NCBI GenBank assembly: GCA_947600065.1
Contig: CANQFZ010000010.1
Location: 1 to 47,966 of the forward strand
Source: an uncultured Clostridia bacterium
Lineage (GTDB): Bacteria > Bacillota > Clostridia > Oscillospirales > Ruminococcaceae
Direction of reading: 5' to 3'
Length of the DNA stretch: 47,966 bases
The notes beneath the pieces are model-generated. The model was not told the origin of the DNA, did no database searches, and saw only the letters and a list, made by a program, of their open reading frames with translations. The translations under genes and the position numbers were made by a program. Below are positions 1 to 47,966 of this stretch, piece by piece; within the stretch, counting starts at the first letter, position 1; each line of letters starts with the position of its first letter.

Positions 1-98
1 AACATTCGGCAATCCACTCTCGCAGCTGTGTTCATTCGTTCTTTCATATTGTTCAATTTTCAAGGAACCGTCGCCGCCGTTCTTTCGGCGACTTGTTT
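1..98 (-). other. Probable rRNA operon leader with hairpin and antitermination-like sequence
   Basis: Just after the promoter the minus strand forms a hairpin, GTCGCCG/CGGCGAC (70-92). It is followed by a segment reading CCTTGAAAATTGAACAAT (about 47-65), the kind of sequence found in pre-16S/pre-23S leaders and rRNA spacers of Clostridia and Bacilli. No mature 16S sequence is reached within the window. An open reading frame over 28-225 on the plus strand has no ribosome binding site and is ignored. From 128 to 295 there is only AT-rich DNA. Confidence 0.6.
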
Positions 99-127
99 AT
101 TATATCACACCACTTTTTATTTGTCAA
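99..127 (-). promoter_or_regulatory. Strong SigA promoter reading left out of the window (rRNA-type)
   Basis: On the minus strand there is TTGACA (122-127), a 17-base spacer and TATAAT (99-104), a perfect consensus. The transcript would run toward position 1 and leave the window. The leader that follows (next entry) resembles the region in front of an rRNA operon in Firmicutes, so the genes beyond the left edge are probably rRNA or tRNA. The promoter is seen; its target is inferred. Confidence 0.8.
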
Positions 128-295
128 GGGGTTTTTTGAAAATTTTTAAATATTTTGTAGTAAAAATTTCTTTATTGACTTACAATGTAAATTATTCCCG
201 AAAAAATTTAATATATACATTATAATATATTTACTGTCTTATTGTGCTTTAAAACATCGAAAAGAAAAATATTTTTGATTTTTTGTAAAATATAC

Positions 296-324
296 TTGAC
301 AAATTTCCAAGAATATGTTACAAT
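296..324 (+). promoter_or_regulatory. Promoter of the XRE regulator gene
   Basis: TTGACA (296-301), 17 bases, TACAAT (319-324). Transcription should begin near 331, only about 11 bases before the chosen ATG at 342. This rules out an upstream ATG at 315. Confidence 0.8.
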
Positions 325-341
325 ACAATCGAGGTGAAGTT

Positions 342-548
342 ATGGCAAAAAATCTCAAAATGAAAGCCGCGCGAGCCGCTCTTGATTTGTCGCAGGACGA
401 ACTTGCAAAAAAGGCAAATGTAACGCGGCAGACAATTTCGGCGGTCGAAAACGGCGACTATAATCCTACAATAAATTTATGTATCGCTATCTGTAAAGCG
501 CTCGGTAAGACGCTTGACGAGCTGTTCTGGGAGGAGGAACAAAAATGA
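342..548 (+). CDS. XRE/Cro-CI family transcriptional regulator (small, YozG-like)
   Basis: A 68-residue DNA-binding protein made of little more than one Cro/CI helix-turn-helix. The core spans about residues 5-60, with the recognition region around VTRQTISAVENGDYNPT. The family normally binds operator DNA as a dimer and often controls its own operon. The start at 342 has GAGGTGA seven bases upstream and lies after the predicted transcription start. The stop codon overlaps the start of the next gene (ATGA), so the regulator and a membrane protein are co-translated. Such XRE plus small membrane protein pairs are common in Clostridia. The effector is unknown. Confidence 0.9.
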   Translation: MAKNLKMKAARAALDLSQDELAKKANVTRQTISAVENGDYNPTINLCIAICKALGKTLDELFWEEEQK

Positions 549-1051
549 GCCTTAAATCTTTTGACAAGTTCTGCGAAAATATGATAATCGGCAACGGCGG
601 AAAAGAGAAGATAATTTATGACGAACGGCAGAAAATTCTGCAGACGAAACTCTGGCTTGAAGCTATGTGCATTTTCGTTTTGGCTGGAATGACAAATATT
701 CTGGTAATGGACAAATTTTTCAATTACGCGGAATCGTATTTTTTCCCGATGTGTCTTATTATGATTATCTGCTTTTTCTATTATCAGTTCAGATGCGTTG
801 CAAAGGGCTGTTTTATCGGCATTAACGGCGTCAGACCTCTGAAAATTTCTTCATTCTGGGCAATATTTATCGGAATTTTTGACAGTTTTATATTTGTATT
901 TGACGACGATGTTCCGTTAATTCTCAGCGACGGAAAAATCGGCGACCGCCTGATAGGTATAATTATGATGGCGAGCATTGTAATTTACGGCGTTGTTATG
1001 CTGATTGTTCTTCATAATATTGAGAAGAAAAACAAACAAGATACTGATTAA
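545..1051 (+). CDS. Small integral membrane protein, partner of the XRE regulator
   Basis: A 168-residue protein with about four hydrophobic segments: near residues 37-55, 65-83, 103-118 and 137-156. The N-terminus is soluble and charged, and there is a short charged cytoplasmic tail. It starts inside the last codons of the XRE gene and has its own strong SD (GGAGGAGGA). I do not recognise a catalytic motif. The arrangement resembles clostridial operons in which an XRE repressor is paired with a DUF6773/DUF3169-like membrane protein, but I cannot confirm that assignment. Role unknown. A terminator follows 28 bases downstream, so the operon has two genes. Confidence 0.75.
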   Translation: MSLKSFDKFCENMIIGNGGKEKIIYDERQKILQTKLWLEAMCIFVLAGMTNILVMDKFFNYAESYFFPMCLIMIICFFYYQFRCVAKGCFIGINGVRPLKISSFWAIFIGIFDSFIFVFDDDVPLILSDGKIGDRLIGIIMMASIVIYGVVMLIVLHNIEKKNKQDTD

Positions 1052-1078
1052 ACAGGTATTTTAACATTTTAGCAAGTT

Positions 1079-1107
1079 GGGGGAAACAAAAAGTTTCCCC
1101 TGTTTTT
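1079..1107 (+). terminator. Rho-independent terminator of the XRE operon
   Basis: GGGGAAAC/GTTTCCCC stem with an AAAAA loop, followed by TG and a run of five T on the plus strand. Confidence 0.85.
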
Positions 1108-1126
1108 CAGCTTTAAATTGCCCTGT

Positions 1127-1945
1127 TTATTCTATTGAAAAACTTCCCTTGTGATTATCTGCCTTAATTCTGACATTGACCTTTCCCGATACACCTACAT
1201 CAAAATACGAGGTTTCCATATTTTGCTCGTCAAAAATGATTTTATCATCATTATCCCGTATTTCGATTGAGATTGCCCCCGAATTTGTTTCAACATCTAT
1301 ACGCAGGATATCCGAGTTTGGATAAATACTTTTCTCCATAATTCCGTCAAGCAAGGTGTATCTTCCGCTCCAGGCGTCCAAGGTTTCACTGCCTACATAA
1401 CCTACCCGCAATGCCGAGCGGGTGCTTACACAGTTAAATTCTTTTGCAATAAAAATCGCCCCAAAACAAATCAATAAAGTAACAACTACCGTAACAGCGA
1501 AAAATATCCAAGGCTTGCGCACTGTTTTCCGATATTCCTTAATGTCATCTTCGGTAGTATGAAGTTCAAATTCTTTCCCGTCGTTTTCCTTTTCAACCAG
1601 AAGAAGTTCTTTATTGAAAGTTCCCGCTGTTGTTGCAATTTTACCGCCCTTTTCCGCCCAGGGACGAAATATCGCTTTACCTACGGAATAATCAAGATTT
1701 AAATTCTTGAATATCACTTTATAACCGCAGTCCTCTAAAAATTCCGCATATTCCTTAGCGTTCTGCTTTGACTTTTCACCTACAAATTCTACCGCATAGC
1801 GATATTTCTTCGGATCGCACTCCTCAAATTCATACCACGCTCTGCCTGTGCGGGTCAATCTAAAGCCTTTATCCGCCATTTCATTCAGCCATTTTTCCTG
1901 TTTTTTCAGAAATCCCCAAAAGAAACGATAATATTTTTTTGTCAT
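1127..1945 (-). CDS. DUF2812 domain membrane protein
   Basis: A 272-residue protein. The N-terminal half (about 1-110) has the typical DUF2812 signature, opening with a YYRFFWGFLKKQEKWLNEMA-type stretch and a YRYAVEF strand. A charged linker follows, then one hydrophobic helix near residues 145-167 and a C-terminal extracytoplasmic part of about 100 residues that is beta-rich in appearance. It begins two bases after the PadR stop, so the two form one operon. In Clostridia and Bacilli DUF2812 genes very often follow a PadR regulator, which fits an envelope-stress or antimicrobial-response module. The molecular function is not known. Confidence 0.85.
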   Translation of the reverse strand: MTKKYYRFFWGFLKKQEKWLNEMADKGFRLTRTGRAWYEFEECDPKKYRYAVEFVGEKSKQNAKEYAEFLEDCGYKVIFKNLNLDYSVGKAIFRPWAEKGGKIATTAGTFNKELLLVEKENDGKEFELHTTEDDIKEYRKTVRKPWIFFAVTVVVTLLICFGAIFIAKEFNCVSTRSALRVGYVGSETLDAWSGRYTLLDGIMEKSIYPNSDILRIDVETNSGAISIEIRDNDDKIIFDEQNMETSYFDVGVSGKVNVRIKADNHKGSFSIE

Positions 1946-1947
1946 AA

Positions 1948-2265
1948 TCAGCCCTCCATTATATCCTCGGCAATTTTCAAAAGTTCCTTTAATCTGATGA
2001 TTTCCTTATCGCAGACAGCTTTTCCCGCGTCAGTGATAAGGTATTCCTTTTTGCGCCCGTCAGTATCTCCGCATTGACTTATCCAGCCTTTTTCTTCCAG
2101 AGATGAAAGCGCGCCGTACAGCGTTCCCGCTCCGAGCGTCAGACGACCTTTGGTTTTTTCTTCGATAAATTGCATTATCGCGTATCCGTGTTTAGGATTA
2201 TAAAGCGCAAGCAAAATGAAGAATGTGACCTCAGTCAGCGCACCGCCTTTTATATTGTCACGCAA
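1948..2265 (-). CDS. PadR family transcriptional regulator
   Basis: A 105-residue winged-helix protein of the short PadR-s2 type. Visible hallmarks are an ALYNPKHGYAIMQFIEEKTKGRL-like helix region, the TLYGALSSLEEKGWI recognition helix and the GRKKEYLITDAGK wing. These repressors bind inverted repeats at their own promoter and are released by small hydrophobic ligands. Translation begins with TTG just after AAGGTGAG; the alternative GTG is out of frame. It heads the operon with the DUF2812 gene and is divergent from pyrG. Autoregulation is likely given the inverted repeat around its -10 box. Confidence 0.9.
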   Translation of the reverse strand: MRDNIKGGALTEVTFFILLALYNPKHGYAIMQFIEEKTKGRLTLGAGTLYGALSSLEEKGWISQCGDTDGRKKEYLITDAGKAVCDKEIIRLKELLKIAEDIMEG

Positions 2266-2279
2266 TTTCTCACCTTCTT

Positions 2280-2327
2280 TATTACGTTTACTGTAATAAT
2301 TATATCACTAACCGTAATAGTTGTCAA
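2280..2327 (-). promoter_or_regulatory. padR promoter with candidate PadR operator
   Basis: On the minus strand TTGACA (2322-2327), 17 bases, TATAAT (2299-2304). Inverted arms TATTACG (2280-2286) and CGTAATA (2313-2319) bracket the -10 box, and TACTGTAAT / AACCGTAAT half-sites repeat. The promoter is clear; PadR binding is inferred. Confidence 0.75.
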
Positions 2328-2365
2328 TAGGAAATTTTAAATTTCAAAAATTTTTTCTAATGTGG

Positions 2366-2394
2366 TTGAAAAAAATGACCGCTTATGTTATAAT
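2366..2394 (+). promoter_or_regulatory. pyrG promoter
   Basis: TTGAAA (2366-2371), 17 bases, TATAAT (2389-2394). The untranslated leader is about 25 bases and carries AAAGGAG. It contains no room for an attenuator such as the pyrG reiterative-transcription element of Bacillus. Confidence 0.85.
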
Positions 2395-2410
2395 GAATAT
2401 AAGTTTGTAG

Positions 2411-4039
<1,629 letters not shown>

Positions 4040-4099
4040 ATAAATTCTCTTTTACATTAGTGATGATATTAAGATCCAATATAACTTATAGGAGTAAAA

Positions 4100-4621
4100 A
4101 TGTATTGTAATATCAGGAAGTGGAGATTATCAGACGCGGCAGATTTGGCAGAGACTTTATCTAATAAGAACTTGCAGGATAATTTAAGAGATGGTTTGCC
4201 ATTTCCATATACGGAAAAAGACGGTTTACAGTATATCAACGCAATGCTTTCCGCTGACAAAAATGATACCTTTGCTTTTGCGGTCACAATTGATGATAAG
4301 GCAATCGGAAGTATCAGTGTGTTTCGCCAAGGAAATATACACAGATTAACCGCTGAATTGGGATATTATATTGCTCAAAATTACTGGGGCAAAGGTATTA
4401 TGACACAAGCTGTTAAACAAATCTGTGAATATGTTTTCTATAACACTGATATTGTTCGTATTTACGCGGAGCCTTTTGCTTATAATTCCGCTTCTTGCCG
4501 TGTGCTTGAAAAAGCAGGGTTTCAATATGAGGGATTATTAAAACAGAACGCTATCAAAAACGATAAAGTGATAGATATGAAAATGTATGCGCTAATAAAA
4601 TCACATACAGACTGTATATAA
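4100..4621 (+). CDS. GNAT family N-acetyltransferase (RimJ/RimL type)
   Basis: A 173-residue acetyl-CoA dependent acetyltransferase. The ELGYYIAQNYWGKGIMTQAV stretch is motif A/the acetyl-CoA loop, and RIYAEPFAYNSASCRVLEKAGFQYEGLLKQ is the usual C-terminal motif B of RimJ-like enzymes. Substrate unknown; the family modifies ribosomal protein N-termini, amino acids or antibiotics. Start chosen by SD AGGAG six bases upstream. The last four codons and the TAA stop lie inside the left inverted repeat of a mobile-looking element, so the C-terminus has probably been rewritten by an insertion, although total length is still normal for the family. Confidence 0.9.
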   Translation: MYCNIRKWRLSDAADLAETLSNKNLQDNLRDGLPFPYTEKDGLQYINAMLSADKNDTFAFAVTIDDKAIGSISVFRQGNIHRLTAELGYYIAQNYWGKGIMTQAVKQICEYVFYNTDIVRIYAEPFAYNSASCRVLEKAGFQYEGLLKQNAIKNDKVIDMKMYALIKSHTDCI

Positions 4622-4790
4622 AGCCCCATCTGCGGCGTAGCGTTATCCGCAGAAGGCGGATAACGCGGCGGCTTACTGCGGCAGGCACAAAGCCTAGCCG
4701 CAGCACCGCTTCAGCGTTGTACGCGAAGCGTTCAATGCGAGCATCTGGGGCTTTCTATACAGTCTGAAATTTGACTTTTTATACAGGCTG
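4606..4790. repeat. Small inverted-repeat element, copy A (MITE-like)
   Basis: The left end CAGACTGTATATAAAGCCCCA (from 4608) is the near-complement of the right end TGGGGCTTTCTATACAGTCTG (to 4766). A further right-hand segment (4767-4790, AAATTTGACTTTTTATACAGGCTG) is shared in reverse complement with copy B. Inside, GCGGC..AGGC/GCCT..GCCGC can form a hairpin, also conserved in copy B. No coding capacity. Copies B (41876-42008) and C (46174-46262) belong to the same family. It fills the gap between the acetyltransferase and the methyltransferase genes. Confidence 0.75.
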
Positions 4791-4860
4791 CATAAATTAA
4801 ACGGTGCAATCAAAAACAGCGGGCTTTCAAGGTCCGCTGTAAATGTATAAGGATATTTTT

Positions 4861-6222
4861 ATGGAAAAGAACGAGATTATCACACTTGATATTACCGACA
4901 TAACAAACGAGGGCTTCGGTTTCGGGAAATATAACGGAATGGCGGTGTTTGTGCCGTTTACGGCGATAGGCGATAAGATAGAAGCAAAAGTTTTAAAGGT
5001 AAACAAAAGCTATGCTTACGCGAAAATTGAAAAGATACTTCTTCCCTCTCCCGACAGGATCGAAAACGACTGCCCTGCTTTCGGAAAATGCGGTGGCTGT
5101 GCGTTTCGGCACATCAACTATAACGCCGAGCTTAAAGCGAAAGAGAACTTTGTAAAAAATGCGTTTATTAAGATCGGAGGGTTTGGGGCTGAAAACATAA
5201 ATTTTCTGCCGATAGAACCGAGCGATGAAATCGAGCGATACAGAAACAAACTCGAAATGCCTGTCGGAATAAACGAAAGCGGCGAGATGTACTGCGGTTT
5301 TTTTGCCGCAAGAACTCACAGAATCGTTCCCGTAAACGACTGTCTTTTACAGCCCGAGATTTTTTCGGAAATATCTCGGTTTATTGTCCAAAAGGCAAAG
5401 GCGCTGAAAATTTCCGCTTATAACGAAGAACGTCACGAGGGCGTTTTGCGTCACATCTATCTGCGAAAATCCGTGAACAAGCAGGACGGCGGGCTGTGCT
5501 GCGTTATTGTAGCTAAAAGAAAAGTTCCCGAATTTATGAGGTTAGCGCGGGAGATTTCCGAAAAATTCCCCGAAATAACGGGTGTTGTCCTCAACATAAA
5601 TCCCGAAAAGACAAACGTTATCCTAGGCGAAAAGGAAATTCTTCTTTACGGAAAAGCCGATATTACGGACGAGATGTGCGGCGTTCCCGTGGAAATTTCG
5701 CCGAAGTCGTTTTATCAAGTCAACACCAAAGCCGCCGAAAAAATTTACAGAAAAGCCGCCGAACTTGCAAAGCCAAACGGAAAAGTTATTCTTGATTTAT
5801 ACTGCGGCGCGGGAACGATAGGGCTTTCAATGGCAGGAAGTGCCAAGAAAATAATCGGCGTTGAAATAATTCCCGAGGCGGTTGAAAATGCCAAAGCGAA
5901 CGCCAAAAGGCTCGGAGTTCAGAACGCAGAATTTATCTGTGCGAATGCGGGCGATATAGCTGTGCTTGACATTTTGGAAAAGCCCGATGTTATACTGCTT
6001 GACCCGCCGCGAAAGGGCTGTGACGCAAGGACGCTCGATTTTTGTGCAAGCCTCTCCCCCGCGCGGATAGTAATGATCTCATGCAATCCTGCGACTGCTG
6101 CCCGCGACTGCAAACGGCTTTCGGAGATTGGGTTCAAGGTAAAGACGGTTCAAGCGTTCGATTTGTTTCCGAGGACGAGGCACGTTGAGTGCGTGGTACT
6201 TTTGAACGCGAATAACATATGA
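4861..6222 (+). CDS. rlmD: 23S rRNA (uracil-5-)-methyltransferase, RlmD/TrmA-RumA family
   Basis: 453 residues. It methylates C5 of a uridine in RNA using S-adenosylmethionine. An N-terminal TRAM RNA-binding domain (about 1-58) is followed by the four-Cys iron-sulfur cluster motif (CPAFGKCGGCAFRH plus a later Cys), then the Rossmann methyltransferase domain with LDLYCGAGTIGL, DPPRKG and the catalytic SCNPATAARDC motif. Clostridia usually carry several paralogues (RlmCD/RumA-like), so the exact uridine is uncertain. I start at 4861 because AAGGA lies seven bases upstream; the earlier in-frame ATG at 4843 lacks an SD. Stands alone between repeat copy A and an unrelated AT-rich gene. Confidence 0.93.
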   Translation: MEKNEIITLDITDITNEGFGFGKYNGMAVFVPFTAIGDKIEAKVLKVNKSYAYAKIEKILLPSPDRIENDCPAFGKCGGCAFRHINYNAELKAKENFVKNAFIKIGGFGAENINFLPIEPSDEIERYRNKLEMPVGINESGEMYCGFFAARTHRIVPVNDCLLQPEIFSEISRFIVQKAKALKISAYNEERHEGVLRHIYLRKSVNKQDGGLCCVIVAKRKVPEFMRLAREISEKFPEITGVVLNINPEKTNVILGEKEILLYGKADITDEMCGVPVEISPKSFYQVNTKAAEKIYRKAAELAKPNGKVILDLYCGAGTIGLSMAGSAKKIIGVEIIPEAVENAKANAKRLGVQNAEFICANAGDIAVLDILEKPDVILLDPPRKGCDARTLDFCASLSPARIVMISCNPATAARDCKRLSEIGFKVKTVQAFDLFPRTRHVECVVLLNANNI

Positions 6223-6283
6223 CAAAACATATATCGTTACTTATTTGGCTGGTTTATAATAATAATTAGGAGGTACTTGAAAT

Positions 6284-7606
6284 ATGAAATATGTAGTAAT
6301 TATAGGAATATGCGTTGTATTAGTAACCGCGATTGTTGTTTTATTAATTTATAGGCAAAAGAAAAAAGTTCATTCTAATGAAAAAAATAAATTTACTAAC
6401 AATGTAGATTCAGTTATATTAGATGAAGCCAACAAAATTTCTCCACAGGAACAAAATAATGATGAGTCTATTATTCAAATGGATATACTGTCGATAGAAG
6501 AAATACCCGATGAAAATAAACTGGTGGAAATAACCGAAAATAAAACTTTTGCGTTCGTTAATCAACTTATTTCCGGATTAGCTCAAACAGGTTTATCAGC
6601 TTTCAATGCTTCTCAAGCAGTAAAATCCGGAAGTGAAGTTCTATACCGTGTCATAATTCCTGCTGGTGCTAAACTTTCTAATTCTAAATCAATGGAAGGT
6701 GCAGTTCGCGGCATCTATCATGGAGCAAACGGAATAAAGGGTCATGCAAATTTAGTTGCTGTTCAAAACCATAAAGGAGCTACTTTCTTAACAAATACAA
6801 CTGCAACAGCCATGAGTATTGCATCAATAGTTGTCGGTCAATATTATATGTCTCAAATAAACTCTAAGCTTGAAAAAGTCCAAGATGAAATTTCAAAAAT
6901 ATCTAATTTTCAAGACAATGAGTTTCGAAGCCGTGTATTTTCACTTGTTAATTGCGTTGAGGAAATTGCTGAATTTCAAGTTGAAATTCTTGAAAATGAC
7001 AGTTTAAGGACATCAAAAATCAATCAGCTTAATGATTTGAAAAAAGAATGTACTGAATTGCTTGGTCAAGTTAATATAACCCTTAATGACTTTGCCAAGA
7101 ATAATAAATTGAATTATACATCTTATGAGGAAGAAATATATGAAGCAAACAACTGGTATATGTACCAGAATGCATTAATTAATCTACTTTATAAAATTTC
7201 CGACTTGTATTACACACTTAACATGGGAGTTGTATCAAGAGAACACTGCAATTCGCTTTTACAGAAATATATGAAACAAACGAAAGACGCTCAGGCTTCA
7301 TTGATTGAGTGGCATGAAACTTCAATAAAACAGCTGGGAATTGATATTAACGAACACAGGCGTAAAAGAGAAGGTCTTGACCTCTCAATTCATTATATTC
7401 CCGCATTATTTAATCATAATCTTAAATACAAGCCTATTAAAGAAGATGTAGCAAACATGATAGCAAATCAAATATCAAGTCAACCACTTGAAAACAATTG
7501 CGATACATCAGATTTGTACACCGAAGATGTACAACTGATTTGTAAGGACGGGAAAATATATTATTTACCTTCAAACAAGCAGGAAAGTTATAACAAAAGT
7601 ACTTAA
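6284..7606 (+). CDS. Membrane-anchored protein of unknown function, AT-rich
   Basis: 440 residues. An N-terminal membrane helix (about 3-24) is followed by the basic stretch RQKKKV, so the bulk is probably cytoplasmic. After an acidic linker (30-90) comes a Gly/Ala-rich, possibly membrane-active segment (about 95-190: LISGLAQTGLSAFNASQAV and TATAMSIASIVVGQYYM). A long predicted helical region (190-370) with coiled-coil character follows. The helical hydrophobic-then-coiled-coil plan is reminiscent of alpha-helical pore-forming or phage-shock-like proteins, but no family is recognised. SD AGGAGG is strong. The gene is visibly more AT-rich than both neighbours, which suggests acquisition by transfer. 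Confidence 0.7.
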   Translation: MKYVVIIGICVVLVTAIVVLLIYRQKKKVHSNEKNKFTNNVDSVILDEANKISPQEQNNDESIIQMDILSIEEIPDENKLVEITENKTFAFVNQLISGLAQTGLSAFNASQAVKSGSEVLYRVIIPAGAKLSNSKSMEGAVRGIYHGANGIKGHANLVAVQNHKGATFLTNTTATAMSIASIVVGQYYMSQINSKLEKVQDEISKISNFQDNEFRSRVFSLVNCVEEIAEFQVEILENDSLRTSKINQLNDLKKECTELLGQVNITLNDFAKNNKLNYTSYEEEIYEANNWYMYQNALINLLYKISDLYYTLNMGVVSREHCNSLLQKYMKQTKDAQASLIEWHETSIKQLGIDINEHRRKREGLDLSIHYIPALFNHNLKYKPIKEDVANMIANQISSQPLENNCDTSDLYTEDVQLICKDGKIYYLPSNKQESYNKST

Positions 7607-7675
7607 AAATATAAAATATATGAGTTCTGGATAACTAAATTATGCAACAACCAGCATTTAAGAAAGGAAGTTTTT

Positions 7676-8527
7676 ATGTTAGGAGCAATAATCGGCGACA
7701 TAGTAGGTTCTGTCTACGAGTGGAACAATATCAAAACAAAGGACTTTCCGCTGTTTCGCGAGGATTGCTTTTTTACGGACGACACAGTTATGACCTGCGC
7801 GGTCGCGGAAGCGGTTATGAACGGCGGCGGGAAAGACGACTTCATTGACGCTATGAAAAAGTACGGGAGAATGTACCCGAATGCGGACTACGGCGGGAGG
7901 TTCGGTGCTTGGCTTATGTCGGACGACCGTGAACCGTACAACAGCTTCGGAAACGGCTCGGCAATGCGCGTTTCGCCGTGCGCTTGGGTGTGGGACTGCG
8001 GGTTTACGGCAAGGACGGGAATATTGCCGTCAAAAGCAATGGAGATTACAAGGCTGAGCGCCGCGGTAACTCATGATCACCCCGAGGGCATAAAGGGCGC
8101 AATGGCTACGGCAGACGCTATTTTTATGTGCCGATATTATTTCGGCGGATATTGCGGCGACTATGAAAAGCCTATCAACGACGACCCTGACGAATGCAAA
8201 CGACGCATTAAGACCCGTATTGAACGGGAATACAGCTATGACCTGTCTAAAACTTTAGACGAGATCCGTCCGACATACCGTTTTAATGAAACATGTCAGG
8301 AAACCGTGCCGCAGGCGATAATTGCTTTTCTGGAAAGCACGGACTTTGAGGACGCAATAAGAAACGCTATCTCTCTCGGCGGCGACAGCGATACGTTGGC
8401 GGCTATCACAGGAAGTATCGCCGAGGCGGCTTACGGTATTCCCGAATGGATAAAAGAAAAGGCGTATTCTTACCTTGATGAAACGCTTAAAGATGTGCTG
8501 AGACGCTGGAATAAGTTCATATCATAG
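7676..8527 (+). CDS. ADP-ribosylglycohydrolase (DraG family)
   Basis: 283 residues. The family removes ADP-ribose from modified proteins or small molecules using two Mg2+ ions. Metal-binding and active-site signatures are all present: IIGDIVGSVYE at the N-terminus, FTDDT near residue 38, GNGSAMRVSP near 92, THDHPEGIKGA near 125, and the C-terminal LGGDSDTLAAITGSIAEA. Length is normal for bacterial DraG-like hydrolases. SD AAAGGAAG precedes the ATG. The next gene, an HTH protein, starts 11 bases downstream, so the two are co-transcribed. In contrast to nitrogen-fixing bacteria there is no DraT or nitrogenase gene nearby; the substrate is unknown. Confidence 0.95.
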   Translation: MLGAIIGDIVGSVYEWNNIKTKDFPLFREDCFFTDDTVMTCAVAEAVMNGGGKDDFIDAMKKYGRMYPNADYGGRFGAWLMSDDREPYNSFGNGSAMRVSPCAWVWDCGFTARTGILPSKAMEITRLSAAVTHDHPEGIKGAMATADAIFMCRYYFGGYCGDYEKPINDDPDECKRRIKTRIEREYSYDLSKTLDEIRPTYRFNETCQETVPQAIIAFLESTDFEDAIRNAISLGGDSDTLAAITGSIAEAAYGIPEWIKEKAYSYLDETLKDVLRRWNKFIS

Positions 8528-8538
8528 GAGGCACAAAT

Positions 8539-10020
8539 ATGTACTGCTGTTTTTCAAAACTGAGAACTGACGACATGACGCTAAGAGATATTGCGGAACT
8601 GTTGGAAGTATCACAGAATGATATCGCCACAGCGGTGGGGATAAGCAAGCCTACCGTTAATGCATATTTAAACGGCACTTTAAAAAGGCAGGAGATACTC
8701 GACAAGATATACCGATATCTTAACAGCAGAGAATTTTACTGCGGTTATTCATTTATGCCCACATGGCAATTTGCAGAGTTTCTCAATATGGAGGTACTAG
8801 GCATTTTCAGAAAATCAATGAAAGAAAGCGAAATCGCAAAAGCTATCGGCATGACTCCCCAAAAGTTCAGCAAGCTGAAAAAATGCAAGGACACCTCGGG
8901 AATAACTCAGAAATTAGATGTGTATGAGCAGTACAATATTCTTGAGAAATTTTATAATATGTGCGAAGATAATTACGGATTTGTTCCAGACAAATACAAG
9001 AACTTACGCACTAAGCTGAATAATTATGTCAATATGTATGACGATTATGAAATAAAAAATTCATTTGCCTCTCTTTTAAACTTTATCATAGACAACGGTT
9101 TTCGCACTGAACTGTACGGCGTTCTGAAAAAACTCTGCGGAATAGATTACAAAGATTATCAAAGGATAATACAAGATGACGAGTTTATAATGGATTTAGA
9201 TGTAAGATACAGTATAATAGAAAATCTGCATATAAAAATCGGAAGCCAGTCTTATAATGTGAGCGAAAGATTTGAACCTATATTGATTGCAAGCGGGGAA
9301 AGAAATTATGTAGATCTGTTTGAAGGCTCTAGTGCTAATGATTTTACGCCTATATACAAATATCCGGATATTCTTTGCAGGATAATTCTGGATCACTTCT
9401 ATGCGTTTATTGACGACCCGTTGTACAGCGTTGACAATGAGTACAAAAAGGCAAGCGTCGGGTGGTATAATTCTGCGTCTTTTAATACAGCAAGCCAAAG
9501 AGCGCGTATTGTCGAAGAATACCACACGCTTTCCGTAAATGACAAAGAATCGGTATGTAAAGATATTTCCGACAAAATCTCGAAGCATATGAAAAATACA
9601 CTCACCGATATAACAGTATTTAATCATGAATTTGACGAAAACGGCAAACTTTTACTAAATTCCGACTGCACTCTTTGCTGCCGTGAACTTTCCGACATAA
9701 GCGATATTATAGAAATAGTCAGCCGTATAGGACCGCTGACTAATTTGTACACGAATTTTATGCGCGTCCCGTACAATGACGAATATTTATTCGATAACAG
9801 AAACGAATTATTAAATATTATGCAGGAAGGATTTCTTCATACCTGCAGAAATGACTGGGATGAAATTATAGACAAAAAACTGGAATTTGACGCTATGGAC
9901 TGGAATTTATGGGGATTGCTTACGCAGGCGTTGTACATAGGGCGTTCGATTGATGACATTTACGAATACATAATCAAGCTTAAAAATGACAAAAAGCACG
10001 ATTTTTCAATGGAACCTTGA
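8539..10020 (+). CDS. HTH-domain protein of unknown function, operonic with the DraG-like hydrolase
   Basis: 493 residues. Two helix-turn-helix-like segments lie at the N-terminus: DIAELLEVSQNDIATAVGISKPTVNAYLNGTL (about 16-50) and ESEIAKAIGMTPQKFSKLKKC (about 95-115). The remaining 370 residues are acidic, Tyr/Asn-rich and probably helical, with no motif I recognise. It has its own strong SD (AGGAGG) and a terminator 75 bases after its stop. Because it follows a complete ADP-ribosylglycohydrolase by 11 bases, it may regulate or target that enzyme; that is inference. The tandem macrodomain protein at 14204-15685 also ends in an HTH-type domain, giving two ADP-ribose-linked HTH proteins in one neighbourhood. 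Confidence 0.8.
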   Translation: MYCCFSKLRTDDMTLRDIAELLEVSQNDIATAVGISKPTVNAYLNGTLKRQEILDKIYRYLNSREFYCGYSFMPTWQFAEFLNMEVLGIFRKSMKESEIAKAIGMTPQKFSKLKKCKDTSGITQKLDVYEQYNILEKFYNMCEDNYGFVPDKYKNLRTKLNNYVNMYDDYEIKNSFASLLNFIIDNGFRTELYGVLKKLCGIDYKDYQRIIQDDEFIMDLDVRYSIIENLHIKIGSQSYNVSERFEPILIASGERNYVDLFEGSSANDFTPIYKYPDILCRIILDHFYAFIDDPLYSVDNEYKKASVGWYNSASFNTASQRARIVEEYHTLSVNDKESVCKDISDKISKHMKNTLTDITVFNHEFDENGKLLLNSDCTLCCRELSDISDIIEIVSRIGPLTNLYTNFMRVPYNDEYLFDNRNELLNIMQEGFLHTCRNDWDEIIDKKLEFDAMDWNLWGLLTQALYIGRSIDDIYEYIIKLKNDKKHDFSMEP

Positions 10021-10093
10021 AAAAAATAAGTTTCACAAAAAGTTTTTTAGAACAAAAATTGCAAAATTTTGAGGCTTTTCTAAAGAACCGCAT

Positions 10094-10126
10094 AACACCG
10101 CCGTTTGTTTAAACTGCGGTGTTTTT
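10094..10126 (+). terminator. Terminator of the DraG-HTH operon
   Basis: AACACCGC (10094-10101) pairs with GCGGTGTT (10116-10123), followed by TTT. It separates the DraG-HTH pair from the ClpP-like unit. Confidence 0.75.
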
Positions 10127-10133
10127 ATATGAA

Positions 10134-10163
10134 CAAATCGGAAAATTAAAACTTTCCGATTTG
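10134..10163 (+). promoter_or_regulatory. Perfect 11-bp inverted repeat upstream of the ClpP-like gene (candidate operator)
   Basis: CAAATCGGAAA, 8 bases, TTTCCGATTTG. The repeat ends about 28 bases before the -10 box, so it overlaps or abuts the -35 position. There is no T-tract after it on either strand, so a terminator is unlikely. Operator function is inferred. Confidence 0.55.
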
Positions 10164-10187
10164 AAAGTATACATATGAAAAATATTG

Positions 10188-10196
10188 TGTTATAAT
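10188..10196 (+). promoter_or_regulatory. Extended -10 promoter of the first ClpP-like/VirD4-like unit
   Basis: TGTTATAAT, an extended -10 element, with no good -35 hexamer at 17 bases. The leader is about 75 bases and ends in SD AAAGGAG. A weak -35 next to a palindrome is compatible with activator or repressor control. Confidence 0.6.
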
Positions 10197-10275
10197 GCAG
10201 TTACAGGAAGAAAAAATGGCCATTTGATAATTCCTAAGTAATTTTTATTTTATATTACATAAAGGAGATAATATT

Positions 10276-10857
10276 ATGTTAAACAGTATTATTTATGAAG
10301 ACGCACACGGTACAAATCAACTTGAGATTGAAGCAATGCTTGCGGCTAAAGGAAAAATATTCCTCACAGAGGATATTGACGCAGAAAATGCTTCATCAGT
10401 GATAAAAGCTATGATGGTGCTTGCGGACGACAACACGCCGATAACGCTGTACATAGACAGCTGCGGCGGAGAAATACGCTCAGGTCTTTCTATCATTGAC
10501 GCTATGGAGATGCTTTCAAAGAAAGTCGATATCAACGTTGTGTGCATGGGAAAGGCGTACAGTATGGCGTCGCTTATTCTTGCGGCAGGTACTAAAGGGC
10601 ACAGATACATTATGCCGCACGGAGAAGTTATGATGCACGAACCGCTTGTGGTGAACGGCGCGGCAGGCTCGGCAAGCTCGGTTAGAAATCAGGCCGACTC
10701 GCTTATTGCTATACGCGACAAGATGAGCGAAATGCTCTCGGCTTATACGGGACTTTCCACCGAGGAGATAAACGCGATAATGCACGCAAACACATATATG
10801 GACGCAAATGAAGCCATAAAAACAGGTATGGTAGATATGATAATCAAGGAACTTTAA
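10276..10857 (+). CDS. ClpP-like serine peptidase (S14), first copy, Ser-His-Asn triad
   Basis: 193 residues, the size of a mature ClpP subunit. The fold signatures are intact: TLYIDSCGGEIRSGLSIIDAM (handle/oxyanion region), GKAYSMASLILAAG with nucleophile Ser96, and RYIMPHGEVMMHEPL with His121. In the third catalytic position, where housekeeping ClpP has Asp in RDNFMSA, this protein has Asn172 (ANTYMDA). Listeria monocytogenes ClpP1 is a known active example of a Ser-His-Asn ClpP. It is followed 20 bases later by a VirD4/TraG-like ATPase gene rather than clpX, and the same pair recurs at 18708-20587. It is therefore unlikely to be the housekeeping clpP. Substrates and partners are unknown. 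Confidence 0.92.
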   Translation: MLNSIIYEDAHGTNQLEIEAMLAAKGKIFLTEDIDAENASSVIKAMMVLADDNTPITLYIDSCGGEIRSGLSIIDAMEMLSKKVDINVVCMGKAYSMASLILAAGTKGHRYIMPHGEVMMHEPLVVNGAAGSASSVRNQADSLIAIRDKMSEMLSAYTGLSTEEINAIMHANTYMDANEAIKTGMVDMIIKEL

Positions 10858-10877
10858 TTTTAAGGAGGACAAAATCT

Positions 10878-12167
10878 ATGATTTCAAATGACAATACAGG
10901 CAGGCTCTTTATGCCTGACGGCACCAGCTATACCAAGGACAGCAGCAAAACAGGGCTTAACAACAACATCGCCGTAATAGGGCCTTCGGGCTGCGGAAAA
11001 TCATCAGTCATGGGAGTTCTAAACTCCCTGAACTGCGGCGGAAGCGTGCTTATCTCCGATCCAAAGGGCGGTCTTTACCGCTCTTTGAAAGGCACGCTGA
11101 GGCAAATGGGATATAAGGTGATGAAGCTTGACCTTACTCACCCTGAAAGCTCAATGCATTACAATCCTCTCAGCTATATAAAAACCACCAACGATATACA
11201 AAAGGTTGCACATACTTTAGTATACGGCTCAACAGGCAATAAGTCCACTGCTCCCGACCCATACTGGGAGAGAGCTTCGGAAACATTACTATGTGCTCTG
11301 ATAGGTTATATGTACGAAAGACATGAGCCGGATATGGACATTGGTAAGTTGGTAAAGATGTTTAATGAAATTGAAATTTGCGAAGATATTGAAGAACGTT
11401 ATAAAAAGCCGATCTACAGGGATTTTATCAAGCATAAAACCGATTGCAGAATAATGGGCAAAGACAGCTGGGCATACTCAAAGTTCCACAATTTCATAAC
11501 GCTTTCGGAAAAAACACTTTCCTGCGTTGTAAGCACTTTAACGGCAATTCTAAACAACTTTGACAACGAGGAGCTGCAAAAGCTTTTCTCCGACGGTCAC
11601 TTTGACTTTACGAGATTTGGCAAAGAAAAAATAGCTATGTTTGTTATCGTGTCGGATACGGATCGTTCAAAAGACGCGATTGCAAATATGTTCTACTCGC
11701 AGGCATTAAACGAGCTTTGCGACTATGCGGACAATCACTGCGAAGGCGGAAGGCTGCCCGTTTCAATGACCTTTATAATGGACGATTTTGCAACAAACTG
11801 CCGCATTGAAAACTTTGACAATATCATCAGCAACATCAGAGCTCGAAACATTTCCACCATAATTATGCTTCAATCGCTCGGTCAGCTTGAAATAGGCTAT
11901 GGCGACAGCTATAAAACTATAATCAACAACTGCGACACCTTGATTTTTATGGGGGCTAATTCAACCGACGACGCGCGTTATTTTTCAGTCAAAGCAAACA
12001 AGCCGCTTCATACTATGCTCGAAATGAAGCTTTACTCAAGCTGGATATTCCGCCGCACAGAAAAACCCAGGTATGTAAAAAACATAATTCCCGATAATTA
12101 CATCAGCGAAGTAAACTCTATACTTTCCGATAACTCGGAGGAAAGTTTATATCAGCACGAGAATTGA
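10878..12167 (+). CDS. VirD4/TraG-like P-loop ATPase lacking the membrane domain, first copy
   Basis: 429 residues. It belongs to the coupling-protein (T4CP, TraG/VirD4) ATPase family: Walker A GPSGCGKS at 35-42, ISDPKGGLYR, HYNPLSYI, SDTDRSKDAIANMFY, Walker B FIMDDFATNC near 300, and the sensor-like IIMLQSLGQLEIGYGDSYKTIINNCDT. True coupling proteins are about 550-700 residues and begin with two membrane helices; here the P-loop is reached by residue 35, so the protein is predicted to be cytosolic. Walker B reads DD rather than the usual DE. No relaxase, VirB4 or other conjugation gene is nearby. SD AAGGAGG. It likely forms a hexameric motor; a link to the adjacent ClpP-like peptidase is inferred from repeated synteny. 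Confidence 0.88.
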   Translation: MISNDNTGRLFMPDGTSYTKDSSKTGLNNNIAVIGPSGCGKSSVMGVLNSLNCGGSVLISDPKGGLYRSLKGTLRQMGYKVMKLDLTHPESSMHYNPLSYIKTTNDIQKVAHTLVYGSTGNKSTAPDPYWERASETLLCALIGYMYERHEPDMDIGKLVKMFNEIEICEDIEERYKKPIYRDFIKHKTDCRIMGKDSWAYSKFHNFITLSEKTLSCVVSTLTAILNNFDNEELQKLFSDGHFDFTRFGKEKIAMFVIVSDTDRSKDAIANMFYSQALNELCDYADNHCEGGRLPVSMTFIMDDFATNCRIENFDNIISNIRARNISTIIMLQSLGQLEIGYGDSYKTIINNCDTLIFMGANSTDDARYFSVKANKPLHTMLEMKLYSSWIFRRTEKPRYVKNIIPDNYISEVNSILSDNSEESLYQHEN

Positions 12168-12220
12168 GCATTTTTACAGTCGGTTTCTTCACTTCTGCAA
12201 ATTTAAGTCAATAAAAGCTA

Positions 12221-12249
12221 TTGACATAACCACTTTTTTTAAGTATAAT
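12221..12249 (+). promoter_or_regulatory. Consensus promoter of the pRiA4b ORF-3 family gene
   Basis: TTGACA (12221-12226), 17 bases, TATAAT (12244-12249). It shows that the next gene is transcribed independently of the ClpP/VirD4 unit. Confidence 0.85.
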
Positions 12250-12307
12250 TAAGGAAAGAAGTGCTTTGATTTCCGATAGGTAATTTAAAATTAAAGGAGT
12301 GTTTACT

Positions 12308-12733
12308 ATGAAAAACAAAAAGCAAGGAAAGTCATATGTTTTCAGCGTTTCTGTCAAAAAGGGATGTTATCGTCACATTAAAGTTCCCGAGGACTATACC
12401 TTGGAGGAATTGGCGGATACGATACTATGGGCATTTGATTTTGACAACGACCACGCACATGCCTTTTTCATGGATAATAAAGAGTGGAGCAAAGACGACT
12501 GCTATTTTTTTGAAGATGCCTGCGAGTATGAAGAAGATCGCCCCACCTGCAATTATAAAATCAGCGAGATAGGATTGCTAAAAGGCAGTGCCTTTAAGTT
12601 CTTATTTGATTTTGGAGATAATTGGGTCTTTCAATGTAAAGTCCTGCGTATAGTTGATGAATTTAACAAAACCGCAGAACTTATAAAGGAATTTGGAGCA
12701 GCTCCCGTGCAATATCCCGATTATGATGAATAA
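12308..12733 (+). CDS. Plasmid pRiA4b ORF-3 family protein
   Basis: 141 residues, a recognisable pRiA4b ORF-3-like domain (PF07929 type). It has the N-terminal FSVSVKKGCYRHIKVPEDYTL strand region, the LADTILWAFDFDNDHAHAFFM segment, FLFDFGDNWVFQCKV, and the closing APVQYPDYDE. The family occurs on plasmids, next to insertion sequences and in many Clostridia; its biochemical role is not established. The start at 12308 has AAAGGAG eight bases upstream. It is a short protein for the family, covering the single conserved domain. Confidence 0.85.
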   Translation: MKNKKQGKSYVFSVSVKKGCYRHIKVPEDYTLEELADTILWAFDFDNDHAHAFFMDNKEWSKDDCYFFEDACEYEEDRPTCNYKISEIGLLKGSAFKFLFDFGDNWVFQCKVLRIVDEFNKTAELIKEFGAAPVQYPDYDE

Positions 12734-12822
12734 TGTTTTACGTTGGATACATAACAATTCAGCACAGCAAAACGCTTTCACTTGTAAAACCGCAATATAA
12801 CATAAAAAGGAATGATGCTATA

Positions 12823-13137
12823 TTGTCAACTTATGTAATGTCCGACATACACGGAATGTATGATCTGTTTTTGAATATACCGGAGCAGATAGACCTTAAA
12901 GATAACGATACTTTGTATGTAATGGGCAACGTTCATAACTTAAAGTATTTTGACGACATATATCTCGTCACAGGACATACCCCGACCTTACTTATGAAAG
13001 ATGAACCGTCGGCAGGCAGGATAATTAAGAAAAACAACCACATCGCCATAGACTGCGGCGGATTTCTTCACGGAGGGAGACTTGCGGCGATTTGTCTTGA
13101 TAACGGCGAAGAGTATTACGCTGATAATCCCAAATAA
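12823..13137 (+). pseudogene. Remnant of a PPP-type metallophosphoesterase with internal in-frame deletion
   Basis: The reading frame starts like a serine/threonine-type protein phosphatase: STYVMSDIHGMYDLF carries the DxH metal motif, followed by DTLYVMGN where the GDxxDRG motif should begin. It then jumps directly to the C-terminal part DDIYLVTGHTPT, IDCGG and GGRLAAICLDNGEEYY. The DRG and GNHE motifs and roughly 90-100 residues between them are missing, so two of the metal-binding motifs are lost. I read from a TTG at 12823 preceded by AAAAAGGAA; the frame is open back to 12733, but that part is not homologous in appearance. Most likely a decayed gene. Confidence 0.75.
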
Positions 13138-13142
13138 AAGAT

Positions 13143-13176
13143 GCACCGAACAGAAAAAATGTTCGGTGCTTTTTTA
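13143..13176. terminator. Bidirectional terminator between converging genes
   Basis: GCACCGAACA (13143-13152) and TGTTCGGTGC (13160-13169) form a perfect 10-bp stem, with seven T on the plus side. The minus side reads TCTTTTATTT. It separates the phosphatase remnant from a small minus-strand gene. Confidence 0.9.
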
Positions 13177-13287
13177 TGCATATATGTTCGAAATAGATAC
13201 TGCGTTTACGCGCGCAAGCTGAACAAAACCGTTCATCAGCGTGTTTTCAATGAAATCGTAAAGCTCACTTTTGTCCTGCGAAGCCAT
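13174..13287 (-). CDS. Small 37-residue protein of unknown function
   Basis: The reading frame runs from ATG at 13287 to a TAA that touches the bidirectional terminator. Translation begins MASQDKSELYDFIENTLMNG and ends in ARVNAVSISNIYA; it is mildly amphipathic with no membrane helix. The ATG is preceded by AAAGAGGTAA at a good distance, and TATATT-like -10 sequences lie further upstream. The combination of an SD, a complete frame and a matching terminator on its strand supports a real gene, but I recognise no homologue. Confidence 0.5.
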   Translation of the reverse strand: MASQDKSELYDFIENTLMNGFVQLARVNAVSISNIYA

Positions 13288-13420
13288 TTTGCCTGTTACC
13301 TCTTTAAAAATATACAAAAATTTTTGGTACTATCTAAATATAAATGTAAGACATTTCGCCACAGATTGTAGTTAAACTGTTGTTAAATTCAAAATGATAA
13401 ACAGCAAATTAAAAAAGGGC

Positions 13421-13449
13421 TTGAAAACTGAAGCGGAAAATTGTATAAT
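13421..13449 (+). promoter_or_regulatory. Promoter of the AlkZ-related/macrodomain operon
   Basis: TTGAAA (13421-13426), 17 bases, TATAAT (13444-13449), about 50 bases before the TTG start of the next gene. Confidence 0.85.
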
Positions 13450-13500
13450 GTAAATGAAAAAAATTGACGAAAGAATGGTTTTAAAAGGTAGGTCTTTCAA

Positions 13501-14175
13501 TTGAAATTCAGAAAATTAAAAACACCCGAGGATATTATAAAGGTCGTAGAAGAAATAGGATTCCTTCCATTTTTTGCAAACGGGATAGAGGGATTTTCCG
13601 TAGAAGAAAACTGTCCCGCAGAGTTATGGTTCGCTCCCGACAAGGACGGACCGTGGGAATGGAAAGGTCCTATTGCGCAGGACGGGCGCTGCGTTTATGG
13701 AAAGGTTTTCGCGGGAAAGGCGGGATTTATAAGCAAGGAATGGTATCCCGTCTTAGCCAACTACCGCCGCAACGGCTATGATTTTGACGCAAGATGGGAC
13801 GACGGGCTTGTGTCAAAAAAAGACAAGGATGTATACGACCTTATCTCAAACAACGGCACTATAATCTCAAAGCAGATAAAAAGCGCGCTGAACTACAGAA
13901 AAGGCGAAAACGTAGGTTTTGAAACGGTAATAACGCGTCTGCAAATGCAGACTTATGTAAACACTGCAGATTTTGTTTATATGAAGGACAAACGCGGAAA
14001 CGTCTACGGCTGGGGCGTTGCGGAATACACCACTCCGGAAGCCATGTTCGGAAAGGATTATATCTCAAAGGCATATTCAGAAGAGCCCGAAAGGTCGTTT
14101 GAGATAATCAAGGAGCATCTTTTAAAGACGCTGAAAAACGCCGATGAGAAAGTATTAACGAAGCTTTTAAAATAA
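13501..14175 (+). CDS. AlkZ-related protein (conserved, function unproven)
   Basis: 224 residues. The sequence fits a widespread Firmicutes family annotated as AlkZ-related: GFLPFFANGIEGFSVEE, ELWF..DGPWEWKGPI, GKAGFISKEWYPVLANYRRNGYDFDARWDDGL, ITRLQMQTYVNTADFVYM and YGWGVAEYTTPE. AlkZ itself is a winged-helix DNA glycosylase, but this family lacks clear proof of glycosylase activity. The start is a TTG after GGTAGG; no ATG lies nearby in frame. A macrodomain-HTH gene follows 28 bases after its stop with no terminator between, so the two are probably co-transcribed. Confidence 0.75.
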   Translation: MKFRKLKTPEDIIKVVEEIGFLPFFANGIEGFSVEENCPAELWFAPDKDGPWEWKGPIAQDGRCVYGKVFAGKAGFISKEWYPVLANYRRNGYDFDARWDDGLVSKKDKDVYDLISNNGTIISKQIKSALNYRKGENVGFETVITRLQMQTYVNTADFVYMKDKRGNVYGWGVAEYTTPEAMFGKDYISKAYSEEPERSFEIIKEHLLKTLKNADEKVLTKLLK

Positions 14176-14203
14176 GATTTACGGGCAAAGAAATGGGGTG
14201 ATG

Positions 14204-15685
14204 ATGTTGCCGCTGAAAATAATATCGGGAGATATTCTAAGTCAGAAAGCCGACGCTATAGTTATTCCCGTTCACAAAGGTTATACGCGTGTTCACAGAG
14301 GAGCTTCGGGAAGATTTGCGGCTCTTGTCGGGGAAAATAAACTCAAAGAAAAGCTTTCCGAATTTTCAGAATACGGAGAAATAGCAGTAACTGACGGTCT
14401 GAACTCCAACTTCAAAAACATCATATTCATCTGCGTTCCCAACGTATACTACAGCAATAATGAGAAAAGCAAAAAATACTGTATGTATCTCCGAACAGCC
14501 TGTCTTAAAGCTTTAAAATGGGCGGACGACAACAGACTTAGCTCCGTTTGTTTTCCTCTGATTGGCGGGGAATTATTCCGAGATATAACCGAAAAAATTA
14601 TGACAGCAGCTATAAGGGCACATATCAGATGTGAGGAATCCTGTATGAACATTTCTCTCGTTATACCGCTGTCTGAGAAGCCGCAGGAAGAACAGCATAA
14701 CGATGCTGCGGGACTGAAGATAGTTACGGGCGATATTTTAGATTATAATTCGGAAGCAATGGTTATTCCTATAAAGGAAAATTCATTCAGGTTTGACGCT
14801 ATGACCGGAGCTCCGAGGAGAATGGCGACAGTCGGCGGTCTCCTTTCACAGATAAGACAGATAAAAGACCTTCCGCTCGGAGGGATAAAGGTAATAGACG
14901 GAAAGCCGCTAGGCTGTCAAAGCATTTTTTTAGCGCATTTTCCTTATTCATTTGCCGAGGGCTCAAAAAATGAAAAACAAACTCGCTTTATAGTAAGTAG
15001 GTGTTGTTTGAGAATACTTTCATATGCGGAAAAAAGCAGGATAAAGAGCATTTCATTTCCAATTCTCGGAGGAATGAAATACAGGGATATGTTTGAAAAA
15101 TGTATGTCTGAATCAATAGGCGTGCATTTCAGAAGCTCGGAGCCTTGTATCAATGTTTATCTTGTAAAGCCTGTTGAATTTTGGGAGACTAATGAGAATA
15201 AACCTAAAGAACAGCAGCTTGATTTCAGCGAATATCACGGATTTGACAAGAACTTTGAAAATGCCGTAAAAAGCTCTGGACTTGAAAAAAGTGAATTTTG
15301 CAGGAAACGGCTGAATGAATATCTGAGCAAATACATAGACAATGTTGAAGCACTGGCAAACGAGATAGGATATGACAAAGGCAGCATATGCAAATTCAGA
15401 AGCGGGAAAATAAGAAAGCCTCAGAAACACCGTGTAATTGCGCTGGCTATAGGTATGAGATTATCAAATGAAGAACGCTATGAGTTTATACGCTGCGCAG
15501 GATATCAATATCCCGAGGACGAGCGCGACAGGCTCGTCGAAACTCTCATACATTCGGGACTTAAAAAATTTGACGAGATAAACGAAAGGCTATTTGACGA
15601 GGACCCCGACTTTTCTCTTGACAAGACAATTAAATCTCCCTCTGCGAAAAAAATATCAAGGAGTAATTTCATGGATCAGAAATAA
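14204..15685 (+). CDS. Tandem macrodomain protein with C-terminal HTH domain
   Basis: About 494 residues in three parts. Macrodomain 1 (roughly 3-160) begins LKIISGDILSQKADAIVIPV; macrodomain 2 (roughly 172-328) begins LKIVTGDILDYNSEAMVIPI. Each keeps the GDI...A(I/M)V strand and the FP(L/I)(I/L)GG loop. In both, the NAAN motif that contacts the distal ribose is replaced by VIP(V/I), so they probably bind rather than hydrolyse, or use another ligand. Residues about 345-495 form an XRE-like HTH module seen in clostridial proteins (LANEIGYDKGSICKFRSGKIRKP, then ERYEFIRCAGYQYP). The start is uncertain between ATG 14201, ATG 14204 and TTG 14207 because GGGGTG lies very close. Likely an ADP-ribose or nucleotide-responsive regulator; that is inferred. 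Confidence 0.85.
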   Translation: MLPLKIISGDILSQKADAIVIPVHKGYTRVHRGASGRFAALVGENKLKEKLSEFSEYGEIAVTDGLNSNFKNIIFICVPNVYYSNNEKSKKYCMYLRTACLKALKWADDNRLSSVCFPLIGGELFRDITEKIMTAAIRAHIRCEESCMNISLVIPLSEKPQEEQHNDAAGLKIVTGDILDYNSEAMVIPIKENSFRFDAMTGAPRRMATVGGLLSQIRQIKDLPLGGIKVIDGKPLGCQSIFLAHFPYSFAEGSKNEKQTRFIVSRCCLRILSYAEKSRIKSISFPILGGMKYRDMFEKCMSESIGVHFRSSEPCINVYLVKPVEFWETNENKPKEQQLDFSEYHGFDKNFENAVKSSGLEKSEFCRKRLNEYLSKYIDNVEALANEIGYDKGSICKFRSGKIRKPQKHRVIALAIGMRLSNEERYEFIRCAGYQYPEDERDRLVETLIHSGLKKFDEINERLFDEDPDFSLDKTIKSPSAKKISRSNFMDQK

Positions 15686-15705
15686 CCCTTAAGCCGAATT
15701 GCAGC

Positions 15706-15746
15706 GACCGAAGAGGAAATTTTTTGAAATAGTTTTCCCTTCGGTC
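15706..15746 (+). terminator. Terminator of the macrodomain operon
   Basis: GACCGAAG (15706-15713) pairs with CTTCGGTC (15739-15746), enlarged by GG/CC; a CCCCTTTTAAA tail follows. A second small hairpin ACCGCC/GGTGGT (15768-15785) is followed by a T run and may be the efficient terminator. Confidence 0.6.
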
Positions 15747-15820
15747 TCCCCTTTTAAAAATTTGCATACCGCCGTTTTTGGTGGTTTTTTCACAAATTAG
15801 GTTTTTATGTGAAAATAATG

Positions 15821-15849
15821 TTGTTTTTTTTATTCTGATGTGCTATAAT
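15821..15849 (+). promoter_or_regulatory. Promoter of the NSS transporter gene
   Basis: TTGTTT (15821-15826), 17 bases, TATAAT (15844-15849), then an SD TGGAGG before the ATG at 15883. Confidence 0.75.
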
Positions 15850-15882
15850 TTAAATAGCGATTTTTTGATTTGGAGGTAATTT

Positions 15883-17280
15883 ATGGAAAAAGCAACAAAA
15901 CGACATTCTTTCACGGGGTCGCTCGGGTTTGTACTTGCTGCGGCAGGAAGCGCTGTAGGACTGGGAAACATATGGCGGTTTCCTTATCTTGCGGCAAAAG
16001 ACGGCGGAGGGCTTTTTCTGGTTATTTACATTGTTCTGGCGTTTACATTCGGGTTTACGCTGCTTATAACCGAGATATCCATAGGCAGAATGACAAAGCA
16101 AAGCCCCCTCACCGCATACGGCAAGCTTAGTTCCAAATGGAAGCCGCTCGGAGTTATTGCGTGTATAGTTCCTGCGATAATACTTCCCTATTACTGCGCG
16201 ATAGGCGGGTGGGTAATAAAATACCTTTTTGTTTTCATCACGGGCGACGGCATTAAAGCGGCGGAAAACGGCTATTTCACCTCTTTTATTTCAAGCGAGA
16301 TCGAGCCTGTTATAATGATGTTAATTTTTCTTGCGATCACAGCTTTTATCGTATTCAGGGGCGTAAACAATGGAATTGAGGCAATGTCGAAGATCCTTAT
16401 GCCTGTGCTGCTGATACTCGTTATTGTCATAGCGATATTTTCTCTTACACTCACTCACACAGACGACAGCGGCGTTACGAGAACGGGACTTGAAGGACTG
16501 GGAAAGTTTGTTATTCCCGATTTTTCAAATATAACCGTGAGCAGCTTTTTCACTACGCTTCTTGACGCTATGGGACAGCTTTTCTTCAGTCTTAGCGTCG
16601 CAATGGGAATAATGATAACATATGGTTCTTATGTAAAAGACGACGCGAACCTTAAGACCTCGATAAACCGAATTGAGATATTTGACACGCTTGTAGCATT
16701 TCTTGCGGGAGTTATGATAATCCCCGCGGTTTATGCGTTTGAAGGAAACGAGGGTATGTCCTCTTCGGGACCCGGTCTGTTGTTTGTCACGATGCCGAAA
16801 GTATTTGCACAAATGGGCGATATAGGAAGGTTTGTCGGGATACTATTCTTTGCCATGATACTTTTTGCGGCGCTTACAAGTGCGGTTTCAATAATGGAAG
16901 CGGTCGTTTCCAGCCTTATGGACGGAATGCGTATGTCAAGAAACAAAGCGACGAGCATTGAAACACTGATAACGCTTATTGCGGCGCTTCTGGTATGCTT
17001 CGGATATAATTTACTTTATTTCGAGGCAAAGCTCCCGAACGGAACGACAGCGCAGATACTCGACATATTGGATTATATAAGCAACAACCTGCTTATGCCG
17101 ATAGTCGCGATACTGACCTGTATACTAATAGGCTGGGTAGTAAAGCCCCACACGGTGATCGAAGAAGTTGAGAAAACGGGCTGTAAAATGAGCAGAAAGA
17201 CTTTGTATATCGTTATGATAAAGTTTGTGACGCCCATATTGCTCGTGGTTCTTCTCGTAAAGTCGATAGGGTTGTTTTAA
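15883..17280 (+). CDS. Neurotransmitter:sodium symporter (NSS/SNF) family transporter
   Basis: 465 residues with 11-12 hydrophobic segments, the usual size for bacterial NSS proteins such as LeuT, MhsT and TnaT. The TM1 signature SLGFVLAAAGSAVGLGNIWRFPYLAAKDGGG holds the unwound helix that coordinates Na+ and substrate. The family imports amino acids or related amines with Na+; the exact substrate cannot be read from sequence. The C-terminus ends in a final membrane helix and a very short tail. It has its own promoter and is closed by a strong terminator. Confidence 0.95.
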   Translation: MEKATKRHSFTGSLGFVLAAAGSAVGLGNIWRFPYLAAKDGGGLFLVIYIVLAFTFGFTLLITEISIGRMTKQSPLTAYGKLSSKWKPLGVIACIVPAIILPYYCAIGGWVIKYLFVFITGDGIKAAENGYFTSFISSEIEPVIMMLIFLAITAFIVFRGVNNGIEAMSKILMPVLLILVIVIAIFSLTLTHTDDSGVTRTGLEGLGKFVIPDFSNITVSSFFTTLLDAMGQLFFSLSVAMGIMITYGSYVKDDANLKTSINRIEIFDTLVAFLAGVMIIPAVYAFEGNEGMSSSGPGLLFVTMPKVFAQMGDIGRFVGILFFAMILFAALTSAVSIMEAVVSSLMDGMRMSRNKATSIETLITLIAALLVCFGYNLLYFEAKLPNGTTAQILDILDYISNNLLMPIVAILTCILIGWVVKPHTVIEEVEKTGCKMSRKTLYIVMIKFVTPILLVVLLVKSIGLF

Positions 17281-17297
17281 AATATCTTTTAATAACT

Positions 17298-17335
17298 GAG
17301 CCGCTTTATGTACAGATAAAGCGGCTCTATTTCTT
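17298..17335 (+). terminator. Terminator of the NSS transporter gene
   Basis: GAGCCGCTTTAT (17298-17309) and ATAAAGCGGCTC (17316-17327) form a perfect 12-bp stem followed by TATTTCTTT. Confidence 0.85.
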
Positions 17336-17339
17336 TAAA

Positions 17340-18554
17340 TCACTTTTTATGGGTCAACTTATAGATAAGACAAAGAATACCGACAACGGCTGCTCCGATA
17401 AAAACAACGCCTACAAATGTTTGTGCAGCAGGAACATAATATTCTATCTCAAAAGGTCTGCCCGTACAAGTGCAATCTCCGCTGCCGAAAAGGATAATAA
17501 TTTCAATAAATACAACTATAGCATAAATTATGCCCAGAACACTTGCAAATGTCTTATAACCGTCTTCATCGTTGTCCGCGGATTGATTATTAGTGTTTTT
17601 ATTGGGAGCGTTTGTGATTTTTGCACTGCCATAGGGGTTGTTTGCGGAAGCGTTGGCGCTGCTTGGAGAGGAGCTTTTCTGATAATAGGGGTTAGGCTCT
17701 GAGCAAAAAGGACACCTTTCCATTGTCTTTGTAATTATTTTTGTACAAACTGAGCACTTCAGCTCCTGCGAATATTTTTTCGGATGATAATGCTCGGAAA
17801 GGGTTTCGGAATTTGAGTTTGTCGAAAATGCAGCTTGCATTTTCTCATAAGCCTCGTTATATTTATCCAAAAGAGCTGTGCTTTTACGCGCCTTATCAGC
17901 CTTTATTGCAGCGTCTTTATAATTGCCAAGCGCTTCAAACTCTTTTGCCGTCTCGGCGAAACTATCTACGCTTTCCGCTTTTTTCATTGCCTCATCTGCC
18001 GCAGCATAACGCTTTTCCTTGTTACTTTCAAGACAGCCGTCTGCCAGCTGTGCAGCGTCCTCAAAATCCCCTAACGCACGGAACATCTTTTCGGCTTCAA
18101 GAAAATCATCGGGTGTCTTCGCGGTTTTTGATTTTATATATGCATCGTTGTACTTGCTCAGTTTTAAATCATACCGACACTTTTCCAAAAGCTGTTCGCT
18201 GTCCTTATAATTTCCCAGATATTTCAGGTTATTTTCGGCGTCTTGGAATTCCTGCGTGCTTTTAGCGTTTTTTAACAGTGAAATTGTGCTGTCGTATAAT
18301 ATGGGAAACTTTTTTACGCGGCATTTTTCGACATACTCCGCAGAATTTTTATAATCTCCCAACTCTTTAAACGTGCTTTCCACCTTGTCTAATTCTTCAA
18401 TAGTCTGCGCGTTATCAAACTCTTTTATGGCGTTGTTATACACCCAAAGCTGAGAGTTTATTGCCTTTTCCTCTTTCATTTCAACAGCAGTTCCGCACTT
18501 GAAGCAAAAATCGCTGTCATCGGGAATTAAATTTCCGCACTTTCTGCAAAACAT
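17340..18554 (-). CDS. Double zinc-ribbon, repeat-containing membrane protein
   Basis: 404 residues. The N-terminal zinc ribbon is MFCRKCGNLIPDDSDFCFKCG (1-21). Residues about 28-235 hold five tandem helical repeats of the type LGNYKDSxxxxxKC(R), a short TPR-like repeat common in clostridial zinc-ribbon proteins. A second zinc ribbon with CSVC...CPFC lies near residue 270. After a Ser/Asn-rich linker come two membrane helices (about 335-358 and 375-400) and a basic tail. SD GGAGG. It lies downstream of the second ClpP/VirD4 pair on the same strand, 153 bases away, so it could be read from that promoter; it may anchor or scaffold something at the membrane, but no function is established. Confidence 0.8.
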   Translation of the reverse strand: MFCRKCGNLIPDDSDFCFKCGTAVEMKEEKAINSQLWVYNNAIKEFDNAQTIEELDKVESTFKELGDYKNSAEYVEKCRVKKFPILYDSTISLLKNAKSTQEFQDAENNLKYLGNYKDSEQLLEKCRYDLKLSKYNDAYIKSKTAKTPDDFLEAEKMFRALGDFEDAAQLADGCLESNKEKRYAAADEAMKKAESVDSFAETAKEFEALGNYKDAAIKADKARKSTALLDKYNEAYEKMQAAFSTNSNSETLSEHYHPKKYSQELKCSVCTKIITKTMERCPFCSEPNPYYQKSSSPSSANASANNPYGSAKITNAPNKNTNNQSADNDEDGYKTFASVLGIIYAIVVFIEIIILFGSGDCTCTGRPFEIEYYVPAAQTFVGVVFIGAAVVGILCLIYKLTHKK

Positions 18555-18707
18555 AATTTTCCTCCAAAAAATGACAACATTTTCTTTTAATTATATCATT
18601 TTTGCTCAAGCCTTTGGTATGCAAACCGCTTACAAATTTAAAATCAATAACGCTGAAATATCTAAGGACAATATTATTTTACAGAATTTTGAGATTGCAC
18701 CGAATAG

Positions 18708-19997
18708 TTATTTATTGCTTCTTGTATCTTTTGTTCTTTCGGACGGAAGAACGGTATGTGTATAAACGGGCTGAGAGCCTCGTCTGAATACCCAGCAGTT
18801 GCCAACAGGCATATACAATATCTGTTGGACGGGTTTATTACAGCGCAATGCAATGGATTCCGCCGTGTTGTAATCGTTTCCGCCGAGGTAAACATAAGTG
18901 TCGCAGTTTGCGATTATAGTAGCGCTATCGGAGCCATAACCTTGTATAAGCTGCGATTCCGCCTGTATCATCAACATAACCGAAATGCTTCTTGAACGTA
19001 TGGTGGAGATCATACGCGGAAACTCTTCTATCTTACAGTTTGTAGCAAAGTCATCAAGGAAAAAACGAACGGGTACGGGAAGTCTGCTGTCGGGCTGTTC
19101 GTCTGCAAATCGGCAAAGCTCCTGCATTGCCTGGGTAAAGAAGATGTTGGCGAGCGCGTCCATTGAGCGGTCGGTATCGCTTATGGTGACGAAAACAGCC
19201 GTCTTTTCGTTTCCTATATCTCTGAAAGTAAATTCGTTATGCGACATCATTTCCTGTAGCTCGGGCGTGTCGAAGTTTGAAAATTTGGCTACAAGAGTAG
19301 AACGTATAGTGTCATAGGTCCTGTTCGGCGCGGCGTTTACATTTTCAAACTGGCCGCAAGCCCAGCTGTCGGTCGTTTTGCTGCTAAGCGATTTAAAGCG
19401 CCTGGAAAGCCTTGAGGATTTGTATTCGTCATCATCAGACCCGCCTCTTTCACCCTCGCGCACAAGTCTGAGAATACCGCTGAAATTAAAGGGAGTATAG
19501 TTTGTTTCGACCATATATCCTATGATAGAAGAAAGAAGGATAGTTGTCATAGCATCCCAGAAAGGGTCTGCCGAAGTGTGTTCGGAGGCTTTTTTGTCTA
19601 CGATTATGTTTGTGATTTTCATAATATCCTGCGACGTCTTTACAAATTTTAAAGGGTTATAGTGCGCCGATTTGTCGGGTGCGGTAAGGTCGATATTTAT
19701 GACATTATATCCTTTTTGGCGAAGATAGCTTCCGTATTTTCGGTATAGATTTCCCTTAGGGTCGGATACGATATAGCTTCCGACTGCCTGCAATAAATTC
19801 GGTATAACTATCGTCGAGGTTTTTCCCGTACCGCTGCCGCCTGCTACAAGAATATTGTTGTTCAGTCTGGTCTTTACATCATTAAGACTATAGCTACAGT
19901 TTTCCGCTATTATAACCTTGCTGTTCGCAAACTCCATGCTTGCTGATTTACTTTCGGGAAAAACAAGTTCCTCAGGAAAATAAAATTCGTTTTTCAT
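18708..19997 (-). CDS. VirD4/TraG-like P-loop ATPase lacking the membrane domain, second copy
   Basis: 429 residues, exactly the length of the first copy and clearly homologous to it along the whole sequence. Walker A is GGSGTGKT at 53-60, Walker B VRFFLDDFATNC near 310. Shared blocks are VSDPKGNLYR, HYNPLKFVKTSQDI, DSWACGQF, ISDTDRSMDALANIFFTQAMQELC, STIRSRSISVMLMIQAESQL and ATIIANCDTYVYLGGN. As in the first copy there is no N-terminal membrane helix, and Walker B is DDF. The ATG overlaps the ClpP-like stop codon (ATGA), with SD AAGGAGG inside the ClpP-like gene, so the two proteins are translationally coupled. It is probably a hexameric cytosolic motor; substrate unknown. Confidence 0.88.
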   Translation of the reverse strand: MKNEFYFPEELVFPESKSASMEFANSKVIIAENCSYSLNDVKTRLNNNILVAGGSGTGKTSTIVIPNLLQAVGSYIVSDPKGNLYRKYGSYLRQKGYNVINIDLTAPDKSAHYNPLKFVKTSQDIMKITNIIVDKKASEHTSADPFWDAMTTILLSSIIGYMVETNYTPFNFSGILRLVREGERGGSDDDEYKSSRLSRRFKSLSSKTTDSWACGQFENVNAAPNRTYDTIRSTLVAKFSNFDTPELQEMMSHNEFTFRDIGNEKTAVFVTISDTDRSMDALANIFFTQAMQELCRFADEQPDSRLPVPVRFFLDDFATNCKIEEFPRMISTIRSRSISVMLMIQAESQLIQGYGSDSATIIANCDTYVYLGGNDYNTAESIALRCNKPVQQILYMPVGNCWVFRRGSQPVYTHTVLPSERTKDTRSNK

Positions 19998-20587
19998 ACT
20001 TCCTCCTTTTCAAAAACCGAGTTTACTATTTTATCGCATATTCCAAATTCAACAGCTTCTTTGGCATTCATAAAATTATTAAACAACGTTGCGCTGTTTA
20101 TTTCTTTGAGAGTTTTTCCCGTGTGCTTTGCGAGGATACTGTTTACAAGATCTCTCGTTTCTATAATGGATTCGGACAAGTGTCGTATAGAAGTAGCCGA
20201 GCCGCTTATTTCTCCCTGTAGAATAGCCTCGTGTATCATAACGCTGCTGTGAGGAAGGATAAAGCGTCTACCCTTCTGCCCCGAAGCAAGCAGCACAGCC
20301 GCCATACTTGATGCGCTGCCGATACAGTACATATTGATTTCGTTTTTAAAGCCCTGTATGATGTCGTACATTGCAAGTCCCGATTCTATTTTTCCGCCCT
20401 GACTGCTTATATAAATATCAACAGGTCCGTTGTTGCGCGAAAGATACATCATCTTCCTTGTAAATTCGCTGGTGGCGTTTTCATCTATCATTCCTTCAAT
20501 AAACACTTTTCTTTCCGTCAGGAGAAGCGCGTCAACGGGAAATGACTGTGTGCCTCTTGCAGTTTCTTCAATGTAGCTTATGCTCAT
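19994..20587 (-). CDS. ClpP-like serine peptidase (S14), second copy, Ser-His-Asn triad
   Basis: 197 residues from the preferred ATG; an in-frame ATG three codons earlier at 20596 sits only one base after the SD AAAGGA. Counted from that earlier Met, the nucleophile is Ser97 in GSASSMAAVLLASG, the base His122 in LPHSSVMIHEAI, and the third position is Asn173 in FNNFMNA where housekeeping ClpP has Asp. PVDIYISSQGGKIESGLAMYDII is the conserved handle region. It overlaps the VirD4-like gene by four bases. Only moderate similarity to the first copy suggests two old paralogues, not a recent duplication. It could form homo-oligomers or mixed rings with the other copy. Confidence 0.92.
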   Translation of the reverse strand: MSISYIEETARGTQSFPVDALLLTERKVFIEGMIDENATSEFTRKMMYLSRNNGPVDIYISSQGGKIESGLAMYDIIQGFKNEINMYCIGSASSMAAVLLASGQKGRRFILPHSSVMIHEAILQGEISGSATSIRHLSESIIETRDLVNSILAKHTGKTLKEINSATLFNNFMNAKEAVEFGICDKIVNSVFEKEEV

Positions 20588-20627
20588 AGTTTTCATATCC
20601 TTTCGTCATTATTTTGTTTACGCTTTT

Positions 20628-20656
20628 ATTATAGCAGCAATACCCGAACAGTTCAA
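20628..20656 (-). promoter_or_regulatory. Promoter of the second ClpP-like/VirD4-like unit
   Basis: On the minus strand TTGAAC (20651-20656), 17 bases, TATAAT (20628-20633), preceded by TGC (extended -10). The leader is about 35 bases. Confidence 0.85.
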
Positions 20657-20670
20657 AAGCATAAACAGCG

Positions 20671-20693
20671 AATAATGCAACAAATAATGCAAC
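20671..20693 (-). repeat. Two direct repeats upstream of the second ClpP-like promoter
   Basis: On the plus strand AATAATGCAAC occurs twice (20671-20681 and 20683-20693) with a 12-bp period, 15 bases upstream of the -35 box. Position and spacing suit an activator binding site, but no regulator can be assigned. Confidence 0.5.
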
Positions 20694-20742
20694 TTTTATG
20701 CAAAGACCGCCAAAAAAATTATGGCGGTCTGATTTATTCAAA

Positions 20743-20778
20743 TAAAAAGCGGCACTGCAGAAATTCCCTCAATGCCGC
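20743..20778 (-). terminator. Terminator of the AI-2E family permease gene
   Basis: On the minus strand GCGGCA (20773-20778) pairs with TGCCGC (20749-20754) across a long loop, followed by TTTTTATTT. A second stem, AGACCGCC/GGCGGTCT (20704-20730), lies just beyond and may assist. Confidence 0.7.
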
Positions 20779-20811
20779 AATATTATTAACCTTTTACTTA
20801 AACAGTGTTTT

Positions 20812-22155
20812 TCAACTATTTTCGTTGTTGTCCGAATTTATATATTCTTTTGAAAAATCCTCAATTGATTGGACATACATCTCCGTGCTTTCGGGAAGGT
20901 CGCGCTTTTTTAGCTTTGCCTTTACAAAATCAGCGGACATCGTGTATATTACAGCAAACACAGGAGCGCCCAAAAGCATTCCGGGTATTCCGAACAATCC
21001 GCCGCCAACTATAATTGATACAAGCACCCATATTGCGGGAAGACCCATTGTCTCGCCGAAGAGGAACGGTTTTATTATGTTTCCGTCGCACTGCTGTAAG
21101 ATCAGAACGAAAAGCGCGAACCAGATGACCTTTGTCGGGTCGTCAAGCAATATCAATACCGCACAGGGTATTGCTCCGATAAACGGACCGAAAAACGGAA
21201 TGAGGTTCGTAACCGCGCAGACAGCCGAAACAAGCGTTGCATACGGCATTTTCATAATGAACATTCCTATCAGCATAAACACAAATATTACCATTGCGTC
21301 TACGAGGTTTGAAACAATATATTTTTTGAAGATGTTGTTGCTCTTAGAGCAGAAGGTGAAAAATCCGTTCCAGTGCTTTTCTTTTACGAATGCAAACACA
21401 ATCTGCTTGCACTGAGCCAGAAGCCTTTCTTTGCTTACCAGCAGGTATATGGCTATAATAACTCCCAGCAGGACATTTTTAAGTCCCACAAGTAACGACA
21501 TTACAAAGCTCCACAGACCGCTCGAAACGTTTCCGATTATATCGCCCGCCATAGGTTTAAGCATTTCAGCAAGCTTTTCAAGCTCGGTAGAAAGATCCTC
21601 AAACTCATCAAAAATAAAAGCGGATATATCGGGATTATCTTTGAAGAAGTCCTCAAGCGTTTGTTCTATCTCGGTCGCATAAGACGGAAGCTTATCCGCA
21701 AGATCGACTATACTCCCCGCAATGCTCGGACCTACAGCTATGACCAGCGCCCCAACAACTATGATCACTATCACAAATGTAATTACAAGCGACAAAACTC
21801 TCGCGAGCATATTTCTCCTGCGCTGTTTTTTAGTAGCGCTCGAAACCTTTTTCTTTATTTTTTCAATATGAGATTTTTCTGTTTCGCCAGGCTGTTTTAC
21901 GGTAACAGCCTGCTCTTTTAAAGGCTCTTTAAGCTTTTTAAAAAACTTGTTTTCAAAATACATCATCAGCGGATTAAGTATATACGCGATAATAAGTCCG
22001 CAAACAACGGGCGCAATAACCGAACCCACCCATGAAAATCCGTCGGCAAACGACTCAAACTTAAAAACAAATACAACGAACAACACTGCCACAGCTATTA
22101 CTATAAGAGAATATATCGCAACGGTCGTATACTTCTTGTTCCATTCTATCTTCAA
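20812..22155 (-). CDS. AI-2E family transporter (PerM/YtvI-like permease)
   Basis: 447 residues with about eight membrane helices. Two lie at the N-terminus, then an amphipathic cytoplasmic insertion, then the conserved C-terminal block with SLLVGLKNVLLGVIIAIYLLVSKERL, LIGMFIMKMPYATLVSAVCAVTNLIPFFGPFIGAIP and GLPAIWVLVSIIVGGGLFGIPGMLLGAPVFAVIYT. The family is named for E. coli TqsA/YdgG, but many members act as other exporters or Na+/H+ antiporters, so substrate is open. Translation starts at TTG 22155 after GGGGTGA. It is a single-gene unit with its own promoter and terminator. Confidence 0.93.
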   Translation of the reverse strand: MKIEWNKKYTTVAIYSLIVIAVAVLFVVFVFKFESFADGFSWVGSVIAPVVCGLIIAYILNPLMMYFENKFFKKLKEPLKEQAVTVKQPGETEKSHIEKIKKKVSSATKKQRRRNMLARVLSLVITFVIVIIVVGALVIAVGPSIAGSIVDLADKLPSYATEIEQTLEDFFKDNPDISAFIFDEFEDLSTELEKLAEMLKPMAGDIIGNVSSGLWSFVMSLLVGLKNVLLGVIIAIYLLVSKERLLAQCKQIVFAFVKEKHWNGFFTFCSKSNNIFKKYIVSNLVDAMVIFVFMLIGMFIMKMPYATLVSAVCAVTNLIPFFGPFIGAIPCAVLILLDDPTKVIWFALFVLILQQCDGNIIKPFLFGETMGLPAIWVLVSIIVGGGLFGIPGMLLGAPVFAVIYTMSADFVKAKLKKRDLPESTEMYVQSIEDFSKEYINSDNNENS

Positions 22156-22287
22156 AGAATCACCCCTCTTAGCGCTTCAACGCATTATAACCAACTCTTA
22201 AAAAGTACAAATAAATTATTGTACAAGCAGATATATTCTAAAATGTAAGTTAAATAAACTTTCATTTATAATACTCTACCAATATAT

Positions 22288-22316
22288 AGTTTACCACTAT
22301 TTTTAACATTTGTCAA
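22288..22316 (-). promoter_or_regulatory. Promoter of the AI-2E family permease gene
   Basis: On the minus strand TTGACA (22311-22316), 17 bases, TAAACT (22288-22293). A second TATAAT at 22184-22189, without a clear -35, lies closer to the start. The rest of this divergent intergenic stretch is AT-rich with no other visible element. Confidence 0.6.
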
Positions 22317-22383
22317 CAAAAAAAGAATAAATTCTGTTCTTCTGATTAAAATAATTCAAGAAAAAATTTAAGGAGATAATACC

Positions 22384-23841
22384 GTGAAAAACGAGCTAAC
22401 AGCTTCTCTTGAAGAAAACCTGAAAGCTATAAAAAAAATTACCCGAAATTCGTCTGATGTTATCATAAAAAATGCGACGGTATGCAAAAACAATATCGCT
22501 GTCCTGACCTGCGAGGGAATGGCGAGCACAGATACACTCGCCGAGCTTATATACAATAAACTGAACTCGCTTTCCGAAGATGAAAAGCTGCCGCCCGAAA
22601 AGCTTATGAGCTCACTTTTTGAGGTCTATCTCACTGCCGCCGAGCAGATAGAGATACTTGACTTTAAGAATCTTATACTCAAGCTTCAGTCGGGATTTGC
22701 AATAATTATGGTAAACGGTACGAGCCGAGCAATTGCCATAGGCATACAGGGCTATAAATCGCGCGGCATTGACGAGCCATCGTCGGAACTGAATGTAAGA
22801 GGCTCGCGCGAGGGATTTGTAGAAGTTATACGCACAAATATGGCTCTTATACGGCGGCGCGTAAAATCCCCGACGCTTGTTTTTGAAATGTCGCAGATAG
22901 GCTCGCGCTCAAACACGGACATTTGCGTATGCTATATTTCGGACAAGGTATCTCCCAAGCTATTGAATGACATAAAGAAAAGGCTTAGCTCCATAGACCT
23001 CAACACTATCCTCGAAAGCGGATATATTCAACCTTATCTCGAAGGCGACGGCGGCTGGTTTTTCAGCGAATGTACTACCTGCGAAAGACCCGATGTTTTT
23101 GCGGCAAAGCTCTACGAAGGCAGAGTAGGCATACTTGTTGACGGAACGCCGTTTGCGCTTATAGTTCCGCATTTGTTTATAGAGAGTTTTCAGACGCTCG
23201 ACGACTACACTCAAAAGCCGTTTTATGCTTTTTTCATAAGAACGGTAAGGCTTATAGCGTATTTAATAACACTGTTTTTGCCCGGAGCTTATGTCGCGGT
23301 CGCTTCTTATCACCCCGAAATGCTTCCCTCTCCGCTTATACTGAACCTTGCTTCAGCCGAACAAACCGCGCCGTTTTCGCTTATGGTCGAATGTCTTTTC
23401 ATACATTTTATGTATGAAATACTGCGCGAAGCGGGAATAAGACTTCCAAGACCAATAGGACACGCTATAGGGGTAGTCGGCGGTCTTGTTATAGGAGATA
23501 TAACCGTCTCGGCGGGGCTTGTCGGCGCGCCGATGGTGCTTGTGGTTGCGCTTTCGGGACTGTGTAGTTTTGTTGTTCCGACAATGTACGAAAAAATAGT
23601 TATCCTGCGTTTTATCTATATCCTTGCGGGAGGATTTTTCGGGCTGTACGGGCTTTTTCTTGCGGCCGGCGCTGTAATAATCAAAATGTGTTCGCTTCAG
23701 ACCTATGGTGTTCCGTATATGTCGCCCGTTTCGCCGTTTTCGACAAAAGCTCTGCGCGATATGTTTGTGAGGTCAAACTGGAAAACACTGTCAGAAAGCG
23801 ACGTGACTATTCAGGGTCTGAACGGCGCGGATATTTCATAA
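22384..23841 (+). CDS. Spore germination receptor subunit A (GerA/GerKA family)
   Basis: 485 residues, normal for GerAA-type proteins. The cytoplasmic N-terminal domain (about 1-275) contains FAIIMVNGTSRAIAIGIQGYKSRGIDEPSSELNVRGSREGF and RTNMALIRRRVKSP, the family signature. About five membrane helices follow (FIRTVRLIAYLITLFLPGAYVAVASYHPEMLP, EILREAGIRLPRPIGHAIGVVGGLVIGD, and others). It forms part of an inner-membrane nutrient receptor that starts germination of the dormant spore. Start is GTG after AAGGAGATAATACC. It leads a four-frame operon; expression is expected from the forespore SigG, but I do not see a convincing SigG promoter. Confidence 0.95.
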   Translation: MKNELTASLEENLKAIKKITRNSSDVIIKNATVCKNNIAVLTCEGMASTDTLAELIYNKLNSLSEDEKLPPEKLMSSLFEVYLTAAEQIEILDFKNLILKLQSGFAIIMVNGTSRAIAIGIQGYKSRGIDEPSSELNVRGSREGFVEVIRTNMALIRRRVKSPTLVFEMSQIGSRSNTDICVCYISDKVSPKLLNDIKKRLSSIDLNTILESGYIQPYLEGDGGWFFSECTTCERPDVFAAKLYEGRVGILVDGTPFALIVPHLFIESFQTLDDYTQKPFYAFFIRTVRLIAYLITLFLPGAYVAVASYHPEMLPSPLILNLASAEQTAPFSLMVECLFIHFMYEILREAGIRLPRPIGHAIGVVGGLVIGDITVSAGLVGAPMVLVVALSGLCSFVVPTMYEKIVILRFIYILAGGFFGLYGLFLAAGAVIIKMCSLQTYGVPYMSPVSPFSTKALRDMFVRSNWKTLSESDVTIQGLNGADIS

Positions 23842-23860
23842 GCAACAAGGAGGCAGTAAG

Positions 23861-24010
23861 ATGAAAAATAAAAATCCCATACAGCCTTATGCTGAAACAA
23901 TAGTTCCCGTAAACTCCGCGATCCCGCAGGAATCCTACCTGTCGCAGCTTGCGCTTCCGTTTGCGGTATATACAGAAGTTAAAGTCCACATCGAGGGAGA
24001 AGACTTATGA
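23861..24010 (+). CDS. Small 49-residue protein inside the germination operon
   Basis: The frame begins 19 bases after the GerA-like stop, has a near-perfect SD (AAGGAGG), and its TGA overlaps the ATG of the GerB-like gene (ATGA). That is the arrangement expected of a translated, coupled gene. The peptide starts MKNKNPIQPYAETIVPVNS and ends KVHIEGEDL; it is Pro/Val-rich, acidic at the end, and has no membrane helix. It does not look like the known two-TM GerD-type accessory subunits of some ger operons. Function unknown. Confidence 0.65.
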   Translation: MKNKNPIQPYAETIVPVNSAIPQESYLSQLALPFAVYTEVKVHIEGEDL

Positions 24011-24909
24011 CAAAAGATTTTCCTAAGATAAGCGCCCGGCAGCTTTTCTGCGTTCTTATCCTGTCGCGTATTGCCATAGAGATAACTTCTCCAAACACTT
24101 CTTCCTCTCCGAAAGAAGCGATACTCGCGATAATCGCAACAGAGATTATAAGGTTTCTATTAGCGCTGCCGCTGATAATATTTTCATTCAAGCACGATAA
24201 CTTTCACAGATTTGTTTATGAAAAAAACAAGTTCTGGGGTTGGGTTTCGTCGGGTTTCGGTGCGCTTTTGCTTATATATGCGGCATTTAAAACGCTGTTT
24301 CATTTAAACGGCTTTGCGGAAAAAAACCTGCTGATAAACCCAAGCTCATGGCTTATTGTTGCTGTAGCGGCAATATTCGCACTGTATGCGGCATATATGG
24401 GAGTTGAAGCCGCGGCGCGATCGGGAGTGCTTTTTCTTGTTGCGGCGGGGATAATTACTGCGGTTGTTTTTATAGCGGATATTCCTTATTTTCAAACCTC
24501 GGACGTCTGGACAATTTCGGACAACAAAACACTTTTAAACGATATACTCATACGCTTTTCAAACGGCGGCGAATATCTCATATTTGCGGCGTTTCTGCCG
24601 TATGTAAACAGAAAAGACACACAAGCGTCGGGGAAGTCGGTTTTATATTTTACGCTTTTCAGCATAATAATACCGATAGTATTATGCGTACTGAACTTTC
24701 TTGTTCTCCGTGAATTTTACGGGTTTTCGGAATACCCCTCGGTCGCCTCGGCTTCGCTTTCGGATATTTCACTTTTCAAGCGTCTGGACGGATTATTTTC
24801 CGCAATATGGGCATTATGCGCGGCTTTGAGATGCGGAATAATGATATTGTCGGCGGCTCTTGTATTTATTGCATTAAAACGAGTAAGCGAGCAGGAAGCG
24901 AAAGGATAA
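24007..24909 (+). CDS. Spore germination permease-like subunit B (GerAB family)
   Basis: 300 residues with about eight or nine membrane helices. GerAB proteins belong to the APC superfamily of amino acid permeases and form the ligand-sensing part of the germinant receptor, usually with about 360 residues and ten helices. The N-terminal ISARQLFCVLILSRIAIEI and middle FAEKNLLINPSSWLIVAVAAIFALYAAYMGVEAAAR fit the family. It is shorter than usual. Its ATG overlaps the 49-residue frame upstream, and the GerC-like gene starts 20 bases downstream. Confidence 0.88.
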   Translation: MTKDFPKISARQLFCVLILSRIAIEITSPNTSSSPKEAILAIIATEIIRFLLALPLIIFSFKHDNFHRFVYEKNKFWGWVSSGFGALLLIYAAFKTLFHLNGFAEKNLLINPSSWLIVAVAAIFALYAAYMGVEAAARSGVLFLVAAGIITAVVFIADIPYFQTSDVWTISDNKTLLNDILIRFSNGGEYLIFAAFLPYVNRKDTQASGKSVLYFTLFSIIIPIVLCVLNFLVLREFYGFSEYPSVASASLSDISLFKRLDGLFSAIWALCAALRCGIMILSAALVFIALKRVSEQEAKG

Positions 24910-24929
24910 ATTTAAAGAGGTGAAAAACT

Positions 24930-25835
24930 GTGTCAACAAAAATTCTTGCAGGTTTAATTGTGCTCTCGTCGCTTTTATGCGGGTGTTCGGACATGACAGA
25001 GCTGGGAAATCGCGCTATTATACAGGCTCTTGCCATAGACTATGACGGGGAATATAAAGTTTCGGCGTTGCTTTTTTCAAGCGGCGGAAGCGGCGGAGAT
25101 ACGATAGACGCTTCTCAGGAAAACGCAATAAAGGTAGTAGGAAGTGGAAAAACGCTTTGTGAAGCCATTGACAAAATTTCACTCGCAGACGGGAAAAAGC
25201 TCTATATGAGCGAAACAAAACTCTTGATTTTGGGCGGTGGATTTGAACAGACAAATGTTTTTCCCGCGCTCGACTCGCTTTATTATGACCTTAGATGCAG
25301 TCTGAATATGCCCGTATGTTGTGCGGACAAAGCGGAACTTCTGACTGACCTTGATTTTACGGAAGGTATGACTTCTGCAGACAAGCCTCTTTCAATGCTC
25401 GAAAATGCGCACGAGCTTGGAACAAGTCCGAAAACAACGCTTCTTGATCTGCTGGCTGAAAATGCCGCAGGAAAGCCCTCGCTTATACCTATGTTTGTTC
25501 CCGACAAAAATGGAAGAGGAATGACAGAGAGCGGAGACACTATAGCTGTTTCGGGCTCGCGGTATCTTAAAGACGGAATACTGACGGAAAAATTTGACCA
25601 CGATAAAACAATAAGCCTTATGATCTCATCGAAGAAGATCGACAAGCTCTCTTTAAATTTCAACTTCGGCGGTTATGAAAAGACGTGTTTTGCCTACGGT
25701 ATAAAGCGAACACCCGATGATAAAGTGACCGCAAACTTTAAAAACAAAAATGGCGGTTCTCTCTCCAAGGAAGAAGAAACCGCCGCGCTCAATGAACTGA
25801 TAAGAATCTACAACACAAGGGAAAAAACCTTTTAG
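24930..25835 (+). CDS. Spore germination lipoprotein subunit C (GerAC/Ger(x)C family), apparently short
   Basis: 301 residues. A lipoprotein signal peptide ends at LLCGC (Cys about residue 19). It is followed by the typical opening of domain 1 (DMTELGNRAIIQALAIDYDGEYKVSALLFSSGGSG), the GKTLCEAIDKISLADGKKLYMSETKLLILG block and a domain 2 region. Ger(x)C proteins normally have 370-400 residues; the C-terminal third, domain 3, is largely absent. The stop codon lies one base before a short inverted-repeat element, which suggests that the 3' end was lost or replaced when the element arrived. GTG start after AAAGAGGTG. Confidence 0.85.
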   Translation: MSTKILAGLIVLSSLLCGCSDMTELGNRAIIQALAIDYDGEYKVSALLFSSGGSGGDTIDASQENAIKVVGSGKTLCEAIDKISLADGKKLYMSETKLLILGGGFEQTNVFPALDSLYYDLRCSLNMPVCCADKAELLTDLDFTEGMTSADKPLSMLENAHELGTSPKTTLLDLLAENAAGKPSLIPMFVPDKNGRGMTESGDTIAVSGSRYLKDGILTEKFDHDKTISLMISSKKIDKLSLNFNFGGYEKTCFAYGIKRTPDDKVTANFKNKNGGSLSKEEETAALNELIRIYNTREKTF

Positions 25836-25836
25836 A

Positions 25837-25993
25837 GGTTAGAGGTAGAAAGTAAGAGGTTAGAATTTAAATCCGAAAGGTTGTTTGCCTTTCGTCAAAA
25901 TTCTAACCTCCGGCTTCTTCTTTTTGATAACCAAAAAGCTTTAACTTTCCAAAGCTCTGTTAATTTCTTACCTCTTACATCTTACTTCTAACC
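25837..25993. repeat. Short inverted-repeat element next to the gerC-like stop (MITE-like)
   Basis: Imperfect 27-bp terminal inverted repeats: left GGTTAGAGGTAGAAAGTAAG (from 25837) against the complement of the right end (25967-25993), which reads GGTTAGAAGTAAGATGTAAG. Inside, GTTAGAATTT and AAATTCTAACCTC form another pair, and CGAAAGG/CCTTTCG a small hairpin. There is no coding content. The GGTTAGAGG-type motif differs from the CAGACTGTATA family, so this is a second repeat type. Confidence 0.65.
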
Positions 25994-26013
25994 TATAGTA
26001 GGGTTTTCCCCGC

Positions 26014-26050
26014 ATTGTCGAAATTAAAACGTAGTTTTAATTTCGACAAT
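26014..26050. repeat. Perfect 17-bp palindrome with 3-base loop
   Basis: ATTGTCGAAATTAAAAC, GTA, GTTTTAATTTCGACAAT. It lies between the converging gerC-like and cyclophilin genes. No T-tract follows on either strand, so a classical terminator is not supported, although a very stable RNA hairpin at both 3' ends would result. Confidence 0.6.
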
Positions 26051-26080
26051 CTTATAAAGATGTTTTGAGCGATAAACCAC

Positions 26081-26932
26081 TTATGAGAAAGTCGTAACCT
26101 TTACGCTCTTTATAATTATATCCTCCACGGGCTTTGACAGCTCGCCGGCGCCGTTGTCCTCGACTTCAACGGCGCTTATTGCGTCTACTACGTCTAATCC
26201 CTCATAGACCTGACCGAAAACTGTATAATTTCCGTCAAGAGAAGGTACGCCGCCTGCGGCTTTATACTTGTTGATAACAGCATCGGAAGCACCCTTGAAA
26301 TAATCTATCCTGTTCTGATAGAACTGTGTCTGATAGATGTAATATTCCTCGGCATTTGCTTGTCCTGCCTCGCGCGCTTCTTTTATATAACCCTTTCCCT
26401 CCTCAACTATCTGCTCATAAACCGAATAGTTGAACGCGGAAAGATCCTGCGTTGTCTTGCAGTTGACGATATAAAACTGTGTTGAATTCATACCGCCTGC
26501 ATTTGCATAACACAGCGCCCCGTAAAAATGACGTGCATTCTGCGCTGTTTCTATTCCGAAAGAACCGCCGTTTATTGCCGCGTCGCCGCCTGTTCCGTCG
26601 CCGTTTGTCGAACCGCCCTGGAACATAAAGTCATTCATAACACGGTGGATCGTAAGTCCGTCATAAAAGCCCTCATCTGCAAGCTTTTGGAAGTTTTCTA
26701 CACCAAGCGGCGCTGCTTCGGGAAACAGCACTGCTTTTATTGTCCCAAAGCCCTCTATCTCAAACTCCGCTATAAGGTCGCCCGATTTTGGAGAAACGTC
26801 CGAAACATTTCCCGAAAAGCCCTCTATCTCCTTTGGCGGCGCGCTTGTAACGCCGTAATCATACATGTCGCAGCCTGTCATAAGTATGCCTGCGCACACT
26901 GCCGCCGCGGCAAACAAATGTCTTATCTTCAT
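26081..26932 (-). CDS. Cyclophilin-type peptidyl-prolyl cis-trans isomerase, lipoprotein
   Basis: 283 residues. A lipoprotein signal peptide ends at LMTGC (Cys about 20), so the enzyme should face outside the membrane. The cyclophilin core includes PLGVENFQKLADEGFYDGLTIHRVMNDFMFQGGSTNGDGTGG, NARHFYGALCYANAGGMNSTQFYIV and YTVFGQVYEGLDVVDAI. A helical insertion of about 50 residues (YEQIVEEGKGYIKEAREAGQ and following) separates the middle and last parts and is not in minimal PpiB. It starts 17 bases after cysS and is therefore the third gene of the T-box operon; the reason for grouping it with cysteine genes is not clear. Confidence 0.92.
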   Translation of the reverse strand: MKIRHLFAAAAVCAGILMTGCDMYDYGVTSAPPKEIEGFSGNVSDVSPKSGDLIAEFEIEGFGTIKAVLFPEAAPLGVENFQKLADEGFYDGLTIHRVMNDFMFQGGSTNGDGTGGDAAINGGSFGIETAQNARHFYGALCYANAGGMNSTQFYIVNCKTTQDLSAFNYSVYEQIVEEGKGYIKEAREAGQANAEEYYIYQTQFYQNRIDYFKGASDAVINKYKAAGGVPSLDGNYTVFGQVYEGLDVVDAISAVEVEDNGAGELSKPVEDIIIKSVKVTTFS

Positions 26933-26949
26933 TTTTACCTCTCCTGTTC

Positions 26950-28338
26950 TTATGCTTTTTTAACTATAGTTCCCTGTTTGGTTTCCTCGACTATATATCC
27001 CATTTCATTTATCTTATTTCTAAGCTCGTCTGCAAGCGCGAAATTCTTTGCCTTTCTTGCCTCGGCACGCTGTTCTACAAGTTCTTTTATCTCGTTCGGT
27101 ATATCGTCGTTCTTATTATACAACAAACCGAGTACGTTTGTCAATGAGTTAAATTCATCAAGATAAATTTTCACATCAGCTTTTGTGATATCTTCACCCG
27201 ACAGCGCAGTATTTATTTTTCTTACAAACTCGAATATTGCGGAAATGGCGTCGGCAGTATTGAAATCATCGTCAAGCGCGGTTATAAAGGCTTCTCTTGC
27301 GGTCTGAGCGTCAAGCTTTGTCTGCTCTTTTGATTCGCCGTCTTTTGCCGACGACATTGTGCGCTCCATAAGCTCGCGGCAGTTATACAGCCTAGTAAGA
27401 GCAGCTTTGCAGCTCTCTATGACCTCGGTCGTATAATTGAGCTGGCTTCTGTAATGCACCGACAGCAGCATAAAACGTATAGGCTCATATCCAAATTCTT
27501 TAGCCATATCACGGACAAGGAAAAAGTTTCCCGCGGATTTGGACATTTTCTTGTTGTCAACATTCAGCATACCGTTATGCATCCAGATATTTGCAAGCCT
27601 GCAGCCCGTAGCGCACTCGCTCTGCGCTATCTCATTCTCATGATGCGGGAAGATAAGATCAGCGCCGCCGCCGTGAATGTCAATTGTATCACCGATATAA
27701 TAACGGCTCATAGCGGAACATTCGATATGCCAGCCTGGTCTTCCCTTTCCGAATGGCGAATCCCAATAAGGCTCTCCGGGCTTTGCCGCTTTCCAGACGG
27801 CAAAATCCATAGGGTCGCGTTTTTTCTCTCCGACCTCTATTCTTGCTCCCGCTTTAAGATCATCAAGCGGCTGATGAGAAAGCTTTCCGTATTCGGGGAA
27901 CTTTGCCGTTTCAAAATAAACATCTCCGTCCGCCTCATATGCATAACCTTTTTCGACAAGCGTCTTTACGATGTCGATTATTATGCCCATATTTTCCGTT
28001 ACTTTCGGGTGGACGTCGGCCTTTCTCACGTTCAAGCCCTCAGCGTCGATAAAATACTCCTTTATTGCATTTTCGGAAACTTCGAGCGAGGTCTTTCCCG
28101 TTTCGTTTGCCTTTCGGATTATTTTGTCGTCAACGTCCGTGAAATTCTGAACATAAAAGACTTTATAGCCTCTGTATTCGAGATAGCGGCGCAGCGCGTC
28201 AAAAACGCAAAGAGCGCGTGCGTTTCCGATATGGATAAGATTATATACCGTAGGACCGCAGCAATATATCTTTACCGTGCCCTCGGTTATGGGCTTTAGC
28301 TCTTCTTTTTTCCCTGTCATAGTGTTATAGATCTTCAT
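26950..28338 (-). CDS. cysS: Cysteinyl-tRNA synthetase
   Basis: 462 residues, the usual length for this class I enzyme, which charges tRNA-Cys. The zinc site begins with Cys in YCCGPTVYN; the HIGH-type motif is IHIGNARAL, and the KMSKS motif is intact. GWHIECSAMS and HENEIAQSE carry the remaining zinc and cysteine contacts. The C-terminal anticodon-binding helix bundle ends with ALADELRNKINEMGYIVEETKQGT. SD AGGAG overlaps the end of cysE, and the two are one base apart. Regulated by the T-box leader upstream of cysE. Confidence 0.98.
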   Translation of the reverse strand: MKIYNTMTGKKEELKPITEGTVKIYCCGPTVYNLIHIGNARALCVFDALRRYLEYRGYKVFYVQNFTDVDDKIIRKANETGKTSLEVSENAIKEYFIDAEGLNVRKADVHPKVTENMGIIIDIVKTLVEKGYAYEADGDVYFETAKFPEYGKLSHQPLDDLKAGARIEVGEKKRDPMDFAVWKAAKPGEPYWDSPFGKGRPGWHIECSAMSRYYIGDTIDIHGGGADLIFPHHENEIAQSECATGCRLANIWMHNGMLNVDNKKMSKSAGNFFLVRDMAKEFGYEPIRFMLLSVHYRSQLNYTTEVIESCKAALTRLYNCRELMERTMSSAKDGESKEQTKLDAQTAREAFITALDDDFNTADAISAIFEFVRKINTALSGEDITKADVKIYLDEFNSLTNVLGLLYNKNDDIPNEIKELVEQRAEARKAKNFALADELRNKINEMGYIVEETKQGTIVKKA

Positions 28339-28339
28339 A

Positions 28340-29011
28340 TTATTCTCCTGTCTTCTGTTTTAGCTCGTCAATTTCCGCCCGAAGTTCCTCTACCTGCTTT
28401 TCAAGCTTCTCAATATACATAAGGTGCTTGCACATAATTTCGGAAACAGGGTCGGGAATATGTATCTGGTCGAGGTCGATGTTTGAAACTCTGACGCCGT
28501 TCATTTTAACGACCCTTGCGGGTACTCCTACCGCCGTGCAGTTTGGCGGCACTTCGTGTAATACGACGGCGTTTGCCGCTATCTTTGAGTTGTCGCCTAT
28601 TTTCATAGGACCTAAAACTCTCGCTCCCGCGCCCACCATAACGTTATTTCCGAGAGTAGGGTGTCGCTTTCCGACATCTTTTCCCGTGCCGCCGAGTGTA
28701 ACATTCTGATAGAGCGTGCAGTTGTCGCCTATTTCTGTTGTTTCGCCGATAACGACTCCCGCGCCGTGGTCTATAAACAAGCCCTTGCCTATCTTTGCGC
28801 CGGGGTGTATCTCAATTCCCGTGACATGGCGAGAATGCTGCGAGATCCAACGGGCAATGAAAAAATGCCCTCGTACAAAAAACCAATGCGCCATTCTGTA
28901 ATCTCTCACCGCCCTGAAAGACGGATATAAGAATATCACTTCGAGCGACGATCTCACAGCGGGATCGCGCGCTTTTATTGACGCAATTTCTTCTTTCAAT
29001 CTATCAAACAT
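28340..29011 (-). CDS. cysE: Serine O-acetyltransferase
   Basis: 223 residues. It transfers acetyl from acetyl-CoA to serine, giving O-acetylserine for cysteine synthesis. The N-terminal helical region includes DPAVRSSLEVIFLYPSFRAVRDYRMAHWF, followed by the left-handed beta-helix of hexapeptide repeats (IHPGAKIGKGLFIDHGAGVVIGETTEIGDNCTLYQNVTLGGTGK). The active-site His is in DHGAGVVIG. The C-terminal coiled-coil EKLEKQVEELRAEIDELKQK extends beyond the usual end. I start at 29011 because GGGAG is nine bases upstream; an earlier in-frame ATG at 29029 lies in the leader terminator. First gene of the T-box operon. Confidence 0.96.
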   Translation of the reverse strand: MFDRLKEEIASIKARDPAVRSSLEVIFLYPSFRAVRDYRMAHWFFVRGHFFIARWISQHSRHVTGIEIHPGAKIGKGLFIDHGAGVVIGETTEIGDNCTLYQNVTLGGTGKDVGKRHPTLGNNVMVGAGARVLGPMKIGDNSKIAANAVVLHEVPPNCTAVGVPARVVKMNGVRVSNIDLDQIHIPDPVSEIMCKHLMYIEKLEKQVEELRAEIDELKQKTGE

Positions 29012-29028
29012 AATTTCTCCCAAAAACA

Positions 29029-29243
29029 AAAAACTCCGCGCCTATTAGGCGCGAAGGCGTTTTATAACGCGGTCCCACTTCGCTTCGGACAAATATGCCC
29101 CTCATTGTCCTTAACGCGGAAAACGGGTCTGCATTTCCTCAGACCAACTCTGCAGCCGCACTTCTCCGTACAACAAGCGTCGCTTTTCACCCTCCGCGGC
29201 TCTCTGTGGCTTATTATAAAACGGGTACTCTTGCTACATTATA
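29029..29243 (-). ncRNA. T-box riboswitch leader of cysE-cysS-ppi
   Basis: On the minus strand a -10 box TATAAT (29238-29243) is followed by a roughly 200-base structured leader. Features seen in order: an AGAGAGCC start of stem I, GAGGGTGAAAAGC, the T-box core GTGGGACCGCG (29068-29080), and a terminator CGCGCC/GGCGCG (29037-29053) with a T run. Uncharged tRNA normally binds the leader and switches terminator to antiterminator. TGC (Cys) triplets are placed where a specifier could lie, for example 29158-29160, but I cannot assign it uniquely. The genes downstream support tRNA-Cys. A hairpin TTCCCGT/ACGGGAA (29314-29333) lies further right, beyond the promoter. Confidence 0.85.
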
Positions 29244-29345
29244 GCGTCTTTATATAACTTTTATATTATTATACAACATTCCTAAAATTTTTTCAAGTGC
29301 TTTCTCGGAAATTTTCCCGTTTTTTTACGGGAATTTTTGTGCAGT

Positions 29346-29648
29346 TTAACATACAAGCACAAATGCAAGCGCCATAATAAGCTTTTTATCAGCGCCGTTT
29401 CGGTAGAGAATAAATATCAGAATAACTATAAGCAGCATATCGCTGTCCGAAAACATTTTTGACAAAGGGTCGTTTTTATAAACGGGAGCTTTATTATACC
29501 GACAATTGCAGCATTGACAGTCCGAACGGTTGTTTTGCGAATGAATGTTATTTCCATTTGCGTTATTATTTTTACAAGACTTTTGTCCGACACTTTCTTG
29601 TTCTTCCGACATTTTATAAAAGGCGGACTGTGTAGGATTCCACACCAT
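29346..29648 (-). CDS. Small Cys/Asn-rich membrane protein of unknown function
   Basis: 100 residues. The first half is polar, with a CQCCNC cluster near residue 45 that could bind metal. The second half has two hydrophobic stretches (LLIVILIFILY and IMALAFVLVC) with a short GADKK turn, suggesting a hairpin in the membrane. SD AGGAGGTGA is excellent. It is the last of three small genes in one direction (22-34 base gaps). I recognise no family; the group has the feel of conserved clostridial, possibly sporulation-linked, small proteins. Confidence 0.65.
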   Translation of the reverse strand: MVWNPTQSAFYKMSEEQESVGQKSCKNNNANGNNIHSQNNRSDCQCCNCRYNKAPVYKNDPLSKMFSDSDMLLIVILIFILYRNGADKKLIMALAFVLVC

Positions 29649-29670
29649 AAAATCACCTCCTACAAGATTT

Positions 29671-30003
29671 TCAGATAAGTTTATCGAAAAGTCCTGTTTC
29701 CCTGAGCATTGGAAGAATAGTAAACAACTTTATAAGCCTTAAAGCGGAATCTATCTTCGGGCGGTTTTCCTGTCTGAGAAGCGGCTTTAACGCAAGCAGA
29801 AAACGCTCGGTATCATCGGGCTGATTAAGAGTTTCAAGAAGTCCCATAAGCTTTATCAGCATTTCGGGGTCAAGCCCCGAAAACAAACCGCTTGGTTCTT
29901 CGTTTTCTTTTTCGCGGGGCTGTTCTTCATTATCTTCATTATCTTCATTATCTTCATCATCGCCTACAAGCGCCCGCAGTAAATCTTCTATATTATTGTC
30001 CAC
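29671..30003 (-). CDS. Small acidic protein of unknown function with DNED repeats
   Basis: 110 residues, starting with GTG after GGGGGCG. Residues 15-27 are a DNED/NEE run encoded by 9-base repeats (GATAATGAA type) that could vary in number by slippage. The C-terminal two thirds are helical and look conserved in style: SGLDPEMLIKLMGLLETLNQ, LLALKPLLRQENRPKIDSALRLIKLFTILPMLRETGLF. No catalytic motif. Probably a scaffold or adaptor; function unknown. Confidence 0.65.
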   Translation of the reverse strand: MDNNIEDLLRALVGDDEDNEDNEDNEEQPREKENEEPSGLFSGLDPEMLIKLMGLLETLNQPDDTERFLLALKPLLRQENRPKIDSALRLIKLFTILPMLRETGLFDKLI

Positions 30004-30037
30004 ACACGAGCGCCCCCATTCTTGTAAAAACTTTATT

Positions 30038-30271
30038 TCATCTTTTGCCGAGCATTTTCATAATGTCCTCAGGCGTAGAAGCGTTTTTCAGCTTCTGCAT
30101 AAGCTCTTTATTTGAAAGTATTGCGCGGAGTTTCTCTTTGTCCGATTTTGAAAGTCCCTGTGAAAGTGCTTTCATATCGCCTTTTTCAAGGGTCTGTCTT
30201 AGCTGTGACGGCGAAGTTCCAAGTTTTTGGCTCGCCGCTTCTATGAGCTTATCATAATTCTTTTCGTTCAT
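30038..30271 (-). CDS. Small helical protein of unknown function
   Basis: 77 residues, charged and helical throughout (KLIEAASQKLGTSPSQLRQTLEKGDMKALSQGLSKSDKEK). SD GGAGAT. It is the first of three small same-strand genes and is divergent from the yfcE-like gene, sharing about 110 bases of upstream DNA. No family recognised. Confidence 0.65.
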   Translation of the reverse strand: MNEKNYDKLIEAASQKLGTSPSQLRQTLEKGDMKALSQGLSKSDKEKLRAILSNKELMQKLKNASTPEDIMKMLGKR

Positions 30272-30379
30272 AACGATCTCCTTCCGTTATCATAATTGTG
30301 CATAATAAACAAACTTTTCTTAAAACACTTTAATTTGTCTCCGATTTATGATATACTTTTAAGTTGAACGGAGGCAATT

Positions 30380-30868
30380 ATGAAAATTCTTGTTATTTCT
30401 GATACTCACCGCGATTTTTCTGCAATTGAGCTTGCTCTATCGCAGAACAAAGACGCGGATATGCTTATTCATCTCGGCGACGGAGAAACCGAGTTTGAGG
30501 ACTTTACTGCGGCAAATCCTATGCTGCCTGCGGTTTATGTCGGAGGAAACTGTGACATCGGTTTGCATGAAACAACACACGTTGTAAGAACAGGCACAGG
30601 CGTAAATATTTTCTGCTGTCACGGACACACACTCGCAGTAAAGATGACGCTCAGTCTGCTCACGGAAAATGCCAGAGATAATAACTGCGACATCGCGCTG
30701 TACGGACACACGCATATCCCGTTTAATGATATAGTAAACGGCATTTATGTAATGAACCCCGGTAGCGCGGCGCTTCCCAGAGGCGATATGAAGCCCTCAT
30801 ACGGAATAATTGAGATCGACAAAAACCGCGCCATATCTATAATTATTCGTGAGCTTAGGGGTAAATGA
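30380..30868 (+). CDS. YfcE/MJ0936-type metallophosphoesterase
   Basis: 162 residues, the normal size. All metal-binding motifs are seen: SDTHRD at the N-terminus, HLGDGETE, GGNCD, FCCHGHTL and the final YGHTHIPF. The family hydrolyses phosphodiesters such as bis-pNPP or 2',3'-cyclic nucleotides in vitro; the natural substrate is uncertain. An extended -10 element TGATATACT (30349-30357) lies upstream, with SD CGGAGG. The biotin ligase gene starts three bases after its stop. Confidence 0.93.
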   Translation: MKILVISDTHRDFSAIELALSQNKDADMLIHLGDGETEFEDFTAANPMLPAVYVGGNCDIGLHETTHVVRTGTGVNIFCCHGHTLAVKMTLSLLTENARDNNCDIALYGHTHIPFNDIVNGIYVMNPGSAALPRGDMKPSYGIIEIDKNRAISIIIRELRGK

Positions 30869-30871
30869 CAG

Positions 30872-31588
30872 ATGAGCGGCATTTTTTATCTCAATGAAAC
30901 TACATCTACAAACGACTGGCTGAGAGAACGGTGTGATGTTCTGTCGGACGGCGATTGCGTTACCGCCGAAAAGCAGACCCTCGGCAGAGGCAGGCGCGGT
31001 CACTCTTGGGATACGGCAGAGGGTATGCTTGCTATGTCTATACTTCTTAAAGACCCGCCGGACTTTATGACTTTAACTGCGCGCGTCGGACTTGCGGTTT
31101 GCGACGCAATTGAAGAACTCGGAATAAATGCGGGCATAAAGTGGTCTAACGATATAATTATCGAAAATCGCAAGGTCTGTGGTATTTTATGCGAGAGCAT
31201 AAAAAAAGGTGAATGTCTAAACGTTATATGCGGGATAGGCGTGAACATATCACAAAGCGACAATTATTTCAAAGATATGAAGCTTCCAAACGCTATATCG
31301 CTTAAAACCGTGACAAATACAGAGATACCGAAAAAGGCGTTATGCGAAAAAATACTGGAAAAAACTATTTTTCGCTCAAAGCAGACCTTTGACGAATGTT
31401 ATGAAGAATACAAAGCACGGCTTTTAAATTTAGGGCGCGAAGTGAAACTTATCCGTGGGAAAGAAGAACAGCTCGCGCGGGCAGTGGACATTGCTAAAAA
31501 CGGCTGTCTTATCTGCGAGAATGAAAGCGGAAGGTTTGAAGTAAATTCGGGAGAAGTTTCCATAAGAGGAAAGGACGGATATTTATGA
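30872..31588 (+). CDS. birA: Biotin--[acetyl-CoA-carboxylase] ligase, group I (no HTH)
   Basis: 238 residues. It activates biotin with ATP and attaches it to carrier proteins. Motifs: ETTSTNDWL, GRGRRGHSWDT (the adenylate-binding GRGRxG loop) and GIKWSNDII with the catalytic Lys, then CGILCES and GIGVNIS. The N-terminal DNA-binding domain of bifunctional BirA is absent, so it should not repress biotin genes. The C-terminal SH3-like domain is present (REVKLIRGKEEQLARAVDI). Its stop overlaps the start of the CYTH gene. Confidence 0.95.
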   Translation: MSGIFYLNETTSTNDWLRERCDVLSDGDCVTAEKQTLGRGRRGHSWDTAEGMLAMSILLKDPPDFMTLTARVGLAVCDAIEELGINAGIKWSNDIIIENRKVCGILCESIKKGECLNVICGIGVNISQSDNYFKDMKLPNAISLKTVTNTEIPKKALCEKILEKTIFRSKQTFDECYEEYKARLLNLGREVKLIRGKEEQLARAVDIAKNGCLICENESGRFEVNSGEVSIRGKDGYL

Positions 31589-32139
31589 TAGAAAACGAAT
31601 TTAAGACAATGCTCTCTGCCGAACAGTATGAAAGACTTTTAAACGAGTTTTCGTGGGACGAAACAATATTGCAGACAAACTACTACTATGACACCGACGA
31701 TCTTAATTTGTCCGAAAGAAGCATAACCGTGCGCGTTCGCGAGATCGACGGAGACTTTTTCCTGCAAATGAAACTCCCTACCAAGAAAGAGTTTTCGCGC
31801 GTCGAGCTTTCCAAAAAACTCGATACTTTGCCCAATGAACTTTCGAGAAAGCTCCTCTCGGAAATGTCGGGAGAGGATATCCCCGATGTAAAACGGCTGG
31901 GAAAACTTTTTACAAAGAGGCTTGTGAAGCGCTTTGACGGCGCGGAAATAGACCTCGACATGAGCGAATATTTTGCAAAAACAGACTATGAAGTTGAGAT
32001 TGAATTTACCGACGAAGAAGAGGCGCGGGATATTCTCAAAAAAATAAGGAGCGTTATTGGCGAACGCTCCGAAAGTGTCATATGTAAAGGAAAAATCAGA
32101 AGATTTTTAGATGAATATCAAAAAACAACTGCTCTTTGA
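31585..32139 (+). CDS. CYTH domain protein (triphosphate tunnel metalloenzyme-like)
   Basis: 184 residues. The opening IENEFKTML is the ExExK-type signature in a slightly altered form. YYDTDDLNL, TVRVREIDGDFFLQMK, KRFDGAEIDLDMSEY and YEVEIEFTDEEEA supply the alternating charged strands of the tunnel. Bacterial members hydrolyse triphosphate or act like thiamine triphosphatase; the exact substrate cannot be told. Translationally coupled to birA (ATGA). A weak hairpin GCTCT/AGAGC follows its stop, where it converges with the ANTAR gene. Confidence 0.9.
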   Translation: MIENEFKTMLSAEQYERLLNEFSWDETILQTNYYYDTDDLNLSERSITVRVREIDGDFFLQMKLPTKKEFSRVELSKKLDTLPNELSRKLLSEMSGEDIPDVKRLGKLFTKRLVKRFDGAEIDLDMSEYFAKTDYEVEIEFTDEEEARDILKKIRSVIGERSESVICKGKIRRFLDEYQKTTAL

Positions 32140-32168
32140 ACAGAGCCGTCTTTCCCGCATAAAAATGG

Positions 32169-32729
32169 TCAAGTATCGGAAAGGTATGTTCTCAGAACAT
32201 CTTCCGCTATCTGTCGCTGGGTTTTGCGGGTATCCATCGCTAACTTTTGTATGTGTCGGTGTGCCTGTTCTTCGGTGAGATTAAGGTATTGTATAAGGCA
32301 GCACTTTGCACGGTCAATTATTTTAACATCATCAAGCTGTTTCGACAGCTTGTTTTTTTCATCTTCGAGGCGGTTTATGTTCTCCTTTGCGAGAGCCGCC
32401 ATTTTCAGGGCGTTCTGCAGAACGCTCTTTTTAAACGGCTTTTCTAGGACAAACGCTCCCGTAAACTTTATTCTTTTCTGCACATCCTCCGCAATATCCG
32501 CTCTCGCAAGCACGATTATCGGCGAAGAAGTAAGCTTTGAGGCTTCGCTCACATAATTCAGTCCGAACTCCGACCTTAGCGGCGTTGAAACGATTATCGC
32601 CCCGCAGTCGCCGAAATCGAACTGTTTTTCATCATCAAAGCACAGCGAAAAATCCTCGGCTGATTCGCCGAGAATGTCGCGCAGGTCTTTGCAGGCTTCT
32701 TCTGTTTTTGCGTTGATGAAGATCTTCAT
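32169..32729 (-). CDS. ANTAR-domain RNA-binding antiterminator with pseudo-receiver
   Basis: 186 residues. The C-terminal ANTAR domain is clear: DRAKCCLIQYLNLTEEQAHRHIQKLAMDTRKTQRQIAEDVL, preceded by a coiled-coil (NRLEDEKNKLSKQLDDV). The N-terminal domain has the length and shape of a response-regulator receiver, but the place of the phosphorylated Asp reads IIVSTPL, so it probably is not phosphorylated. ANTAR proteins bind paired RNA hairpins and prevent termination; several clostridial ones control nitrogen genes. It follows the glutamate synthase operon on the same strand across a palindromic hairpin. Start at 32729 is set by GAGAGG; an ATG four codons earlier has none. Confidence 0.92.
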   Translation of the reverse strand: MKIFINAKTEEACKDLRDILGESAEDFSLCFDDEKQFDFGDCGAIIVSTPLRSEFGLNYVSEASKLTSSPIIVLARADIAEDVQKRIKFTGAFVLEKPFKKSVLQNALKMAALAKENINRLEDEKNKLSKQLDDVKIIDRAKCCLIQYLNLTEEQAHRHIQKLAMDTRKTQRQIAEDVLRTYLSDT

Positions 32730-32757
32730 AAAACCTCTCAATGTCGTATGATTTATG

Positions 32758-32791
32758 CCGCGGCGGGATATAAAACGCCGCGGCGTTTTAT
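32758..32791 (-). terminator. Palindromic hairpin between gltB3 and the ANTAR gene
   Basis: The 22-bp perfect palindrome (32770-32791; half ATAAAACGCCG) ends in TTTTAT on the minus strand. A second CCGCGGCG block (32759-32766) can pair with it, giving an alternative stem. It may be a terminator, or an attenuator separating the operon from its regulator. Confidence 0.6.
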
Positions 32792-32793
32792 GT

Positions 32794-33513
32794 TTAATTG
32801 TTTACATACAACTGTTTATAGGGATTTGCAGAGTTGGGGATAAGTTTATAGAACTTTGAACTTAAAAGCTCATCGGTATTATGCTTAAAGTGTTTTACAA
32901 ATCTGTCGATATAGCGGCGAATTTGCTCTTTTTCCTCTGCGGTAGCCTCCGTACAGCAAACCTGCTTCGGAAGTCCTTTGGGAGCTTCTTCGCTTCGGAT
33001 AAACATTTCTCCGCCATGCATACCCGTTCCGCAGAAACTTCCGACAGGACAGCCCTCTGTTCCTATTCCGAGGACGATTATGATGCCGCCCGCCTGGTAT
33101 TCACCAAGGAAATCGCCGACCTTTCCACCGATAACGATTATCGGATAGAGTTCCTTATAGCTTTTCATATGTATCCCGACGCGATAGCCCGCGTTTCCCT
33201 CTACATATATCTCGCCCGAACGCATAGCATATCCCGCAGTATCGCCGCAGTTTCCGTGGACGATTATCGCTCCGTCGTTCATTGTGTCGCCGATAGCGTC
33301 CTGTGCGTTTCCGTATACAACTATCTTAGAGCCGTTGAGGTATGCTCCGAGAGCATTTCCGGGAGTACCCGTGATAAGTATCTCCTTCCCTGTCGTTCCC
33401 GCGCCGATATAGCGCTGACCGAGCACGTTTTCTACTTCAAACCTGCTTTCGTCGCTCTCGCGCATTATCTTATTCAGCTCGGAATAACCGATATTTTTTG
33501 CGTCTATTTTCAT
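32794..33513 (-). CDS. Glutamate synthase GXGXG (alpha-3) domain protein
   Basis: 239 residues forming a right-handed beta-helix of repeated G-x-G-x-G turns: GAGTTGKEILITGTPGNALGAYLNGSKIVVYGNAQDAIGDTMNDGAIIVHGNCGDTAGYAMRSGEIYVEGNAGYRVGIHM. In conventional GltB this is the C-terminal structural domain; here it is a separate polypeptide, as in archaea and many Clostridia. Its ATG overlaps the oxidoreductase stop by four bases. Last enzyme gene of the operon. Confidence 0.94.
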   Translation of the reverse strand: MKIDAKNIGYSELNKIMRESDESRFEVENVLGQRYIGAGTTGKEILITGTPGNALGAYLNGSKIVVYGNAQDAIGDTMNDGAIIVHGNCGDTAGYAMRSGEIYVEGNAGYRVGIHMKSYKELYPIIVIGGKVGDFLGEYQAGGIIIVLGIGTEGCPVGSFCGTGMHGGEMFIRSEEAPKGLPKQVCCTEATAEEKEQIRRYIDRFVKHFKHNTDELLSSKFYKLIPNSANPYKQLYVNN

Positions 33514-34748
33514 CTTATGATACCTCCGAGCTTTTCTTCGCGTCTTTCTTTTGAGAACATCATCATCTGAGGCTTTTCTTTGAGAAGTTCTTCGTTTACA
33601 TCGTCTATCTCAATTCCCTCTTTTATCATTCCCGTATAAATGCCCGCTCTAGCGACATCTCCCATAAGGATATACCCCTTCAGCTTATTGTCGCGGAACA
33701 CCAGCTTTTTATATGTATTCTCCGTCTCGGTCACATATTCCTCGCCGTTATAATCTCCCGCAGAAATGATATGAAGTCCGAAAAGACCTATTGCATTCAT
33801 CGGAATGGCGTTAAGATAATAGTTCTCTCTGCCTGCCATATTGCGTCCTGCCGTTTCTCCCTGTAAATATGCGTTGGGGAGTATTGCAAGTATCCTGTTT
33901 GTGTCGGCGGCAGAATCATAACTTACGGTACAGTCGCCCGCCGCGTAGATGTCATCAAGCGTGGTTTTCTGCGTCATGTCCGTAATTATGCCGCGCTCGA
34001 CCTTTCCACCCGCGTCGGACACAAGCTCGGTATTCGGTCGCACTCCGACGGCTACTATAAGCATATCAAAATCAACGGTCATTCCGTTTTGAAGTTTTGC
34101 GGAATGCTCGGAAAATTCCTCGACGGAAGTTTTAAGAATGAATTTCACTCCGTGGTTTTCAATATGGCGCTGCATTTTAATTCCTGCTTTTACGTCGAGT
34201 ATTGACGGCAGTATTCTGTCGGCAAGGTCGATAACTGTTATATCCGTTTCATGTGCAGCCAGTGCCTCGGCAGCTTTTAGCCCTATAAGTCCCGCGCCGA
34301 TAATGAGAACCTTCATTCCCTTCTTTATCTCGGAACGGATAGCCTTTACACTGTCGAAGGTCATAAAGGTATGATAATTTACCTTTTCAAGACCTTTCAT
34401 CGGCGGCACAAAAGGTTTTGAACCCGTTGCGACCATAAGCTTGTCATAAGGAACGGAAAGTCCGTCTTCGAGAACTACGCACTTCTTTTCCGCTTCTATT
34501 TTTGTTACTTTTTTGCCGAGGATAGTTTCAACGCCGTTCTTCTCATAAAAATCGGGCTCGCGGTAATAAATGTTCTTGTCCGAGACCTTGCCCTCGAGCC
34601 AGTAAGAAATGAGAGGGCGCGAATAGGTGTGATACTTTTCGTCGGAGATGACGGTTATTTTTCCGACGCTGTCTATCTCGCGGATTCCCGCGATAGTTCC
34701 GACAGCAGCCGTACTGTTTCCGATAATAACGTAATTCATCTTTTTCAC
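33510..34748 (-). CDS. FAD-dependent NAD(P)-disulfide oxidoreductase-type subunit of glutamate synthase
   Basis: 412 residues. The N-terminal FAD-binding motif YVIIGNSTAAVGTIAGIRE is a variant of GxGxxG. The second nucleotide-binding motif is VLIIGAGLIGLKAAEALA, and DDIYAAGDCTVSYD contacts the flavin. It resembles NADH:rubredoxin/nitrite reductase-type flavoproteins. In the split enzyme it probably passes electrons from NAD(P)H through the ferredoxin-like subunit to the FMN protein. Overlaps the ferredoxin gene and gltB3 by four bases on each side. Confidence 0.9.
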   Translation of the reverse strand: MKKMNYVIIGNSTAAVGTIAGIREIDSVGKITVISDEKYHTYSRPLISYWLEGKVSDKNIYYREPDFYEKNGVETILGKKVTKIEAEKKCVVLEDGLSVPYDKLMVATGSKPFVPPMKGLEKVNYHTFMTFDSVKAIRSEIKKGMKVLIIGAGLIGLKAAEALAAHETDITVIDLADRILPSILDVKAGIKMQRHIENHGVKFILKTSVEEFSEHSAKLQNGMTVDFDMLIVAVGVRPNTELVSDAGGKVERGIITDMTQKTTLDDIYAAGDCTVSYDSAADTNRILAILPNAYLQGETAGRNMAGRENYYLNAIPMNAIGLFGLHIISAGDYNGEEYVTETENTYKKLVFRDNKLKGYILMGDVARAGIYTGMIKEGIEIDDVNEELLKEKPQMMMFSKERREEKLGGIIR

Positions 34749-35182
34749 CTCTCCTCAAAAACAATGGCTCTATTCGGACAGCCCTGAACGCAGGCAGGCT
34801 CGCCGTTGTGGTTCTTTACGCACAAGTCGCACTTCTGTATCCTGTGTCCTTCTTCGTCTATAACTATACAGCCATATGGACAGCTCAATACGCAGGTATA
34901 ACAACCCACGCACCTTGTTTCATCGACTGAAACAACTCCGTCTTTTACGGAGAGCGCTCCCGAAATGCAGCCCTTTACGCAGGGTTTTGCTTCGCAATGA
35001 CGACACTGAACGGCAAAATTTACTTCATTTCCCTCTTCGACTTTAATTCTCGGAAGAGGTTTTTTGCCCTCGGTCTTAAAAGCCTTTACCATATTCGGAG
35101 CGCCCGAATTTGCCGCCGCGCAATAATATTCGCACAAATGACAGGCAAGACACCAATCTTCGTTTACATAAACTCTTTTCAT
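34745..35182 (-). CDS. Four-cluster-type 4Fe-4S ferredoxin (HybA-like)
   Basis: 145 residues with repeated Cys motifs: CLACHLCEYYC, CRHCEAKPCVKGC, CVGCYTCVLSCPYGC and CDLCVKNHNGEPACVQGC. This should hold up to four clusters, resembling HybA/CooF electron-transfer subunits. It sits between the FMN and flavoprotein subunits, so electron transfer between them is the natural reading. Confidence 0.9.
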   Translation of the reverse strand: MKRVYVNEDWCLACHLCEYYCAAANSGAPNMVKAFKTEGKKPLPRIKVEEGNEVNFAVQCRHCEAKPCVKGCISGALSVKDGVVSVDETRCVGCYTCVLSCPYGCIVIDEEGHRIQKCDLCVKNHNGEPACVQGCPNRAIVFEER

Positions 35183-35199
35183 TTTAGCCGCTCCTTTCG

Positions 35200-36705
35200 T
35201 TATTCGCCCGCATGCATTATACCCAAGATGTCAAGCTCTTTCTGCGTAAGCCCGACGCCTCTCAGCATAAGCCTGTTTCCGCGGAGCGCTTCTATTGAGT
35301 TTATACCCATTCCGCCCATCATTTCTTTTATTTCGTGATCCCATGCGGTGATGAGGTTTACAAGTCTTTCGCTTCCTATCGCAGGATTTAGGCGCTTTAC
35401 AAGGTCGGCGCGCTGGGTAGCTATGCCCCAGTTGCACTTACCCGTATTACAGCTCCTGCAAAGATGACAACCGAGCGACAACAACGCCGCCGTTGCGATA
35501 TAGACAGCGTCCGCGCCGAGAGCTATTGCCTTTACTACGTCGGCAGCCGAACGAATAGAACCTCCGACAACTATAGAAACATCGTTTCTTATGCCTTCGT
35601 CACGCAGTCTTGCGTCAACGCTTGCCAAAGCAAGTTCTATCGGTATGCCCACATTGTCGCGTATTCTCGTCGGAGCCGCGCCCGTGCCGCCTCTGAAGCC
35701 GTCTATTGCGATAATATCCGCGCCCGAACGAGCAATTCCCGAAGCAATAGCCGCGATATTATGAACTGCCGCTATTTTTACTATAACGGGCTTTTCGTAG
35801 TTTGTAGCCTCTTTGAGCGATAAAACAAGCTGACGTAAGTCCTCTATGGAATATATATCATGATGAGGAGCAGGAGAGATAGCGTCGGAGCCCATAGGTA
35901 TCATACGTGTTTTTGAGATCTCCTCGTCAATCTTCATTCCGGGGAGATGTCCGCCGATACCGGGCTTTGCGCCCTGTCCCATTTTTATTTCTATTGCCGC
36001 GCCCGCGTCAAGATAACCCTTGAAGACGCCGAAACGTCCCGAAGCGACCTGACAGATAGTGTTCGCGCCGTATTTATAAAAGTCGCGGTGAAGTCCGCCC
36101 TCGCCCGTATTATAGAACGTTCCGAGCTTTGTCGCCGCTCTCGCAAGGCTCTCGTGTGCATTTTTGCTTATCGAACCAAAAGACATTGCCGAAAACATTA
36201 TCGGAACATCAAGCTCAAGATAAGGCGTTTTTTCAAAATGCGCCTTGCCCTCTTTGTCATAGGATATCTTCTGCGACTTTTTGCCGAGGAAAGTCTTTGT
36301 TTCCATCGGCTCGCGCAGAGGATCGATAGGCGGGTTTGTTACCTGCGAAGCGTTTAAAAGTATCTTGTCCCAATATACGGGATAATCCTTAGGCGTACCC
36401 ATTGCGGAAAGGAGAACGCCGCCTGTGCCTGCCTGTTTATAGACTTCCTCCATGACCTGCATATTCCAGTTTGCATTATAGCGGAACTGATTTTCATTCG
36501 GACGTATTTTTAACGCCTGTGTAGGACAAAGGCAGACGCATCTCTGACAGTCTACGCAAGTCTGCTCGTTTGACACCATTTTATCAAGATCGGGGTCGTA
36601 TTTATGTACCTCGTTCGCGCACTGTCTTTCGCAAACTCTGCACTTTATGCAGCGGTCGGGATCCCTTAATACCTCGAAAAGAGGATTATTGAAATTTATT
36701 GCCAT
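35200..36705 (-). CDS. gltB: Glutamate synthase FMN-binding (alpha-2) subunit with N-terminal ferredoxin domain
   Basis: 501 residues. The first 75 hold two 4Fe-4S motifs (CIKCRVCERQC, CVDCQRCVCLC). The rest is the FMN-binding TIM barrel that converts 2-oxoglutarate plus ammonia to glutamate: FSAMSFGSISKNAHESLARA, GQGAKPGIGGHLPGMKI, GFRGGTGAAPTRIRDNVGIP, IVVGGSIRSAADVVKAIALGADAVYIAT and the 3Fe-4S type CHLCRSCNTGKCNWGIATQ. It matches the archaeal-type stand-alone GltB. It begins one base after the amidotransferase stop. Confidence 0.95.
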   Translation of the reverse strand: MAINFNNPLFEVLRDPDRCIKCRVCERQCANEVHKYDPDLDKMVSNEQTCVDCQRCVCLCPTQALKIRPNENQFRYNANWNMQVMEEVYKQAGTGGVLLSAMGTPKDYPVYWDKILLNASQVTNPPIDPLREPMETKTFLGKKSQKISYDKEGKAHFEKTPYLELDVPIMFSAMSFGSISKNAHESLARAATKLGTFYNTGEGGLHRDFYKYGANTICQVASGRFGVFKGYLDAGAAIEIKMGQGAKPGIGGHLPGMKIDEEISKTRMIPMGSDAISPAPHHDIYSIEDLRQLVLSLKEATNYEKPVIVKIAAVHNIAAIASGIARSGADIIAIDGFRGGTGAAPTRIRDNVGIPIELALASVDARLRDEGIRNDVSIVVGGSIRSAADVVKAIALGADAVYIATAALLSLGCHLCRSCNTGKCNWGIATQRADLVKRLNPAIGSERLVNLITAWDHEIKEMMGGMGINSIEALRGNRLMLRGVGLTQKELDILGIMHAGE

Positions 36706-37821
36706 TTATCTTCCCACCCTTTCCGCAGCGTATTTGTCAAGTTCGGCTATAACAGGTTCTCCACCGCGCGGCGACCATATCCTGTCAACATCGGGGCACA
36801 TCGTTCTTATAGAACATTCCTCGGACGAAATGTACATAGTGTCGCCCTTTTCCGCGCAAACCATTGAACGAAGCTTCAGTCTGTCGTTTAAAGCCATAAG
36901 CCCGTTGTTGTAGCCTAAAATTATAGAGAAAGGTCCGGTTATGAGAAGGCTTGAATATACATTTCTGAAATGTCTGTACTTTTCGGTGTCCTCGGGGCTG
37001 AATTTTCCGCTTTCAAGCTCGCTCCAGAAAGGAGAAGCTATAACCTTCGCCACGTCTTCAAGCGGCATACCGAGCCTTCTGTGAAGATAATCTATGATAT
37101 AGGTAATAACTTCGGTATCCGTAAGAAGATTGCACTTATAGCCGAACATCTCGATAAAACGTCTGTTCGCGTCATATGATGAAATTTCGCCGTTATGTAC
37201 TATGGTATAATCAAGAAGCGAGAACGGATGTGCGCCGCCCCACCAGCCGGGAGTGTTCGTAGGATATCTTCCGTGAACTGTCCAGGCATAGCCGCTGTAT
37301 TCTTCAAGGCGGTAGAAGTCGCCGACATCTTCGGGATAACCCACAGCCTTAAATACGCCCATATTCTTTCCGCTCGAGAAAACATACGCTCCGTCGATCC
37401 GGTCGTTTATCCTTATAACACAGCGCGCGACAAACGTTCTTTCGTCAAGCTGACTGTCGGCAAGCTTTGTCGGCAGAGGATTAACGAAATAACGCCATAT
37501 AAGAGGCTCATCGGTTATATTCGGATTTTTTCTTATAGGAATCCTCGACAGATTTACCACGTCAAAATGTCTATCAAGAAAAGCCTCGGTCTTTACTCTC
37601 GCCTCGCTTGAGTCATAGAAAACGTGGAACGCATACTGGTTCTTATACTCGGGGTAAATGCCGTATCCCGCATAACCGCCGCCCAGACCGTTTGAGCGCT
37701 CATGCATACAGGCTATTGAATTTACAATAACGCTGCCGCTGGTGCGTCTGCCACTTCTATTTATAAAGCCCGAAATGGCACATCCTGCGGGGATCCTTGT
37801 TTCTCCCTCTTTTTGTAGCAT
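36706..37821 (-). CDS. Class II glutamine amidotransferase subunit of glutamate synthase (alpha-1)
   Basis: 371 residues. It releases ammonia from glutamine for the FMN subunit. Cys14 in PAGCAISG is the probable N-terminal nucleophile after removal of a 13-residue propeptide. GRYPTNTPGWWGGAHPFSLLDYTIVHNGEI and TDTEVITYIIDYL are typical of the Ntn-hydrolase fold. The start is placed at 37821, with AAGGAGTGAGG just upstream. The longer frame from 37878 begins before the predicted transcription start and would add 19 atypical residues. First gene of the five-gene operon. Confidence 0.93.
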   Translation of the reverse strand: MLQKEGETRIPAGCAISGFINRSGRRTSGSVIVNSIACMHERSNGLGGGYAGYGIYPEYKNQYAFHVFYDSSEARVKTEAFLDRHFDVVNLSRIPIRKNPNITDEPLIWRYFVNPLPTKLADSQLDERTFVARCVIRINDRIDGAYVFSSGKNMGVFKAVGYPEDVGDFYRLEEYSGYAWTVHGRYPTNTPGWWGGAHPFSLLDYTIVHNGEISSYDANRRFIEMFGYKCNLLTDTEVITYIIDYLHRRLGMPLEDVAKVIASPFWSELESGKFSPEDTEKYRHFRNVYSSLLITGPFSIILGYNNGLMALNDRLKLRSMVCAEKGDTMYISSEECSIRTMCPDVDRIWSPRGGEPVIAELDKYAAERVGR

Positions 37822-37846
37822 ATCCTCACTCCTTAATTTGGTTAGA

Positions 37847-37864
37847 AAGGAGATAACTCTCCTT
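37847..37864 (-). promoter_or_regulatory. Hairpin in the 5' leader of the glutamate synthase operon
   Basis: AAGGAGA and TCTCCTT pair across a 4-base loop within the roughly 50-base leader, and the left arm looks like a second SD. It could buffer translation initiation. It is a single hairpin and lacks the paired six-base loops expected of an ANTAR target. Confidence 0.45.
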
Positions 37865-37878
37865 AAAATTACTTTCAT

Positions 37879-37907
37879 ATTATAACACTGTTTTTATATT
37901 TTGTCAA
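37879..37907 (-). promoter_or_regulatory. Promoter of the glutamate synthase operon
   Basis: On the minus strand TTGACA (37902-37907), 17 bases, TATAAT (37879-37884). A perfect consensus. Confidence 0.9.
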
Positions 37908-38134
37908 GCATTTTTTGCAAGAAATAAATTTAGAACTTTCATTTTTTAGTAAAAATCCATTTGGTTCAAGAAAATTTTGCACGCATTTTGCAACATTTGC
38001 CGTTTTTTTCATTCGTAAGTTGCATAATTGGCAATAATGAAAGTAATTTTTTTGTTTGACTTGCAAGAATGGAAAGGTCAAAATTCAAAAAAAATAGTCA
38101 TTTTCTCCAAATTAGTAAAATTATGAAATAATGC

Positions 38135-38163
38135 TTGAAAAATTTGCAAAAATATAATATAAT
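38135..38163 (+). promoter_or_regulatory. Promoter upstream of the GC-rich block, facing gatC
   Basis: TTGAAA (38135-38140), 17 bases, TATAAT (38158-38163). It faces gatCAB but lies about 490 bases away, with a GC-rich hairpin block between. Its -10 region is copied at 38589-38594, close to gatC, but without a good -35 there. Confidence 0.7.
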
Positions 38164-38608
38164 GATAATGTATATTTCAGCTTGTATAAAAACCTATTTT
38201 TGGTTCTTTTCAAACGTTGTTTTTCTAAATAACGTTTATTCGCCCCAACCCCCTTCCCCCTTCCCCGAGGGGGAAGGGGGAGAGAGCGGGGACTCCGTCC
38301 CCGCAGCCCCGTCAAATGGCAACGGGGCGCTGCGCGCCCCGCGCCCTGCCGTTTGGGCTGCCGCTACCGCAAATCTGTCCATCGTTGCAACGCGCAAATC
38401 GGGCGTGCAAGTTGGTTTGGGAAAGGAAAGAATGATTTCGTTGAAGTGGCTTTCGGATATTACTGAATACTGTACCTTGTCAACTGTCAACTGACTACTC
38501 GTCCCCACAACCCCTGTTGGCAGTGTACGCATTGTCTGCCTTTGGTGAATAACCATACAACGCTAATTAGGCTTTATATAGACTGTAATATAATGTTAAT
38601 GTATATTT
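38155..38608. repeat. GC-rich cassette flanked by 23-bp direct repeats
   Basis: A 23-base sequence beginning TAATATAATG occurs at 38155-38177 and again at 38586-38608 with one mismatch. Between the copies lies DNA of much higher GC than its surroundings, without a convincing gene. Just inside the left copy TTCAGCTTGTATAAAAACC, and just inside the right copy GGCTTTATATAGACTGTA, resemble degenerate ends of the CAGACTGTATA element family. The layout suggests an inserted element or a duplication that carried the promoter's -10 region. A reading frame here on the minus strand (38236-38556) has no SD and is rejected. Confidence 0.55.
38240..38341. repeat. Run of four GC-rich hairpins
   Basis: Consecutive inverted repeats: CCCCCTTCCCC/GGGGAAGGGGG, GCGGGGAC/GTCCCCGC, CCCCGT/ACGGGG and GGGGCGC/GCGCCCC. 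They would be a strong block to transcription or a structured RNA. They lie between the promoter at 38135 and gatC. Confidence 0.65.
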
Positions 38609-38654
38609 TATTCGCGCTTTTTTTATTCAAAAAGTGAAAGAAAGGAGCTGTCTT

Positions 38655-38939
38655 ATGGCAGTAGATATGAAAACCATTGAACATCTCTGCGGGCTGTCAA
38701 AGCTCTCTTATGATGAAAAAGGAATGGAAAAAGTCATGGGGGAAATGAGCGATATAATCGACCTTATGGACGAGATAAAGGGCTTTGACCTCACATACGA
38801 CGACACAAAGGACAAAAACGAGATCCGCTTTAGTGAAACAAGAGAGGATATTCCCGAAAAATCCTTTGATACGGAAAAGCTTCTTCAGAATGCGGAAAAT
38901 ACCGACAGCTGCTATGTAGTGCCGAAGGTTGTGGAATAA
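38655..38939 (+). CDS. gatC: Asp-tRNA(Asn)/Glu-tRNA(Gln) amidotransferase subunit C
   Basis: 94 residues, the usual size. A small helical protein that wraps around GatA and stabilises the GatCAB complex. The start IEHLCGLSKLSYDEKGMEKVMGEMSDIIDLMDEI fits the family. Start 38655 follows AAAGGAG; a frame extension of seven codons upstream lacks an SD. gatA follows 12 bases later. Confidence 0.95.
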   Translation: MAVDMKTIEHLCGLSKLSYDEKGMEKVMGEMSDIIDLMDEIKGFDLTYDDTKDKNEIRFSETREDIPEKSFDTEKLLQNAENTDSCYVVPKVVE

Positions 38940-38951
38940 AGGAGAGAAAAA

Positions 38952-40400
38952 ATGGAAATTACAAGAGCTAAACTCCGCGACCTCAGAAAAATGCTCGACT
39001 GCCGTGAGATAAGCGCCGTTGAGCTTTGCGGAGAATATTTAAAGAAAATAGAACTTACGGACAAGGGGCTTCTTTCCTATATAACCGTTACAAAAGAAAC
39101 GGCAATGAACGACGCTGAAAACGCGCAGAAAAGGATAGACGCGGGACAAGCGTCTATGCTTACTGGCATTCCGCTGGCTATTAAGGATAACATCTGCACG
39201 GACGGTATAAAGACCACTTGTGCCAGCAAAATGCTGGGGAATTTTGTTCCGCCGTATAATGCGACGGTCATTGAAAAGCTGAACGAACAGGGATATGTTC
39301 TGCTCGGAAAAACGTCTATGGACGAATTTGCTATGGGCGGATCTACGCAGACCTCCGCGTTTGCAAAAACCAAAAACCCGTATGACACAGAACGTGTTCC
39401 CGGAGGAAGCTCGGGCGGTTCGGCGGCAGCTGTTGCGGCTTCGCTTGCGCCTGCGGCTCTCGGCTCTGACACGGGCGGTTCTATACGCCAGCCCGCTTCG
39501 TTTTGCGGCGTTACGGGATTAAAGCCCACATACGGGAGAGTTTCGAGATACGGTCTTGTGGCGTTTGCAAGCTCGCTCGACCAGATCGGTCCTATCGCAA
39601 ACGACGCTTATGACTGCGCGATACTTTTAAACGCAATATGCGGAGCCGACCGTCATGACGCAACGTCTGCAAGGAAAGACGTTCCCGATTTTACGGCGGA
39701 TATTGATAAGCCTATAGCGGGAATGAAGATAGCATTGCCGAAAGAATTTTACTCGGACGCAATTGACGATTGCGTGAAAGAGGCTGTACTGAATGCCGCA
39801 AAGGAGCTTGAAAAACAGGGCGCGGTACTTATCGACTGCTCGATACCCGGACTTAAATACGCGATACCCGCGTATTATCTTATAGCATGCGCGGAAGCCG
39901 CTTCTAACCTTTCGAGATTTGATGGCATAAAGTACGGGTTCAGAGGAGAAGGCAGGACCTTTAACGACCTTATAATCGACAGCAGGAACAAGGGCTTCGG
40001 AGAAGAAGTAAAAAGACGTATTCTTCTCGGAAACTATGCCCTTTCGAGCGGTTATTATGACGCGTATTATAAAAAGGCGCTCGCGCTTAAACAGGAAATA
40101 ATAAAGGAATACAGCGATATTTTTGAACAGTGCGACGCTGTTCTTACTCCTACAGCGCCTACGCCCGCGTACAAGATAGGCGAACAGGACAACGACCCCG
40201 TAAAAATGTATACGGCGGATATTTGCACGGTAACGGTAAATATCGCGGGACTTCCGGGAATATCTACAACCTGCGGCTATACCGAAAGCGGACTTCCTAT
40301 AGGAATGTCGGTAATAGGAAAACGTTTTGACGAACAGTCCGTTCTGCGTATCGCTTATGCATGGGAACAGAATTTTGAAACTGTTGCGCCTAAAATTTAA
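38952..40400 (+). CDS. gatA: Asp-tRNA(Asn)/Glu-tRNA(Gln) amidotransferase subunit A
   Basis: 482 residues, full length. The amidase that frees ammonia from glutamine. The Ser-cisSer-Lys triad is visible: Lys in LAIKDNICTDG, cis-Ser in VPGGSSGGSAAAVAASLAP, and nucleophile Ser in GSDTGGSIRQPASF. It works with GatB to convert misacylated Glu-tRNA(Gln) or Asp-tRNA(Asn), which implies that the organism lacks at least one direct synthetase such as GlnRS. Confidence 0.98.
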   Translation: MEITRAKLRDLRKMLDCREISAVELCGEYLKKIELTDKGLLSYITVTKETAMNDAENAQKRIDAGQASMLTGIPLAIKDNICTDGIKTTCASKMLGNFVPPYNATVIEKLNEQGYVLLGKTSMDEFAMGGSTQTSAFAKTKNPYDTERVPGGSSGGSAAAVAASLAPAALGSDTGGSIRQPASFCGVTGLKPTYGRVSRYGLVAFASSLDQIGPIANDAYDCAILLNAICGADRHDATSARKDVPDFTADIDKPIAGMKIALPKEFYSDAIDDCVKEAVLNAAKELEKQGAVLIDCSIPGLKYAIPAYYLIACAEAASNLSRFDGIKYGFRGEGRTFNDLIIDSRNKGFGEEVKRRILLGNYALSSGYYDAYYKKALALKQEIIKEYSDIFEQCDAVLTPTAPTPAYKIGEQDNDPVKMYTADICTVTVNIAGLPGISTTCGYTESGLPIGMSVIGKRFDEQSVLRIAYAWEQNFETVAPKI

Positions 40401-40415
40401 GGAGGTGGAATAAAA

Positions 40416-41849
40416 ATGAGCGCTTATTTTCCGACAATGGGTCTTGAAATACACGCGGAGCTGCTGACAAAATCGAAAGTTTTCTGCACCTGCTCGGCTG
40501 AGTTCGGAGGAACTCCAAACTCGCGCTGCTGCCCCGTATGCAGCGGTATGCCGGGAACGCTCCCCGTTCTTAACAGAAAAGCCGTTGAATATATCATAAA
40601 AGCGGGATATGTGATGAACTGCGAAATATCTCGATTTACAAAATGGGACAGAAAGAATTATTTTTATCCCGACCTTCCAAAGGCATATCAGATCTCGCAG
40701 ATGCCGCGCCCCGTTTGTCTTTCGGGAAATGTAAAGATAAACGTAAACGGCGAGGAAAAGACTATAAGAATAAACCGCATACATCTTGAAGAGGACGCGG
40801 GAAAGCTTGTTCATGACGAGGTAAACAGGATATCTCTCGCAGACTATAACCGCTGCGGGATACCGCTTATTGAGATAGTGACAGAGCCCGATTTCCACAG
40901 CGCAGACGAAGTAATAGCGTTTATGGAAAAGGTAAAGCTGCTTTTGCAATACGCGGGTATCTGCGACTGCAAGATGGAACAGGGTTCTATAAGATGTGAC
41001 GTGAACATTTCAATTGCCCCGAAGGGTAGTATCGAGCTTGGCACAAGGACCGAGCTTAAAAACTTAAACTCGCTCAAAGCCATTGCAAAGGCGATTGAGA
41101 TTGAAATTGACAGGCAGGAGGAGCTTTTAGACAGCGGAGAGAGAGTTATACAGGAAACGCGCCGCTTTAACGAGGCTCTCGGAGAAACCACCGCTATGCG
41201 CTCTAAAGAGGACGCCCACGACTATCGCTACTTCCCCGATCCCGACATTCCGCCGATAATTTTCACGGAAGAAGAGCTTGAAGAAATAAAGAACTCTATT
41301 CCCGAGCTTCCCGAGCAGAGAGTGGAGCGCTATGTAAATTCCCTCGGTCTTAAAAAAGCGGACGCCGATATAATCGTCGGCGACAAGAAAGTCTGCGATT
41401 TCTTTGACGAGGCGATCTCCGCATATAACAACCCGAAAGCTGTAGCGAACTACATTGTCGGCGAGCTTACGAGGAGAATAAACCTTGGCGAAGCGGACAT
41501 GGAAAACCTCATGTTTACGGGAGCAGAATTTGCAAGGCTCGTTGAACTTTTACAGACCGACAAGCTCTCGCAGTCTAACGCGAAAGTCGTTCTCGGAAAG
41601 ATGATAGAAACGGGAGAAAAGCCCGATGATATTGCCCAGAAAGACGACCTATGGATAAAAGAAGACAACGATCTTCTCGCGAAAACAATAGATGAGATAA
41701 TCGCAAACAACCCAAAGCCCGTAGAACAATACAAAAGCGGAGATAAAAAGGTGTTCGGCTTCTTTATGGGACAGGCAAACAAGGCGCTAAAGGGTCTTGC
41801 TTCGCCGAAAGCAATACAGGAATATTTAACGAAAAAACTCAGCGAATAA
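40416..41849 (+). CDS. gatB: Asp-tRNA(Asn)/Glu-tRNA(Gln) amidotransferase subunit B
   Basis: 477 residues, full length. It phosphorylates and amidates the misacylated aminoacyl-tRNA. Signature blocks: GLEIHAELLTKSKVFC, NSRCCPVCSGMPGTLPVLN, FYPDLPKAYQISQ, RIHLEEDAGKL, IPLIEIVTEPDF and EDAHDYRYFPDPDIPP; the C-terminal YqeY-like tail domain binds tRNA. Zinc-type Cys pairs (FCTCS, CCPVC) are present. SD AAGGAGG. Last gene of gatCAB; a terminator lies at 42011 beyond repeat copy B. Confidence 0.98.
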   Translation: MSAYFPTMGLEIHAELLTKSKVFCTCSAEFGGTPNSRCCPVCSGMPGTLPVLNRKAVEYIIKAGYVMNCEISRFTKWDRKNYFYPDLPKAYQISQMPRPVCLSGNVKINVNGEEKTIRINRIHLEEDAGKLVHDEVNRISLADYNRCGIPLIEIVTEPDFHSADEVIAFMEKVKLLLQYAGICDCKMEQGSIRCDVNISIAPKGSIELGTRTELKNLNSLKAIAKAIEIEIDRQEELLDSGERVIQETRRFNEALGETTAMRSKEDAHDYRYFPDPDIPPIIFTEEELEEIKNSIPELPEQRVERYVNSLGLKKADADIIVGDKKVCDFFDEAISAYNNPKAVANYIVGELTRRINLGEADMENLMFTGAEFARLVELLQTDKLSQSNAKVVLGKMIETGEKPDDIAQKDDLWIKEDNDLLAKTIDEIIANNPKPVEQYKSGDKKVFGFFMGQANKALKGLASPKAIQEYLTKKLSE

Positions 41850-41875
41850 AAAAATCGTGCTGACCGCCAGCCCGA

Positions 41876-42008
41876 TTCAGTTTGTATAAAAAGTCAAATT
41901 TCAGACTGTAGAGAAAGCCCCAGATACTAGGAAGCGGCACTGCGGCTAGGCTTTGTGCCTGCTGCAGTGGCGCTGACGACGTAGATGGGGCTTTATATAC
42001 AGTCTGAA
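41876..42008. repeat. Small inverted-repeat element, copy B
   Basis: From TTCAGTTTGTATAAAAAGTC through a second, internal end TTTCAGACTGTAGAGAAAGC to the right end CTTTATATACAGTCTGAA. It is homologous in reverse orientation to copy A, sharing GAAGCGG, the TGCGGCTAGGCTTTGTGCCT hairpin block and AAGTCAAATTT. In the hairpin a G-C pair of copy A is replaced by a G-T wobble, so the fold is kept. It lies between gatB and its terminator and is itself bracketed by CAGCCCGATTCAG / CTGAATCGGGCTG (41868-41880, 42004-42016). Confidence 0.75.
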
Positions 42009-42010
42009 TC

Positions 42011-42041
42011 GGGCTGACAGCAATGTTCAGCCCGAATTTTT
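42011..42041 (+). terminator. Terminator of gatCAB
   Basis: GGGCTGA (42011-42017) and TCAGCCC (42027-42033), then GAATTTTT. It ends exactly at the stop codon of the converging gene. Confidence 0.75.
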
Positions 42042-43334
42042 CTATTCCGTCACCGTATATGACAGCTCTAAAACATCGGCATAAGTACCGAGCGGGTCGC
42101 TCGACAAAATGCACATAAGTATAAAACACTCATACGGATTTTGCACATACATTTTCCCAAGAAAACATTTTTCAAGAATCTTGTTCATTGACTCCAAAAA
42201 TTTAAGATAGCGCGTTTTCGAATTGGGATAAATGTCCAATTTCTGAGAATACAAGAAAAAGTTAAGCGTTATCAGATCAAACCGTGATGCCTGAACGTTT
42301 CCCAGCAAAATATCTCTTAAACGTTGTCGGCTGAAACGTTTTCCCTCAAATTGTTCGCTCAGTTTTGAGGATCTGGCGGGAATAATATTTCCGTATCTGT
42401 CGGTGGGTATCGCCGAGCAGATAATGTGTTCTATGTCGCTTTCGGTAATGTCCTCGCGGGAAAATACTTTTTTCTTCGCACGGAACTCTTCTATTCGTTT
42501 TTGTTTTTTCAAACTGCTGAGGCGTTCGTTTTCAGAAAGCTTTTGAATAAAACGAACAGTATCATTTTCATCGCTTTCATTTGAATTGTAAATTTTCGCA
42601 ACAAGATCTCTTGCTTCATCATACAATTCGCCAAAGCTTTTTTGAATGGTGACGCTTATCATAGACATTGTATCGGTTGCTTTAAGCTTTTCAATATGTG
42701 CGACAAGAGCTTTTTCGCTGGTTATAGAGAGCATTGAATTTCTGATGTTTATCGTCCGTTCAGTGTTAAAATTTACAGTATCGGGCGATTTGGGAGAAAT
42801 GGCATTATATATATCCCAAAGCTGTTCGAATTTCAAATAGTTGAAATTATTTTTAAAGCAATACCAGCATATGACCTCAAACGGGTCCTTGGGGTTTATC
42901 TCTTGCTCGCGAATGCCTTTTGTGAGGAACATATTTACATCTTCAACGCTCATATTAAGTCCAAAGCCAAGCAGGAAGACGACGTTTCGCCTTACGGTCT
43001 GCTGTGTGAGCCAGTTTTTGGAAAGGCTGCTCAGTTTCGAGGTCTTCGCAGAAAATGACGCGGGCGTCTGATTGTCTGAAAATGAGGCTTGAATAATAAG
43101 TCTGTATTCGTCAAGCGGCACTTCCTTGAAAGGCTTTGTCAAGCCTGCCTTACGATAGATATAGCGCCTGAGATAGTCGCCGAAGGAACGGAATTTAAGG
43201 CGTTTTTTAAGTGAATTATATATAAGCAGCGCGTCTTTATCGGGAAACCTTGTATCATCTACAACATCATTCAGCAGCTTTTTTGCTTCGCCCGTAAAAT
43301 CAAGATCCGTTTCCCGGTTTCTCATAGTTCGCAT
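42042..43334 (-). CDS. Conserved protein of unknown function, partner of the Ser/Thr kinase
   Basis: 430 residues, soluble. The central block VRRNVVFLLGFGLNMSVEDVNMFLTKGIREQEINPKDPFEVICWYCFKNNF looks like a clostridial family I have no functional name for. The C-terminal part (RQRLRDILLGNVQASRFDLITLNFFLYSQ and onward) resembles XRE-type HTH segments with a FILMCILSSDPLGTYADVLELS tail. It starts 52 bases after the kinase gene and is likely co-transcribed, so it may be a substrate or adaptor. The ATG at 43334 is only two or three bases from the SD AAAGGA; the ATG at 43325 is an alternative start. Confidence 0.75.
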   Translation of the reverse strand: MRTMRNRETDLDFTGEAKKLLNDVVDDTRFPDKDALLIYNSLKKRLKFRSFGDYLRRYIYRKAGLTKPFKEVPLDEYRLIIQASFSDNQTPASFSAKTSKLSSLSKNWLTQQTVRRNVVFLLGFGLNMSVEDVNMFLTKGIREQEINPKDPFEVICWYCFKNNFNYLKFEQLWDIYNAISPKSPDTVNFNTERTINIRNSMLSITSEKALVAHIEKLKATDTMSMISVTIQKSFGELYDEARDLVAKIYNSNESDENDTVRFIQKLSENERLSSLKKQKRIEEFRAKKKVFSREDITESDIEHIICSAIPTDRYGNIIPARSSKLSEQFEGKRFSRQRLRDILLGNVQASRFDLITLNFFLYSQKLDIYPNSKTRYLKFLESMNKILEKCFLGKMYVQNPYECFILMCILSSDPLGTYADVLELSYTVTE

Positions 43335-43386
43335 TTTCCTTTCTAAATTTAATTAAAATCAGCTTTGTCAAAAACGTAAAGTTATT

Positions 43387-45939
43387 TTAAGCTATGTTAC
43401 AATAAATAAGTTCTTTTCTGAGGTATGCTTTGTCCTCTTCACTGACACTGCTGTATAAATACAAATATTCCAGATTTTTCAGATTTGAAAGCGGCTTTGC
43501 ATCATATATAACATTGTCGTACAAACTTAGAATTGTAAGATTTGTAAGACCCGAAAGGGCAGATACGTCGGTTATCTGATTTGAGTGCAAATCAAGATGT
43601 TCAAGCGCTTTCAGGTCCTTTAGCGGGGACAGGTCTTTTACATCATTGATCCACATATCGAGCCATTCCAGCTTTGTGAGTTTTTCAAGCGGCGTTATGT
43701 CCGAAATATGACAAGCACTTACATCAAGTGTTTCCAGATTTAAAAGGTTTGCGAGCGGAGAAATATCGCTTATCGAATTGCTGTACAGATACAGGATTTT
43801 AAGGTTTGTAAGCTTTGAAAGAGGTTCAAGGGATGATATACCGGTGTTAAACAAGTAAAGTTCTTCAAGCTGCGTGAGATCTTTTAAGGATGAAATGTCT
43901 CCTACAATGTTATTTTCAAGCCAAAGATTCTTTAAATTTGTAAGACCTTTAAGCGCCGATATGTCTTTTATTTCCGTGGAGGCGAGGTTTAAACCCGTTA
44001 GATTGCGAAACTTTGAAATAGTCTCTATGCTGCCTAATTTATTCCCTTCTAAATTTAAATAAGTCAAACCCGTTAAACCTTCAATGGGCGAAATATCGGT
44101 TATCTGATTTTCGCCGAGCCAAAGTTTTTTAAGAGCATTGAAGTTTTGGAGATTGGTTATATCGCTTATCTGATTCTGACTAAGATCCAGATATGTGATC
44201 TGCGTCATATTTTCAATCGGCGAAAGGTTTGTAATCTTATTTCCGCGCAGATCTATTTCCTTTAAATTCGGCATATTTTTAAGCGGCGACAAGTCGCTTA
44301 TCTGCCCGTTTTCAAGCTCTAAGTGCGTTACATTTACAAGCTTGCCTATTTCTTTAAGATCGGCGTCTGTAATACCGTAATTGTTTAGCTGCAAAATTGT
44401 TGTTTGCGCTATATCGAAATCCATGCCGCGGATCGAAACTTTTCCGCTTGCGGGAGGAGTGCTTGAAGACGACGAGCTGCTTTTTGAAGAGCTTGATCTG
44501 CTGCTCGAAGATGATCTTGATGAACTTGAAGAGCTGCTTGAATATGATCTTGATGAACTTGAAAAGCTGCTTGAAGAACTTCTTGATGAACTTGAAGAGC
44601 TGATAGTAGGATTACTTGATGAACTTGAAAAACTACTTGATGAGTTTACTGACGCAAAGCTCGAAGAACCGCTGCTCGAAGAGAAAGAGCTTTCCGAGCT
44701 GTAAGGACCCGAAGCAGCCGAATTAGGCGCGCTCTGCGAACTTTCGGCGGGACGGCTATATGTAGGCTCTATAATTGCCCCGACATTATTGCTGCTTGAC
44801 TGAACACTCCCGACGATATATCCTCCTATGTCCGACATATATGACGAGTTATTTAAGGCGAAGGCGGTTATCCCCACGCCCAGAAGCAGCACCGCAGCTG
44901 AAGCGGAAATTGCAGTAAAATATTTTCGTTTTGAATAAGAACGAATTATTTTTTCGGGAGGAGTTTCGGGCTGTACGGTGGGAATATCGGGCTTTCTTAT
45001 AGCAATGCCGGTAAGTTTATAAGTGCCGTTTGCGACAGACAAAAGCGCGCTTTTCATTTCCTCGGCAGAAGAAAACCGATCGTTCGGATCAAATGCACAG
45101 GCGCGAAGAATGACTTCCGCCATTTCGGGAGAAGCATTGCGCGGCGCAAAAAGCTGTTCTCCGCGAAGTCTGCGATCTATTGCGTTTTTACGCTCATCGG
45201 GATTTAAGATCTGTTTTTGGGCGTCAAGAAAAGGCAGTCTGTTTAAATTTAAAAGGCGGTATAATACGATACCGAGCGAATATATGTCCGCGCGCGAATC
45301 GTATTTTTTGCCCATTGCCACTTCGGGCGCCATATAGTTCATCGTGCCTTTCTGAGAATACCCGACCGTCAGATTTTCCATTTTGCGGGCAATTCCGAAA
45401 TCGCCGAGCTTGAAATAACCGAAATCGTTTATGAAAATATTTTCTGGTTTTATATCGCGGTGTATGATATTGCGCTTGCTGCATATCTCAAGAGCCTCGC
45501 AAATATCGCAGCCGAGCTTTATAATTTCTTTTTCGCTGAGCTTCTTGTCGCAAATATATTTATTCAGGGTCGTAAGCAATTCCATTCTGATAAGAATATC
45601 CCAGCCGATCTCATTTTTCTTTTCTATGACTTTATAATCTTCTATGCTTACGATATTCTGAACACCCTTAAAGGACTCCATCAGCCGGATTTCATTTATA
45701 AAATCATCTACTATCCCGCGCAGAAACGTTTTCGTGGCGTCCATGTCAATTCCCTCGGAACGAAGCGAATCAATCTCAGCGGGATCTGAGGGTATGGATA
45801 TAGTTTTTATAGCAGCATAACTTTTGACGTTATAATCATTTCTTACAGCTTTATAAACTGACCCGTAAGAACCCTTTCCAAGCGGCTTTGCTTCTATTTC
45901 CCACTCGGGCCAGATCTGCTTTATAATATCACTTATCAT
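43387..45939 (-). CDS. Transmembrane eukaryotic-like Ser/Thr kinase with extracellular leucine-rich repeats
   Basis: 850 residues. Cytoplasmic kinase domain about 15-300: Gly loop GKGSYGSVYKA, Lys45 in AAIK, catalytic HRDIKPEN, DFG in GDFGIARK, and GTMNYMAPEVA. A membrane helix lies near residues 340-360 (YFTAISASAAVLLLGVGITAFAL). A long Ser-rich linker (about 395-495) probably crosses the wall. The C-terminal domain has 13 internalin-style 22-residue LRRs (LxxLxLxxNxIxDISPL) plus a part repeat. Bacterial receptor kinases usually carry PASTA repeats; LRRs suggest sensing of a protein or glycan ligand outside. SD GAGG; a consensus promoter lies 130 bases upstream. Confidence 0.93.
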   Translation of the reverse strand: MISDIIKQIWPEWEIEAKPLGKGSYGSVYKAVRNDYNVKSYAAIKTISIPSDPAEIDSLRSEGIDMDATKTFLRGIVDDFINEIRLMESFKGVQNIVSIEDYKVIEKKNEIGWDILIRMELLTTLNKYICDKKLSEKEIIKLGCDICEALEICSKRNIIHRDIKPENIFINDFGYFKLGDFGIARKMENLTVGYSQKGTMNYMAPEVAMGKKYDSRADIYSLGIVLYRLLNLNRLPFLDAQKQILNPDERKNAIDRRLRGEQLFAPRNASPEMAEVILRACAFDPNDRFSSAEEMKSALLSVANGTYKLTGIAIRKPDIPTVQPETPPEKIIRSYSKRKYFTAISASAAVLLLGVGITAFALNNSSYMSDIGGYIVGSVQSSSNNVGAIIEPTYSRPAESSQSAPNSAASGPYSSESSFSSSSGSSSFASVNSSSSFSSSSSNPTISSSSSSRSSSSSFSSSSRSYSSSSSSSSRSSSSSRSSSSKSSSSSSSTPPASGKVSIRGMDFDIAQTTILQLNNYGITDADLKEIGKLVNVTHLELENGQISDLSPLKNMPNLKEIDLRGNKITNLSPIENMTQITYLDLSQNQISDITNLQNFNALKKLWLGENQITDISPIEGLTGLTYLNLEGNKLGSIETISKFRNLTGLNLASTEIKDISALKGLTNLKNLWLENNIVGDISSLKDLTQLEELYLFNTGISSLEPLSKLTNLKILYLYSNSISDISPLANLLNLETLDVSACHISDITPLEKLTKLEWLDMWINDVKDLSPLKDLKALEHLDLHSNQITDVSALSGLTNLTILSLYDNVIYDAKPLSNLKNLEYLYLYSSVSEEDKAYLRKELIYCNIA

Positions 45940-46068
45940 TTTTCATACCTCATTTTTTGAGCTTAAAAAGAAGTTCGCAATTTATTTTGCAAAGAATGAC
46001 TGTCGTATAATCGCCGTCCATTGTTGCAGCAAAAGAATAAATTACCGACAAAATAAAATTCCAATTTA

Positions 46069-46097
46069 ATTATAGCGCAAAAGTCGTTTTTTGTCAA
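46069..46097 (-). promoter_or_regulatory. Promoter of the kinase operon
   Basis: On the minus strand TTGACA (46092-46097), 17 bases, TATAAT (46069-46074). The leader is about 120 bases, AT-rich, with no obvious riboswitch fold. Confidence 0.85.
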
Positions 46098-46173
46098 TAA
46101 TCTTACTGTATTATGTTGTGACAAATAATGTTTTTTACAAAACTTAAAACCAAAGCCGTGAGGTATGAAAAAG

Positions 46174-46262
46174 TTCAGACTGTATAAAAAGCCGATTTGT
46201 GGCGAAGCGTTTTGTCAAAATGGCTAAAACGTGCGCAACGTGACTTTCTATACAGTCTGAAA
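46174..46262. repeat. Small inverted-repeat element, copy C
   Basis: Left end TTCAGACTGTATAAAAAGCC and right end CTTTCTATACAGTCTGAA with a short core that shares GGCGAAGCG with copy A. At 89 bp it is the shortest copy. It lies between the surface protein and the kinase promoter. Confidence 0.7.
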
Positions 46263-46292
46263 TTCTACTTTATCTGCGGAATGTGTTGTCAA

Positions 46293-47966
46293 TTATTTCT
46301 TGGAGAATTTTTTAAACAGCAAAACTATGAAAAATATCAATAACCCTGCTCCTGCAGCTATCAAGCTTATCAAAAGCACATTTGGTCCGTCGGAATTAAC
46401 ATTTTCGGCTTCCGCATTGCTTGATGAACTCGTAATTGTCGAGGAAGATGGTGAAACGGAAGGCTTGCTGCTTGAAGCTGCGGCAGGCGATGAATATTCG
46501 GAAGAGCTTTGAGCAGATGATGAGGAATTATCGCTTATCGCTTCTGAACTTGAACTGCTAGAAGGAATCTGCATATCGGAGCTTTGAGGTGGTTGTGTTG
46601 TTGAGCTCGAAGAAGGATTTGTTGATGAGCTTGAGGAAGGATTTGTCGTCGAACTTGAAGCGGGCGTTGTTGATGAACTTGATGCGGGTTGTGTTGTTGA
46701 GCTCGAAGAAGAATTTGTTGATGAGCTTGAGGAAGGATTTGTCGTCGAACTTGAAGCGGGCGTTGTTGATGAACTTGATGCGGGTTTTGTTATTGAACTT
46801 GAAGCGGGTTTTGTTGTTGAACTTGAAGCTGGTTTTGTTGATGAGCTTGAAGCCGGTTTTGTTGATGAACTTGAAGCCGGTTTTGTTGATGAACTTGAAG
46901 CTGGCTTTGTTGATGAACTTGAAGAAGCAACCGACAATGTGACATCGGATAGACTGATTCCCGAGCCGACTTTTTGACCATTCATGCACACATATACCAT
47001 AAACTTATAAGTTGTATTGGGTTTAAGTCCTGTAAATGTGTATGAATTTGTGTTTACAGTCCCGAGATAAGTATTGTCCTTATAAACCATATATCCGTCA
47101 ACATTAAGCTTATCCCACGAAACTGTAATAGAATTTGAAGTCTTATTTGTCGTCCTTAAATTTGTAATATTTGGGATCTTGATTTCTTCCCAGACCGCAT
47201 AAAGCGTAACTGTTCCGCTTTGCGCAAGGTTCTTTACGGACTGACCGTCGGTATACTGTGCGGTTGTTGCATTTTTATTTGTGCTCCAGCCTTTGAAGGT
47301 GTAGCCGTTCTTTACAAATGTATTTTTCCTTAAAGCAACATTTGAGTTATATTTTGCGGAAGTGCTTTGCATTGTGCCGCCTGTTTGTCCGTTGCCGTTA
47401 TACTGGATAGTATAAGAGTTCGCTTCCCAGACCGCATAAAGCGTAACCGTTCCGCTCTGCGCGAGGTTTTTTACGGACTGACCGTCGGTATACTGTGCGG
47501 TTGTTGCATTTTTATTTGTGCTCCAACCCTTAAAGGTGTAGCCGTTCTTTACAAATGTATTTTTCCTTAAAGCAACATTTGAGTTATATTTCGCAGACGT
47601 GCTTTGCATTGTGCCGCTTGTCTGTCCGTTGCCGTAATACTGGATAGTATAGGAGTTTGCTTCCCAGACCGCATAAAGCGTAACTGTTCCGCTCTGTGCA
47701 AGGTTCTTTACGGACTGACCGTCGGTATACTGTGCGGTTGTTGCATTTTTATTTGTGCTCCAGCCTTTGAAGGTGTAGCCGCTCTTTACAAATGTATTTT
47801 TCCTTAAAGCAACATTTGAATTATATTTTGCGGAAGTGCTTTGCATTGTGCCGCTTGTCTGTCCGTTGCCGTTATACTGGATAGTATAAGAGTTTGCTTC
47901 CCAGACCGCATAAAGCGTAACTGTTCCGCTCTGTGCAAGGTTCTTTACGGACTGACCGTCGGTATA
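46293..47966 (-). CDS. Repeat-rich surface protein, N-terminus beyond the window
   Basis: 557 residues are visible; the frame is open to the window edge, so the 5' end is missing. At least three complete 79-residue repeats and part of a fourth have the Listeria-Bacteroides (InlB B-repeat) pattern: YTIQYNGNGQTxGTMQS, GYTFKGWSTNKNA, LYAVWE. A fibronectin type III-like domain follows (SNSITVSWDKLNVDGYMVYKD...GLKPNTTYKFMVYV), then about 170 residues of KPASSSST-type repeats, and finally a membrane helix (VLLISLIAAGAGLLIFFIVLLF) with KKFSKK. No LPxTG motif, so anchoring is by the membrane helix. Likely adhesin or cell-surface interaction protein. Confidence 0.88.
   Translation of the reverse strand, partial: YTDGQSVKNLAQSGTVTLYAVWEANSYTIQYNGNGQTSGTMQSTSAKYNSNVALRKNTFVKSGYTFKGWSTNKNATTAQYTDGQSVKNLAQSGTVTLYAVWEANSYTIQYYGNGQTSGTMQSTSAKYNSNVALRKNTFVKNGYTFKGWSTNKNATTAQYTDGQSVKNLAQSGTVTLYAVWEANSYTIQYNGNGQTGGTMQSTSAKYNSNVALRKNTFVKNGYTFKGWSTNKNATTAQYTDGQSVKNLAQSGTVTLYAVWEEIKIPNITNLRTTNKTSNSITVSWDKLNVDGYMVYKDNTYLGTVNTNSYTFTGLKPNTTYKFMVYVCMNGQKVGSGISLSDVTLSVASSSSSTKPASSSSTKPASSSSTKPASSSSTKPASSSTTKPASSSITKPASSSSTTPASSSTTNPSSSSSTNSSSSSTTQPASSSSTTPASSSTTNPSSSSSTNPSSSSTTQPPQSSDMQIPSSSSSSEAISDNSSSSAQSSSEYSSPAAASSSKPSVSPSSSTITSSSSNAEAENVNSDGPNVLLISLIAAGAGLLIFFIVLLFKKFSKK
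46590..46930 (-). repeat. Ser/Thr/Pro-coding minisatellite
   Basis: Repeats of about 24 and 30 bases built on GTTGATGAACTTGAAGC (plus strand) encode (KPASSSST)n and (NPSSSSTxxx)n. A longer block of about 126 bases is duplicated within it (from about 46590 and from about 46695). Confidence 0.8.
47191..47966 (-). repeat. 237-bp tandem repeats encoding InlB-type B-repeats
   Basis: CAGACCGCATAAAGCGTAAC recurs at 47191, 47428, 47665 and 47902, an exact 237-base (79-codon) period. The units are nearly identical at DNA level, with only scattered differences such as GGC/AGC. They continue beyond the window. Confidence 0.95.

Follow-up and report, generated by a model that had tools for sequence, protein, structure and literature searches.

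A conserved ClpP-like peptidase and VirD4-like ATPase unit of gut Clostridia, apparently a hitherto undescribed type of ATP-driven protease

The window, by which we mean the whole stretch of 47,966 nucleotides analyzed here, is contig C10 of a draft genome (G000) of 2.22 Mb that is 98.6% complete. An earlier note, made from the sequence, had described a ClpP-like gene with a VirD4-like ATPase gene at two places in the window, and both are confirmed by the open reading frames and by Pfam matches above cut-off, as follows. Pair A, on the forward strand, consists of a ClpP-like peptidase of 193 residues (10276..10857) and, after 20 nt, a VirD4/TrwB-type ATPase of 429 residues without a transmembrane (TM) anchor (10878..12167), with the motifs GPSGCGKS (Walker A) and IMDDFATN (Walker B type). 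Pair B, on the reverse strand, has a ClpP-like peptidase of 200 residues (19994..20596) and a VirD4/TrwB-type ATPase, again of 429 residues and without a TM anchor (18708..19997); the ClpP stop codon and the ATPase start overlap by 4 nt. The ClpPs of pairs A and B score 155.6 and 161.9 bits with CLP_protease, and their ATPases 144.6 and 169 bits with T4SS-DNA_transf. Besides Pfam, the assignments use an alignment of catalytic residues for the ClpPs, motifs for the pair A ATPase, and an AlphaFold model for that of pair B. The equal length of the ATPases and the overlapping codons of the second copy had been read correctly, as had the coordinates of pair A; the end given for pair B, 20587, is an internal ATG in the same frame as the ORF that extends to 20596. 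Since the ATPases are 41% identical (400 residues) and the ClpPs 39% (187 residues), it is fair to regard the two peptidases, and the pairs themselves, as old paralogues.

The window looks like ordinary chromosome, given its genes for CTP synthase, an RNA methyltransferase, GerA germination proteins, CysRS, and glutamate synthase. Between pairs A and B lie a gene for an AlkZ-related protein (13501-14175; PF24741, 275 bits) and, adjoining it, a gene for a macro-domain protein of 495 residues (14198..15685, forward strand). A short ORF at 12733-13137 has the look, by eye, of a calcineurin-like phosphoesterase, without a Pfam match, and is apparently a remnant. An 850-residue protein kinase with leucine-rich repeats is encoded at 43387-45939; a few pairs at other loci have kinase and FHA genes as neighbors. 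Promoter-like sites were found about 80 bp before pair A (TATACA-17-TATAAT, 10168..10196, forward strand) and about 30 bp before pair B (TTGAAC-17-TATAAT, 20628..20656, reverse strand), each with a TG before the second hexamer. These consensus matches are weak evidence, because the counts of such sites, 11 and 9, compare with 6.6 (sd 2.6) and 5.3 (sd 2.4) in shuffled sequence.

A third pair, pair C, lies outside the window on contig C1 of the same genome (L010), with the ClpP gene at 13011-13697 and the ATPase gene at 11683-13011, both on the reverse strand and overlapping by 1 nt. Its ClpP has an intact catalytic triad. Divergent from pair C is a gene for an 1116-residue helicase (L010:14786-18136; PADLOC DpdF, 247 bits). 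All three PF02534 matches of the genome adjoin a ClpP gene, so the pairing in this genome is not a matter of chance. The six PF00574 matches comprise the three paired ClpPs, a housekeeping-type ClpP (L001), a TepA-like protein near spoIIIE (L012), and a phage head-protease-like ORF adjoined by portal- and terminase-like ORFs (L011), the last two being named from sequence and context.

The earlier note had called for a survey of gene neighborhoods, and homologues of the pair prove to be usually adjacent. In a species-wide scan for relatives of the ATPase, in which all counts refer to the best 80 of 195 relatives, 71 of the 80 ATPase loci have a ClpP gene of the same orientation no more than 1.6 kb away. 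Three records (L035, L078, L091) start inside the ATPase at a contig end, and six loci (L042, L060, L072, L079, L083, L090) have no ClpP beside the ATPase. The genomes of L072, L083, and L090 encode elsewhere a ClpP that scores higher with the paired than with the housekeeping profile, its 1.5-kb flanks being free of an ATPase; the genome of L060 has another ATPase-ClpP pair; and no paired-class ClpP was found in the genomes of the lone ATPases L042 and L079. Within the bacterium's own family, 15 of 197 genomes hold 24 full-length matches to this short type of ATPase, 23 of them with a ClpP within 0.5 kb. The exception, L185 (G167:C1), has none within 7 kb, and a further ATPase, L190, is without an adjoining ClpP; outside the family, a ClpP likewise adjoins the short ATPases of G523 and G486. 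None of the control ATPases of the ordinary type IV coupling protein (T4CP) kind has a ClpP neighbor, the counts being 0/15, 0/26 (L156-L181), and 0/32 (L191-L222) within flanks of at most 1-4 kb, which contig ends cut shorter (upstream of the L109 gene, to 134 nt); L172 repeats L115, and some of the 32 are fragments.

The two genes also occur together at the level of genomes. All 15 family genomes with a short ATPase encode a ClpP scoring 140-182 bits, and none of 80 without a full-length one does (Fisher p 9e-18), the 80 being the first listed and not a random draw. The bit band was set from the 15 ATPase-bearing genomes, and this co-occurrence is therefore a description and not a blind test. 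Two ClpPs among the 80 fall between bands, namely a 139-residue fragment in G034 (188 bits) and a ClpP of G031 (216 bits). Chance adjacency is ruled out by the 71 loci of the species-wide scan, the 23 family matches, and this contrast between genomes.

The 80-locus scan, the bacterium's own genome, and the family loci together give 85 distinct pairs, with the ClpP of L052, which lies between two ATPases, counted twice. ClpP comes first in 75 pairs and after the ATPase in 10. In the ClpP-first pairs, the median gap is 4 nt, 63 are separated by 40 nt or less, and 26 overlap; the gaps are lower bounds, since the most upstream ORF starts were taken. More than 400 nt separate the genes in three pairs (L032, L044, L086), and no ClpP-ATPase gene fusion was noticed in the ORF tables of the 80-locus scan. 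The nearest relatives of ATPase and ClpP coincide in 47 of the 85 pairs, compared with a permuted mean of 1.0 and maximum of 5; after thinning to below 60% identity, 11 of 43 still coincide (permuted maximum 7), which is modest. Both counts include shared species history. The paralogues keep their partners on both sides, A with L096/L097, B with L014, and C with L095. An apparent exchange of partners is seen at L069:6300-8230, where a C-type ClpP stands with a main-type ATPase.

The ATPase has a RecA core and an all-alpha domain. The AlphaFold model of the pair B monomer has a pLDDT of 91.6, and its best PDB match is TrwB; complexes of HerA, HerA-SIR2, HerA-DUF4297, and HerA-NurA ranked below TrwB in this comparison, made with VIA-align on Foldseek's matches. 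A hydrophobic 19-mer (mean of 1.6 or more) before Walker A, our criterion for an N-terminal TM anchor, is found in 0 of 85 short ATPases, and in 14/15, 23/26, and 25/32 of the ordinary T4CPs, where the misses are mostly fragments or fall just below threshold. The short ATPases lack about 30 residues between positions 372 and 405 relative to ordinary T4CPs; the segment of the all-alpha domain is of equal length in both. Walker B has Asp-Asp in all 85 short ATPases versus Asp-Glu in all 57 ordinary T4CPs, and this Asp in place of the Walker B glutamate may slow hydrolysis. No conserved tripeptide of the IGF/LGF type that docks on ClpP was found among the 85 ATPases; the only common site of this kind, [LIVMF]G[FLY], occurs in 41 of them and also in 49 of 57 ordinary T4CPs.

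For the peptidase, 87 rows of paired ClpPs (L052 entering twice) were compared with 15 housekeeping ClpPs. Ser97 is present in 87 rows, His122 in 83, and Asp171 in 78; the full triad is found in 77, leaving 10 incomplete. Asn replaces the catalytic Asp in both window ClpPs, A and B, and in L014, L096, and L097, so that the family has the Ser-His-Asp triad and the two window copies, which keep Ser and His, do not. Four positions set the paired class apart: position 116 is His in 85 of 87 (housekeeping, Asn in 13 of 15 and His in two); 123 is Glu in 74 (Gln in 15 of 15); 170 is Phe, Tyr, or His in 70 (Arg in 15 of 15); and 82 is Gly, Ser, or Ala in 70 (Tyr in 15 of 15). In ClpP, F82 belongs to the pocket on which AAA+ partners dock, and R170 to the inter-ring sensor. 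The docking pocket is only partly changed, since positions 62, 112, and 114 are largely as in housekeeping ClpP; position 60 does not separate the groups. These changes are consistent with a chamber whose contact with an ATPase has been partly altered. The three paired ClpPs of the bacterium's own genome fall below every NCBIfam ClpP cut-off listed.

A second lineage of ATPases shows the same association. In G019 (L182/L186), a longer VirD4-like ATPase has a ClpP gene 4 nt downstream, and seven members of this lineage II were collected (L186, L187, L188, and L223-L226, the last four by profile score and outside the tree), with ORFs of about 500-610 residues and a ClpP directly downstream in five. 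A hydrophobic window at threshold is found in none of L186-L188, L225, and L226, and once each in L223 and L224, inside the core. In the ATPase tree, lineage II has a support of 96 (three rows, long branches); in the ClpP tree, the ClpPs of L186 and L188 share a branch with housekeeping ClpPs (support 98) whose internal order lacks resolution, and the paired class lies outside it. The paired rows do not form one clade in the tree, because pair A, on a long branch, and the C types separate from one another. As these two lineage-II ClpPs branch with the housekeeping ones and lineage-II ATPases stand apart, the trees suggest that the pairing likely arose separately in two ATPase lineages. The catalytic Asp is kept in four of six ClpPs of lineage II or nearby. 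A gene of about 210-250 residues lies upstream of the lineage-II ATPase and overlaps it in L223, L225, and L226; such genes (L268:5234-5893, L270:4704-5444, L226:2942-3580), which overlap the ATPase start and have no Pfam match, are candidates for an adaptor. A ClpP gene is also found near one of the 20 weaker matches (L227-L246) to the lineage-II profile, about 770 nt upstream of it. This match, L233, is a VirD4-like ATPase of 625 residues that has a TM-like window and belongs to neither group, so ClpP is not wholly confined to the short ATPases and lineage II.

No third gene is constant across the neighborhoods, and an obligatory one was rejected as a candidate. Macro-domain proteins occur in 20 of 82 neighborhoods, in 17 of these immediately upstream of ClpP, and kinase or FHA genes in a few; two of three scanned macro-domain neighbors match helix-turn-helix families. 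The macro-domain protein is thus at most a partial partner, and in the one branch where such proteins precede the pair, they are possible ADP-ribose-linked regulators.

By record titles, relatives of the ATPase are mostly from Clostridia, Oscillospiraceae, and Lachnospiraceae, with one titled Muribaculum among the best 80 of 195. The spread is patchy: 15 of 197 family genomes and 4 of 200 genomes from another family have short ATPases, some of them several paralogues. They were found only in G000 and G063 among 398 genomes of the phylum, and only in G000, G063, G156, G523, and G486 among 391 of the class, in scans with E-value limits and at most four candidates scored per genome that can miss divergent ATPases. 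Among the matches listed, the plasmid relatives (15 of 1381 records) are 32-36% identical, those with an annotation being conjugal or T4SS DNA-transfer proteins, and the phage relatives (15 of 33) reach at most 37%; viral contigs hold one short relative, 44% identical, without a ClpP. At these identities, an origin as a phage or plasmid gene was rejected.

We propose that the unit probably encodes a soluble two-component ATP-dependent protease. The ClpP-like protein would form a barrel-shaped peptidase chamber, and the anchor-less ATPase would form a ring on the chamber end, serving as unfoldase and gate; it would recognize substrate proteins, probably via the all-alpha domain, and thread them into the chamber using ATP. 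We give an even chance to the broader claim that this is a new protease class, in which an anchor-less motor of the FtsK/HerA superfamily (VirD4/TrwB) replaces the AAA+ motor of a ClpP chamber, and which arose at least two times from different coupling-protein-like ATPases. The proposal builds on the pairing in both gene orders, the co-occurrence, the second lineage, the missing TM anchor, the TrwB fold of the monomer, the Walker motifs, and the ClpP residues. From these, we infer the assembly of an ATPase hexamer and a ClpP heptamer, their physical docking, the translocation of polypeptide and not DNA, with its direction, the identity of the substrates, and regulation. A point against the proposal is that relatives with the VirD4/TrwB fold move DNA as well as protein. 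The architecture is plausible in that superfamily relatives, the HerA complexes, assemble with enzyme partners. The main cautions, at the level of sequence, are the Asp for Glu in Walker B, the Asn-type triads of the window copies, and the absence of a recognizable motif for docking.

The strongest rival reading, which we hold to be unlikely, is a DNA-sensing complex of the HerA kind. Its ATPase ring would load onto DNA with ClpP as the effector, in the manner of HerA-SIR2, HerA-DUF4297, and HerA-NurA, and by breaking down proteins at or close to the DNA, the complex would serve phage defense or the maintenance of the genome. This reading accords with the HerA structures listed below TrwB in the fold comparison, with the patchy spread and multiple paralogues, with macro-domain, TIR, PARG-type, and AlkZ-related proteins among the neighbors, and with the DpdF-like helicase beside pair C. 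However, in a PADLOC comparison (PADLOC-DB 2.0.0), ATPases A and B matched only mad8, weakly (28 bits), and neither ATPase C nor any of the three ClpPs had a match, which makes a known defense system less likely; the neighbors, judged by the 25 commonest families per search of 302 proteins from up to 81 loci, are varied chromosomal genes, and the one short ATPase from viral contigs came without a ClpP.

Two further readings start from the kinship with coupling proteins. The three ATPases of the bacterium's own genome match the NCBIfam conjugal transfer family CD1115 above cut-off, which makes common descent with the coupling proteins of ICEs likely. The genes might then be co-transcribed and act separately, the ATPase as a domesticated conjugative relic and ClpP as an accessory peptidase working with the host's ClpX or ClpC, both presumably present. 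We regard this as improbable, since the genes stay adjacent even where their order is reversed, two lineages of ATPases show the pairing, the ClpP departs from the housekeeping form at position 82 and others, and its class is absent from the 80 genomes without the ATPase. A conjugative relic in the sense of the earlier note would have the ATPase beside relaxases, but no conjugation context was found around the pairs: relaxase (PF03432) is absent from 9 of the 15 genomes with the ATPase, including the bacterium's own, and in the other six, the nearest relaxase on the ATPase contig is about 17 kb away. The same evidence bears on degradation-linked secretion, in which an ATPase homologous to T4CPs, which feed secretion channels, would supply a type IV channel while ClpP trimmed the cargo. 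That reading is very improbable and unsupported, because the ATPases lack the N-terminal anchor and no T4SS family is among the 25 commonest families per search of the 302 neighbor proteins. Thus, of the two devices that the earlier note had suggested, the secretion device is not supported, and the motor-plus-chamber arrangement, as a putative complex, fits best.

ClpP's usual motor is a Clp AAA+ ATPase, and, to our knowledge, every described energy-dependent protease (Clp, HslUV, Lon, FtsH, the proteasome) has an AAA+ motor. The conserved ClpP and VirD4-like unit of gut Clostridia appears to be an ATP-driven protease of a kind not yet described. No description of such a unit was found in the literature searched, which consisted mostly of titles and abstract openings and is weak evidence in this respect; a paper on the deletion of ClpP and the translocation of Dot/Icm effectors in Legionella (PMC4969725) deals with a different matter. 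If the proposal is true, FtsK/HerA-superfamily motors are able to unfold proteins and to thread them into a chamber that degrades them, and there is an explanation for those gut Clostridia that carry genes nameable as conjugation ATPases yet have no relaxase. The unit would also offer a soluble system of two components in which to ask whether the unfolding and movement of protein substrates is the work of coupling proteins themselves.

Among known systems, TepA, a ClpP-like protein encoded near SpoIIIE in Firmicutes, likewise places a ClpP-fold protein near the gene of an FtsK-type motor, and the bacterium's own genome has a copy (L012). This copy differs from the paired ClpPs in scoring 77 bits with PF00574, versus 155-162, and in having a uppP-like gene between it and spoIIIE. 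In G031, a 208-residue ClpP is followed at once by a 651-residue ATPase (L267:1857-4439, contig C13), which shows that accessory ClpPs can have their own neighboring ATPase gene; in this single case, the ATPase is of the AAA+ type (PF00004, AAA_lid_6) and, we assume, resembles CbxX/SpoVK. The HerA complexes with NurA, SIR2, and DUF4297 share with the unit a ring ATPase of the same superfamily complexed with an enzyme, a likeness drawn from PDB titles. Their genes are paired as well, but the partner is a nuclease or NADase, whereas in the unit it is a peptidase. With the type IV coupling proteins (VirD4/TraG/TrwB; CD1115), the ATPase shares the RecA-type core, the all-alpha domain, the TrwB fold, and the family match; it differs in its missing TM anchor, its Asp-Asp Walker B, its shorter chain, and its neighborhood, which has a ClpP and no nearby relaxase. 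Finally, like ClpXP, ClpAP, and ClpCP, the unit has a ClpP-family protein with Ser, His, and in most cases Asp, encoded beside an ATPase gene; its ClpP is altered at positions 82, 116, 123, and 170, and its neighboring motor is of the VirD4/TrwB type (PF02534) instead of an AAA+ Clp/HSP100 protein.
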